Assembly: GCA_030729695.1 (NCBI GenBank)
Contig: JANQWV010000011.1
Location: forward strand, 1 to 40,155
DNA length: 40,155 bases
Direction: 5' to 3'
Source: Flavobacteriales bacterium
GTDB lineage: Bacteria; Bacteroidota; Bacteroidia; Flavobacteriales_D; Sanyastnellaceae
Below are positions 1 to 40,155 of this stretch, one piece after another. The notes below the pieces were generated by a model. That model was not told where the DNA came from. It searched no databases and saw only the letters and a list, made by a program, of their open reading frames with translations. Made by a program: the position numbers and the translations under genes. How positions within the stretch are numbered: position 1 is the stretch's first letter; the number at the start of each line of letters is the position of its first letter.

Positions 1-2780
1 CCCGTCAACGACTTCTTATTCTTCGCGACTTGCTCTGGCGTGCCGGTGGCGACAACGTTTCCGCCGCCCTCGCCGCCTTCGGGGCCCATGTCTATGAGGT
101 AGTCGGCGCTCTTGATGACGTCCATGTTGTGTTCAATGACCAAGACGGTGTTGCCGCGTTCAACCAATTGATTCAACACATTTAAAAGCATTTGAACGTC
201 TTGAAAATGCAGTCCAGTTGTGGGTTCGTCTAAGATATAAATGGTCTTACCGGTGTCGCGCTTCGCTAATTCGGTAGAGAGTTTCACACGCTGCGCTTCT
301 CCCCCGCTGAGCGTTGTGCTGTGCTGTCCGAGTGTGATGTATCCTAATCCAACGTCGTTCAAAGTCTTCAGCGTGTTGTGAATGTTTCGGTGATTTTCGA
401 AAAATCCAACGGCTTGCTCAACGGTCATGTTCAACACATCGGAAATGGTTTTTCCGTTGTAGAAAATCTCCAAGGTCTCGCGGTTGTAACGCTTACCGTT
501 GCAGGCTTCGCAATGCACATAAACATCGGGAAGGAAATTCATTTCAATTAAACGAACTCCTCCGCCCTTGCACGTTTCACATCTTCCACCTGAAATATTG
601 AAACTAAATCTCCCAGGCTGATAACCGCGAATGCGCGATTCTGGAACCGAGGCATACAAATTTCGAATGTCGGTGAAGATGCCAGTGTATGTACTCGGAT
701 TGCTTCGCGGTGTGCGACCAATAGGGCTTTGATCTATTTCAATAACCTTGTCTAAATGCTCGAGTCCTTCCAGTTTCTTGTAAGACAAAGGCTTTCGCTG
801 TCCGTTGTAGAAATGTGCATTCAGAATTGGATAAAGCGTATGACTGATAAGCGAAGACTTTCCACTTCCACTTACACCTGTTACGCATGTGAATGTACCT
901 AACGGAATTTCAATGGTCTCTCCTTTCAGATTATGTCCGTTCGCTCCTTTCAACACCAACTTCTTTCCATTGCCTTTGCTGCGTTCCTTCGGAACAGGAA
1001 TGGCTAATTTTCCACTTAAATAATTCGCAGTAACACTTCCAATTTTAATAAAATCTTTTGGCTTTCCAGCGGCAACTACGTTACCTCCGTGTCTTCCGGC
1101 ACCTGGACCAATGTCAATGATGTAGTCGCTTTCCAACATCATGTCTTTGTCGTGTTCCACTACAATGACGCTGTTTCCGCCGTCGCGCAAGTCTTTCAAC
1201 GATTGAATGAGTTTCTCGTTGTCGCGCTGGTGAAGTCCAATACTCGGTTCGTCGAGAATGTATAGCACACCAACTAATTGCGAACCTATCTGTGTTGCCA
1301 ATCGAATGCGCTGCGCTTCTCCTCCACTCAATGTCTTCGCGCTTCGATTTAAATTCAAATATCCCAATCCTACATTCAACAAGAACTTCAAACGAGTGCG
1401 AATTTCCTTCAAAGGTTCACGCGCAATGATTTCTTGTTTCTTGTCGAAACTTGAATCGATGCCTTCGAACCAAGCGCTGAGCTTTTCAATGTTCAAGGCG
1501 CTCAATTCGGCAATGGTTTTTCCTGCTACTTTGAAATGAGAAGCAGTGTCTTTCAATCGCGCACCTTTACAAGTAGGACAAGCCTTTTTGTTCATGAAGG
1601 TCTCGGCCCACTTGCGAACTGCAGGAGTTCCGTCTTCTTCCGCATGTCTTTCAATGAAAGCAATTAGTCCGTCGTAGCGCGTGTTCATGGTTTGTCCGTT
1701 CGACAATTCCACTTCCACCTTATCGTCTGTTCCGTACAGAATAACCTGAATGGCATCTTCGTCAACTTCCTTCAAGGGCGTGTTCACAGTTGCGCCGTAC
1801 ATCTTCAAAATGGCAGCCACTTGTTGGTTGATCCACGAGTTCTTGTTTTCACCCAGCGGAGTTATTCCGCCTTGCTTAACACTTTTCTTATTGTCGGGAA
1901 TAATCTTTTCAATGTCTATTTCAGCCACTTCACCCAAACCGCTGCAATAACTGCAAGCGCCGTATGGGCTGTTGAAAGAAAAGAGATTCGGTTCGGGTTC
2001 TGGAAAGGAAATTCCAGACGTTGGACACATGAGATTTTTGGAAAAGTGATGAACCGTTTCGGTTTCCAATTCCATGACCATCACATCTCCTTTGCCCATT
2101 TTCAAGGCTGTTTGAACAGTCGCCTTCAAGCGAGGGTTGTTCGGTTCAACTGAAAAACGATCGACTACCAATTCAATATCATGCACCTTGTAGCGATCGA
2201 GTTTCATCTCTTTCGTCATCTCCTTCAACTTGCCGTCGATACGCGCGCGGACGTATCCTTGCTTCATGAGCGAATCGAAGAGTTCACGGTAGTGACCTTT
2301 GCGAGCTTTCACCAATGGAGAAAGAATGGCTATTTTTTTCGACTTGAAATCCTTCGCTATTTTTTCAATGAGTTGCTCTTCGGTGAATCGCACCATTTTC
2401 TTTCCGGTTGCCGGACTGTAAGCGTCTGAAGCACGGGCGTACAACAAACGCATGAAGTCGTACACTTCAGTAATGGTTCCGACTGTAGAGCGTGGATTGC
2501 GACTAACCGTTTTTTGTTCGATGGAAATAACCGGAGAAAGTCCGTTTACTTTATCGACATCGGGACGTTCCATTTCACCCAAAAACTGACGGGCGTAGGC
2601 ATTGAACGTTTCCATGTAACGACGCTGACCTTCGGCGTAAAGCGTATCGAAAGCCAGTGATGATTTTCCGCTTCCAGAAAGGCCTGTAATGACAACAAGC
2701 TGATTTCTTGGAATGGTTAAGTCTATATTTTTTAGATTGTTTTCTCGTGCTCCGAGAATTTCAATTTTTTCTTCTTCCAT
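1..2780 (-). CDS. uvrA: UvrA, excinuclease ABC subunit A (3' end cut by window)
   Basis: Damage-recognition ATPase of nucleotide excision repair; it scans DNA as a dimer, loads UvrB and acts in the cytoplasm. About 926 codons are present and the frame is open at the left edge, so roughly 10-20 residues are missing. The start is the ATG at 2780, giving MEEEKIEILGARENNLKNID. Two ABC modules are visible: Walker A GLSGSGKSS with Lys39 and GVSGSGKSS with Lys641, each later followed by an LSGGEAQR signature. The C-terminal zinc module begins CETC (Cys734, Cys737) and continues to CEAC before GKRYNRETLE. In the first zinc module the usual CPxCG reads CPTSG (Cys252 kept, Ser255 in place of the second Cys); I believe this is common in Bacteroidota. 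It begins 2 nt after the fahA stop codon and is probably cotranscribed with it. Confidence 0.97.
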   Translation of the reverse strand, partial: MEEEKIEILGARENNLKNIDLTIPRNQLVVITGLSGSGKSSLAFDTLYAEGQRRYMETFNAYARQFLGEMERPDVDKVNGLSPVISIEQKTVSRNPRSTVGTITEVYDFMRLLYARASDAYSPATGKKMVRFTEEQLIEKIAKDFKSKKIAILSPLVKARKGHYRELFDSLMKQGYVRARIDGKLKEMTKEMKLDRYKVHDIELVVDRFSVEPNNPRLKATVQTALKMGKGDVMVMELETETVHHFSKNLMCPTSGISFPEPEPNLFSFNSPYGACSYCSGLGEVAEIDIEKIIPDNKKSVKQGGITPLGENKNSWINQQVAAILKMYGATVNTPLKEVDEDAIQVILYGTDDKVEVELSNGQTMNTRYDGLIAFIERHAEEDGTPAVRKWAETFMNKKACPTCKGARLKDTASHFKVAGKTIAELSALNIEKLSAWFEGIDSSFDKKQEIIAREPLKEIRTRLKFLLNVGLGYLNLNRSAKTLSGGEAQRIRLATQIGSQLVGVLYILDEPSIGLHQRDNEKLIQSLKDLRDGGNSVIVVEHDKDMMLESDYIIDIGPGAGRHGGNVVAAGKPKDFIKIGSVTANYLSGKLAIPVPKERSKGNGKKLVLKGANGHNLKGETIEIPLGTFTCVTGVSGSGKSSLISHTLYPILNAHFYNGQRKPLSYKKLEGLEHLDKVIEIDQSPIGRTPRSNPSTYTGIFTDIRNLYASVPESRIRGYQPGRFSFNISGGRCETCKGGGVRLIEMNFLPDVYVHCEACNGKRYNRETLEIFYNGKTISDVLNMTVEQAVGFFENHRNIHNTLKTLNDVGLGYITLGQHSTTLSGGEAQRVKLSTELAKRDTGKTIYILDEPTTGLHFQDVQMLLNVLNQLVERGNTVLVIEHNMDVIKSADYLIDMGPEGGEGGGNVVATGTPEQVAKNKKSLT

Positions 2781-2782
2781 AG

Positions 2783-4051
2783 TTAGTCGCGTGCGGGAAG
2801 AACTTTTCCGCTGCACTTACCAAAACCAACTTTAACCCCTTCTTGTTCAGCAAATCCTGTAATGGTTACAGTATCTCCATCTGCGATGAACGCACGTGTT
2901 GAACCGTCGGGCATTTGCACTGGCTTAGTTCCTTTCCATGCAATTTCCAACATACTTCCGAAAGAACCTTCTTCAGGACCGCTAATGGTTCCACTGGCCA
3001 TCATGTCGCCACAGCGAACGTTACATCCGCCAACGGTATGATGCGCCAGTTGCTGATTCATGTTCCAATACATGTGTTTGAAATTGCTATTTGAAACTAC
3101 TTGCTTTTCGCCGGCCTCGGTTTGAATTTCAACTTGAAGTTGGATATCAATGTTCTTTATCCCATTGTATTGAAGGTAAGGTAAAACCTCTGGTTCTTGC
3201 AATGGACCTATGGTTCTGAAAGGCTCTAATGCCTCTAAAGTAACAATCCATGGTGAAACGGTTGAAGCGAAGTTCTTCGCCAAGAATGGACCAAGAGGTA
3301 CATATTCCCAACGTTGAATATCGCGTGCGCTCCAATCGTTGAAGAGCATGAGCCCGAAAATATAATCGTCTGCCTCTTGTGTTGAAATGCGCTCTCCCAT
3401 TGGCTTTCCGTCGAAAGTAACGAAAGCCATTTCCAATTCGAAGTCGAGTTGCTTGGTTGGTCCGTAGGTTGGAAGTGTTTCGTCTGAAGGATTGATTTGT
3501 CCGCATGGGCGAGTTACCGCTGTTCCGTCGACCACAATGCTTGAAGCTCTTCCGTGGTAACCCACAGGAAGGTGTTTCCAGTTTGGAAGTAGCGCTTTAG
3601 CAGGATCGCGGAACATGGTTCCTACGTTTCTAGCGTGATCTATGCTGCTGTAAAAATCTGTGTAATCACCGATTTCAATGGGAAGATGCATTTGAACTTC
3701 GCTCATTTTTATAAGGCATGAACGAAGTTCATCTTTCACCACCGCATCTTGTTTGGCGTTTAGCAAGTCGGCTAACCTCATGCGCAGAGCAGAGCAAGCC
3801 GTCTTGCCATGCTTCATCATTTTATTCAATGAATGCGTGCGGTATTCTTCAGCTCCGAAGGGCAAAGCAGAGATGTGATTCTGCTGAAACACACGAAAAA
3901 TATCTAAGACATAATTTCCAATGGCTACTCCCACACGAAGATCTCCTCTTCCTGTTGAGAATATTCCGAAGGGTAAATTCTGTATCGGGAACTCTGTATT
4001 CTCAGCACCTTCAACCCAAGTCTTTTCGCTAAATGGAATGATATTTTTCAT
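2783..4051 (-). CDS. fahA: Fumarylacetoacetase
   Basis: Final enzyme of tyrosine and homogentisate degradation; it hydrolyses fumarylacetoacetate to fumarate and acetoacetate. The protein has 422 residues, the usual family length. The FAH N-terminal domain (about 1-110) is followed by the catalytic domain with DYTDFYSSIDHARNVGTMFR, LPVGYHGRASSIV, and the metal/substrate region around DFELEMAFV and FNDWSARDIQRWEY. An in-frame extension to 4123 exists, but the ATG at 4051 (MKNIIPFSEKTW) matches the family start. A TACATTTG box lies on the same strand at 4069-4076, 17 nt upstream. Its stop is 2 nt before uvrA, an unusual metabolic/repair pairing that is probably just an operon. No other tyrosine-degradation gene is in the window. 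Confidence 0.95.
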   Translation of the reverse strand: MKNIIPFSEKTWVEGAENTEFPIQNLPFGIFSTGRGDLRVGVAIGNYVLDIFRVFQQNHISALPFGAEEYRTHSLNKMMKHGKTACSALRMRLADLLNAKQDAVVKDELRSCLIKMSEVQMHLPIEIGDYTDFYSSIDHARNVGTMFRDPAKALLPNWKHLPVGYHGRASSIVVDGTAVTRPCGQINPSDETLPTYGPTKQLDFELEMAFVTFDGKPMGERISTQEADDYIFGLMLFNDWSARDIQRWEYVPLGPFLAKNFASTVSPWIVTLEALEPFRTIGPLQEPEVLPYLQYNGIKNIDIQLQVEIQTEAGEKQVVSNSNFKHMYWNMNQQLAHHTVGGCNVRCGDMMASGTISGPEEGSFGSMLEIAWKGTKPVQMPDGSTRAFIADGDTVTITGFAEQEGVKVGFGKCSGKVLPARD

Positions 4052-4068
4052 ACGCTTTATTTTCACTT

Positions 4069-4076
4069 CAAATGTA
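4069..4076 (-). promoter_or_regulatory. -7 box (TACATTTG) for fahA-uvrA
   Basis: Exact match to the Bacteroidota TAnnTTTG -7 element, 17 nt upstream of the fahA start and within the 59-nt divergent gap. I see no good TTG -33 element at the standard spacing, so this rests on the -7 box alone. Confidence 0.45.
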
Positions 4077-4110
4077 CTTCGCTTTTCGGTTCTTTCTAAC
4101 TTGCGTCCGC

Positions 4111-4683
4111 ATGAAAAAATCAACGAAATATATCATTGCCGGAACCGCGTTTTGTCTGCTCGGTCTTCATTTTTCGTTGAGTGCGCTCTATGCCTTCCGC
4201 AGGCATTACGACATTCCAAGGATTGAATCTATTGCCAACAGGTACGGATTCCCCTTTTTTCATCAGGGATATAGCCTGTTTGTGCCAATGTCGGAATTCG
4301 ATGATTTCATTGAAGTTCGTTACCGCGAAGGCGGCAGTTGGACCGAATTTCAAGAAATTGGTCAACGATATGAATACACGGTAGACAGTAAACTTCGTCA
4401 ATTCGAGGAATTCACTTCTGCGAATTTGAATAATCAAATTATCAATAATTTATATTGGAAAGACGGTGTTCGTCAACTTGAACGCATTGAACAATCGACC
4501 GATTACGGCAGGGCTGTTTATTTCTGTCAGCGTCTGGAACGCGCCAAGCGCAAGCTCACTCATTCGCATACCTACATTGATTCCATGCAGGTTCGCAGGG
4601 TGTTTCATTTTCATCCGTTGAACGGCGAGCAGAAGAACGATGTGTTCGAATTCAGTAAAGTTTTGGTTGAAATAGACAAATGA
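4111..4683 (+). CDS. Membrane-anchored protein of unknown function
   Basis: I do not recognise a family. The ATG at 4111 (MKKSTKYIIAG) is chosen over an upstream in-frame ATG at 4072 because it puts a single hydrophobic anchor (residues about 7-25) at the N-terminus and is preceded by a TAACTTGC box at 4097-4104. The 190-residue protein then has a soluble, charged region with no Cys pairs or obvious catalytic motif, probably facing the periplasm. Its stop overlaps the start of the next gene (ATGA, 4680-4683), so the two are very likely translated together. The HTTM partner suggests a membrane-associated role, but nothing more specific can be supported. Confidence 0.75.
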   Translation: MKKSTKYIIAGTAFCLLGLHFSLSALYAFRRHYDIPRIESIANRYGFPFFHQGYSLFVPMSEFDDFIEVRYREGGSWTEFQEIGQRYEYTVDSKLRQFEEFTSANLNNQIINNLYWKDGVRQLERIEQSTDYGRAVYFCQRLERAKRKLTHSHTYIDSMQVRRVFHFHPLNGEQKNDVFEFSKVLVEIDK

Positions 4684-5519
4684 AGAAGCGCATTGAAAAT
4701 TACATAGAAGGGTTGTTTGTCCCATACGCTTCCTCTTGGAACGAGCGTACTTTTGTGAGTTTGGTCTATGCGTGGTTCGTCTTTTTCGCCTTTTGGAATT
4801 GGCATTCGGTGTGGTTAATTTGGGGAGAAGACAGCGTGTGTATTCGTTACGGCGCCGACGATACGCGTTTGAATAATTTGGTTTACGCGTTGATGTACAA
4901 TTTGAAATGGTTTAAACCGGTGTTTATTGTCCATTTGGTTGTATCCTTTTTCTCGATCTTTCATTTCCGAGGAGTATTTGTTTTTCGAGGACTGGCGTGG
5001 CTTTCCGCTTTGTGGATATACTATGCGGGAATAAACGCCATGAATGCGGGGTATGTGTATATGATGCTTTTGATGTTTTATTCCATCCCCTATTCAGCAA
5101 AGGCGACTAAACCCTTTTGGGCGTTTTTATCGCGATTGAGTTTGCTTGCAGCGGGTATTCAAGTTGGATTAATTTATTTCTACACTGCGTTGTATAAAGT
5201 TACCAGTTGGCAGTGGTTGAAGGGTGATGCGATCTATCAGACTTTCGTGAGCGATTGGTTCAGCAATGAAACGATTCGCGGTGTTGCAGAGGTTATGCCC
5301 TATTTCATTTCGGTAATCATTGCATACTTCATTATGCTTTTTCAATTAACCTTTCCGATAATTATCAATTGGAAAAGGACTCGGAAGTATGCTGTAATCA
5401 TTGGTGTTTCAATTCACCTGTATATTGGAATCTTCATGCACATGTGGGATTTCGCGTTGGCGATGATGATTCCGTACGTGCTTTTCCTCAATTCAAATTC
5501 GGATCCTCGGGAAAGTTAG
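4680..5519 (+). CDS. HTTM-domain (gamma-carboxylase-like) integral membrane protein
   Basis: Polytopic membrane protein of 279 residues resembling the HTTM family (membrane part related to vitamin K-dependent gamma-carboxylases). Visible features are about seven or eight hydrophobic segments, the motif YFYTALYKVTSWQWLKGDAI (about residues 165-185) and a late segment SIHLYIGIFMHMWDFALAM, both typical of the HTTM core. The biochemical role of bacterial HTTM proteins is mostly unknown. It overlaps the preceding anchored protein by 4 nt and converges on yqgE, whose coding sequence overlaps its 3' end by 32 nt. Confidence 0.8.
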   Translation: MKKRIENYIEGLFVPYASSWNERTFVSLVYAWFVFFAFWNWHSVWLIWGEDSVCIRYGADDTRLNNLVYALMYNLKWFKPVFIVHLVVSFFSIFHFRGVFVFRGLAWLSALWIYYAGINAMNAGYVYMMLLMFYSIPYSAKATKPFWAFLSRLSLLAAGIQVGLIYFYTALYKVTSWQWLKGDAIYQTFVSDWFSNETIRGVAEVMPYFISVIIAYFIMLFQLTFPIIINWKRTRKYAVIIGVSIHLYIGIFMHMWDFALAMMIPYVLFLNSNSDPRES

Positions 5520-6060
5520 AGAGAAGCTTTCCTTTCGGGCCAAGGCGTTCCATAACTTCCTTCCAGACGTTGTTCTCTTTCGAGTTCATGATTAATTTGG
5601 AAGGGACATTCACCACAAACCAAGACTTCGAGGTTATTTCTTCTTGAAGTTGTCCAATAGACCAGCCGCTGTATCCAACAAAAAAGCGAATGGCGTTTTC
5701 GGGAAGAGTTCCTTCTTCAATGCGCTCGCGAATGCGCGTGAAATCTCCGCCGTACCAAACACCTTCCACAATGGGTGTGCTTCCTTCAATCTCTTCTCCC
5801 AACGAATGAATGTAAAAGAGACTGTCGTTCTTTACGGGTCCGCCCAAACTAACGCGTCCAGGCATGTCTGGGAAATTCGCAATGATCTTGCTAATCGGAA
5901 GGTCTATGTAATTGTTCAACACAAATCCGAAAGAGCCTTCTTCGTTGTTCTCGCACATAAGAATAACGGTCCGATGAAAAAACGGATCGCTGATATACGG
6001 CTCAGACAACAAGACTTGTCCACGCTTCGGCACAGTGCTATCGCTCGGTTGAAAATTCAC
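5488..6060 (-). CDS. YqgE/AlgH family protein (UPF0301)
   Basis: Conserved cytoplasmic protein of the YqgE/AlgH family; the biochemical function is unresolved, although AlgH has been linked to alginate regulation in Pseudomonas. Family hallmarks are GQVLLSEPYISDPFFHRTVI, EEGSFGFVLNN, SLGGPV and FVGYSGWSIGQL. There is no ATG at the 5' end. A TTG at 6105 gives 205 residues but would overlap the divergent TPR gene. The GTG at 6060 gives 190 residues, the usual size, and lies 4 nt after a promoter-like TTG-N17-TATTTTAG (6065-6092), so I prefer it. The 3' end overlaps the convergent HTTM gene by 32 nt. Confidence 0.88.
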   Translation of the reverse strand: MNFQPSDSTVPKRGQVLLSEPYISDPFFHRTVILMCENNEEGSFGFVLNNYIDLPISKIIANFPDMPGRVSLGGPVKNDSLFYIHSLGEEIEGSTPIVEGVWYGGDFTRIRERIEEGTLPENAIRFFVGYSGWSIGQLQEEITSKSWFVVNVPSKLIMNSKENNVWKEVMERLGPKGKLLSNFPEDPNLN

Positions 6061-6064
6061 AGGG

Positions 6065-6092
6065 CTAAAATAGGAATTCCTTACTTTCGCAA
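6065..6092 (-). promoter_or_regulatory. yqgE promoter overlapping the divergent TPR-gene promoter
   Basis: On the minus strand TTG (6092-6090), a 17-nt spacer and TATTTTAG (6072-6065) match the Bacteroidota -33/-7 layout with one mismatch in the -7 box. The box ends 4 nt before the GTG start. The plus-strand box TACTTTCG (6082-6089) of the TPR gene lies inside the same stretch, so the two polymerase sites cannot be occupied together. Confidence 0.5.
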
Positions 6093-6093
6093 C

Positions 6094-7611
6094 ATGCGTT
6101 TTCAATTATTAGTTTTTCTTTTCCTACTTCCATTTGTAACCCTTGCCCAACCTGGCGGAGGAGGCGGTGCTTACTTTCGACATTTCGGAGTTCCCGGAAA
6201 AGATTATACTTCTGAACTGTGCCTGAAGCACATGAAACTGCAGCTCATGAGCGGCGAACGTTCCAACATAATCGATTCAGAGCAAAAAGAAATTCGCAGC
6301 TTGAATCTTGAACACAACGGTTGGTCGGCTCGTTACGCTGGACTAGATTACCGCCAAGTCGAAAACCATTACCGCTTGGTTTGGAAGGAAGACAACGATT
6401 CCATGGTGGTGATATTCACGAACCTTATGCATGAAAACGGAGCGGGTTATTCAGAGACGTTCGACAGTCTGGTCTTTATGCCCGGACATTATGAATTGCG
6501 CCTCTCGCAAGACCGTCGCATTCCCGGATATGAAAGCTTCACTCCGAAAACACATTTGAATTGGTTCAAGGAAATGGCCGCTACCGCTTATTTCCCAACC
6601 CGTCCGACCTATTCCTTCTATTATTATTACAACGCTGCGCATAAAGAAAATTCGCAAGTCAGGTATGAAGATTCTGAACCTCACTTGATCAAGGCGCAGC
6701 AAATGGCCGAAACGTTCGAGCAACAAAAATTAGTGCTCACGGAACGCATTCGCTTTCATCGTCTTAAGTTCAATAATGAAACAGCCTTGAATCTTGCTTT
6801 AGAGTTAGACTCACTTTGTGGTTCTTTAAGCAGAATAGACAATTCAGCTTGCAATGTTCTTATTGAACTTTATACCGAACTTAAAGAATACGAGAAAGCC
6901 CTTCCCTACTATGCAAGACTTTCCAAACAATACAACGACGATAGTTATTTAATTAACGAAGCGCTCTTCCTTGAAATGAAATTGAATCGCTCTGAAGAGG
7001 CCATTGCCATTTGTGAAATTCTACTCAGTCGCATTCCCGAAGATCACATGAAAGAATATCCCATTGGAGCTTCGCCACATGCTGAAACCATTCTTCACAT
7101 CGGCGAAATCTTTTGGCATGCGAACAAACCCAAAGAAGCCATATTCTATTTTGAACTTGCCGTTCAAGTGGGGGCCTTCCACACCAGCGATGATCGCTAT
7201 GTGTATTTATTCGAATCGTACATTGAAAAATTTCCAACCGAAACAACCTTCTACATCTGCCGCGCCGCTGCCAATATTGGAAGAGCGCCATACCTCGGTT
7301 GGGGAAACATGACACGTATGGCTTGCATTGAAGCAATAGAAGATTGCGACAACGCAATGAGATTGGGAAGAAAAGACTTCTTAGTCTATTACACCAAAGG
7401 TGAAGCCATGCAACTGGTTAAGAAAAATGAAGAAGGACTGAAAGTCGCAGACGAATGCATTCGCCTTGAACCGAAAGACCCAAGAGGATACTTGCTGAAG
7501 AGCATGTTCTACAATGACATTCGAACCGAAAACGCCATGAAAAAAGCGGAAGAATACCGAACCGAATTTCGCAACAGACTCACCACCTTCCGTTTCGATT
7601 TTCATTATTAG
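6094..7611 (+). CDS. Secreted tetratricopeptide-repeat protein
   Basis: Exported protein of 505 residues. The signal peptide is MRFQLLVFLFLLPFVTLAQ with likely cleavage after the Ala-Gln, followed by a glycine run (PGGGGG). The C-terminal half (about 250-495) contains degenerate TPR units, for example ELKEYEKALPYYARLSKQY, NRSEEAIAICEILLSRIPED, NKPKEAIFYFELAVQVGA and KKNEEGLKVADECIRLEPKD. The N-terminal region (about 30-200) has no family I recognise. The frame stays open 450 nt upstream, but that region is antisense to yqgE; the ATG at 6094 fits the signal peptide and sits 4 nt after a TACTTTCG box. TPRs imply protein scaffolding; the partner is unknown. Confidence 0.85.
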   Translation: MRFQLLVFLFLLPFVTLAQPGGGGGAYFRHFGVPGKDYTSELCLKHMKLQLMSGERSNIIDSEQKEIRSLNLEHNGWSARYAGLDYRQVENHYRLVWKEDNDSMVVIFTNLMHENGAGYSETFDSLVFMPGHYELRLSQDRRIPGYESFTPKTHLNWFKEMAATAYFPTRPTYSFYYYYNAAHKENSQVRYEDSEPHLIKAQQMAETFEQQKLVLTERIRFHRLKFNNETALNLALELDSLCGSLSRIDNSACNVLIELYTELKEYEKALPYYARLSKQYNDDSYLINEALFLEMKLNRSEEAIAICEILLSRIPEDHMKEYPIGASPHAETILHIGEIFWHANKPKEAIFYFELAVQVGAFHTSDDRYVYLFESYIEKFPTETTFYICRAAANIGRAPYLGWGNMTRMACIEAIEDCDNAMRLGRKDFLVYYTKGEAMQLVKKNEEGLKVADECIRLEPKDPRGYLLKSMFYNDIRTENAMKKAEEYRTEFRNRLTTFRFDFHY

Positions 7612-7641
7612 AAAATTCAACGTGTATGCGTCTTGTAACGT

Positions 7642-7649
7642 TATCTTTG
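7642..7649 (+). promoter_or_regulatory. -7 box (TATCTTTG) for the DUF493 gene
   Basis: Perfect TAnnTTTG element ending 4 nt before the ATG at 7654, so the transcript is expected to begin at or next to the start codon. No TTG at the usual spacing is evident upstream. Confidence 0.5.
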
Positions 7650-7653
7650 CCGC

Positions 7654-7926
7654 ATGGATGAATCGAGACTTTCTGCCCTTCGTGCCGAGCTGAACAAAAT
7701 TCACAAATGGCCAAGCAAGTACATGTTTAAGTTTATTGTTCCTTCATTCGAAGAGCGCGTAACTGCAGTGAAATTAATCTTTGGTGAAAGTGCGCATTTC
7801 GAGATGAAGTGGAGTGCAAACGGAAAATACACCTCTATTACCGTTCACGCCATGATGATGAGCGTTGACGAGATTTTCGAGAAGTACGAGGAAGCCGCTA
7901 AAATTGAAGGAATTATAAGTTTATAA
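7654..7926 (+). CDS. DUF493 family protein (YbeD-like)
   Basis: Small cytoplasmic ferredoxin-fold protein of 90 residues, matching DUF493/YbeD in length and motifs: FPTKY-type WPSKYMFKFIVPS near the start, SANGKYTSITVHAMM in the middle and the family-typical end KYEEAAKIEGIISL. YbeD lies in lipoate loci in Proteobacteria, but its function in Bacteroidota is not settled. It is followed after 1 nt by the next gene and probably heads the operon leading to fmt. Confidence 0.88.
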   Translation: MDESRLSALRAELNKIHKWPSKYMFKFIVPSFEERVTAVKLIFGESAHFEMKWSANGKYTSITVHAMMMSVDEIFEKYEEAAKIEGIISL

Positions 7927-7927
7927 T

Positions 7928-8299
7928 ATGAAGACATTTGAATTGTTAAGAAACGTTTTGCTGGTGTCATTACTCGCCATGCTGACGTATGTGTTGTACA
8001 AGCGTATGTTGCACGTGATGCGCAAGCAGCATGTTCAGAATTTATATCCGGCTCTTCCGAATCAATTGAATTGGACAGAATCTGGACAAGGACAAATTGC
8101 ATTGACCTTGAACATGAAGATGCATTTAGACATTCAGATTTTCAATGAAGAGAATCAATCTATTCTAACCCTTGCCAACGAAGAGTTCCCGAAGGGAGAT
8201 CATATTTTCACTTTCGAGAAGAGTCAATTTTCTTCCGGAAAATATTACTACAAAATTGTTTCTCCGCACGAACAAGCTTCTCAATACTTCAGCATCTAA
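7928..8299 (+). CDS. Membrane-anchored small protein with a beta-sandwich-like C-terminus
   Basis: Family not recognised. The 123-residue protein has one hydrophobic segment at residues about 8-24 (LLRNVLLVSLLAMLTYVLY), then a basic stretch, then a region rich in alternating hydrophobic residues ending FSSGKYYYKIVSPHEQASQ. That ending resembles the FlgD/T9SS-type Ig-like fold (sequence 'G.YyykI'), but it is too short to assign a sorting domain. It lies 1 nt after DUF493, and its stop TAA shares its last A with the fmt ATG (8299), so it sits inside the fmt operon. Confidence 0.75.
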   Translation: MKTFELLRNVLLVSLLAMLTYVLYKRMLHVMRKQHVQNLYPALPNQLNWTESGQGQIALTLNMKMHLDIQIFNEENQSILTLANEEFPKGDHIFTFEKSQFSSGKYYYKIVSPHEQASQYFSI

Positions 8300-9225
8300 T
8301 GTCGTTACGCATTGTCTTTCTTGGAACGCCTGAATTCGCGACAACCTCGCTGAATGCCTTGCTGCAAAGCAAACACGAAGTGGTTGGCGTGGTCACTGCT
8401 CCGGATAAACCCGCAGGGCGCGGACAGCAGTTGAATGAAAGCGATGTGAAGAAGTTCGCGGTTCAACATGAACTGAAATTGTTTCAACCTGAAAAATTGC
8501 GCGACGAACATTTCATTCATAAATTGAAAAACTTGAACGCCGATTTATTCGTGGTGGTGGCCTTCCGCATGTTACCCGAAGTGGTTTGGAACATGCCTCG
8601 ATTTGGGACGTTGAATTTGCACGGTTCCCTCCTTCCGCAATACCGCGGAGCGGCTCCCATTCAATGGGCGGTCATGAACGGAGAAACAGAAACTGGTTGC
8701 ACGACCTTCCGATTGAAGCACGAAATAGACACCGGAGAAGTTTTGGGTCAGCATAAAATGAGCATCGCTCCAAATGAAACTGCCGGAGAATTGTACGAGC
8801 GCATGATGCACGAAGGTGCAAACTTGTTGGTTCGCACTCTTGATTTACTGGAAGAAGAAAAGGTTGAGCCCATAGCTCAAGAAGAACTTATAACCAGCGA
8901 ATTAAAGCACGCGCCTAAACTTTTGAAAGAAGATGGAAGAGTCCGATTGACGGACACTCCAGCGGTGGTGCACAATCGCGTTCGCGGAGTCACTCCCTTC
9001 CCCGGAGCCTTCACAACCTTTCAAGGTAAGATCTTAAAAATTCACAAAGGCCTTCCTGAAGAAACCGAACATTCATTCGAGTTGGGATCTTTTCATTCCG
9101 ACAACAAGACATTTTTGAAGTTGGCGGTGAATGGAGGGTATTACAATCTGATAGAGGTGCAGTTGGAAGGGAAAAGACGGATGAGTGTTGAGGAGTTCTT
9201 GCGCGGAGTGAACATCCCATTGTGA
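8299..9225 (+). CDS. fmt: Methionyl-tRNA formyltransferase
   Basis: Formylates Met-tRNAfMet using 10-formyltetrahydrofolate, for translation initiation. The 308-residue length is standard. N-terminal formyltransferase fold: RIVFLGTPEFA, VTAPDKPAGRGQ, then the catalytic-region signature LNLHGSLLPQYRGAAPIQWA (Asn, His and the SLLP motif intact) and later TGCTTFRLKHEIDTGEVLGQ. The C-terminal OB-like domain runs from about 205 (VHNRVRGVTPFPGAFTTF). It starts on the last base of the previous stop codon. The folate donor connects functionally to the formate-tetrahydrofolate ligase encoded at 16835. Confidence 0.97.
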   Translation: MSLRIVFLGTPEFATTSLNALLQSKHEVVGVVTAPDKPAGRGQQLNESDVKKFAVQHELKLFQPEKLRDEHFIHKLKNLNADLFVVVAFRMLPEVVWNMPRFGTLNLHGSLLPQYRGAAPIQWAVMNGETETGCTTFRLKHEIDTGEVLGQHKMSIAPNETAGELYERMMHEGANLLVRTLDLLEEEKVEPIAQEELITSELKHAPKLLKEDGRVRLTDTPAVVHNRVRGVTPFPGAFTTFQGKILKIHKGLPEETEHSFELGSFHSDNKTFLKLAVNGGYYNLIEVQLEGKRRMSVEEFLRGVNIPL

Positions 9226-9266
9226 ATATGCTTTTCATTCAGGAAGTTTCAATGAGATAAAAAATG

Positions 9267-9274
9267 TATTTTTG
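9267..9274 (+). promoter_or_regulatory. -7 box (TATTTTTG) for fabI
   Basis: Exact TAnnTTTG match 19 nt upstream of the fabI ATG in the 68-nt gap after fmt; a weak TTTC at 9247-9250 could serve as the -33 element. It suggests fabI has its own promoter. Confidence 0.45.
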
Positions 9275-9293
9275 AATTCTAAATCTTAATCAT

Positions 9294-10106
9294 ATGTCAA
9301 GTCAATTACTCAAAGGCAAAAAAGGAATTATCAGTGGTGCATTGAATAACATGAGTATCGCATGGAAAGTGGCCGAGCGTGCTGCTGAAGAAGGTGCTCA
9401 GATCGTATTAACCAATGCTCCTATTGCCATGCGCATGGGTGAAATCAACGGTTTGGCTGAAAAGATTAACGCTCCAATTATTGCTGCCGACGCAACAAGC
9501 GAAGCAGATTTAGAAAACCTTTTCGATAAGTCTATGGAACACTTTGGTGGAAAAGTAGATTTCGTTTTGCACAGCATTGGCATGTCGCCAAACGTTCGCA
9601 AAGGCAGACATTACACAGATTTGAACTACGAGTGGTACAAGCAATCATTGGACGTAAGCGCAATGTCGTTGCACAAAATGTTGGCCACTGCTTATAAGAA
9701 AGACGCCATTAGCGATTGGGGAAGTGTGGTTGCCTTAAGCTACATTGCTGCACAGCGCACGTTCCCAGATTATTCAGACATGGCAGACGCGAAAGCGTTG
9801 TTGGAAAGCATTGCGCGTAGCTTCGGTTACCACTACGGTACTGCGAAGAAAGTGCGTATCAACACCATTTCTCAATCTCCAACAGTGACAACTGCTGGAT
9901 CAGGCGTTAAAGGATTCGACGGCTTCATTAGTTTCGCCGAAGAAATGTCTCCGCTTGGAAATGCAGATGCCTTGGCGTGTGCAGACTATTGCATCTCGTT
10001 ATTCAGCGACTTAACGCGCTACGTAACCATGCAGAACCTCTTCCACGACGGCGGCTTCTCATCAACCGGTGTCACTCCTCCGGTGATTGAGCGATTTACG
10101 AAGTAG
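9294..10106 (+). CDS. fabI: Enoyl-[acyl-carrier-protein] reductase (NADH), FabI
   Basis: Last step of each fatty-acid elongation cycle: reduces trans-2-enoyl-ACP with NADH in the cytoplasm. The 270-residue SDR-fold protein has the FabI-type cofactor motif near residues 15-25 (SGALNNMSIAW), DFVLHSIGM at about 89-97 and the FabI active-site arrangement Tyr150, Tyr160 and Lys167 (LSYIAAQRTFPDYSDMADAK), which corresponds to the conserved Tyr-Tyr-Lys of E. coli FabI. SQSPTVTTAGSGVKGFDGF includes the substrate-binding loop region. FabI is the target of triclosan-type inhibitors; I see no deviation that would predict resistance. Downstream lies the repeat region at 10107. Confidence 0.96.
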   Translation: MSSQLLKGKKGIISGALNNMSIAWKVAERAAEEGAQIVLTNAPIAMRMGEINGLAEKINAPIIAADATSEADLENLFDKSMEHFGGKVDFVLHSIGMSPNVRKGRHYTDLNYEWYKQSLDVSAMSLHKMLATAYKKDAISDWGSVVALSYIAAQRTFPDYSDMADAKALLESIARSFGYHYGTAKKVRINTISQSPTVTTAGSGVKGFDGFISFAEEMSPLGNADALACADYCISLFSDLTRYVTMQNLFHDGGFSSTGVTPPVIERFTK

Positions 10107-10200
10107 TTGAACTTCGTTGTTCCTATTTCGTAATTGGAAAATCGTAGATTTTATTCCTACGAAGTAATTCCTATTTCATAATTGGAACTGCGTTGTTTGT
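10107..10200. repeat. Intergenic hairpin repeat, copy A
   Basis: Begins right after the fabI stop. It contains GAACTTCGTTG (10109-10119) and a hairpin at 10136-10157: AAAATC-GTA-GATTTT with outer GG/CC bases. It then continues with TAATTCC, TTCATAATTGG and AACTGCGTTG. About 53 bases (10131-10183) align without gaps to 40081-40133, with only a few differences. Related words occur at 11205-11310. It is low in coding potential and shows no transposase or CRISPR features. Confidence 0.75.
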
Positions 10201-10246
10201 CTTCCCTTTTCTTACCCTCTCTTAACTTCTCTTACCTTTTAATGAA

Positions 10247-10588
10247 TCATTTGAATTCTCTCGACAATATCGATTCGCATGCAGTCTTTAATTCATTCAA
10301 TTCAAAAGCTGTGTGATAAATACGCTCTAATTTCACATTGTGATATTCGTGAATAATGAAATTTCGAAACGATTTTGGTAAGAACCATGGGAAATCATAT
10401 CGTCTGAGTATTTCTGGAGAAATAGCCCCTGCGGCTTCACCGATAATGAGGAATTGATATTGAACTGCACTGTGAAGCATCACATCGTTTTCAAATTCAA
10501 GCAGCGTTTTATCATTTACAAACGCTTGAATTCGAGAAATAGCAGTCAGTATATCTTCAACCCTTGGCTTGTCTCTTGGCTTTGACAT
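10247..10588 (-). CDS. hepT: HepT-like HEPN ribonuclease toxin
   Basis: Toxin of a HepT/MntA type module (DUF86 family): a HEPN-fold RNase that cleaves RNA when free. The 113-residue protein has the diagnostic RX4HXY motif, Arg75-His80-Tyr82 (RNFIIHEY); in characterised systems the motif Tyr is poly-AMPylated by MntA, which silences the RNase. The start ATG at 10588 (MSKPRDKPRV) is preferred over a further in-frame upstream start at 10618, giving a 32-nt overlap with the mntA end. This toxin-second order with overlap is typical. I infer the activity from the motif; it is untested here. Confidence 0.88.
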   Translation of the reverse strand: MSKPRDKPRVEDILTAISRIQAFVNDKTLLEFENDVMLHSAVQYQFLIIGEAAGAISPEILRRYDFPWFLPKSFRNFIIHEYHNVKLERIYHTAFELNELKTACESILSREFK

Positions 10589-11183
10589 ACACAACTTCTT
10601 TTTCTCGAACCACTTCAACAGCAGCAGATGGCTTCAACTGTCCTTCTTCAATTAAATCTACTTTTCGATTCAACAATTCTTCAAGGTCATGCTGCATTTT
10701 CAGAATGTCGAACATGGATATTTTCTTCTTCGCCACAAACTGAATCAAAAGATCAATATCACTTTTCGCTGTTTCTTCTTTTCTTACAAATGATCCAAAT
10801 AAACTCACTTCTTGAACAACATCAAGCTCTGCGAAATAAGCCTGAACCGTCTTTTTAATATGCTCTTTTTCTGAATCGTGTTTGGTTTTGTATACCACTT
10901 GTTTTTCCAACAATTTCAAAATAGACAACGCATCGTCTTCATGCTCCAATTGCTTATAGAGCTTTTCAGCCAAGAAAACCTTGTGTAGCTCATGAATATC
11001 TTTTTTATAAAGTATAGCCAATTGCCTCAGGACATCCTTCGTTACCGGACGCTTTCCATTCTCCATCTTACTCAATATGGCCTGGTCAATCTCCAAATAG
11101 GCAGCTACCTCGCGTAAGGTTTTACCACTTTCTTTTCTGAGGTCTTGCAAATACTTGCTAATATCTAATCTTGACAATTTCAT
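10557..11183 (-). CDS. mntA: XRE-MntA fusion: HTH domain plus minimal nucleotidyltransferase antitoxin
   Basis: Antitoxin partner of hepT, 208 residues. Residues about 6-65 form a Cro/C1-type helix-turn-helix (SGKTLREVAAYLEIDQAILS, then KMENGKRPVTKDVLRQLA). Residues about 105-200 form the MNT nucleotidyltransferase with GSFVRKEETAKSDIDLL (Gly130-Ser131, Asp142 and Asp144) and a third acidic residue at Asp176 (KVDLIEEG). MNT antitoxins transfer AMP to the HepT tyrosine; the fused HTH probably binds the operon's own promoter. The ATG at 11183 is used rather than a TTG at 11192. A 7-bp inverted repeat overlaps the -7 box just upstream. Confidence 0.88.
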   Translation of the reverse strand: MKLSRLDISKYLQDLRKESGKTLREVAAYLEIDQAILSKMENGKRPVTKDVLRQLAILYKKDIHELHKVFLAEKLYKQLEHEDDALSILKLLEKQVVYKTKHDSEKEHIKKTVQAYFAELDVVQEVSLFGSFVRKEETAKSDIDLLIQFVAKKKISMFDILKMQHDLEELLNRKVDLIEEGQLKPSAAVEVVREKEVVYVKAKRQAKG

Positions 11184-11204
11184 TCTTGACAAATATAGTC
11201 AAGA
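11184..11204 (-). promoter_or_regulatory. Operator-like palindrome overlapping the mntA-hepT -7 box
   Basis: TCTTGAC (11184-11190) and GTCAAGA (11198-11204) form perfect 7-bp arms around a 7-nt centre. Read on the minus strand, the last base of one arm plus the centre spells TATATTTG, an exact -7 element (11190-11197), ending 6 nt before the ATG. A dimeric XRE repressor bound here would block polymerase, which fits the HTH fused to MntA. The binding itself is inference. Confidence 0.7.
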
Positions 11205-11310
11205 AACTGCGTTGTTCCTACTTCGTAATGGGAAACAGAGATTTTATTCCTCCCGATAGCTATCGGGATTAGTAATGCCTGATTCATAATTGGAACTGCG
11301 TTGCTTTGAG
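11205..11310. repeat. Intergenic hairpin repeat, copy B
   Basis: Contains the family words AACTGCGTTGTTCCTACTTC, GATTTTATTCC, TTCATAATTGG and AACTGCGTTG seen at 10107 and 40010. It also includes the perfect 18-bp palindrome at 11251-11268. The AAAATC/GATTTT hairpin of the other copies has decayed here. It continues into TCGC-TTT-GCGA (11312-11322), a mini-hairpin similar to the units in fdhD. Confidence 0.65.
11251..11268. repeat. Perfect 18-bp palindrome TCCCGATAGCTATCGGGA
   Basis: Self-complementary over all 18 bases, in the intergenic region upstream of the toxin-antitoxin operon. From memory, similar palindromes recur in Flavobacteriia genomes as REP-like units. No transposase is nearby. 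Confidence 0.7.
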
Positions 11311-11337
11311 CTCGCTTTGCGACCGGCATCCGTAATG

Positions 11338-11356
11338 CCCCCACTGGAGGTGGGGG
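11338..11356. repeat. Strong intergenic hairpin
   Basis: CCCCCAC (11338-11344), loop TGGAG, GTGGGGG (11350-11356), followed by AAAA. It has a 7-bp, nearly all-G:C stem in the gap before the FAD oxidoreductase. It lacks a T-tract on the plus strand, so it is more likely another mobile hairpin of this region than a terminator for plus-strand transcription. Confidence 0.6.
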
Positions 11357-11405
11357 AAAACGTTCAATAGTGATTGATTGCGCAACAATAGAAGCACTTT
11401 GCATT

Positions 11406-11413
11406 TACTTTTG
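11406..11413 (+). promoter_or_regulatory. -7 box (TACTTTTG) for the FAD oxidoreductase operon
   Basis: Exact TAnnTTTG match 17 nt upstream of the ATG at 11431. TTG candidates upstream (11374-11376, 11378-11380) are at a longer spacing than usual, so only the -7 element is convincing. Confidence 0.5.
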
Positions 11414-11430
11414 CAACAGACAAAATCAAA

Positions 11431-12618
11431 ATGCACGGAAAAGGAAAACGAATAGCAGTTATTGGCGGTGGAGCGGCAGGAATCTTCGGTGCAATACGCT
11501 TGGCTGAACTGCTGCCAGAAGCAGAGGTCATCGTATTTGAAAAAAGTAAGAACCTACTAAGCAAAGTGAAAGTGAGCGGTGGCGGTAGATGCAACGTGAC
11601 ACACGCGTGCTTCGAGCCGAAAGAACTGGTGAAGTTCTATCCGCGTGGAAGCAAAGAATTGCTCTCGCCCTTCTTCTCGTTTCAACCTTCCAACATGATT
11701 TATTGGCTGCTCGATCGCGGCGTGGAAACACACACCGAGGAAGACGGACGCATGTTTCCTTCCACCAATAAATCGCAAACCATTATCGACTGCTTCCTAA
11801 ACGAAGCGGAAAAGCTGGGTGTTCAAATTAAAACTGAATACGCAGCAGACCTCTCTTTCCTTCAATCGTACGATGCTGTTTTAATGACAGCCGGTTCAAG
11901 TGAACTCGTATGGAAAGACCTCGAAGAAAACGGTGTGCCGTGCGTTCCGCGTGTCCCTTCCCTATTCACCTTCCACATAAACGATAAATCACTTCACGAA
12001 CTTTCAGGGATTTCTGTTCCGCAGGCACAACTGGAAATTCGAGACACGAAAATAAAAACCAACGGTCCAATGCTCATTACGCATTGGGGATTAAGCGGAC
12101 CAGCTGTCCTGAAAGCCTCTGCCTTCGGCGCACTTGCATTGGCCGAGAAAAATTACGAAGCCACGGTTCGCATCAATTGGATCAATCAAAACTTCAACGA
12201 TACCCTCGATGAATTGAAAGACCTCCGCGAATCGCATCCGAAGAAAATGTGCGTCACATTCAATCCGTATCAACTCTCTTCGAGATTGTGGAATTGGCAT
12301 TTGCAACGCGCCGATCTCTTCCTCAAAGACTGGGCGAACAGCAGCAACAAGTCGCTCGAAATTCTGGCTGAATCTCTCGTACGTTGCGACCTTCCCATGA
12401 CGGGCAAGAGCACCTTCAAAGAAGAATTCGTAACCGCCGGTGGAGTAGATCTAAAACACGTGAACTTTCAAACCATGGAACACAAGCTTGTTCCGAATTT
12501 GTATTTTGCTGGAGAAGTCTTGAACATTGATGCGGTTACTGGCGGATATAATTTTCAAGCTGCATGGACCACCGCGTGGATTGCCGCGCAAGGAATTGCA
12601 GATAAATTAGCAGAATGA
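11431..12618 (+). CDS. HI0933/BaiN-family FAD-dependent oxidoreductase
   Basis: Flavoprotein of 395 residues in the HI0933-like (BaiN/YhiN) family. Dinucleotide-binding motif IAVIGGGAAGIFGA at residues about 8-21, then family signature VSGGGRCNVTH (about 49-59), FPSTNKSQTIID and a C-terminal FAD-contact segment GEVLNIDAVTGGYNFQAAW with TTAWIAAQGIA at the end. Family members include a bile-acid 7-dehydroxylation reductase, but most have unknown substrates, so no reaction is assigned. It overlaps ribD by ATGA (12615-12618), which couples a flavoprotein to a riboflavin-synthesis gene. Confidence 0.92.
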   Translation: MHGKGKRIAVIGGGAAGIFGAIRLAELLPEAEVIVFEKSKNLLSKVKVSGGGRCNVTHACFEPKELVKFYPRGSKELLSPFFSFQPSNMIYWLLDRGVETHTEEDGRMFPSTNKSQTIIDCFLNEAEKLGVQIKTEYAADLSFLQSYDAVLMTAGSSELVWKDLEENGVPCVPRVPSLFTFHINDKSLHELSGISVPQAQLEIRDTKIKTNGPMLITHWGLSGPAVLKASAFGALALAEKNYEATVRINWINQNFNDTLDELKDLRESHPKKMCVTFNPYQLSSRLWNWHLQRADLFLKDWANSSNKSLEILAESLVRCDLPMTGKSTFKEEFVTAGGVDLKHVNFQTMEHKLVPNLYFAGEVLNIDAVTGGYNFQAAWTTAWIAAQGIADKLAE

Positions 12619-13646
12619 GTCACGAAGAATACATGCAAATAGCCCTCGACCTTTCCTTGTATGGAATGGGTTCGGTGGCTCCCAACCCCATGGTGGGATG
12701 TGTAATCGTACACAACGACGAAATTATTTCCAAAGGATATCACACCGCTTACGGCGAACCCCACGCCGAAGTTGAAGCCATTCGTTACGTGGAAGACAAA
12801 AGCATTTTGAAAGAATGTACGCTCTACGTTACCCTCGAACCCTGCGCACATTTTGGAAAGACTCCACCCTGCGCAAACCTCATTACTGAAATGGGAATTC
12901 CACGCGTTGTCATTGGCACACGCGACCCCTTCAGCGAAGTAAACGGAAGAGGCATTGAACACCTAAAAGCCAATGGCGTTGAAGTAATCGAAGGAATTCT
13001 TGAAGACGATTGTCGATTCTTGAATCGCAGATTCTTCACCTTCCACGAAAAAAAACGTCCGTATATTATTTTAAAATGGGCACAAACCGCAGACGGATTC
13101 ATGGACAAGATTCGTGAAGAAAACGAACGTGGCTCCTTCCCTATTTCTTCTTCTGAATCGCGACAGTTGGTGCACCAGTGGCGCAGTTTGGAACAGGCCA
13201 TTTTAGTTGGACCAACAACAGCGCTTAACGACGATCCTGCGCTGACCGTGCGCTTGGTAGATGGCGAAAATCCGATTCGCATAGTGATTGATGAAAAGGG
13301 ATGCCTTCCGGAAGAGCTGCAGTTGTTCAACAATGAAGCGCGAACCATTGCCTTGGTGGGCAACGGAGTTCAAGCCAGATACAACTGCGAAATTCTTCCA
13401 CTCGAAAGATCGGGCGTGGAAGAATGGGTGCGTGTTTTGCATGCCGCGAATATTCAAAGCATCTTAGTTGAAGGCGGCGCTGGAATACTGAATACCTTTA
13501 TTGAAAGCGGAATGTGGGACGAAATGCGCGTATTCACTTCCAACAAAAACATTGAAAACGGATTGAAAGCACCCCTTCAAAAGGGTAAGCCCTATTCTGA
13601 AAAGTACATCGGCGTAGATCATTTAACTGTCACTGTAAACAAATGA
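12615..13646 (+). CDS. ribD: RibD, bifunctional pyrimidine deaminase/reductase of riboflavin synthesis
   Basis: Carries out the second and third steps of the riboflavin pathway: deamination of the diaminopyrimidine, then NADPH-dependent reduction of the ribosyl side chain. The 343-residue length is normal. The N-terminal deaminase shows the zinc motif HAEVEA and PCAHFGKTPPC (residues about 48-85). The C-terminal reductase begins around 150 (RPYIILKWAQTADGFMDK) and includes SILVEGGAGILNTFI. It is translationally coupled at both ends by ATGA overlaps. Other rib genes are not in the window, so it is outside any rib cluster here. Confidence 0.96.
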   Translation: MSHEEYMQIALDLSLYGMGSVAPNPMVGCVIVHNDEIISKGYHTAYGEPHAEVEAIRYVEDKSILKECTLYVTLEPCAHFGKTPPCANLITEMGIPRVVIGTRDPFSEVNGRGIEHLKANGVEVIEGILEDDCRFLNRRFFTFHEKKRPYIILKWAQTADGFMDKIREENERGSFPISSSESRQLVHQWRSLEQAILVGPTTALNDDPALTVRLVDGENPIRIVIDEKGCLPEELQLFNNEARTIALVGNGVQARYNCEILPLERSGVEEWVRVLHAANIQSILVEGGAGILNTFIESGMWDEMRVFTSNKNIENGLKAPLQKGKPYSEKYIGVDHLTVTVNK

Positions 13647-14503
13647 TCTACCTCATTTTCAGCGTCATCACGAACGCCGCAATCTATTGGCTCTTCAAAT
13701 ACTTCGAACAAATTGAAGCGAAGATTTTCGAGACCATCGTCTTCAACTACATCGTTGCGTTCACCTGCGGAATTTTCTTCGTCCCGAATTTAAATGACGC
13801 TTTTCAAAGCGCCTTGCAATTTCCTGTTTGGAGCATAGCCGGTTTAATCATGGGTTCCCTCTTCATTTACGTTTTTTACTTCATGGCCATAACAGCCAAG
13901 AAGTCTGGAATAGCCATGGCCACGCTCAGTTCGAAGATGTCGTTGGTGCTAGCCGTAATTGTTCTAGCCTTTTTAGGGAAAGGAGAAATCACGCTATTGA
14001 AAGCCATTGCGCTGCTGATTGCCATGTTCGGATTGTACCTTTTCAGCGTAGACCGAAAAAGTAAGTTGAGCAAAGACATGCTCTTGTATCCGGTTGTGCT
14101 TATGCTTGGAAGCACGAGCATTGATTTCAGCATTGCGTATTTTCAAGGCTTCACCAAGAATCAGAATGAGCTTTCGTTGTTCACCTGCATGCCATTCATG
14201 GGTGCGGGAATTATTGGAATAAGCATCTTGATTTACAAACTCGTTTTCCGAAAGGAAAAGTTCCCTTTGAAGGAATTGGGAACTGGAACATTACTCGGAT
14301 TGGTGAACTACGGATCAATTTTCTTTCTTGTTGAATTGTACCACAGCGGTTGGATGCCCGAGAGCACAATATTGCCGATCAATAATCTGTTAGTCTTAGT
14401 AATTGGATCAATTGGCGCGGTCTTTATTTTCAAAGAGAAACTCAACCGAAGAAAGATTCAAGGTTTGGTTATTTGTTTACTCGCATTAATCTTGTTGTTA
14501 TGA
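13643..14503 (+). CDS. EamA/DMT-family transporter
   Basis: Inner-membrane transporter of the drug/metabolite superfamily, 286 residues with about ten hydrophobic segments arranged as two EamA halves (about 1-135 and 145-286). Telling features are the short lysine-containing loops, SVDRKSK between the halves, and the C-terminal helix pair around GSIGAVFIFKEKLNRRKIQG, a typical EamA ending. The substrate cannot be read from sequence. Coupling to ribD by a 4-nt overlap raises, but does not prove, a role in flavin or precursor movement. Confidence 0.88.
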   Translation: MIYLIFSVITNAAIYWLFKYFEQIEAKIFETIVFNYIVAFTCGIFFVPNLNDAFQSALQFPVWSIAGLIMGSLFIYVFYFMAITAKKSGIAMATLSSKMSLVLAVIVLAFLGKGEITLLKAIALLIAMFGLYLFSVDRKSKLSKDMLLYPVVLMLGSTSIDFSIAYFQGFTKNQNELSLFTCMPFMGAGIIGISILIYKLVFRKEKFPLKELGTGTLLGLVNYGSIFFLVELYHSGWMPESTILPINNLLVLVIGSIGAVFIFKEKLNRRKIQGLVICLLALILLL

Positions 14504-15114
14504 AATTAAAATTCGTTCATGTCTTTTCGGTTTTCATTGTTATGGTTGGAAGTGCAATTTGCTCGAACGCAAATGCTCAAGCTTTCACTACAGCCCAAAT
14601 CGATTCAGCAAATACGGCAAAGTCTATTGCACAACTTTCTTCCGAAGAAAAGAATGTCATCAAGCTCATCAACTTAGCCCGTATGTATCCGAAACAATTC
14701 GCGAAAAATTATGTCGCGAAGTACGACGAGAAGAAAACCGGATTCGATTACGGACCGGCTTACGCAAAAGATAAAGCTTCATTGATTGCAACTTTGAATG
14801 AGACCAAGCCAATGAAGCCATTGATTTTTGACAATGAAATGTATGAGCTTGCTAAATGTTGGTGTCTGGAATCTGGAAAGTCGGGGGCTGTAGGGCATAC
14901 ACGCAAAACATGCAAGTCGGGATACAACGGTGAATGTTGCAGCTACGGCTTCAACGGAGCCTTAGATATTGTTATGCAATTAATGATCGACTACAACGTC
15001 CCAGGTTACGGCCATCGCAAGATTATCCTCACCCCCTATTATTCCAAAATTGGAATCAAAAACGGTATTCACAAAACATACTCTTTTTGTTCTGTAATAG
15101 ATTTCAAGCAATAA
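14500..15114 (+). CDS. Secreted CAP-domain (SCP-like) protein
   Basis: Exported protein of 204 residues. Signal peptide of about 27 residues ending in SNANAQ|A. The body matches the CAP/SCP-like extracellular fold: a first helix INLARMYPKQFAKNYV, PLIFDNEMYELAKCWCLESG (PL..D..L...A type) and the final GHRKIILTPYYSKIGI. Three of the usual CAP landmarks are present, including His before the R-K-I-I-L segment. Cys-rich stretch CKSGYNGECC (about 143-152) may form disulfides. The ATG at 14500 overlaps the transporter stop (ATGA). CAP proteins act outside the cell with diverse, often unknown, roles. Confidence 0.85.
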   Translation: MKLKFVHVFSVFIVMVGSAICSNANAQAFTTAQIDSANTAKSIAQLSSEEKNVIKLINLARMYPKQFAKNYVAKYDEKKTGFDYGPAYAKDKASLIATLNETKPMKPLIFDNEMYELAKCWCLESGKSGAVGHTRKTCKSGYNGECCSYGFNGALDIVMQLMIDYNVPGYGHRKIILTPYYSKIGIKNGIHKTYSFCSVIDFKQ

Positions 15115-15138
15115 AAAAGGCCGCTTTCGCGGCCTTTT
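15115..15138. terminator. Bidirectional intrinsic terminator
   Basis: AAAAGGCCGC, loop TTTC, GCGGCCTTTT: a 10-bp stem with A/T tracts on both sides, placed between the convergent CAP-domain gene and the subtilase gene, so it can serve both strands. Confidence 0.85.
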
Positions 15139-15155
15139 CGTTGTCTTTTCAAAAA

Positions 15156-16766
15156 TTACTTCGACATCTTCTCAGCTAATTTCAAAGCTTCGTAAAGGTT
15201 TACAACCTTTCCTGTCTTTGAAAGCTTTCCGAATTTAATCTTCTTCTCTTCGTTACCTGGCATTACAACTTTGTACTTCTTGTAAGAAACACCAGACTTG
15301 ATAATGATCTCACGAACTTCTTTTCCTGTAAGATTTGGGTAGTAAGAAAGAATAGATGCAGCAACACCAGCCGTAACCGGAGAAGCCATACTTGTTCCGC
15401 TTAATGGTCCGAATGCATTGTCCAATACCGTTGCATAAATGTCAACTCCTGGAGCATAAATATCTACCGTCTTGTCACCGTAGTTCGAGAAATCTGCAGA
15501 CAAATGCTCGATTGAATTGTCACTTGCACCAATTTCCAACCAGGTAGAACATGTTTTTCCATTTGAATAACGTGGCGTTGGGAAATTGTCTTTCACATCA
15601 ACGTCCTTTGCATCGTTACCTGCTGCGTGAACCAACAATACGCCTTTCGATTCAGCATACATAACTGCTTCGTCTACTACGTCCTTGTTTGGAGAGTGTG
15701 ATTTACCGAAACTCATGTTAATGACACGAGCACCGTTGTCTGCCGCATAACGAATGGCATTTGCAACGTCTTTGTCGCGCTCATCTCCGTCTGGTACACA
15801 ACGAATAATCATCAATTGAGCTGTCTTACAAATCCCGTCCATTCCCATTCCATTGTTCGTCGCACCAACAATTCCAGCAACGTGCGTTCCGTGAAGTGCT
15901 TCAGGACCATCGATGTGGTTGTTTCCATAGTTACGCTCACGTGGATTGCTATAATCATCACCCACCATTGTGCGCGGATTGAAATCTAAGTTGTAAGAAT
16001 AATTCAATTGATTGTTATAATACCCAGCGTATTCTTCAAGGTTAATGCCGCGCATCATAATGTTCAACACCATGCCCTTTGCTGCTTTCGCTGCATCGTC
16101 TGTTGGCTCGTATGCTGCCAGTTGCTCTGCTGTGAAGTCGTTACCCAAAGCCATGGCCAACACTTCTTTGTTTGCTTTGAAGGTGGTTAGAAACGCATTG
16201 AATTGCGCTGCTTCTTCTTTCACCTCTCCAACACGCTTTTCGAATTCTACTTTAATCTTTTCGTATTTCGCGAAATCTGCTTTGTCTGCTGCTGCTATAG
16301 AAGCTGCTTCTTTTCCTTCGAAACGCTGTTTCAACATGGCGTAAACACGCGTGAACTCAAGGTTATCTTGCTTCACATCGCCACCTTTTCCACCGATAAA
16401 ACTCCATCCGTGAACATCGTCGATATAACCATTCTTATCGTCATCAATTCCGTTATCTGCGATCTCCCCTTTGTTGGTCCAGATATTTGCATTCAAATCT
16501 TTGTGAAAAGTCTCCGATCCACTGTCAATGATTGCTACTACAACAGGTGTTGCAGTCTTTCCTTTTTCAGCCATGTATGCATGCGCTTTAACTGCACTCA
16601 CGCCAGGAAGACCGTCAGTAGCCATGTCTGCGTGTTGCCACTGTGTTTTAATGTCTGCATTTTGAGCAGAAACCGCGAACGGAATAAATAATGCCGAGAA
16701 AACAATTGAAGCGAATCTTTTCGATAAGAAAGAATTCTGTTTCGAATTCAAAATTGGTTTGTTCAT
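15156..16766 (-). CDS. Secreted S8 (subtilisin-like) serine protease with an inserted helical region
   Basis: Exported endopeptidase, 536 residues. Signal peptide about 1-34 (ending AVSAQ). Catalytic triad visible as Asp81 (AIIDSGSE), His292 (LHGTHVAG) and Ser459 (GTSMASP), with the oxyanion Asn384 (AAGND). Between Asp81 and His292 lie about 210 residues, far more than in subtilisin; residues about 130-255 are Glu/Lys/Ala-rich and probably helical. No T9SS C-terminal domain is seen, and the protein ends soon after the catalytic core. It is divergent from the formate-tetrahydrofolate ligase gene and ends at a shared terminator. Confidence 0.93.
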   Translation of the reverse strand: MNKPILNSKQNSFLSKRFASIVFSALFIPFAVSAQNADIKTQWQHADMATDGLPGVSAVKAHAYMAEKGKTATPVVVAIIDSGSETFHKDLNANIWTNKGEIADNGIDDDKNGYIDDVHGWSFIGGKGGDVKQDNLEFTRVYAMLKQRFEGKEAASIAAADKADFAKYEKIKVEFEKRVGEVKEEAAQFNAFLTTFKANKEVLAMALGNDFTAEQLAAYEPTDDAAKAAKGMVLNIMMRGINLEEYAGYYNNQLNYSYNLDFNPRTMVGDDYSNPRERNYGNNHIDGPEALHGTHVAGIVGATNNGMGMDGICKTAQLMIIRCVPDGDERDKDVANAIRYAADNGARVINMSFGKSHSPNKDVVDEAVMYAESKGVLLVHAAGNDAKDVDVKDNFPTPRYSNGKTCSTWLEIGASDNSIEHLSADFSNYGDKTVDIYAPGVDIYATVLDNAFGPLSGTSMASPVTAGVAASILSYYPNLTGKEVREIIIKSGVSYKKYKVVMPGNEEKKIKFGKLSKTGKVVNLYEALKLAEKMSK

Positions 16767-16834
16767 ATGTGTTTAGTTGATGTTGCGAAATAAGGAAAGA
16801 AAGTTCGGATTATTGCTTCATAATATAAAAAAAT

Positions 16835-18511
16835 ATGTCATTTCCATCAGATCTTGAAATTGCACAAGCGTGCAAGATGAAGCACATCAATGAAATTGCT
16901 TCGAAGCTGAACATCAATACCAATGACCTAGAGCATTATGGCAAGCACAAAGCCAAGCTTCCGCTCAATTTAATTGACGAAGCTAAGGTGAAGCAGTCTA
17001 AATTAATTTTGGTGACTGCAATTACTCCAACTCCTGCCGGAGAAGGAAAGACAACCACTTCCATTGGTTTGAATGAAGGGTTAAATAAGTTAGGAAAGAA
17101 AGCGGTAGTTGTTCTTCGCGAGCCTTCGTTAGGACCCGTGTTCGGTATTAAAGGTGGAGCTGCAGGAGGCGGATACGCCCAAGTGGTTCCTATGGAAGAC
17201 ATTAATCTTCATTTCACCGGAGACTTTGCTGCCATTGAAAAAGCGAACAACTTGCTTTCAGCATTGATCGACAATAACCTTCAAAATAAACAAGAGAACT
17301 TGGGTCTTGATCCACGTTTGATTTATTGGAAGCGCGTAATGGACATGAACGACCGATCGTTGCGAAACATTACCATTGGCTTGGGTGGAACCGGAAACGG
17401 TATTCCGCGTCAAGACGGATTCAACATTACACCTGCTTCTGAAGTCATGGCAATCCTTTGCATGAGCAAAGACCGCGAAGATTTGAAAAAGAAATTGGGA
17501 AACATCTTCGTTGGATTCACCTACGATCGCAAGCCCATCTATGCGCGCGATTTGAAAGCGGAAGGAGCTATGGCTCTTCTGTTGAAAGACGCCATTATGC
17601 CAAACTTGGTTCAAACCTTAGAAGGTAATCCTGCTATTCTTCACGGTGGACCTTTCGCCAACATTGCACAAGGAACCAACACCATTATGGCAACGAAGAT
17701 GGGAATGTCTTTGGCAGACTACGTGGTTACTGAGGCTGGATTCGGTGCCGATTTAGGTGCTGAGAAATTCATGCACATCAAGTGTGGCGCAGCAGGTATT
17801 GCTCCAGATGCAATTGTTCTTGTTGCTACGGTTCGCGCGTTGCGTCATCACGGTGGTGCGAAAAAAGAAGAGTACAACACGGCTAACATGGAGCGCGTAA
17901 CCAACGGTTTCGCGAACCTTGAGAAGCACATCGAGAACTGTAAGAAGTTCGGAATTACTCCAGTTGTTGCCTTGAACCACTTCCCTACCGATTCACAAGA
18001 AGAGATCGATTTCGTTATTGCGAAATGTGCTACAATGGGCGTAAAGGCTGTTGTTGCAAGAGGTTTCTCAGATGGTGGAAACGGTATGATGAATTTGGGT
18101 GAAGCCGTATTGGATGTGATTGAAAACGGAAACAACGCGTTCCGCAGACTATACTCGAACGATCAACCTGTAAAGGAAAAGATTGAAATCATTGCGAAAG
18201 AAATCTACGGCGCTGAACGCGTGAATTACTCGAAAGAAGCGGAAGGAAATCTTCGTACCATTGAAAAATTAGGCATTGCCAACTTCCCTATTTGTATGGC
18301 GAAGACGCAAAAATCGTTCAGCGACGATGAATCGAAAATTGGTCGTCCAACAGGATTCACCATCACCGTTCGTGAATTCGAATACGCTGTAGGCGCTGGA
18401 TTCATTATTCCTATTTTGGGGGAAATGATGCGTATGCCAGGTTTACCGGCTGTTCCAGCAAGTGAGCATATGGACATTGATAACAACGGTGTTATAACTG
18501 GATTGTCTTAA
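16835..18511 (+). CDS. fhs: Formate-tetrahydrofolate ligase
   Basis: Joins formate to tetrahydrofolate with ATP to give 10-formyl-THF, feeding purine and formyl-Met synthesis. The 558-residue length is standard. ATP-binding motif TPTPAGEGKTTTSIGL (about residues 65-80), then EPSLGPVFGIKGGAAGGGYA and, near the C-terminus, the family signature around PTGFTITVREFEYAVGAGFI. It precedes fdhD by 3 nt, so the two are almost certainly one operon, both tied to formate. No SD sequence precedes the ATG. Confidence 0.97.
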   Translation: MSFPSDLEIAQACKMKHINEIASKLNINTNDLEHYGKHKAKLPLNLIDEAKVKQSKLILVTAITPTPAGEGKTTTSIGLNEGLNKLGKKAVVVLREPSLGPVFGIKGGAAGGGYAQVVPMEDINLHFTGDFAAIEKANNLLSALIDNNLQNKQENLGLDPRLIYWKRVMDMNDRSLRNITIGLGGTGNGIPRQDGFNITPASEVMAILCMSKDREDLKKKLGNIFVGFTYDRKPIYARDLKAEGAMALLLKDAIMPNLVQTLEGNPAILHGGPFANIAQGTNTIMATKMGMSLADYVVTEAGFGADLGAEKFMHIKCGAAGIAPDAIVLVATVRALRHHGGAKKEEYNTANMERVTNGFANLEKHIENCKKFGITPVVALNHFPTDSQEEIDFVIAKCATMGVKAVVARGFSDGGNGMMNLGEAVLDVIENGNNAFRRLYSNDQPVKEKIEIIAKEIYGAERVNYSKEAEGNLRTIEKLGIANFPICMAKTQKSFSDDESKIGRPTGFTITVREFEYAVGAGFIIPILGEMMRMPGLPAVPASEHMDIDNNGVITGLS

Positions 18512-18514
18512 ATC

Positions 18515-19339
18515 ATGAAGGCTTCTTTAAACTACCAAGCATTGAAGAACGGGCAACCGGTCTCCGATGCCTTGGTGGTTGAAGTGCCTGTTCAATTATT
18601 TATTGAAGAAGAACCGCTCACGGTGTCTATGTGCACACCAACGCACGTTCGTGAATGGGCCTATGGAATTTTATTTACGGAAGGAATTATTCGCTCTGCT
18701 GATCAAGTTCTTTCCTATTCTGAGGAAGAAGTCGATCATCAGATAATCCTTCGAGTTACTTTGAATAATGCCACACAGGCCATCACGAACAAGCGTTCGT
18801 TGCTTAGTGTGTCTGCTTGTGGAATATGCGGAAAGACGGCGTTTGAGCCGGCTACGCGGAGCGATGACGAACGAAGTTCGATGACACCAAGTGATGACGA
18901 ACGAAGTTCGATGACACTTCGTGATGACCGCGGAGCGGATGACGAGCAAAGCTCGATGACGCTGCGCGAGAATATTGCGCAAATGATGGTGCAGTTAAGA
19001 GATTCTCAAACCTTGTTCGATGAAACGGGCGGATGCCATGCGGCTGGAGTGTTCAATAGAGAAGGCCAGCTTATTTTCGCCAGCGAAGATATTGGCCGAC
19101 ACAACGCCGTTGACAAAGTAATCGGACATCTACTCTTAAACAATCAACTACGCTCGGCCAAATACATCGTAGTAAGCGGAAGAGTTTCTTATGAGATTGT
19201 CGCGAAGTGCTTTGCTGCGGGAATACCCAATCTTGCAGCTGTTTCTTCTCCTTCATCTTTAGCCGTTGACTACGCAAAAGAATTAGGCCTATCGCTCTTT
19301 GCCTTCTGCAGAGAGAATCGCGTTACACAATACGCCTAA
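18515..19339 (+). CDS. fdhD: FdhD sulfurtransferase carrying an in-frame hairpin-repeat insertion
   Basis: FdhD passes sulfur from a cysteine desulfurase to the molybdenum cofactor of formate dehydrogenase. The 274-residue protein keeps the key CxxC (Cys102, Cys105; SACGICGKTAFE), TGGCHAAGVF and the family signature EDIGRHNAVDKVIG. Residues about 114-151 are alien to the family: repeats of the type DDERSSMT with no hydrophobic core, encoded by tandem 30-nt units at 18863 and 18893 and shorter units after. The frame is preserved, so the insertion replaces or lengthens the loop that follows CxxC. No formate dehydrogenase gene is in the window. The gene follows fhs by 3 nt. Confidence 0.93.
   Translation: MKASLNYQALKNGQPVSDALVVEVPVQLFIEEEPLTVSMCTPTHVREWAYGILFTEGIIRSADQVLSYSEEEVDHQIILRVTLNNATQAITNKRSLLSVSACGICGKTAFEPATRSDDERSSMTPSDDERSSMTLRDDRGADDEQSSMTLRENIAQMMVQLRDSQTLFDETGGCHAAGVFNREGQLIFASEDIGRHNAVDKVIGHLLLNNQLRSAKYIVVSGRVSYEIVAKCFAAGIPNLAAVSSPSSLAVDYAKELGLSLFAFCRENRVTQYA
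18863..18960. repeat. Tandem mini-hairpin units inside fdhD
   Basis: Four units share a GATGAC-stem-loop-stem'-GATGAC plan: GAAC-GAA-GTTC at 18863-18886 and again at 18893-18916 (30-nt period), CGC-GGA-GCG at 18923-18943, and GAGC-AAA-GCTC at 18938-18960. Stem sequences change between units but remain complementary, while the flanking GATGAC is constant. All unit lengths are multiples of 3, which keeps fdhD open. Confidence 0.85.
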
Positions 19340-19343
19340 AGAA

Positions 19344-19371
19344 AAATGCCCCTTCCGAAGAAGAGGCATTT
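19344..19371. terminator. Bidirectional intrinsic terminator between fdhD and hppA
   Basis: AAATGCC-C-CTTC, loop CGAA, GAAG-A-GGCATTT: a 12-position stem with one C/A mismatch, followed by a T-rich stretch. It lies 4 nt after fdhD and 20 nt after hppA on the other strand. Confidence 0.75.
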
Positions 19372-19391
19372 CATTTTCCTTGAAAATATTC

Positions 19392-20984
19392 TTATTTCTT
19401 AGAATAAACTTTTACTAAAGAAATGTCGAACATTAACGTTGAATACGGAGGAATTGGTCCTTGATCCATATCGCGGTAAGCCAACGCAGAAGGAATGAAT
19501 AGACGAATCTTTCCGCCTTCTTTCACCTTTTGCAATCCTTCAGTGAACCCTGGGATTAAACCTCCCAAGTTGAATGTAACAGGCTTTCCAGCATCAGATG
19601 AATCGAATATTTGTCCGTTCATTAATTTTCCAACATATTCAACTTGAACTGAATCTTGCTCAGTTGCATAAGCTCCTGCTCCTTCTTGAGTAACTACGTA
19701 CATCAATCCTGATTCTTCAACTTGAATACCTGGTGTGTTTTTCTTGATAGAATCTATCACTGCAGTTTCTTTCGTTTTAACTGAAGCCAATTTCGCTTTT
19801 TCACGACGTTGGAAATAGTTATCTAAGAACATTTGTGCTTCTTCCATTTCCATACCAGCAGCACCGTTAGCCGCCTTTTCGAAAATGTTGTAGTTAATCA
19901 ATGAATCAATTTCCATGCGGTGCATGTTCTCGCCAATAGCCAATCCCAATGCAAATGAAAGACTATCATTGGTTGAAGTTAATGCAACAGTTGCAGCCGT
20001 TCCGCCATGTCCTTTTTCAGAAATGTGAGGAGCTATTACTAAGGCAACAATAGACATTAACTTGATTAAGATGTTCATTGAAGGACCAGATGTGTCTTTG
20101 AAAGGATCACCAACAGTATCTCCAGTTACAGAAGCTTTGTGTGGTTCAGACTTTTTGTAGAACATTTCACCGTTGATCTCAACGCCTTTCTCAAATGACT
20201 TCTTCGCGTTGTCCCATGCACCACCTGCGTTCGATTGGAACATACCCATCAATACACCCGATACAGTTACACCCGCTAACAAACCACCCAATACTTCTGG
20301 ACCGAAAATGAATCCAACAATTACCGGAGTAATCAATGCAATGGCTCCAGGAGCAATCATTTCACGAATAGATGCTTCAGTAGAAATAGCAACACACTTT
20401 TCGTATTCTGGTTTCGCTTTGTATTCCATAATTCCTGGAATCTCACGGAACTGACGACGAACTTCGTTCACCATATCCATAGCCGCACGTCCAACAGCTG
20501 CAATAGCCAAAGACGAGAAGATGAATGGAATCATTCCACCTACAAACAAACCTGCCAATACCGGAGCTTTGTAAATGTCAATCGCATCAATACCTGCAAT
20601 ACCTACGAACGCTGCGAACAACGCCAATGAAGTCAATGCCGCAGATGCAATAGCGAATCCTTTTCCAGTTGCTGCAGTAGTGTTACCTACAGCATCTAAG
20701 TTATCTGTACGGTGACGAACTTCTTCTGGAAGTTGGCTCATTTCAGCAATACCACCCGCGTTATCTGCGATTGGTCCGAATGCATCAATTGCCAATTGCA
20801 TAGCAGTTGTAGCCATCATACCTGCAGCCGCAATAGCCACACCGTATAAACCAGCGAACTCATAAGAACCATAAATACCAGCAGCCAATACTAAGATTGG
20901 AAGAACAGTAGATTCCATTCCTACAGACAAACCACCAATGATGTTAGTCGCGTGTCCAGTAGCAGATTGCTTAATGATAGACAT
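19392..20984 (-). CDS. hppA: Membrane pyrophosphatase C-terminal half fused to a Mip/FkpA-type FKBP domain
   Basis: 530 residues from the ATG at 20984. Residues 1-322 complete the ion-pumping pyrophosphatase begun by the upstream piece: [47 protein letters not shown] (Ala104 and Gly107, the potassium-dependent type), [33 protein letters not shown], and a last helix ending VIAPHIS. Residues 338-415 resemble the Mip/FkpA dimerisation domain ([14 protein letters not shown]), and 425-527 form an FKBP prolyl isomerase ([34 protein letters not shown]; Tyr450, Asp461, Phe480, Tyr503 and Phe519 at ligand-pocket positions). Given a 16-helix pump with its C-terminus outside, the FKBP domain should be periplasmic. 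It is separated from the N-terminal half by one in-frame TGA. Confidence 0.9.
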
Positions 20985-20996
20985 TACAGGACGTTT

Positions 20997-22145
20997 TCAC
21001 ATAGCAGTATAGTACTCAGTAATGATGCTCATTAAAGCACCAACCACAAGACCTACCATGATTGCCCAGAATACACCCATTCTAGTTACTTCAACACCAC
21101 GAGCTGAATCTGTCCAAGACATTGTCTCAGGAAGCATCCAATTAACAATAAAGAATGAAGCAACCGCAGTAAGAATAATACTTGACCAGTTACCTAAGTT
21201 TAATGCGTTTTGAACGTTACCCATTTCGTCTTTCACACGAACGAACATCATACCGATGATAGAGAAAACAATTCCTAATCCAGCGATCAACATTGGCAAT
21301 AAGATTGGAGCAATTCCACCGAAATCATCTTTCGAAATCAACTCTCTTCCTAAAACCATTGTCGCTAAGATGGTCGCAACATAAGAACCGAACAAGTCAG
21401 CTCCCATACCCGCAACGTCACCTACGTTATCACCTACGTTATCTGCAATAGTTGCTGGGTTACGCACGTCATCCTCAGGGATACCTGCTTCAACCTTTCC
21501 AACTAAGTCAGCTCCAACGTCAGCAGCTTTGGTATAAATACCTCCACCAACACGTGCGAACAATGCAATCGATTCAGCACCCAAAGAGAATCCCGCAAGA
21601 ACCTCTAATGCTTTTTCCATTTCCACTCCGTTTACACTTGCTCCTACAGACTTAACGTAGATCGTGTACAACAAAATGAACAATGAACCCAATCCAATTA
21701 CCGCCAAACCAGCAACACCAAGACCCATTACAGATCCTCCGGTGAAACTAACTTTCAACGCTTGGGCTAAGCTTGTACGTGCAGCTTGTGTTGTACGAAC
21801 GTTCGCTTTAGTTGCGATGTTCATACCAATATATCCTGCCAATGCAGAAAGTACAGCTCCAATAATAAATGAAATTGCAATAATTGGAGAAGATGTTTCT
21901 ACTAGGGTTCCAGACCACGCCAATAGCGCTCCTGCGATAACCACGAAGTAAGCCAACACTTTCCATTCGGCTTTCAAGAATGCCATAGCACCCTTGGCTA
22001 TGTAACCTGCAAGTTCTTGCATGTTCTCGTCTCCAGCATCTTGCTTAGTCACCCATGCAGACTTAATAGCCATGAACAAAATTCCAAGCAGACCTAACGC
22101 TGGAATTGAATAGAGCACAATATCGCCCCATTGTAAGTTTCCCAT
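20997..22145 (-). CDS. hppA: Membrane pyrophosphatase N-terminal half, ending at an in-frame TGA
   Basis: 382 residues of a pyrophosphate-energised ion pump, which couples PPi hydrolysis to proton or sodium export. The PPi/Mg site is intact: GGGIYTKAADVGADLVGKVE (Asp209, Asp213, Lys217) and NPATIADNVGDNVGDVAGMG (Asp235, Asp239, Asp243). TM5 carries Glu191 (GAESIALFARVGGG), where many pumps have Ser, and TM6 lacks the common Glu (DLFGSYVATIL); this matches my recollection of Flavobacterium-type proton pumps. It ends ITEYYTAM-stop, then KRPV and ATG in the same frame. Homologues read EYYT..GKRPV, so the TGA probably stands for a GGA Gly codon. It may be a mutation, an error, or a true split gene. 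Confidence 0.9.
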   Translation of the reverse strand: MGNLQWGDIVLYSIPALGLLGILFMAIKSAWVTKQDAGDENMQELAGYIAKGAMAFLKAEWKVLAYFVVIAGALLAWSGTLVETSSPIIAISFIIGAVLSALAGYIGMNIATKANVRTTQAARTSLAQALKVSFTGGSVMGLGVAGLAVIGLGSLFILLYTIYVKSVGASVNGVEMEKALEVLAGFSLGAESIALFARVGGGIYTKAADVGADLVGKVEAGIPEDDVRNPATIADNVGDNVGDVAGMGADLFGSYVATILATMVLGRELISKDDFGGIAPILLPMLIAGLGIVFSIIGMMFVRVKDEMGNVQNALNLGNWSSIILTAVASFFIVNWMLPETMSWTDSARGVEVTRMGVFWAIMVGLVVGALMSIITEYYTAM

Positions 22146-22218
22146 AATTTATTTTTTACTGTTAAACGGGTGCAAAAATAGGTGTTTTTGCCTTAGATGC
22201 AAAAACTAATTTACCCCC

Positions 22219-23388
22219 CTACTTGACCTTAATTTCCTGCAAATCTTTAAGCAAGCCTCTTGTGTCTTCCGCGAAGGTGGAAATCTTCGATTGCTCTTCC
22301 GAACTTAAATTGTATTTATTCGGATTGGCTTCCCAATCTGAAACAGGGATGGAATAATATCCGCGCGGACTTCCACCCAATCTGCACCAAAAAGGTACAT
22401 ACCCCCAAGTGTCCCATTGAACCTTTTTATTCTTCACTTTTAAATGAAGTGCAACACCAATTCCTCCGTCTTTGTAGCGTTCGCGCTGGTTACTAATGAA
22501 ATTACCCAAACTAAATGCAACCGGAACATTCTTCAATGAATCATTCTTCGGATGAAGAATGAGCATGGGTTGAACCACATGCGGGTGAAGTCCAATAATA
22601 GCGTCAGCGCCAGCATCTGCTAACCATTGCGCCAATTTATCTTGCTCAGAATTCTCTTTGCGCTGATATTCCGTTCCCCAATGAATATTCACCACGGTGA
22701 ACCGAGCCCCGCGCTCAACAGCCGTTTTCAAATCTTTTCTAATTTGAAGGGTATCGATCATATTCACCACATTCGGATGTTGAACCACCAAACCGTTTGT
22801 TCCATAGGTGCAATTCAATAACGCAATCTTCACTCCTTTCACTTCTTGAATCAATGGGTAATTTAAATCGCGAGAAAGTGTATCTAAAAAAGTCCCCGTA
22901 TGTGTTATGCCCAATGAATCAAGCATAAGAATAGTACGCTCCACGCCTTTCTTCCCGCGGTCTTGAGAATGGTTGTTCGCCGTCACAAATATGTTGAACC
23001 CTGCAGCGAATATGCCTTCGGCAAAGGCATCTGGAGAAGAAAACTGCGGATAACCCGAATAAGGTTTTCCTGCCAAAGTCACTTCTAAGTTCGCACAGGT
23101 ATAATCAAACGAATGAACGAATTCCGAAATGTATTGAAACCAATGGGCGTATTCGTAAACGCCTTTCGATTCATTGAAAGCCGCTCCTATCATAGGCTCA
23201 TGCCCCATCATATCACCAACGAAAAACAAACTAATTTGCTTCGTAGTTGTGTCTTCTCCGGCAAAAACATATTCGGTATTTTCCCCTTCAACATGCTTAT
23301 CTCCAACACTGTAAATTCCATAGAAAAATGAAAGAAGAATAAATAACGAAATACCACCTGTTTTAAGCATATGTTGATTGGTTTGCAT
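22219..23388 (-). CDS. CapA-like metallophosphatase-fold membrane-anchored protein
   Basis: Member of the PGA_cap (poly-gamma-glutamate synthesis CapA-like) family, 389 residues. One N-terminal hydrophobic segment (about residues 8-26) anchors or exports it. The calcineurin-like fold motifs are FVGDMMGHEPMI, CANLEVTL, VTANNHSQDRGKKG, VNIHWGTEY, IGLHPHVVQP and FSLGNFISNQ. CapA family proteins are required for capsule polymer export in Bacillus, but many Bacteroidota homologues stand alone with unknown substrates, as here: no capB/capC is near. The ATG at 23388 is chosen over an extension to 23460 because a TATATTTG box ends 4 nt before it. Confidence 0.88.
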   Translation of the reverse strand: MQTNQHMLKTGGISLFILLSFFYGIYSVGDKHVEGENTEYVFAGEDTTTKQISLFFVGDMMGHEPMIGAAFNESKGVYEYAHWFQYISEFVHSFDYTCANLEVTLAGKPYSGYPQFSSPDAFAEGIFAAGFNIFVTANNHSQDRGKKGVERTILMLDSLGITHTGTFLDTLSRDLNYPLIQEVKGVKIALLNCTYGTNGLVVQHPNVVNMIDTLQIRKDLKTAVERGARFTVVNIHWGTEYQRKENSEQDKLAQWLADAGADAIIGLHPHVVQPMLILHPKNDSLKNVPVAFSLGNFISNQRERYKDGGIGVALHLKVKNKKVQWDTWGYVPFWCRLGGSPRGYYSIPVSDWEANPNKYNLSSEEQSKISTFAEDTRGLLKDLQEIKVK

Positions 23389-23392
23389 AAAA

Positions 23393-23400
23393 CAAATATA
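23393..23400 (-). promoter_or_regulatory. -7 box (TATATTTG) for the CapA-like gene
   Basis: Exact TAnnTTTG on the minus strand, ending 4 nt before the ATG at 23388. In the same 38-nt divergent gap the plus strand has TATCTTCG (23413-23420), ending 6 nt before the CDF transporter ATG. Both transcripts would be nearly or fully leaderless. Confidence 0.5.
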
Positions 23401-23426
23401 GTGCTTGAGGTCTATCTTCGCGCAGC

Positions 23427-24326
23427 ATGAATCACAGCAGTCAACTCGCAACCCAAGCACAGAGCACCATTCGATACAGTATCGTGGTGAACTTGATTTT
23501 GTCTATTGTGAAATTCGCAGCAGGTATTCTTGGAAACAGTTTTGCTTTAATAGCAGATGCTGCAGAGAGTTGGGTCGATTTTGCGTCTTCCTTTTTAGTG
23601 TGGCTCGGATTAAGAACAGCAGCGCTTCCACCAGATAAAAACCATCCATACGGACATGGAAAAGCAGAACCGCTTTCTGCTATGTTTGTCTCAGTGCTTA
23701 TGTTCAGCGTGGCTTGTTTCATTGTGTACGAAGCCATTCAACACATCATGACTCCGCATGATTCACCGCATTCATGGACCATCATTGTTGTTATTTGCGT
23801 GCTTATTACCAAAGAGATTTTATATCGCTTCATTAAATTGAACGCGAAGAAATTCAAGAGCAATGCCCTTGCCGCTGAAGCCACGCACCAGCGCACCGAC
23901 TCTATTACTTCACTTGCGGCATTGGTGGGAATTGTAATCTCATTGGTTGCTGGAGATGGCTATGCCGCTGCAGACGATTGGGCTTCCCTTCTTGCAGCTT
24001 ACTTTATTTTACAACAAGCGTTTAAGGTTGGAAAGACTGCTATTTCAGAGTTAATGGATGAGGCACAGCCGGAAGAAATTGTGAATGAAATTCGAAACAC
24101 CGCTTTGCAAGTCGACGGTGTGATTCGAATCAATGCGTGTTTCGTTAGGAAGATGGGATTCGAATGGTTCGTAGACATTCACATTGGTTTAAATGGAAAC
24201 CAAAGTGTTTATGAAGGACACGCCATTGCTCACGTGGTGGTTGACAAGATCAAAGAAAAGTTCCCGCAAGTGTACGATGTACTAACTCACATTGAACCTC
24301 ACGAAGACAACGACCCAATCAGCTGA
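23427..24326 (+). CDS. Cation diffusion facilitator (zinc/iron-type efflux transporter)
   Basis: Inner-membrane proton-antiport exporter for divalent metals such as Zn or Fe, 299 residues. Six transmembrane helices in the first about 210 residues; metal-site motif ADAAESWVD in TM2 (Glu where E. coli FieF has the first Asp of DSLVD) and HQRTD in TM5 (HxxxD). NHPYGHGKAEPL is the conserved loop after TM2. The C-terminal cytoplasmic domain (about 215-295) carries VDIHIGLNG and HIEPHED, a metal-sensing ferredoxin-like fold. The metal is not fixed by sequence. Its end overlaps hisS by 28 nt (convergent). Confidence 0.92.
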   Translation: MNHSSQLATQAQSTIRYSIVVNLILSIVKFAAGILGNSFALIADAAESWVDFASSFLVWLGLRTAALPPDKNHPYGHGKAEPLSAMFVSVLMFSVACFIVYEAIQHIMTPHDSPHSWTIIVVICVLITKEILYRFIKLNAKKFKSNALAAEATHQRTDSITSLAALVGIVISLVAGDGYAAADDWASLLAAYFILQQAFKVGKTAISELMDEAQPEEIVNEIRNTALQVDGVIRINACFVRKMGFEWFVDIHIGLNGNQSVYEGHAIAHVVVDKIKEKFPQVYDVLTHIEPHEDNDPIS

Positions 24327-25660
24327 TCTGTTGTTAAAGCCTGTTGATCTCCTGTAGTCATGTTGCGCATTTGCCACAAGCCCGATTTCACTTCATCTTC
24401 ACCTACAACAACTACAAAAGGAATTTTGTTATCATCGGCATATTTGAATTGCTTCTTCAACTTCGCTTCTTCCGGATACATCTCACATGACACTCCTGCG
24501 TTGCGAATTTGCTTCAGCAAATGAAACGCAGCCGATGTGGTTTCACCACCAAATTGAACCAAAAGCACTTTTGTTCCTGAGGTTGCAGATTCTGGGAATA
24601 GGTTCAACTCTGAAAGGACTTCAAAAATGCGATCGGCACCAAAAGAGATTCCAACTCCTGAAACGCCCTTCCAACCGAATATTCCAGTTAAATCATCGTA
24701 TCGTCCGCCACCGCATATACTTCCCATCTGAATGCCTTTCGCCTTCACTTCGAAGATGGCGCCAGTGTAATAATTCAATCCACGAGCAAGAGATACATCG
24801 AAGATTAATTCACCTTTGTTCATGCCCGACTTCTGAACTTCATTCCACACGAAGGTCAACTCTTCAATTCCTTTTAATCCAGTTTCAGAATTTCCCAAAA
24901 CCGATTTCAAGAAATTCATTTTTTCATTGAAGTCAGAAAGTGCGTTCAACGACTTGAAGGTTTGAAAGGTCTCGTCGGGAATTCCCATTTCATTCAATTC
25001 CTTTTGAACCGCCTCTTCTCCAATCTTATCCCATTTGTCTAAAACAACAGTCAAGCCCATAAACTTATCTGCTACCCCTGTCGCTTCAGCTATTCCAGCT
25101 AAAATCTTACGGTTGTTAATGACAATTGAAAATCCAGGAAGGTTCAAGTTGGAAAGAACTTCGTCGAACAACTGAACCAATTCCACTTCCACCCAAAGAC
25201 TATCTGTGCCTACCACGTCGGCATCGCACTGATAGAACTCACGGAATCTTCCGCGTTGCGGACGGTCGGCGCGCCATACGGGCTGAATCTGATATCTGCG
25301 AAAAGGAAGAACAACAGCGTTTCTGTTCATGGCCACGAAGCGCGCGAAAGGAACAGTTAAGTCATAGCGCAAAGCGCGATCACAAATTTCAAAAGACAAT
25401 TTGCGCGAATCTGAAAGTTTTTCAGAAGCCACGTCTTTCAAAAAATCACCGTTGTTCAGAATCTTGAAAATAAGCTGATCACCTTCTTCTCCGTACTTAC
25501 CTGTAAGGGTAGAAAGGTTTTCCATGGAAGGAGTTTCCAACGGTTGGAAACCGTACTTCTCAAATGCAGCGCGTATTACGCCAAACAAATAATTTCGTTT
25601 GCGCATAACATCAGGCGCAAAATCACGTGTTCCTTTCGGTATTCCAATGGGTGTGCTCAT
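24299..25660 (-). CDS. hisS: Histidyl-tRNA synthetase
   Basis: Class II aminoacyl-tRNA synthetase, charging tRNA-His in the cytoplasm. The protein has 453 residues. Start MSTPIGIPKGTRDFAPD; motif 1 region around GFQPLETPSMENL; motif 2 RYQIQPVWRADRPQRGRFRE; histidine-specific SLARGLNYYTGAIFEV; CGGGRYDDL; motif 3 GVGISFGADRIFEVL; C-terminal anticodon-binding domain from about 360 (KVLLVQFGG). LRYDLTVPFARFVA is the HisRS signature. No defects. Its 3' end overlaps the CDF transporter gene by 28 nt. Confidence 0.97.
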   Translation of the reverse strand: MSTPIGIPKGTRDFAPDVMRKRNYLFGVIRAAFEKYGFQPLETPSMENLSTLTGKYGEEGDQLIFKILNNGDFLKDVASEKLSDSRKLSFEICDRALRYDLTVPFARFVAMNRNAVVLPFRRYQIQPVWRADRPQRGRFREFYQCDADVVGTDSLWVEVELVQLFDEVLSNLNLPGFSIVINNRKILAGIAEATGVADKFMGLTVVLDKWDKIGEEAVQKELNEMGIPDETFQTFKSLNALSDFNEKMNFLKSVLGNSETGLKGIEELTFVWNEVQKSGMNKGELIFDVSLARGLNYYTGAIFEVKAKGIQMGSICGGGRYDDLTGIFGWKGVSGVGISFGADRIFEVLSELNLFPESATSGTKVLLVQFGGETTSAAFHLLKQIRNAGVSCEMYPEEAKLKKQFKYADDNKIPFVVVVGEDEVKSGLWQMRNMTTGDQQALTTDQLIGSLSS

Positions 25661-25726
25661 AATTCAGAATGCAAAGTAAAGACTTGAAAGCCGTTGGGCA
25701 ATAATTTTCTTTAATAAGAGTTCGGA

Positions 25727-25753
25727 TTGTCGAAATACAACTGACTATCTTTG
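25727..25753 (+). promoter_or_regulatory. Promoter of the TonB-dependent receptor operon
   Basis: TTG (25727-25729), 16-nt spacer, TATCTTTG (25746-25753), then 5 nt to the ATG at 25759. Close to the Bacteroidota promoter pattern with a slightly short spacer. Confidence 0.55.
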
Positions 25754-25758
25754 TTGCA

Positions 25759-26382
25759 ATGAAAGGAAAACTACTTCTGGTCATAATTACCGTGCTTTTT
25801 CTCGGTTTGGGTTCTGCGAATGCGCAGCTTCCTCCCAAGGTAGTGCAAGTCTCGGGTGTTGTCCTAATTAGCGATTCGCTCTTTCCTGCCGGATTTGTTG
25901 CCATCTATCGTGCGAAAGACCGACGCGGAACGTATTCAGGTCGCGATGGATATTTCACCTTGCCTGTTATGGTTGGTGATACGCTTTTCTTTTCGTGTAC
26001 CGGTTTGAAAGATTCTTATTTCGTTATTCCTGCCGAAACCAAAGAGAATCAACTTTCCATGGTTCAAGTTATGAATATGGAAAGCTATATGCTTCCAACA
26101 GCATACATTCTTCCCTACCCTTCCAAAACAAGATTACGTGCTGAAATTCTTTCACTGGATTTACCAGGAGACGAATACGTTTCGTTTCACCGTGAAGGAA
26201 AAGATATTGTGAATTACGACGGAATGCTTGATTTCAGCGCTCAATCATACCGTTCTGCTTCTTCGCAACTTCAAAGTAGATACACCAACGGATTTTATTC
26301 TGGTGGAAATTTATTGAGCAAAGACGCCTGGGGCAAGTTCATGCGTTCGTTGAAAAGTGGTGATCTAGACTCTCAACAGTAA
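25759..26382 (+). CDS. Secreted protein with a carboxypeptidase-regulatory-like fold
   Basis: Exported protein of 207 residues; signal peptide about 1-22 (ending GSANAQ). Residues about 27-95 (VVQVSGVVLISDSLFPAGFV followed by DGYFTLPV and GDTLFFSCTGLKDS) resemble the CarboxypepD_reg beta-sandwich that prefixes many TonB-dependent transport components. The C-terminal half has no recognised domain. It precedes the receptor gene by 5 nt, so the two are probably cotranscribed and may function in the same outer-membrane system. Confidence 0.82.
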   Translation: MKGKLLLVIITVLFLGLGSANAQLPPKVVQVSGVVLISDSLFPAGFVAIYRAKDRRGTYSGRDGYFTLPVMVGDTLFFSCTGLKDSYFVIPAETKENQLSMVQVMNMESYMLPTAYILPYPSKTRLRAEILSLDLPGDEYVSFHREGKDIVNYDGMLDFSAQSYRSASSQLQSRYTNGFYSGGNLLSKDAWGKFMRSLKSGDLDSQQ

Positions 26383-26387
26383 GGGGC

Positions 26388-28952
26388 ATGCGGAAAGGTA
26401 TTTTCATTATTCTACTTTCAATACTATCGACTTTTGCCTTTTCGCAATCTGCAACTTTAAAAGGTGTAATAAAGAACAGCTCAGGTGAGTCGGTCCCGGG
26501 AGTTATTATCACTTGCAAGGAATTCCCAACCATAGGAACATCTTCCGACAACCGAGGATACTTCTCTTTACAACTGAAATCTGAAACCACTCTGACTATA
26601 CTATTCAAAGGCCTTGGAGACGAACCTGTTCAAAATGTGTTCTACTTGAACAATGGAGATGTGAAAGAAGTTGAAGTGTTGCTAGATAACTCGCTCACTA
26701 CGACCACTTTCGAGATTTTCGACAAAGGAAAGCGTGAAGGCGGCTTCCGTGAAATTGAACTAAAACTTCCTACTCGACTTCCTGTCATGAACCAAGGTAT
26801 TGAAGGATACCTCATTCAAGCGGCGGTAAACATGCCTTCGGAATTGAGCTCGAGCTATAGCGTTCGCGGAGGAAGTTTCGACGAGAACTTAGTCTATGTG
26901 AACGACATTCAGGTCTATCGTCCTTTCTTGGTTCGAAGCGGGCAACAAGAAGGAATGAGCTTCCCGAATCCGGATATGGTAAGTTCCATTAACTTCTCCG
27001 CTGGTGGATTCCAAGCGAAATACGGAGACAAGATGTCTTCTGTTCTCGACATTCAATATGCAAGACCCGACAGTTTAAGTGGAAATTTTCAAGCCGGATT
27101 TTTAGGAACGCAATTGCAATTGGGAGGCTGCAACAAAAAGGGAACTTTCACACACAACTCTGGATTTCGTTACAAGAACTACGCTTATGCATTGAATTCC
27201 CTCGACGTGGCTGGAGATTACAAACCGCGCTTCAACGATTTTCAAACATATCTAACCTATAGACCGAAAACCAAATACGGTCCGTGGGAATTCAGTTTCT
27301 TGGGAAACTATTCGAGTAACCGATACAATTTCATTCCACAAACAAGACAAACCGATGTGGGAAGCATCAACGAGGCTTTGCGTTTGACTGTTTATTTTGA
27401 AGGACAAGAAATTTCGAAATACGATACCTACTTCGGTGCATTTTCAACCCGATACAATCCGAACGAGCATTCGCAATTGCGCCTAACCTTCAGCGCGTTC
27501 AATACTGTTGAAAGTGAGAAGTTCGATATTCTTGGTGCCTATAGACTCGATGAATTGGATCGCGACTTAGGATCCGATAAATTCGGAAGTGTTTTAACCA
27601 ACAGAGGGGTGGGTGCATTTTTAGAACATGCGCGAAACGAATTGAACGCGCAAGTTTATCAAGTTGCACACAAAGGATTCGTAGACTATGTGAAGCAGCA
27701 TCACTTGCTAGAATGGGGCTTCGATGCGAACATTGAGCACATCAATGATGTATTGAGCGAATGGACGTTGGTAGATTCTGCGGGATACGCAACTCAACAT
27801 CCAAGAGATTCCATTGGCTATACCAATCCGAATGCACAGGGCAATCAAATCATTCCAATTCAAGATCGCGTGAAAGCGAACAATCAAATCACCAGCAATC
27901 GTGTGAATGCGTTTGTGCAGGACACTTGGAGACATTCCATGCAGAATGGCGCTACGCTTACGGCTACCGCAGGGGTTCGTGCTAACCATTGGACCTTTAC
28001 CGATCAGACTGTTGTTAGTCCGCGTATTAACGTGGCGTACAACCCGACATGGATAAAACAACGATTGAATGAACGAGGCAATTTAGACTCTCTGAGGAAG
28101 GACATCATTATTCGCGCAGCAGCTGGATATTACTATCAACCACCCTTCTATCGTGAAATGCGCGGATTCGACGGACAGGTGAATCCGAACATACGTGCGC
28201 AAAAGAGCATTCACTATGTCTTGGGTGCAGACTATGTTTTCAATTCATGGGGACGTCCATTCAAGTTGGTGACAGAATTGTACTACAAGAAAATGGACAA
28301 CATCATTCCATACGAATTGGAAAATGTTCGTCAGCGTTATTTCGCGGTGAATAACGCAAAAGGATACGCTTATGGAACCGACGTTATGGTGAATGGTGAA
28401 TTCATTCCGGGCGTGCAGTCATGGTTCCGCATGTCTTACCTGAAAACCATGGAAGACATTAACAACGACTCGTACAACATTTACTTGAATAGCGACGGCG
28501 ATACCATTTACAACGGATATACCTTGAATGATGTTCCTGTAGATTCCATTACGCAGTATCCTGGATACGTTCCTCGTCCAACCGATCAACGCGTGAGTGT
28601 CTCACTCCTCTTCCTTGACGAAATGCCGAATCACGAAGAGTATAAGGTTATGTTGAATTTTTATTTCGCTACAGGACTTCCCTACGGGACACCGGATCAA
28701 CAGCGTTACAACGATGTCTTTAGAACGCGTGCCTACTTGCGTGCAGATTTAGGATTATCTCGAGATATGTTCGTGAAGCGCAAGAATAAGTTCTTCGACT
28801 CAGGAAACATAGCCTTAGAAATCTTCAACCTCATGGGTGTAAACAACATCATTAATCACCAATGGATTGAAGATGTAAACGGCAGACAGTACGGTATTCC
28901 AACATACTTAACCGGACGAAGAATTAATCTTCGCATGACGCTTTCTTTCTAA
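26388..28952 (+). CDS. TonB-dependent outer-membrane receptor
   Basis: Outer-membrane energised transporter, 854 residues. Signal peptide 1-20 (MRKGIFIILLSILSTFAFSQ); carboxypeptidase-regulatory-like domain about 22-100 (LKGVIKNSSGESVPGVII, DNRGYFSLQL); plug domain about 120-225 (SSSYSVRGGSFDENLVYVND, FSAGGFQAKYGDKMSSVLDI); the remainder is beta-barrel ending with a terminal Phe (INLRMTLSF). It is not a SusC-type protein by length (usually about 1000) and has no SusD partner. The substrate cannot be assigned. The 3' end lies 1 nt from the convergent XRE gene. Confidence 0.93.
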   Translation: MRKGIFIILLSILSTFAFSQSATLKGVIKNSSGESVPGVIITCKEFPTIGTSSDNRGYFSLQLKSETTLTILFKGLGDEPVQNVFYLNNGDVKEVEVLLDNSLTTTTFEIFDKGKREGGFREIELKLPTRLPVMNQGIEGYLIQAAVNMPSELSSSYSVRGGSFDENLVYVNDIQVYRPFLVRSGQQEGMSFPNPDMVSSINFSAGGFQAKYGDKMSSVLDIQYARPDSLSGNFQAGFLGTQLQLGGCNKKGTFTHNSGFRYKNYAYALNSLDVAGDYKPRFNDFQTYLTYRPKTKYGPWEFSFLGNYSSNRYNFIPQTRQTDVGSINEALRLTVYFEGQEISKYDTYFGAFSTRYNPNEHSQLRLTFSAFNTVESEKFDILGAYRLDELDRDLGSDKFGSVLTNRGVGAFLEHARNELNAQVYQVAHKGFVDYVKQHHLLEWGFDANIEHINDVLSEWTLVDSAGYATQHPRDSIGYTNPNAQGNQIIPIQDRVKANNQITSNRVNAFVQDTWRHSMQNGATLTATAGVRANHWTFTDQTVVSPRINVAYNPTWIKQRLNERGNLDSLRKDIIIRAAAGYYYQPPFYREMRGFDGQVNPNIRAQKSIHYVLGADYVFNSWGRPFKLVTELYYKKMDNIIPYELENVRQRYFAVNNAKGYAYGTDVMVNGEFIPGVQSWFRMSYLKTMEDINNDSYNIYLNSDGDTIYNGYTLNDVPVDSITQYPGYVPRPTDQRVSVSLLFLDEMPNHEEYKVMLNFYFATGLPYGTPDQQRYNDVFRTRAYLRADLGLSRDMFVKRKNKFFDSGNIALEIFNLMGVNNIINHQWIEDVNGRQYGIPTYLTGRRINLRMTLSF

Positions 28953-28953
28953 T

Positions 28954-29502
28954 CTACTTCAAAGTAATATTCAAACTTTTACCGAAAGTTGCTTGCACGA
29001 TTCGAGAGAGTGTTCCCAATTCAATGTCTTGCCTTCCCGCTTCAATCTTCGTAATATAACTTCTTGAAGTCCCCGAGCGTCTTGCTACTTCAGCCTGAGT
29101 AAGTTCAGCAGATGTTCTCCACAATCGAAGCATTTCGCCAATATTAATGTTTCGAGTATCGTCTGGATAACTCAAATCATATAAAGTATCTGGCCCCGCT
29201 TGATAAGGGTAAACTACCCTTTTTCCTTTCAAATTAGTAGACTCGATTTTAATATTATACCATGTCAAAGTTCTATCCTCTAAAATGACTTTTTTAAATT
29301 CCTTTGGATCCCTCAGAGGATACTCAAAATCGCGGGGCTTACTCTTCCAAATATTTGTAAAAATGTCTTGATAATCCAACCATCTATTTTCCCCCGTAGA
29401 AAACAATACGGAAATCTTCAAATCATCTGCTATGATTTCATTGATTCGCAAAATGTATGGAATATGGCGAGGATTGTAATTTTCTGCGTATTTGATATTC
29501 AT
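28954..29502 (-). CDS. DUF2442-XRE fusion regulator, candidate antitoxin
   Basis: 182 residues with two parts. Residues about 1-80 fit DUF2442 (ISVLFSTGENRWLDYQDIF), and residues about 118-178 are a Cro/C1 helix-turn-helix (SAELTQAEVARRSGTSRSYI, TKIEAGRQDIELGTLSRIVQ). DUF2442 proteins commonly pair with DUF4160, and the pair has been proposed as a toxin-antitoxin module; here the HTH is fused to the DUF2442 protein, which would supply autoregulation. It overlaps the DUF4160 gene by ATGA (29499-29502). Function is inferred from context. Confidence 0.82.
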   Translation of the reverse strand: MNIKYAENYNPRHIPYILRINEIIADDLKISVLFSTGENRWLDYQDIFTNIWKSKPRDFEYPLRDPKEFKKVILEDRTLTWYNIKIESTNLKGKRVVYPYQAGPDTLYDLSYPDDTRNINIGEMLRLWRTSAELTQAEVARRSGTSRSYITKIEAGRQDIELGTLSRIVQATFGKSLNITLK

Positions 29503-29747
29503 AATTTCAAGTGTGAATTTTTTTCATAAAATTTTTCCAAAAGCATTTGTCTATTTTCTTCAATGGACAATCTTTTCATTACTCTCTTTTCAACTTTAGG
29601 TGGCAGCCAACCATCAATGATTTCAAGTGTTACTAAATTTACCGTCAACATATACTCAGCATACTCGCAGTGACAATGCGGAGGCAAATGTTCATTCGAA
29701 TAAACTGATATTTTAATTCCATAAAAGAAAGAAATTATTGGTGTCAT
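29499..29747 (-). CDS. DUF4160 family protein, candidate toxin
   Basis: 82 residues. Starts MTPIISFFYGIKISVYSNEH and contains PPHCHCEYAEYML, the position of the DUF4160 PPHFHVEY motif (here Cys replaces Phe/Val), and the family end region EIIDGWLPPKVEKRVMK. The ATG at 29747 fits the family start; the frame extends to 29780 but that lacks support. A TACTTTTG box (29750-29757) ends 2 nt before the ATG. Role as a toxin is a proposal from neighbourhood patterns, not shown. Confidence 0.8.
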   Translation of the reverse strand: MTPIISFFYGIKISVYSNEHLPPHCHCEYAEYMLTVNLVTLEIIDGWLPPKVEKRVMKRLSIEENRQMLLEKFYEKNSHLKL

Positions 29748-29749
29748 AA

Positions 29750-29757
29750 CAAAAGTA
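29750..29757 (-). promoter_or_regulatory. -7 box (TACTTTTG) for the DUF4160/DUF2442-XRE pair
   Basis: Exact TAnnTTTG on the minus strand ending 2 nt before the ATG, the closest such spacing in the window. No inverted repeat like that at 11184-11204 is apparent. Confidence 0.5.
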
Positions 29758-29876
29758 ATAAAGTATCTAATTGAATACATGATTTTTCAACTGAAAAGTG
29801 AAACTAGATTGTAAGTTGATATGCCAATACAAAAGCCTATTCCTTCAAAACGCATAAATCATTACCTTTATCGAGT

Positions 29877-32252
29877 ATGAAAAAACTTCTAATCCGAAGC
29901 GTCATTGCGCTTATTACACTTATGCTCTTATGCCTTGGAGCAGCATATTTTTGGTTGAAGACAAGCCTTCCCGTTTATTCAGGCGAAAAGAAATTGGCTG
30001 GTCTGCACGAGCCAGTTGATGCGTATTTCGATGAATACGGAATTCCTCATATCGATGCGAAGAATTCTGAGGATGCTTATCGTGCACTCGGCTATCTGCA
30101 TGCGCAAGAGCGTTTGTTTCAATTAGAATTGCTTCGCAGAGCCGGAAGCGGAACGCTTTCCGAAATCATTGGCGAAGACATGGTTAAGGTTGATCGCATT
30201 TTCCGAACGCTTGGCATTTCGGAATACGCAAAATCTTCTGCAGCAAATTTTCAAAAGAATCACGTCAACGATGAAATGTCGAAGGAAGTGAACGCCTACA
30301 TCGACGGTGTGAATCAATTCATTCAAAACGGACCAACCCCTCCTGAATTCGCCCTGATGGGAATTCCAAAAAGAAACCTTACCGTTGAAGACATGTTCTG
30401 CATTAGCGCTGCCATGAGCTTCTCGTTTCAAATGGCGAATAAGACAGAACCCGTAATGACACACATTGCGCTCATCCACGGAGAAGAATACCTCTACGAT
30501 CTCGGACTTCATCACGACTCTACCGAATCTGAAATTCGTCACTTTGATAGTCGCGGACTCGATTCAAGTTTAATGGAATTGAATACTTTATTTCTTGAAG
30601 CAGAAGCCGCACTTCCCGTTGCGCCTTTCGATGGCTCAAATTCATGGGCTGTGTCAGGAAGCAAATCCGCTACTGGAAAGCCGATCTTCTGCAACGACAC
30701 GCACATTGGGTATGCCCTTCCGCAAACGTGGTTTGAAGCGCATGTAAAATGTCCCGAGTTCGAAATAACCGGACACTTCCTTGCAGGAATTCCATACGCA
30801 CTTGTTGGAAGAACTCCCAATCACGCGTGGGGCGTTACCATGCTTGAACACGACGAAATGGACTTCTATGCTGAAAAAAGAAATCCGAATAATCCGTACG
30901 AAGTGTGGTACAAAGGGCAATATGTTCCGCTTACGTTTAGACCAGAAGAAATTAAAATAAAAGGAAAAGAACCACTCGTGCTTCAGGTGCCTGTTACGCC
31001 GCATGGTCCAGTGGTGAACGATGCTTTTGTTGGAATGAACAGCTCCACTCCTATCTCTATTTCTTGGGTGTACACCAAAGTGGAAAACAAAACCTTCGAA
31101 GCGTTTCGCGAAATGAATCTTGCGAAAGACATGAACGAATTCGAAGTGGCACTTCCGCAAATTCATGCTCCCGGACTTAGCATTAACTACGCAGACACCG
31201 AAGGCAACATTGCCTGGTGGGCATGCGCGCATCTACCCATGCGAAACCCAAGTGTAAACTCATGGATTATTCATAACGCGCGAGATACCACCAACGAATG
31301 GATGGGTTATTACAACTTCGATGAAAATCCAAGATGCGTTAATCCTTCTTGGGGATATATCTACAGCGCAAACGATTGGCCCGGACCACTTTCAGACGGA
31401 ACCTACTATCCGGGATATTACAAACCGCAATACCGAGCCGACCGCATTCGTGCATTACTAGAAGCAAGCAATGAATGGACTGCTGAAAAAATGAAGTCAG
31501 TTCTGAACGATATTACTTCAACCGTTGATGCAAGTATGTTGAAAGAACTCGAGCCCATTGCAAAGAAGAGCAAGTACTACGAAGACGTTGCCCCTGCTTT
31601 TAATTGGGATGGTGCCTATGAGCCAGAAGCCATGGGGCCTGTGCTCTTCAACAGATTCCTGTATTACTATTTGAAGTTCGCTTGCGAAGATGAAATGGGA
31701 AAAGACATCTTCAAACTATTCTTGGAAACACACCAAGTGCAACGCACGCAATTGGATTTATTCCACAATGAAAAGGCCGTTTGGTGGGACAATGTGCACA
31801 CAAAGCACATTGAAACGCGAGAAGAAATTTTGATGAAAGCCTTCGAAACAGCAGCACAAAAACTCTTGAAGGAAGAAGGTGTGGTTGAAAAATGGGCTTG
31901 GAAAAAAGTGTGCAAACTTGAACTGAAACATCCGCTAGGGGTTGTTAGTCTCTTCAAGCCCTTCGTTAATGGGGGAGAATTACCTGTTTATGGCGGTAAT
32001 GAAACCATTCATCAATCAGGTTTCAAACTCGATAGCACAGGAACTTATCATGTACACTTCGGTTCGCAAATGCGCATTATTCATGACTTCGCGAATAACG
32101 ACAGCTGGAATATTAATCCAGCCGGACAAAGCGGACATCCGTTAAGCAAGCACTACCTCGATCAAGCAGAGCTTTATCGAACCAGGCAATTCAGACACGA
32201 GTGGAACGATTGGGAGAAAATTAAGACTTTCCCGAAGTTGCGCTTATCTTAG
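29877..32252 (+). CDS. Penicillin acylase family (Ntn-hydrolase) protein
   Basis: Secreted or anchored amidohydrolase of the penicillin G acylase family, 791 residues. N-terminal hydrophobic segment about 6-25. The proform is expected to be cleaved before the nucleophile Ser254 or Ser256 within DGSNSWAVSG; the context SN.W is the family hallmark of the beta-chain start. Other markers are YLHAQERLFQLELLRRAGSG (alpha chain), GIPYALVGRTPNHAWGVTML and a late MRIIHDF. The natural substrate is unknown: relatives act on acyl-homoserine lactones, beta-lactams or N-acyl amino acids. Confidence 0.9.
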   Translation: MKKLLIRSVIALITLMLLCLGAAYFWLKTSLPVYSGEKKLAGLHEPVDAYFDEYGIPHIDAKNSEDAYRALGYLHAQERLFQLELLRRAGSGTLSEIIGEDMVKVDRIFRTLGISEYAKSSAANFQKNHVNDEMSKEVNAYIDGVNQFIQNGPTPPEFALMGIPKRNLTVEDMFCISAAMSFSFQMANKTEPVMTHIALIHGEEYLYDLGLHHDSTESEIRHFDSRGLDSSLMELNTLFLEAEAALPVAPFDGSNSWAVSGSKSATGKPIFCNDTHIGYALPQTWFEAHVKCPEFEITGHFLAGIPYALVGRTPNHAWGVTMLEHDEMDFYAEKRNPNNPYEVWYKGQYVPLTFRPEEIKIKGKEPLVLQVPVTPHGPVVNDAFVGMNSSTPISISWVYTKVENKTFEAFREMNLAKDMNEFEVALPQIHAPGLSINYADTEGNIAWWACAHLPMRNPSVNSWIIHNARDTTNEWMGYYNFDENPRCVNPSWGYIYSANDWPGPLSDGTYYPGYYKPQYRADRIRALLEASNEWTAEKMKSVLNDITSTVDASMLKELEPIAKKSKYYEDVAPAFNWDGAYEPEAMGPVLFNRFLYYYLKFACEDEMGKDIFKLFLETHQVQRTQLDLFHNEKAVWWDNVHTKHIETREEILMKAFETAAQKLLKEEGVVEKWAWKKVCKLELKHPLGVVSLFKPFVNGGELPVYGGNETIHQSGFKLDSTGTYHVHFGSQMRIIHDFANNDSWNINPAGQSGHPLSKHYLDQAELYRTRQFRHEWNDWEKIKTFPKLRLS

Positions 32253-32276
32253 ACGCCTCAATAAATAGCATGTAAA

Positions 32277-34430
32277 ATGAAGAGATTATTCATTGCCGCA
32301 TTTGCCCTTTTCATCGGATTAGCGGCAACAGCTCAAGAAAAGAAAAACCTAACATTAGACGAATCTGTCCTTGGTCAATTCAGACAATTCTATCCAGAAC
32401 AAATGCAGTTGCAATGGATACCCGGTACCGATCGCTACTCTCAAATAAAAAACGACACACTCTACAGCCAAGCAGCTGCGGGGAATTCGAAGCCTTTCGT
32501 TGAACTTAGTCTTGCTCAAGTAAACAAAACTTTTCTTGAAATTGGTGTGGAGAAGGCTGCATCTATGCCGCGTTGGGAATGGATTTCCGCTAACGAACTG
32601 CACGCAACTGCAACAGCATCGTCTGTAAAAAACACGACCGTTGAAGTTACTTTCAATCTTAAAAGTAAAATGGCAACTGTTGTGAATGCCTACAACGCCG
32701 ATGCGGAAAACGTAGACTTTCACAACAAAGGAAATGTAGCCTTCACCAAAGGAAACAACCTCTTCGTGAAGAGCGGTGCTGAAGAAAAACAAGTGACGTT
32801 TAATGTGGAAGGAATTGTAAGCGGGCAGAGCATTTCCCGCAACGAATACGGCATTGCAAAAGGAACGTTTTGGTCGAAGGAAGGAAGCCGCTTGGCCTTC
32901 TATCAGAAAGACGAAAGCAACGTAACGCTCTACCCAATTATCAATTACAACACGACTCCTGCTAGCGTAAACAATATTCGCTATCCAATGGCCGGAGATT
33001 CAAGCGAAAGAGTAAGTATTGGTGTATATGATGTAAAATCAGGAAAAACCATTTTCCTTCAATTAAACAATGGTATTCTAAACGACACCTACTACGCGAC
33101 CAACTTGTCTTGGAGTCCCGATGAAAACTTCATTTTAATTGCTGAAATGAATCGCGCTACAACTACCTGCAGCTTGAATGTATACAGTGCCTTAACCGGA
33201 GAATTCATTCGCACCGTATTTACTGAAACCGATTCACGTTGGGTTGAACCCGATCAAGCGCCTTACTTCTTATCGAGCACAACATTTTTGTGGTACACGT
33301 GGAAGAACGGTTTCCACAATTATTATCTGTATGATTTAACTGGAAATTTAACCGCGCAGACTAATGCGAATTTCGAATTGCTCTCGATATTGGGCGTTAG
33401 CGATGATAAGAAAATCATCTTCTTCGAAGGAACAGGAACAAACGCAACAGAACGTCACCTCTATTCTGCTCCCACTTCAACATTGAAATTAACAGCGCTT
33501 ACAAACGAAGCAGGAACGCACGCTTGCAAGGTTTCTTCAACTGGAAAATTCTTCATCGATCAATTCAGCTCACTCACCGTTCCGAATCGTGTATCGATTG
33601 TTCCTTGCGGAAAAGGATTGCCGAATGTTCTTTTGAAGTCAGAAGATAAGTTGAAGAACTACAACATTGGAACAACTGAAATCTTCACCATCAATGCAAA
33701 TAATGGAACACCATTGTATTGCCGTTTGATCAAGCCATCGAACTTCGATCCGGAAAAACAATATCCAGTTGTGGTTTATGTATACAACGGTCCGCACGTT
33801 CAGTTAATCACGAATTCATATTTGGGTGGAAGCTCATTGTGGATGAACTATTTGGCAGAGCAAGGATATTTGGTGTTCACCGTTGACGGACAAGGATCGG
33901 CGCATCGCGGTAAAGAATTCGAACAGGTAATTCACCGTCAATTGGGAACGCAAGAAATGGCCGACCAATTAGCGGGTGTGGAATGGTTGAAGAAACAGTC
34001 CTATGTAAACCCTGCGCGCATGGCGGTTCACGGATGGAGCTTCGGCGGATTCATGACTACCTCGCTTATGCTTCGCGCTCCAGGCACATTCAAAGTTGGT
34101 GTTGCAGGCGGACCTGTTATCGACTGGCGCTTGTATGAGGTTATGTACACCGAGCGTTACATGGACACTCCGCAAGAAAACGCTGAAGGGTTCGACACCA
34201 ACAACTGCACTAAGTATGTAGATAAACTTCAAGGAAAATTATTAATGATTCACGGAGCAGACGATAACGTTGTGGTTCTTCAGCACAACATGCGCTTCTT
34301 GAAGGCATGTGTAGACAAGAAGATTCCAGTAGACTTTTTTGTTTACCCAGGTCACGAGCACAACGTCCGTGGAAAAGACCGTGTACATCTCATGAATAAA
34401 ATCATCACTTACATCACCGATAATCTATAA
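32277..34430 (+). CDS. Dipeptidyl-peptidase IV-like S9 family peptidase
   Basis: Exported prolyl-type oligopeptidase, 717 residues. Signal peptide 1-19 (ending ATAQ). Beta-propeller (DPPIV_N) about 95-455, with [16 protein letters not shown] as a typical blade sequence. Catalytic alpha/beta-hydrolase domain from about 500: Ser588 in GWSFGGFM, Asp662/663 in HGADDNVV, and His695 in PGHEHNV. It most likely removes N-terminal X-Pro dipeptides from peptides in the periplasm. The start follows the previous gene by 24 nt, and a TATCTTAG-like box lies at its 3' end. Confidence 0.93.
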
Positions 34431-34444
34431 TTTCGGCTCCACTT

Positions 34445-35530
34445 ATGAAAAACACATCACTTACTGAAAAGCACATTGGGCTTGGAGCGAAAATGGTTCC
34501 ATTCGCAGGTTACAATATGCCCGTTCAATACGCGGGATTAATTCAAGAGCATCACTGCGTTAGAAATGCAGTAGGTGTATTCGACGTTAGCCACATGGGC
34601 GAGTTTTGGATCAGCGGTCCAAAGGCATTCGACCTAATTCAATATGCTACTTCAAACGACGTTTCGAAATTGTTCAACGGGAAAGTTCAGTACAGCTGCA
34701 TGCCAAATGCAACGGGCGGAATTGTAGACGATCTTTTGGTTTACCGCGTGAACGAAGAAATGTATTTGTTGGTGGTGAACGCTTCAAACATTGACAAAGA
34801 TTGGAATCACCTTTCTGAATTGAACAAAGAATTCGGAGCTACCATGGTGAACAAGTCTGAAGAAACTTCTTTGCTTGCTGTTCAAGGACCGAAGGCTGCT
34901 GAAGCACTTCAGTCATTAACAGATATGACGCTTAGCGACATGGAATACTACACCTTCAAAATAGGCACGTTCGCTGGCGTTGAAAATGTAGTTGTTTCAA
35001 CAACCGGATATACCGGTGCGGGTGGATTCGAGATTTATTTCCCGAATGAAAACGCAAACGAAATGTGGGACAAGATCTTCGCTGCAGGCGCACCACAAGG
35101 CATTGAGCCTATTGGTCTAGGCGCAAGAGATACCCTTCGTTTAGAAATGGGATTCTGCTTGTACGGAAACGACATCAACGATACGACTTCTCCTTTGGAA
35201 GCAGGTCTAGGTTGGATCACGAAGTTCAGCGCTCCGTTTTTGAACTCTGAAAATTTAAAAGCTCAGAAAGAAGTAGGAGTGACTCGCAAGCTTGTTGCAT
35301 TCGAAATGATCGACAGAGGTATTCCTCGTCACGATTATGAAATTGGCGATGCCAATGGGAATGTTGTGGGTGTTGTAACTAGCGGAACACAGAGCCCGAG
35401 CTTGGAAAAAGCAATCGGATTGGGTTACGTGCCAACATCAATGACCACACTTGGAACCGAGATTTTCATTTTAATTCGTGGAAAAGCATTGAAGGCTGTG
35501 GTTGTTTCACTTCCCTTCTTCAAGAAATAA
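34445..35530 (+). CDS. gcvT: Aminomethyltransferase, glycine cleavage T-protein
   Basis: Part of the glycine cleavage system: transfers the methylene group from the H-protein to tetrahydrofolate, releasing ammonia. The 361-residue length is standard. Motifs: [16 protein letters not shown] near the start, VFDVSHMGE with the folate-site Asp, [24 protein letters not shown], and [20 protein letters not shown]. It lies 14 nt after the S9 peptidase with a TAATTTCG box (34428-34435) over that gene's stop. gcvH and gcvP are not in the window. A strong terminator follows. Confidence 0.96.
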
Positions 35531-35552
35531 TTTCAATTTAAGTTGAAATAGA

Positions 35553-35579
35553 AACGCCCTCCGAAGAGGGCGTTTTTTC
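35553..35579 (+). terminator. Intrinsic terminator of gcvT
   Basis: AACGCCCTC, loop CGAA, GAGGGCGTT, then a T run: a 9-bp perfect stem. A small inverted repeat (TTTCAA/TTGAAA, 35531-35548) precedes it. It may also serve the convergent rhodanese-thioredoxin gene. Confidence 0.85.
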
Positions 35580-35596
35580 TTTGTATATAATTGGAA

Positions 35597-36292
35597 TTAC
35601 AATCCCAATTTAGCTTTCAATTCATCCTTTGAAAGGAATCCCACGTTGGAGAATTTCATTTCATTGTTGGAATAATACTTTAATGTTGGAAGAGCGTCTA
35701 CACCAAGCTCTGCTGCAATGTTCGGATTCTGATCTACATCTATGGTTACAATTTTCAATGAAGGATTTTCCTTCGCTAATTCTTCCAATGAAGGCTTCAT
35801 CTTTCTGCAAGGTGCACACCACTCTGCTGAAAAGTCGACCAGTACATTTCCACCCGAAATTAAATTCTTGTATTCGTCAGAGCTCATTCCGCCATTAGTA
35901 CTCACCTTTCCAGAAACAACAGGAAGTCCTGCTGATTTCCATTTTAACATTCCCCCTTGAAGTTCATAGACTTCTTTGAATCCTTGCTTGCGCATAGCAG
36001 CCGCCGCGCTTGAACTTCTTCCACCACTTAGGCAATACACGAACACAGGGGCGTTCTTGTCAATGGCATCTATTCTGCGTTGAAAATCGTTTCCATTCCA
36101 ATTGGCAAGAAGAGCGCCTTCAATGTATTCTTTTGCGAATTCCTCTTCCGAACGAACATCGAGGAGAACCGCGTTGGGCGTGGATTTCAACTTTTCTGAA
36201 AACGTCTTTGCATCGAGTACAGGGCTACCGCCGTTCGAGGTGCAAGCGCTAAAAAAGAGCGCTACAAAAAGGAATAAACTTGAATATTTCAT
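35597..36292 (-). CDS. Rhodanese-thioredoxin fusion lipoprotein
   Basis: 231 residues, periplasm-facing. A signal peptide with lipobox-like FFSAC puts lipid on Cys17. Residues about 26-120 form a rhodanese domain with catalytic Cys in VYCLSGGRSS; residues about 130-231 form a thioredoxin domain with WCAPC (SAEWCAPCRKMKP) and the cis-Pro segment DALPTL. The protein could couple persulfide chemistry to thiol reduction outside the cytoplasm, but the substrate is unknown. The ATG at 36292 (MKYSSLFLF) is preferred over an extension to 36313, because it sits 4 nt after a TATATTCG box. Confidence 0.93.
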   Translation of the reverse strand: MKYSSLFLFVALFFSACTSNGGSPVLDAKTFSEKLKSTPNAVLLDVRSEEEFAKEYIEGALLANWNGNDFQRRIDAIDKNAPVFVYCLSGGRSSSAAAAMRKQGFKEVYELQGGMLKWKSAGLPVVSGKVSTNGGMSSDEYKNLISGGNVLVDFSAEWCAPCRKMKPSLEELAKENPSLKIVTIDVDQNPNIAAELGVDALPTLKYYSNNEMKFSNVGFLSKDELKAKLGL

Positions 36293-36355
36293 GTCGCGAA
36301 TATACGAAGGCAAATTCTTCCCTTGTGTGATAGGAATTACAAAGGCCGTTCCTAT

Positions 36356-36363
36356 TACATTTG
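36356..36363 (+). promoter_or_regulatory. -7 box (TACATTTG) for the T9SS cargo gene
   Basis: Exact TAnnTTTG ending 4 nt before the ATG at 36368, which also argues against the in-frame TTG start at 36323. A TTG at 36323-36325 lies at a spacing longer than normal. Confidence 0.5.
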
Positions 36364-36367
36364 TAGT

Positions 36368-38248
36368 ATGAAGGTATACGTTCTCCTAGCAGCACTTTTT
36401 GTTACTTCCCTTTCCAGTATTGGTCAATGCGTGGTTATTAATGAAGTCATGGTGAATGCGGCGGGGGCTTGTGATGGAAGCTGTACGCCGAATACGGGCG
36501 AGTGGATTGAGTTGTACAACACGTGCCCTTTTCCTTGGAACATTGAATGTTATATTCTTTCAGACGGAGACTTTTCAGTTACACTTCCGGCAGGGACATC
36601 GATTCCTGGTAACGGATTTATTGTAATTGGATCTTCCAATTCCGGTGTAGCAGTTGACGTGAATATTGGAACATGCGGATGCACAACAGGGCCGAATGCG
36701 CAAGTCGGCATTTTAACCAACAGCGCAGAACAGTTGATTCTTTACGATAACCTTGGAACCATTATCGACGGTATCGTTTGGGGCGGTGGACAATGGAATC
36801 AGCAGACTTCTTTCACCACTAATCCAGTAGGACCTTGTCCGAATTTAACCGTTCCAGTCCTTTCTGTTTTTACTCAGATTCAAACGGTTCCTTCTCAAGC
36901 CAACAACGACGGTCTAACCGTATTCAGAAGTTGCGACGGTGTGAATCCGTGGGTTTCAGGAACCCTTCCTCCTTCTCCTGGCGCCTCGAACAACAGCGAT
37001 GTACCTGTAACCGCGAGCTTCACTGTTTCAGAAAACAGTGTATGCGAAGGTGATTGTGTTCAAGTGATCAATACCTCTGCTGGTAATCCTGGATTGTGGA
37101 CTTGGATCGTAAACGGCACGCCAGATTTAACATTAGACAGCATTGCTCCCACCCTTTGTTACAATGCCCCCGGAGTTTACACCTATTCGCTTATTGCAAG
37201 CAATGGATGTTCGGCAGATACGCTAATCGATGGCGCAACGGTGAACGTTATTCCGTTGAGCACCTTGAATGTTTCACCAAATGTAGACGATGTCATTTGC
37301 GACAATTCACCAACGGTCTTCAGTACAACCAGTATTTGCAGCACGTATCAATGGCAAATGAATGGCGTTGATATTGCCGGAGAAATATCAGATTCATACA
37401 CAGCTACTACCGATGGTGTTTATTCGCTTACTTGTCCGAACGACATTTGCATAGCGCCGAGCGCACCTGTTGAGTTAGACTATCAGAATTTTCAGACCGA
37501 GCTCTCCCCTGCTTCAACGGTTTTGTGTCTTGGAGAAAGTCAACAGTTAACGCTGAGCGTTTTGAGCGATGGTCCTTCGGTGAATAACGAATGGACGTTG
37601 AATGGAAATCCGCTTACTTCTGGTTTTACCAGTTTCTTGGGGGTCGATATGGGTGTTTACTCAGTCACTAGCTCCAATCCAGGTGGCTGCACATCTACCG
37701 CAACAGCAGAGCTCATTAGTGCGAATAACAATCCGAACATCACCATTCAAAACTTAACACAATCGGGATGTTGGGACGGTCCAACCACGCTAGGCATTGC
37801 TGCCTCTTATACCAACGTGTCATGGGACAATGGCTCTTCCGATTTCAGTATTGAAATGCTTTCCAATGCAACTGTTAGTGTTACTGCGCTTGATCCGAAC
37901 GGATGCGATGCTTCGGGCGCCTATACCTTAGAACTTCCTGAGTGTGCGAATTTGGTTGTTCCGAATATCTTCAGTCCAACCAACGACAATTTCAACGAAG
38001 TGTTTCAGCTGGTATTTGCCGGAGATGGAAGCACGACCGCTGTAGCGAATTATTCCATTCAGATTTTCAATCGTTGGGGAACCTTGGTGTTCGAATCTAC
38101 GGATCCGGATAACAATTGGAACGGAACCATTAACGGAAACGACGCTTCCGCTGGCGTTTATTATTACGTTGTGAATGCTGAATACGCGAACGGAGAATCG
38201 ATCTTATTGCCCAATCAGCGCAGCGGATGGTTTCAGCTGGTTCGTTAG
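36368..38248 (+). CDS. Secreted lamin-tail-domain protein with T9SS type B C-terminal domain
   Basis: Large surface or secreted protein, 626 residues. Signal peptide about 1-19 (ending SSIGQ). Lamin-tail-like domain about 20-150 (CVVINEVMVNAAG, GEWIELYNT, FIVIGSSN); PKD/Ig-like repeats about 215-515 with paired cysteines; C-terminal gliding-motility-associated domain about 525-626 (VPNIFSPTNDNFNEVFQL, YSIQIFNRWGTLVFES, NDASAGVYYYVVNA), which directs export through the type IX secretion system. Such proteins often act in adhesion or gliding. Its stop codon overlaps that of the convergent next gene (38245-38248). Confidence 0.93.
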   Translation: MKVYVLLAALFVTSLSSIGQCVVINEVMVNAAGACDGSCTPNTGEWIELYNTCPFPWNIECYILSDGDFSVTLPAGTSIPGNGFIVIGSSNSGVAVDVNIGTCGCTTGPNAQVGILTNSAEQLILYDNLGTIIDGIVWGGGQWNQQTSFTTNPVGPCPNLTVPVLSVFTQIQTVPSQANNDGLTVFRSCDGVNPWVSGTLPPSPGASNNSDVPVTASFTVSENSVCEGDCVQVINTSAGNPGLWTWIVNGTPDLTLDSIAPTLCYNAPGVYTYSLIASNGCSADTLIDGATVNVIPLSTLNVSPNVDDVICDNSPTVFSTTSICSTYQWQMNGVDIAGEISDSYTATTDGVYSLTCPNDICIAPSAPVELDYQNFQTELSPASTVLCLGESQQLTLSVLSDGPSVNNEWTLNGNPLTSGFTSFLGVDMGVYSVTSSNPGGCTSTATAELISANNNPNITIQNLTQSGCWDGPTTLGIAASYTNVSWDNGSSDFSIEMLSNATVSVTALDPNGCDASGAYTLELPECANLVVPNIFSPTNDNFNEVFQLVFAGDGSTTAVANYSIQIFNRWGTLVFESTDPDNNWNGTINGNDASAGVYYYVVNAEYANGESILLPNQRSGWFQLVR

Positions 38249-39084
38249 AATCTGAAGCTAGCGCCCATACGCACTCCGAAGTAATTGTAATAAACGCCAT
38301 CTTGAACAACGGCTCCTGAAGCTGAAAGTCTACCGTAATAGCGCATATAGCTGTGAGCCAATAGCGCGTGAATGTTAATCTGATCGTTCAGTTTCAACGA
38401 AACGCCAACCCCATCGTTGAAATCAAATGACCCAACACTTCCTTTGTGATAGGCAATACCGGTAGAAATCATAACAAGCGGACTAATCTTTTTCGAAGGC
38501 ATCAAGCGAGCACGAAGGTCGAGCATGAAGGGCATGGAAAATCCGATATCGTCAGAGTATCCCATTGCACCAATGCCAATTCCTGCGAACGCCCAGTTCT
38601 TGTAACCAATTCCGTTGGCAGTATAGACTCCACCGAAAGAAGTTGCATTTGGAATTGTTTGATTTTCGTAAGCGTAGATTCCACCCCAAAGCGGATCAAT
38701 TAATGGTATTGCCGGCAAGCCACCTACATTACCAATTCCAAGTCCAACAACTCCTTCATTCACCGACTCGAAATAAAAGTCGCCGTAGGTTTTCTTCGCT
38801 TTAGGCGCAGGCATCGAATTAATGTCAGCTGCGCTCAATTCAGCGGGTTTAGAGGTGTTCTTGTTGTTTGCATCAAGCACAATGTATTCAATGTCGTTAA
38901 ACGGAATATCGAGTATCCCGTTGACCGAAATCTCAATGGTGAAAGACTCTTGTGGTTTGTAACCAACAATGCGCGCGGTAAGCACGTCGCCGTTTTTCAA
39001 ATAGATTTTAGACTTCCCTGTTCCCTGCGCTAAGCCAGCAACAGAAAGGAAACAAGCGAAAAGGAATAGAATTGCTTTGTTCAT
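38245..39084 (-). CDS. Exported protein, probably an outer-membrane beta-barrel
   Basis: 279 residues, family not recognised. Signal peptide 1-19 (MNKAILFLFACFLSVAGLA). Residues about 26-70 include IYLKNGDVLTARIVGYK, a short beta-rich motif found at the N-terminus of many Bacteroidota surface proteins. From about 105 the sequence alternates aromatic and polar residues with many Gly (GLGIGNVGGLPAIPL, FAGIGIGAMGYSD) and ends FGVRMGASFRF with terminal Phe, which fits a small outer-membrane barrel. It lies 13 nt after the preceding minus-strand gene and is probably cotranscribed. Confidence 0.8.
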   Translation of the reverse strand: MNKAILFLFACFLSVAGLAQGTGKSKIYLKNGDVLTARIVGYKPQESFTIEISVNGILDIPFNDIEYIVLDANNKNTSKPAELSAADINSMPAPKAKKTYGDFYFESVNEGVVGLGIGNVGGLPAIPLIDPLWGGIYAYENQTIPNATSFGGVYTANGIGYKNWAFAGIGIGAMGYSDDIGFSMPFMLDLRARLMPSKKISPLVMISTGIAYHKGSVGSFDFNDGVGVSLKLNDQINIHALLAHSYMRYYGRLSASGAVVQDGVYYNYFGVRMGASFRF

Positions 39085-39097
39085 GGTTCAATTTTAA

Positions 39098-39820
39098 TTA
39101 CTCTGTTACCACCTTCGGCTTATTGAACTCATCGAAGGCGATCCAAACGTCTTCTTTCTTCGGGCTTTGCGCCAGCAGTGGCGCTAGGGAGATTACTGTA
39201 CCTAAAGCAAAGATGGGTGTAAATTCGAAGTTATCTTGACGAATAAATTCGTACGACATAATTCCAATTCCTGCAGTGAGCAACGCCACTTGCATGCGTT
39301 TTAGTTTTCGGTGGTGTTCAATGTAATAGACAGACTCGCTGTTCGAGCTGAAGTCCCGCATCATGTTTTTGTAGTTCGCGGCATATACCGGTCCATCGCC
39401 TATGTTGTAGTAATCGAGTTGTCTTCCGGAAGCAAGGAGTTTATTTACCTTCTTCATACCCGGATAAACCTTCAGTGTATCGTCGCAATACACTCCGAAC
39501 GGAATTTCCTCGTAGGCATTAGCGGCTCTTCCCACACGAATGCGCAAGGCATAGCGTTCGGTGTCGCTGCCGTGAATGTGTGAAAGGTTTGCGAAGGTTC
39601 CGTTGTTGTTACTGAACTTCGCAATCTCATTGGCCTTCCATCGGGCCTGATCTAGCGTGAAGTAGGCATTCTGCGCAATGGGCGCATCGTAAGCCAGTCG
39701 CACACCCGTGATTGAATCTCCATTTTGAAGAATTACATAGTGCTGAGCGGCACAAAACTGGGCTGTTGCAAATAAAATGCAAACGAGCGCTATTGATTTT
39801 GAGTAAGATGCGAAATTCAT
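39098..39820 (-). CDS. Exported protein of unknown function
   Basis: 240 residues. Signal peptide about 1-25 (ending FCAAQ). Residues about 26-50 contain HYVILQNGDSITGVRLAYD, the same NGD-type motif as the neighbouring barrel protein. A hydrophobic segment about 175-215 (VALLTAGIGIMSYEF, PIFALGTVISLAPLL) could be two membrane-associated stretches. No catalytic motif is seen. It is probably the first gene of a two-gene operon; 56 nt separate it from the divergent tRNA-Ser. Confidence 0.75.
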   Translation of the reverse strand: MNFASYSKSIALVCILFATAQFCAAQHYVILQNGDSITGVRLAYDAPIAQNAYFTLDQARWKANEIAKFSNNNGTFANLSHIHGSDTERYALRIRVGRAANAYEEIPFGVYCDDTLKVYPGMKKVNKLLASGRQLDYYNIGDGPVYAANYKNMMRDFSSNSESVYYIEHHRKLKRMQVALLTAGIGIMSYEFIRQDNFEFTPIFALGTVISLAPLLAQSPKKEDVWIAFDEFNKPKVVTE

Positions 39821-39844
39821 TGCAACGAATTTAAGAAAACTCTT

Positions 39845-39872
39845 TTGTGATTCGAAAAAGATATTATCTTTG
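39845..39872 (+). promoter_or_regulatory. tRNA-Ser promoter
   Basis: TTG (39845-39847), 17-nt spacer, TATCTTTG (39865-39872): the best full -33/-7 match in the window. The -7 box ends 4 nt before the first tRNA base, so transcription must start within those bases. This calibrates the start-site distance for the other -7 boxes. Confidence 0.75.
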
Positions 39873-39876
39873 CCGC

Positions 39877-39961
39877 GGAGAGTTGGCAGAGTGGTCGATT
39901 GCGGCAGTCTTGAAAACTGTTGACTGTAACAGGTCCTGGGGTTCGAATCCCTAACTCTCCG
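39877..39961 (+). tRNA. tRNA-Ser (anticodon UGA)
   Basis: 85 nt, type II. Acceptor GGAGAGT/ACTCTCC, discriminator G (as expected for Ser), D stem GCA/TGC, anticodon stem GCAGT/ACTGT with loop CTTGAAA (anticodon TGA), a long variable arm, and T stem TGGGG/CCCTA with loop TTCGAAT. CCA is not encoded. It reads UCA codons. Confidence 0.95.
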
Positions 39962-39965
39962 CTTG

Positions 39966-39997
39966 AAAAGCCCCGAATAATTCGGGGCTTTTTTTTT
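39966..39997 (+). terminator. tRNA-Ser intrinsic terminator
   Basis: AAAAGCCCCGAA, loop TAA, TTCGGGGCTTTT followed by more T: a strong stem and a run of nine T, starting 5 nt after the tRNA. Confidence 0.9.
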
Positions 39998-40011
39998 GAA
40001 CCTATTTGCAG

Positions 40012-40155
40012 AACTACGCTGTGGGAACTGCGTAATTCGTGCTGCGTAATTGGAAAACTGTCGGTTTTATTCCTACTGCGCAATTGGAAAATCGTAGATT
40101 TTATTCCTACTGTGTAATTCCTATTTCATAATTCCTACTCCGTAATGCCTACTTC
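40012..40155. repeat. Intergenic hairpin repeat, copy C (runs off the window)
   Basis: Contains two hairpins of the 10136 type: AAAACT-GTC-GGTTTT (40054-40068) and AAAATC-GTA-GATTTT (40088-40102). The second is identical to copy A across 40082-40110. Further family words are CTGCGTAATTGG, ATTCCTATTTCATAATTCC and CTCCGTAATGCC. It lies directly after the tRNA-Ser terminator and continues past the edge. Confidence 0.75.

Follow-up and report, generated by a model that had tools for sequence, protein, structure and literature searches.

The three related segments described here, in a window of 40,155 nt (the whole stretch of DNA that was analysed) from a Flavobacteriales bacterium, are strings of hairpin words rather than copies of one hairpin, and represent a single class, with the linkers ATTCC/ATTGG, of arrays in which perfect triloop mini-hairpins stand in tandem. 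The array unit consists of a class-specific linker of 3–5 nt and an interchangeable perfect hairpin word with a stem of 3–7 bp, mostly of the form C-NNN-G; the words in arrays are 7–17 nt long. Arrays of this kind were found only in one small genus, where they are abundant in eight of nine species and nearly lacking in the diverged ninth (G007); their hairpins remain perfect as the letters vary, which points to an undescribed, DNA-level kind of repeat. The original prediction, which saw in the window a dispersed intergenic hairpin family, was right as to the hairpins and their dispersal, but the family also has in-frame copies within genes and is one class of several; the 14-nt modular grammar, the other linker classes, an in-frame copy within fdhD (18855–18968) and a rule of GNA loops had been overlooked.

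In the class represented by the three window copies, here class A, a 5-nt linker ATTCC or ATTGG (with variants) alternates with perfect palindromes with a 3-nt loop, the words being TAC-NNN-GTA, TAT-TTC-ATA, AAC-NNN-GTT, AAAATC-NNN-GATTTT, AAAACC-NNN-GGTTTT and AAATCC-NNN-GGATTT. Copy A (10110–10194, + strand), as read from the sequence, runs AAC-TTC-GTT, gttcc, TAT-TTC-GTA (with one T·G), attgg, AAAATC-GTA-GATTTT, attcc, and then three more words, TAC-GAA-GTA, attcc, TAT-TTC-ATA, attgg, AAC-TGC-GTT. An orthologous array is present in the congener G003 (L216), with flanks 95–97% identical. The hairpin AAAATC-GTA-GATTTT occupies 10138–10152 (+ strand) and recurs at 40088–40102, exactly where it had been placed by the original prediction, and its loop is GAA at the same place in G003.

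Copy C (40012–40155, + strand; identified from the sequence and by similarity search) is truncated by the end of the contig. Its words include AAAACT-GTC-GGTTTT (40054–40068), AAAATC-GTA-GATTTT (40088–40102), TAC-TGT-GTA, TAT-TTC-ATA and TAC-TCC-GTA, and the first of these differs from the second in the way first described, a T-A pair having become C-G by changes on both sides and a C-G pair T·G. Copies A and C do align without gaps, but the length of about 53 bases once given is too short, as the best ungapped alignment joins 10117–10193 to 40067–40143 over 77 nt with 86% identity. As a query against the whole genome of the window, evidently a metagenome bin (a 2.1-Mb assembly of 71 contigs, 89% complete), copy C returned 31 matches at E<=10, 19 of these at E<1e-3. 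Upstream of it lies a tRNA gene (39877–39961, + strand; Rfam RF00005, 54.3 bits), in our reading a Ser tRNA from its TGA anticodon region, followed by what reads as a canonical intrinsic terminator (GCCCCGAATAATTCGGGGC and T9; 39970–39997, + strand); since this terminator is complete and precedes copy C, the array is not needed as the terminator of the tRNA gene.

Copy B (11205–11302, + strand) is partly decayed, as judged from its sequence and from comparison with its orthologue in G003. It begins AAC-TGC-GTT, gttcc, TAC-TTC-GTA, atggg, AAACAGAGATTTT, attcc, and continues through the palindrome CCCGATAGCTATCGGG to a final AAC-TGC-GTT. The loss of its stem had been recognized at the outset, and because the orthologue retains an intact stem, GGGAAAATC-AGA-GATTTT (that is, AAAATC-AGA-GATTTT), it is the window copy that has lost 2 nt, within AAACAGAGATTTT. 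The palindrome CCCGATAGCTATCGGG (11252–11267, no strand assigned) is perfect and loopless over 16 bp; it occurs in 1–12 copies in seven of the nine congeners and sporadically in other families of the order, and at several places its copies adjoin class A array words.

Other features lie close by. Exactly between copies A and B, at 10247–11192, are genes for a HepT-like nuclease (PF01934) and an HTH/nucleotidyltransferase protein (PF18765/PF01909), likely a HepT/MNT toxin-antitoxin system by their domain content. At 10200–10240 there is a dispersed purine-rich element, GGTAAGAGAAGTTAAGAGAGGGTAAGAAAGGGGAAGA, also seen at L005, L014 and L167 and often bordering arrays, and at 11338–11357 a dispersed hairpin with a 5-nt loop and a covarying stem, CCCCCAC-TGGAG-GTGGGGG in the window and CCCCCAG-CTTCA-CTGGGGG elsewhere (L004, L011). 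A longer dispersed repeat, TACCCCGGATAGCAGTGGAAAGCC...GGAACGAATAGCCGGAAAAGGTTC, lies next to arrays in several congeners (L165, L166, L169, L171, L007).

The flanks of class A copies contain arrays with other linkers and different stems that follow the same rule, and the genus has at least five further linker classes, with a weaker additional one. Class B has the linker GAAT with words such as GCCC-TTC-GGGC, GTC-TTC-GAC and GTTGC-GAA-GCAAC; class C has TTGA (TCAC-TTC-GTGA, TCTGAC-AAA-GTCAGA), class D has ATGA (CGAAC-GAA-GTTCG, CAC-TTC-GTG), class E has AGA with a period of 12 (TGC-TTC-GCA, TTC-TTC-GAA), and class F has TTGG (TCCC-TTC-GGGA, TCCAC-GAA-GTGGA). The weaker class G, with linker CCTC, is less regular. 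A possibly independent simple case is the tandem palindromic repeat [TAG-TCA-CTA]gtcgt at positions 204–300 of L134 (G019:C1), from another genus of the family.

The arrays exceed chance by several measures. With up to three mismatches allowed, the window contains 41 occurrences of the 14-nt unit TTCCTAYTTCRTAA; the expectation is 14.6 and no more than 25 were seen in any of 100 shuffles, which excludes chance as the source of the excess. Chains of at least five consecutive triloop hairpins number 81 (549 words) in eight of the nine congeners, in a sample made up of stretches that cover about 20% of the window's genome and portions of the eight others, several of them picked around known matches; all of the genomes compared are metagenome assemblies, with simple gene calls. 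There are 14 such chains in 439 kb of the window's genome (G000) and 24 in 372 kb of the congener G004, compared with about 1.0 each in shuffled sequence, and the excess is by far strongest at 3-nt loops, with little at 4–7 nt overall and a small excess only at 5–7 nt. In stretches chosen with less or no bias there are about 30–39 arrays (at least four GNA-rich words) per Mb, and therefore roughly 70–85 per genome. Both further copies and preserved pairing were sought and both were found; the opposite outcomes named in the original prediction, no further copies or differences that break the pairing, did not occur.

The pairing of the words also emerges when they are selected by their linkers alone. 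Of the distinct words of 7–15 nt lying between copies of CGAATG, 69 of 82 are perfect triloop palindromes, as are 32 of the 39 distinct words between copies of GATGAC, and these words have many different stems. An unsupervised ranking of 6-mers as linkers places CGAATG (69/98), ATTGAT (40/57), GATGAC (32/44) and CCCTCG (16/42) at the top, followed by a steep fall, and gives nothing comparable in G007 and the outgroups.

The words also share a rule of loop and closing pair. Loops of the form GNA or TNC make up 78% of the 549 words in the 81 arrays, compared with 13% in shuffled controls, and 83% of the words close with C-G; both shares are raised in every class. Among triloop palindromes of the same genomes that lie outside arrays, 18–19% have GNA loops and about 20% C-G closure. 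The array words thus carry the C-GNA-G loop feature of DNA mini-hairpins, a loop described as extra-stable (Hirao 1994 and Yoshizawa 1997, as cited in PMC6479982), and share it with the GNA mini-hairpins of the d(GCGAAGC) type, where it is known as a physical motif and not as a genome-wide repeat grammar.

Stem covariation, as claimed at the outset for the window copies, holds well beyond them. In sets selected by linker, 96% of cells in class D, 91% in class B and 97% in class A are paired, and the covariation scores (D 0.78, B 0.50 and A 0.28, compared with 0.18, 0.21 and 0.12 when shuffled) each exceed those of all 500 shuffles and of every slid control; the class A alignment (A3) was trimmed by eye to words with an AA start and an ATTCC end, so that the trimming itself accounts in part for its conserved outer pairs. 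Comparison of orthologous sites across species, with 175 distinct aligned words, gives 25 paired Watson-Crick changes, two paired non-Watson-Crick changes and 41 one-sided changes. If the two sides changed independently, about three paired changes would be expected, of which about one Watson-Crick, compared with the 25 observed, although branches of the species tree are shared and the events counted are not independent. At one site, for example, AAAACC-GTA-GGTTTT corresponds to AAATCC-TTC-GGATTT, and TAT to TAC, and within fdhD CGAAC-GAA-GTTCG corresponds to CGAGC-GAA-GCTCG.

Words are gained, lost and exchanged as whole units, with concerted homogenization. Loops differ between orthologues at 21.6% of sites and linkers at 3.5%, the latter a lower bound because words were kept only where at least four of five linker bases match; selecting the words by their linkers makes the linkers look more conserved than they are. 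Loop changes are associated with paired stem changes (odds ratio 3.1, p=0.025). One orthologous site has five tandem words with GTA loops in one species and five with GCA loops in the other, and one intergenic site has a class A array in one species and a class C array in another. At a further orthologous pair of sites (L091, 14810–14880; L158, 16706–16877) both species apparently have the same two words, GTTC-GAA-GAAC and GTCT-GAA-AGAC, with the linker ATTC in one and CCTC in the other, as though all the linkers had been exchanged together. No clean empty site of the MITE type was found among closely related orthologues, most sites having a shorter or different array. Template switching within a single hairpin classically yields loop inversion, and spacer inversion by such simple switching accounts for just three of 102 loop differences and was rejected as the explanation.

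Arrays are also present within genes. The window codes for FdhD, a formate dehydrogenase accessory protein (18515–19339, + strand; Pfam PF02634, E=1.7e-60), with orthologues in six congeners, and the gene contains an in-frame class D array at 18855–18968 (+ strand; DNA fold z=-3.9), between the peptides CGICGKTAFEP and ENIAQMM. Its eight perfect triloop words are CGC-GGA-GCG, CGAAC-GAA-GTTCG, CAC-CAA-GTG, CGAAC-GAA-GTTCG, CAC-TTC-GTG, CCGC-GGA-GCGG, CGAGC-AAA-GCTCG and CGC-TGC-GCG. In six array-bearing species the flanks are 92–95% identical to those in the window, the number of words varies and FdhD is 259, 264, 266, 274, 284 and 289 aa long, with the frame always kept; in the diverged G007 the array is absent from that place. 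Words of 13 and 9 nt, which with the ATGA linker make 17 and 13 nt, keep the frame jointly, and an 11-nt word with its linker makes 15 nt. Class E arrays, with their period of 12 nt or four codons, are in frame in genes for a cyclase-domain protein, DUF4846 lipoproteins and a protein without a Pfam match. Some further ORFs that overlap arrays are probably mere over-long start calls.

DNA rather than RNA seems to be the level at which the constraint acts, because mismatches show no preference for G·U and loops none for either strand. The single mismatches of imperfect words are A·C in 15 cases and G·T in eight (oriented by linker, not by transcript), and the sense-strand loops are GNA in 111 cases and TNC in 107. 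The folded intermediate originally proposed was either RNA or single-stranded DNA, and these counts favor its second half, with single-stranded or cruciform DNA the better fit. A function in RNA, with hairpins at transcribed gene ends serving in termination, 3'-end protection or as RNase III sites and covariation reflecting selection for RNA structure, would agree with the placement of the arrays, 31 of 61 of which are in convergent intergenic regions (37 of 186 background regions, by simple ORF calls) and only four of 61 in divergent ones (47 of 186, by the same calls), and with the predicted RNA fold of copy C (z=-3.1). We consider it quite unlikely: the whole-array RNA fold is predicted to be a long-range structure and not a row of word hairpins, copy C comes after a complete terminator, some arrays are in frame within coding regions, and an Rfam search of the window found the tRNA only, the arrays matching no family. 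The G·U-tolerant, strand-biased covariation of a structured RNA family is likewise lacking in these words. The preference for convergent regions fits tolerance as well as function.

Convergent regions are also where supercoiling collides, and together with the hairpin or cruciform potential of the words this placement would suit arrays bound by host proteins, such as nucleoid or topology sites by analogy with BIMEs for gyrase and IHF, that are kept by selection on DNA shape. The number and class of words change rapidly at orthologous sites and some arrays are within genes, and because conserved binding would predict stabler positions, such binding is very improbable as the reason for their upkeep.

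The narrow distribution of the arrays is clear at several levels. Class A sequence is present in the window's genome and all eight congeners (in G007 as a single weak match) and in none of 51 other genomes of the family and order. Among 84,980 named genomes, a set from which records nearest the window's genome may be left out, the class A pattern is confined to seven metagenome assemblies, which carry the labels Flavobacteriales, uncultured Bacteroidetes or, doubtfully, Chryseobacterium gleum and whose sample codes suggest that they come from lakes. A class B word is present in seven of the nine genomes of the genus; across 399 genomes of the order, its only other occurrence is at one contig end. 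This contig end, in another family (L273, G301:C5, 1–304), is 83% identical to G004 and contains a class B array, and the remainder of G301 has no arrays in 160 kb; on sequence evidence it is most likely a chimera, or else a transfer. No comparable arrays were found in 416 kb of G007 stretches or in 40 stretches (679 kb) of outgroup genomes. A phage origin was rejected, as the class A and D patterns were not found in IMG/VR contigs. Loss of SbcCD was rejected as an explanation for the tolerance of palindromes: the genus lacks sbcD (TIGR00619), but most of the family lacks it too, so that its absence does not discriminate.

Dispersal by a REP/RAYT-like system, in which an IS200/IS605-type tyrosine transposase cuts single-stranded hairpins and spreads them, had been put forward in the original prediction as a lead to follow. 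Genes for Y1 transposases (PF01797) are present in four of the nine congeners, the window's genome included, and three of the five Y1 transposase loci have array words no more than a few hundred bases away. The GTAG/CGTC tag nevertheless adjoins none of the 549 words, the transposase is absent from G002, which is 96% complete and rich in arrays, and from three less complete array-bearing genomes, and at least six unrelated sequence classes would each have to be recognized; we regard this origin as highly unlikely. Two of the transposase loci (L121, L123) have a repeat of their own near the gene ends, GGAGGCATGGGTGTTAGCCCATGCAAATGGTGAT, which is unrelated to the arrays. A retron, DGR or other retroelement was rejected on the lack of an associated reverse transcriptase gene, RVT_1 (PF00078) being found in none of the nine genomes of the genus.

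We tentatively favor, at a little short of even chances, the interpretation that the arrays are genus-specific modular DNA repeats, selfish or neutral, that spread and have their words shuffled by linker-anchored copy-choice where DNA synthesis stalls at hairpins. A hairpin would form on the template or nascent single strand and, at the linker that constitutes its base, stall synthesis; the released 3' end would then re-anneal at another linker copy of the same class, in the same or another array, and the next word would be copied. Linkers would resemble each other within a class by serving as recombination homology, stems would remain paired as words are transferred whole, and the best-folding words would stall most and be copied most, favoring C-GNA-G loops in every class. 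The host would tolerate arrays where they are harmless, beyond gene ends, and in tolerant protein segments if their length keeps the frame. Such a model would explain the grammar, the uniformity of linkers within classes, whole-word exchange, homogenization, the loop rule and the absence of a dedicated transposase; we infer it from the sequences of the arrays, and any function of the arrays is likewise putative.

Several observations count against linker-anchored copy-choice. The 3-bp A/T-rich words fold only weakly even when the loop is GNA, the ATTC and CCTC linkers with matching words are not predicted by exchange through linker homology alone, and template-switch loop inversion accounts for only three of 102 loop differences. 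Moreover, copy-choice by itself creates no new perfect stems, and a correction, a selection step or a shape-specific enzyme is also needed; imperfect palindromes are corrected in E. coli and yeast (PMC7202029; PMC8604942). A dedicated enzyme or mobile element of the genus that recognizes C-GNA-G mini-hairpins by their shape and inserts, copies or edits them would suit the loop and closing-pair rule common to classes of unrelated sequence, the restriction to one genus and the occupation of the same sites by different classes in different species. No candidate gene was found among those searched, with reverse transcriptase absent and Y1 transposase patchy, and such an enzyme seems unlikely. Whether by hairpin copy-choice or by a shape-specific enzyme, it is conceivable, at appreciably less than even chances, that the arrays form a new category of genomic repeat, defined by shape, in which the heritable unit that replicates is the C-GNA-G mini-hairpin and not a sequence; one process would copy several sequence classes, keep them palindromic and also introduce repeats into genes in frame.

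Among known systems, the Rickettsia palindromic elements (RPEs), with the coding palindromes of Wolbachia and Methanocaldococcus, likewise comprise several families and are both intergenic and in frame (PMC10969869; PMC2996958). Each RPE is one element of about 150 bp whose peptide is conserved, and those of R. conorii end in CGTC (PMC3733652); the arrays share with them in-frame insertion into protein genes (class D in fdhD, class E in the cyclase and DUF4846 genes) but have words of 7–17 nt joined by class linkers in place of a shared 150-bp sequence, and CGTC at none of 549 words. REP, BIME and REPIN sequences are likewise dispersed, often extragenic bacterial palindromes, and REPs are 20–40 bp long, carry a GTAG (or CGTC) tag and are often accompanied by a cognate RAYT (PMC3733652). 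In the arrays, stems vary from word to word, so that there is no single conserved palindrome of 20–40 bp per family, and neither the tag (0/549) nor a cognate transposase (PF01797 in four of nine, absent from G002) goes with them.

The short palindromic repeats of Volvox organelles, the RHE of sponge mtDNA and the double-hairpin elements of Allomyces are likewise selfish, varied in sequence and subject to a common structural rule, with a preference in Volvox for loops of 3–5 nt and TTTA/TAAA (PMC2670323). They are organellar, average 50 nt in Volvox, are nested and not joined by linkers, and are without the GNA triloop rule, constant linker classes and in-frame copies in bacterial genes. LIMP, of the Lobosphaera mitochondrion, also consists of palindromes that are internally repetitive and whose two loop orientations are equally frequent (PMC4524435), but has one pentamer and one invariant 7-nt loop, whereas in the arrays stems vary and loops are hypervariable. 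PARCEL sequences are tandem coding repeats with dyad symmetry (PMC2996958), but are 25-aa amphipathic protein repeats of imperfect symmetry, whereas the rule of the arrays also holds in non-coding DNA. CRISPR arrays, compared by repeat pattern alone, have a constant repeat of about 24–40 nt, unique spacers and cas genes, whereas here the constant part is 3–5 nt and the variable part is palindromic. A search of the open PMC literature, a scope that leaves subscription journals aside, found no description of such a grammar. By analogy, the arrays would work like a selfish hairpin repeat and resemble RPEs in entering genes.

The usual explanation for dispersed bacterial palindromes is a sequence-specific transposase or an RNA function. 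Here several unrelated sequence classes follow one structural rule, with covariation of a DNA type, in a small genus for which the closest array-poor relative is known. The genus thus offers a natural experiment in the birth, perfect upkeep and spread of hairpin-forming repeats, and in the addition of segments to proteins; because copies differ between species whose neighboring DNA is about 92–97% identical, it should be possible to catch the process at work in strains or enrichment cultures.

Follow-up and report, generated by a model that had tools for sequence, protein, structure and literature searches.

The palindrome at the start of the xre-mntA gene of a Flavobacteriales bacterium (minus strand, 11183..11205) serves, with a probability that we put slightly below nine in ten, as the operator through which an MntA-HepT (type VII-like) toxin-antitoxin operon is autorepressed. 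This reading is drawn from the sequence of the window, i.e. the whole stretch of 40,155 nucleotides analyzed here, and from its homologs. Most likely, the XRE helix-turn-helix (HTH) domain fused to the MNT nucleotidyltransferase antitoxin reads TTGAC-N7-GTCAA and represses its own promoter, because the operator is kept together with the HTH, is missing from genes that encode MNT alone, and varies with residues of the HTH. The antitoxin contains a DNA-binding domain, and a conserved predicted operator lies over its promoter; the autorepression circuit proposed in an earlier note on this DNA is thus supported, at the level of sequence, by the joint conservation of operator and HTH.

According to this model, a dimer of the XRE domain, which forms the N-terminus of the antitoxin, would bind TTGAC-N7-GTCAA on the -7 box, and the occupied operator would block RNA polymerase because it sits on this box. 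A second dimer would probably settle at a third half-site 15 bp further downstream and cover the gene start. The MNT domain would AMPylate and disarm HepT; since MNT and XRE are parts of the same polypeptide, one protein would set both the toxin activity and the output of the operon.

The operon, its palindrome and its promoter

The first gene, xre-mntA, encodes 208 amino acids on the minus strand (10557..11183, ATG at 11183). Pfam assigns HTH_3 to residues 12-66, and NTP_transf_2 and Polbeta, both above cut-off, to residues 112-202 (10578..10850, minus strand), where GSF...SDID and a later aspartate (D176) are found; the fusion of an XRE HTH with an MNT antitoxin, already read from this gene in the earlier note, is hence confirmed. 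The second gene, hepT (10247..10588, minus strand), codes for a HEPN RNase toxin with the motif RNFIIHEY (Rx4HxY) and matches HepT-like PF01934 above cut-off; it starts at 10588 and shares 32 nt with the end of xre-mntA. The window therefore combines an MNT catalytic motif with an adjacent downstream HepT-like toxin that possesses Rx4-6H and a nearby tyrosine, as is characteristic of type VII MntA-HepT. The NCBIfam equivalog cut-offs are missed by both proteins, by MntA with 56.5 of 60 bits (NF047752) and by HepT with 28.9 of 60 bits (NF047751). An AlphaFold2 model of XRE-MntA, computed from an input of four near-identical relatives, was too poor for use (mean pLDDT 42.5).

The palindrome TCTTGAC-AAATATA-GTCAAGA lies exactly where the earlier note had placed it (11184-11204), and pairing continues by one base on each side, which yields a perfect 8/8 palindrome at 11183-11205, TTCTTGAC-N7-GTCAAGAA. 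The TCTTGAC arms with their 7-bp spacing are palindromic as described there, but the conserved half-site is shorter and comprises TTGAC only: comparison of homologs delimits the core to 11186-11190 and 11198-11202, and within the genus of the window, the T at the outer end of the left 7-bp arm is not conserved. By itself the palindrome is unremarkable and proves little. The window contains 63 perfect inverted repeats of 7 bp whose gap is 3-12 nt, versus 20-36 in five shuffles; the weight of the palindrome comes from its conservation in homologs. The exact 14-base palindrome pattern occurs once in the window, and TTGAC-N7-GTCAA occurs twice in the 2.14-Mb genome of the organism, namely at the main operator and at a site that, judged by eye, is apparently coding. 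As only one copy is placed at a promoter, an autoregulator acting in cis is suggested, and XRE-MntA looks like a single-target regulator.

On the minus strand, the palindrome overlaps a Bacteroidetes -7 box, TATATTTG (11190..11197, read from 11197 to 11190), which is recognized from the sequence and the published consensus (PMC6847099); this overlap had been claimed before and holds. The right half-site begins with the G of this box, which both elements share. In Flavobacterium johnsoniae, the promoter box spans -12 to -5, as stated in the available portion of PMC6847099. If the G of TAnnTTTG is accordingly taken as -5, transcription is predicted to start at 11185 on the minus strand, with a leader of about 2 nt. 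The leader of 6 nt given in the earlier note corresponds to the gap between the -7 box and the ATG rather than to a 5' UTR. Very short leaders are a minority in F. johnsoniae, where 87% exceed 10 nt (PMC6847099, same portion), and 5.5% of the examined mRNAs of F. psychrophilum are leaderless according to the accessible text of PMC9723704. A -33 TTTG was looked for by eye upstream of the operon and none was seen.

Two other interpretations of this region were set aside. A reading of the palindrome as an RNA hairpin was rejected, because the predicted transcript holds just a part of one arm. On the plus strand, a sigma-70-like promoter (TTGACA-17-TATAGT, 11/12) can be written over 11171-11199; it arises from the half-sites and was discounted because the phylum uses a different promoter consensus. 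This match points towards the gene of a neighboring FAD enzyme, which is probably a coincidence. Furthermore, a 14-bp intergenic repeat, AACAACGnAGTTC(A), is present at 10109-10123, 10185-10199 and 11205-11218 of the window and at 15 places in the genome of the organism (3 for the reversed control). In one relative (L001, 3398-3620), about 16 tandem copies of AACAACGnAGTTC(A) form an array whose end adjoins the operator.

Conservation of the operator with the helix-turn-helix

Homologs were searched for by protein in 395 and 299 genomes and by a 13-row profile in 114, 395 and 385 genomes, in draws that overlap. The number of candidates scored per genome was limited, and the best-scoring 20-30 places of each search became loci, supplemented by 26 hand-picked regions; the resulting set is a best-hit sample rather than a census. 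Duplicates (L001-L004), identical proteins, an odd fragment (L031) and regions shorter than 120 nt were dropped. By profile search, the final set consists of 30 fused genes, 71 XRE-only genes (no MNT in frame) and 11 MNT-only genes; a frameshifted copy (L047) was assigned to the fused genes by hand, and a copy from the genus of the window that is ended by a contig edge (L038) is counted among the 71. The 30 fused genes are distinct and mostly 28-42% identical to the gene of the window. The catalytic motif GS...SDxD, a pattern of our own that the protein of the window also contains, is found in 28 of them, and 24 are directly followed by a HepT with Rx4HxY; among the remaining six, our script found no open reading frame in three cases (one of them at a contig end) and a frame without the motif in the other three.

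The operator was sought in 180 nt around the HTH start (-150/+30). Homologs with the same HTH but an unconserved operator had been named in the earlier note as the observation that would speak against the circuit; instead, conservation held, with TTGAC-N7-GTCAA present exactly in 20/30 fused genes and with at most one mismatch in 25/30 (shuffle means 0.00 and 0.29). Among the XRE-only genes, the corresponding values are 25/71 and 44/71, versus shuffle means of 0.015 and 0.545. None of the 11 MNT-only genes possesses the site, either exactly or with one mismatch, nor does it occur near the gene start of 20 further MNT-only genes, for which a wider scan gave one match with one mismatch (L182), inside another reading frame. 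Upstream of 166 other open reading frames from the same loci, no match at up to one mismatch was obtained. The signal persists when only HTHs below 75% identity are retained (fused: 14/24 exact, 19/24 with up to one mismatch; XRE-only: 14/38 and 22/38). In the fused set, enrichment is restricted to a gap of 7, while a gap of 6 is also present among XRE-only genes (5 exact, 9 with up to one mismatch).

A third half-site, absent from the earlier note, lies downstream of the right arm at a distance of 15 bp, within codons 3-5 of xre-mntA (direct repeat D2, 11169..11177, minus strand, with GTCAA at 11175 to 11171). In fused genes with a clear palindrome, GTCAA recurs exactly at +15 in 10/25 cases, all other extra offsets remaining below 3; in the non-redundant fused set it does so in 4/19, and the next offset reaches 1. 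The signal is weaker in the XRE-only set, with 7/44 exact occurrences versus 4/44 at +5, and with 3/22 versus 2 for the next offset in its non-redundant part; when one mismatch is allowed, another offset outnumbers +15 among XRE-only genes (13 vs 7). Many relatives have no third half-site.

An open reading frame follows 62 of the 71 XRE-only genes. Its product matches a C5 methylase in 14 cases, N6_N4_Mtase in 9, N6_Mtase in 6, Eco57I and BRO in 5 each, D12, ResIII and HSDR_N in 4 each and ThsB TIR in 1, where one protein may match several families. XRE-only genes thus often precede restriction-modification (R-M) genes, so the HTH relatives without MNT often occupy the place of a defense-gene controller. 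This neighborhood, together with the weaker second site beside the main one, speaks for a C-protein-like activator-repressor, i.e. an XRE domain that acts as an activator at low concentration and as a repressor at high concentration. We regard this as unlikely for the operon of the window. Classical controllers have two palindromic operators, according to the available text of PMC3115060, whereas here the palindrome coincides with the -7 box and an additional half-site follows downstream, an arrangement in which activation is hard to picture; moreover, exact matches to an extra GTCAA or TTGAC are not enriched upstream in the fused set.

That the same site stands at many XRE-only relatives would also fit a target of another XRE regulator acting in trans, the fused HTH having lost its role. 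Such a scenario is very improbable, however: no second HTH of the family was found by protein search (E<=0.001) in the genome of the organism, which is 88.6% complete, the other match to XRE-MntA covering its MNT part only, and the recognition helix of the fused HTH in the window retains the near-invariant residues. Repression of its own promoter by XRE-MntA remains the preferred reading.

Several relatives are worth recording in their own right. One fused homolog (L100) has the exact operator core, but neither the MNT motif (by our pattern) nor a downstream HepT, and is perhaps a leftover regulator; the frameshift of L047 lies in the HTH region, and its operator core is likewise exact. Genome G487 contains two near-identical fused copies and a distant fused paralog (L037, L065, L066) with the same operator core and is a natural case for cross-regulation. 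A cut-off copy that is 95% identical comes from a record titled Chryseobacterium gleum (L004); what appears to be the same contig belongs to a genome (G671) placed in the genus of the window, so the name looks wrong. In 4/7 relatives scanned, a tRNA-Pro(GGG) gene immediately precedes xre(-mntA) (L046, 1334-1407; L066, 1848-1921; L068, 1653-1726; L048, 1345-1418), as if the module entered genomes at this tRNA.

Recognition-helix residues and operator variants

TAnnTTTG falls exactly on one arm of the palindrome in 24/30 fused and 50/71 XRE-only genes. Two classes are distinguished: in that of the window, the box occupies the right arm (TTGAC-TAnnTTT-GTCAA), and in the other the left arm (TAnnTTTGAC). 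Binding to the operator would cover the -7 box in either class, and the position of the palindrome relative to the promoter shifts between them.

Five fused genes fall outside the core. Three (L101, L102, L121) have a perfect TGGAC-N7-GTCCA and one (L103) has TTGAC-N6-GTCAA; for the fifth (L105, helix SPRILSK) no such palindrome was found. In four of these five misses, a related palindrome coincides with an altered recognition helix. For a broader comparison, operator classes were called tolerantly, with a leaning to the consensus and blind to the protein, and set against the HTH alignment. Among 91 HTH columns, column 31 (z 12.6) and column 32 (z 9.5) predict the operator variant best, followed by a column with z 5.0; the ranking was made on 61 classed HTHs of less than 75% identity with z-scores that ignore relatedness. 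These columns correspond to Ala35 and Ile36 of the window (codons at 11076..11081, minus strand), at the N-terminus of the recognition helix, positions which we take to align with the specificity residues of the 434 repressor.

Where both arms read TTGAC, the residue is Ala in 23/28 cases (Gly 3, Thr 2), and where a single arm does, it is Ala in 5/7. TGGAC is accompanied by Ser (11/12), the N6 gap by Ser-Thr (5/5), TTGCC by Thr (4/5) and TTGTC by Ala-Asn (2/2); ATGAC occurs once with Ala and once with Ser. Counter-examples exist: Ala with one TGGAC arm (L008, L049, L120), Ser with a TTGAC arm (L014), with ATGAC (L060) or with TTGCC (L124), and Thr with TTGAC (L035, L099, L127). The HTH tree, which is poorly resolved, requires at least 13 changes of the operator class and 14 of the residue, and a test of independent pairs yields 1 pair on supported branches and 10 on all branches. 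Given this resolution and the single supported pair of the strict test, descent may account for a part of the signal. A similar link between residue and base is reported for the C.Csp231I group in the available text of PMC3115060.

The shared G of right arm and -7 box, and a -7 consensus that is strong across the phylum in the accessible portions of PMC6847099 and PMC9723704, would suit a palindrome kept merely as a promoter feature for sigma binding rather than for the HTH, but this is the least credible explanation, as the site is missing from all 166 upstream regions of other reading frames, shifts relative to the promoter in the left-arm class, and has arms that vary with the HTH residues.

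Known controllers and the wider family

An antitoxin that represses its own operon is a well-known principle. The type VII MntA-HepT system SO_3165-3166 of Shewanella oneidensis resembles the operon of the window in gene order, with the antitoxin gene first and the HepT gene second, and, according to the part of PMC4621449 at hand, in the MNT motif and in the Rx4-6H of HepT. The same part describes that SO_3165 binds its own promoter at two palindromes near -10 and -35 and that promoter activity increased 1.6-fold upon deletion. It also describes SO_3165 as having no predicted DNA-binding domain and its palindromes as dissimilar, whereas the antitoxin of the window has a fused XRE domain and its operon one clear predicted operator. 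The C proteins C.AhdI and C.Csp231I share with XRE-MntA the XRE HTH and short palindromic half-sites near the promoter; their operators are pairs of the type GACT-tat-AGTC or pairs of CTAAG-N5-CTTAG (PMC3115060, available text). The operator of the window is unlike such C boxes in that it consists of TTGAC-N7-GTCAA plus one half-site rather than of two palindromes, and its partner gene is hepT, while C proteins adjoin R-M genes. CR.NsoJS138I of Niabella soli (Bacteroidetes) is likewise a controller HTH that is fused to an effector and regulates its own promoter, but its effector is a restriction enzyme and it is an activator with C boxes, as far as the accessible text of PMC3850674 tells. RptR is also an autorepressor of a defense operon (R-M island), and its repeated sites cover the -10 box; it differs, in the portion of PMC12255303 available, by a dimer that binds in a single major groove at a 6-bp TAGCTA site. 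Our literature search, whose scope ended short of the control-protein survey of Sorokin et al. (2009), retrieved neither an XRE-MNT fusion with an operator nor a controller family with TTGAC-N7-GTCAA. We regard the XRE-MNT fusion, together with an operator family tied to HTH residues, as a new variation on antitoxin autorepression.

The family was also approached from the operator side. A reverse search with TAnnTTTGAC-N7-GTCAA in 203 genomes gave 49 places among the matches listed, versus 39 control matches by our count, so many of these places are due to chance. Downstream of 10 of the 30 places that were read lies a gene of the XRE-MntA HTH family, in several cases one that the set already contained; at one place (L170) the contig ends and the downstream gene is out of view. 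The stricter pattern TTTTGAC-N7-GTCAAAANG matched in 0/200 genomes and is too strict to inform. One scan of viral contigs revealed a single weak partial relative, and no palindrome was seen by eye in stretch 2850-3240 of L144. Phage records searched for relatives gave no match, and plasmid records two partial ones; that from Chryseobacterium oryzae combines TTGCC-N7-GTCAA with a DPTILSK helix (by eye) and fits the relation of residues and operators described above. The family profile matches C.AhdI, C.BclI and the R-M controller 3clc. On the poorly resolved HTH tree, the fused proteins are scattered (15 changes; shuffles 14-23, mean 19.3), as expected if domains had been exchanged.

On this basis, a wider proposal can be made, although we are more inclined to doubt it than to adopt it: XRE plus a TTGAC-type operator might be a portable self-control cassette of Bacteroidota, joined repeatedly to R-M, BRO, TIR and MNT-HepT genes; one or two residue changes where the recognition helix begins would have altered its specificity. 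The code would read Ala for TTGAC, Ser for TGGAC, Ser-Thr for a 6-bp gap, Thr for TTGCC and Ala-Asn for TTGTC. If the proposal is true, modules of the same class in one genome would regulate each other.

In the accessible part of Makarova et al. (2009), where HEPN is taken as the antitoxin, HEPN is considered an unlikely transcription regulator and a DNA-binding component in trans is suggested. The fusion described here puts the DNA-binding component into the antitoxin chain itself, and its predicted site is given at base resolution. More broadly, the family amounts to a small residue-to-operator table that is testable by a few gel shifts, and it suggests that defense modules of Bacteroidota share one control part.
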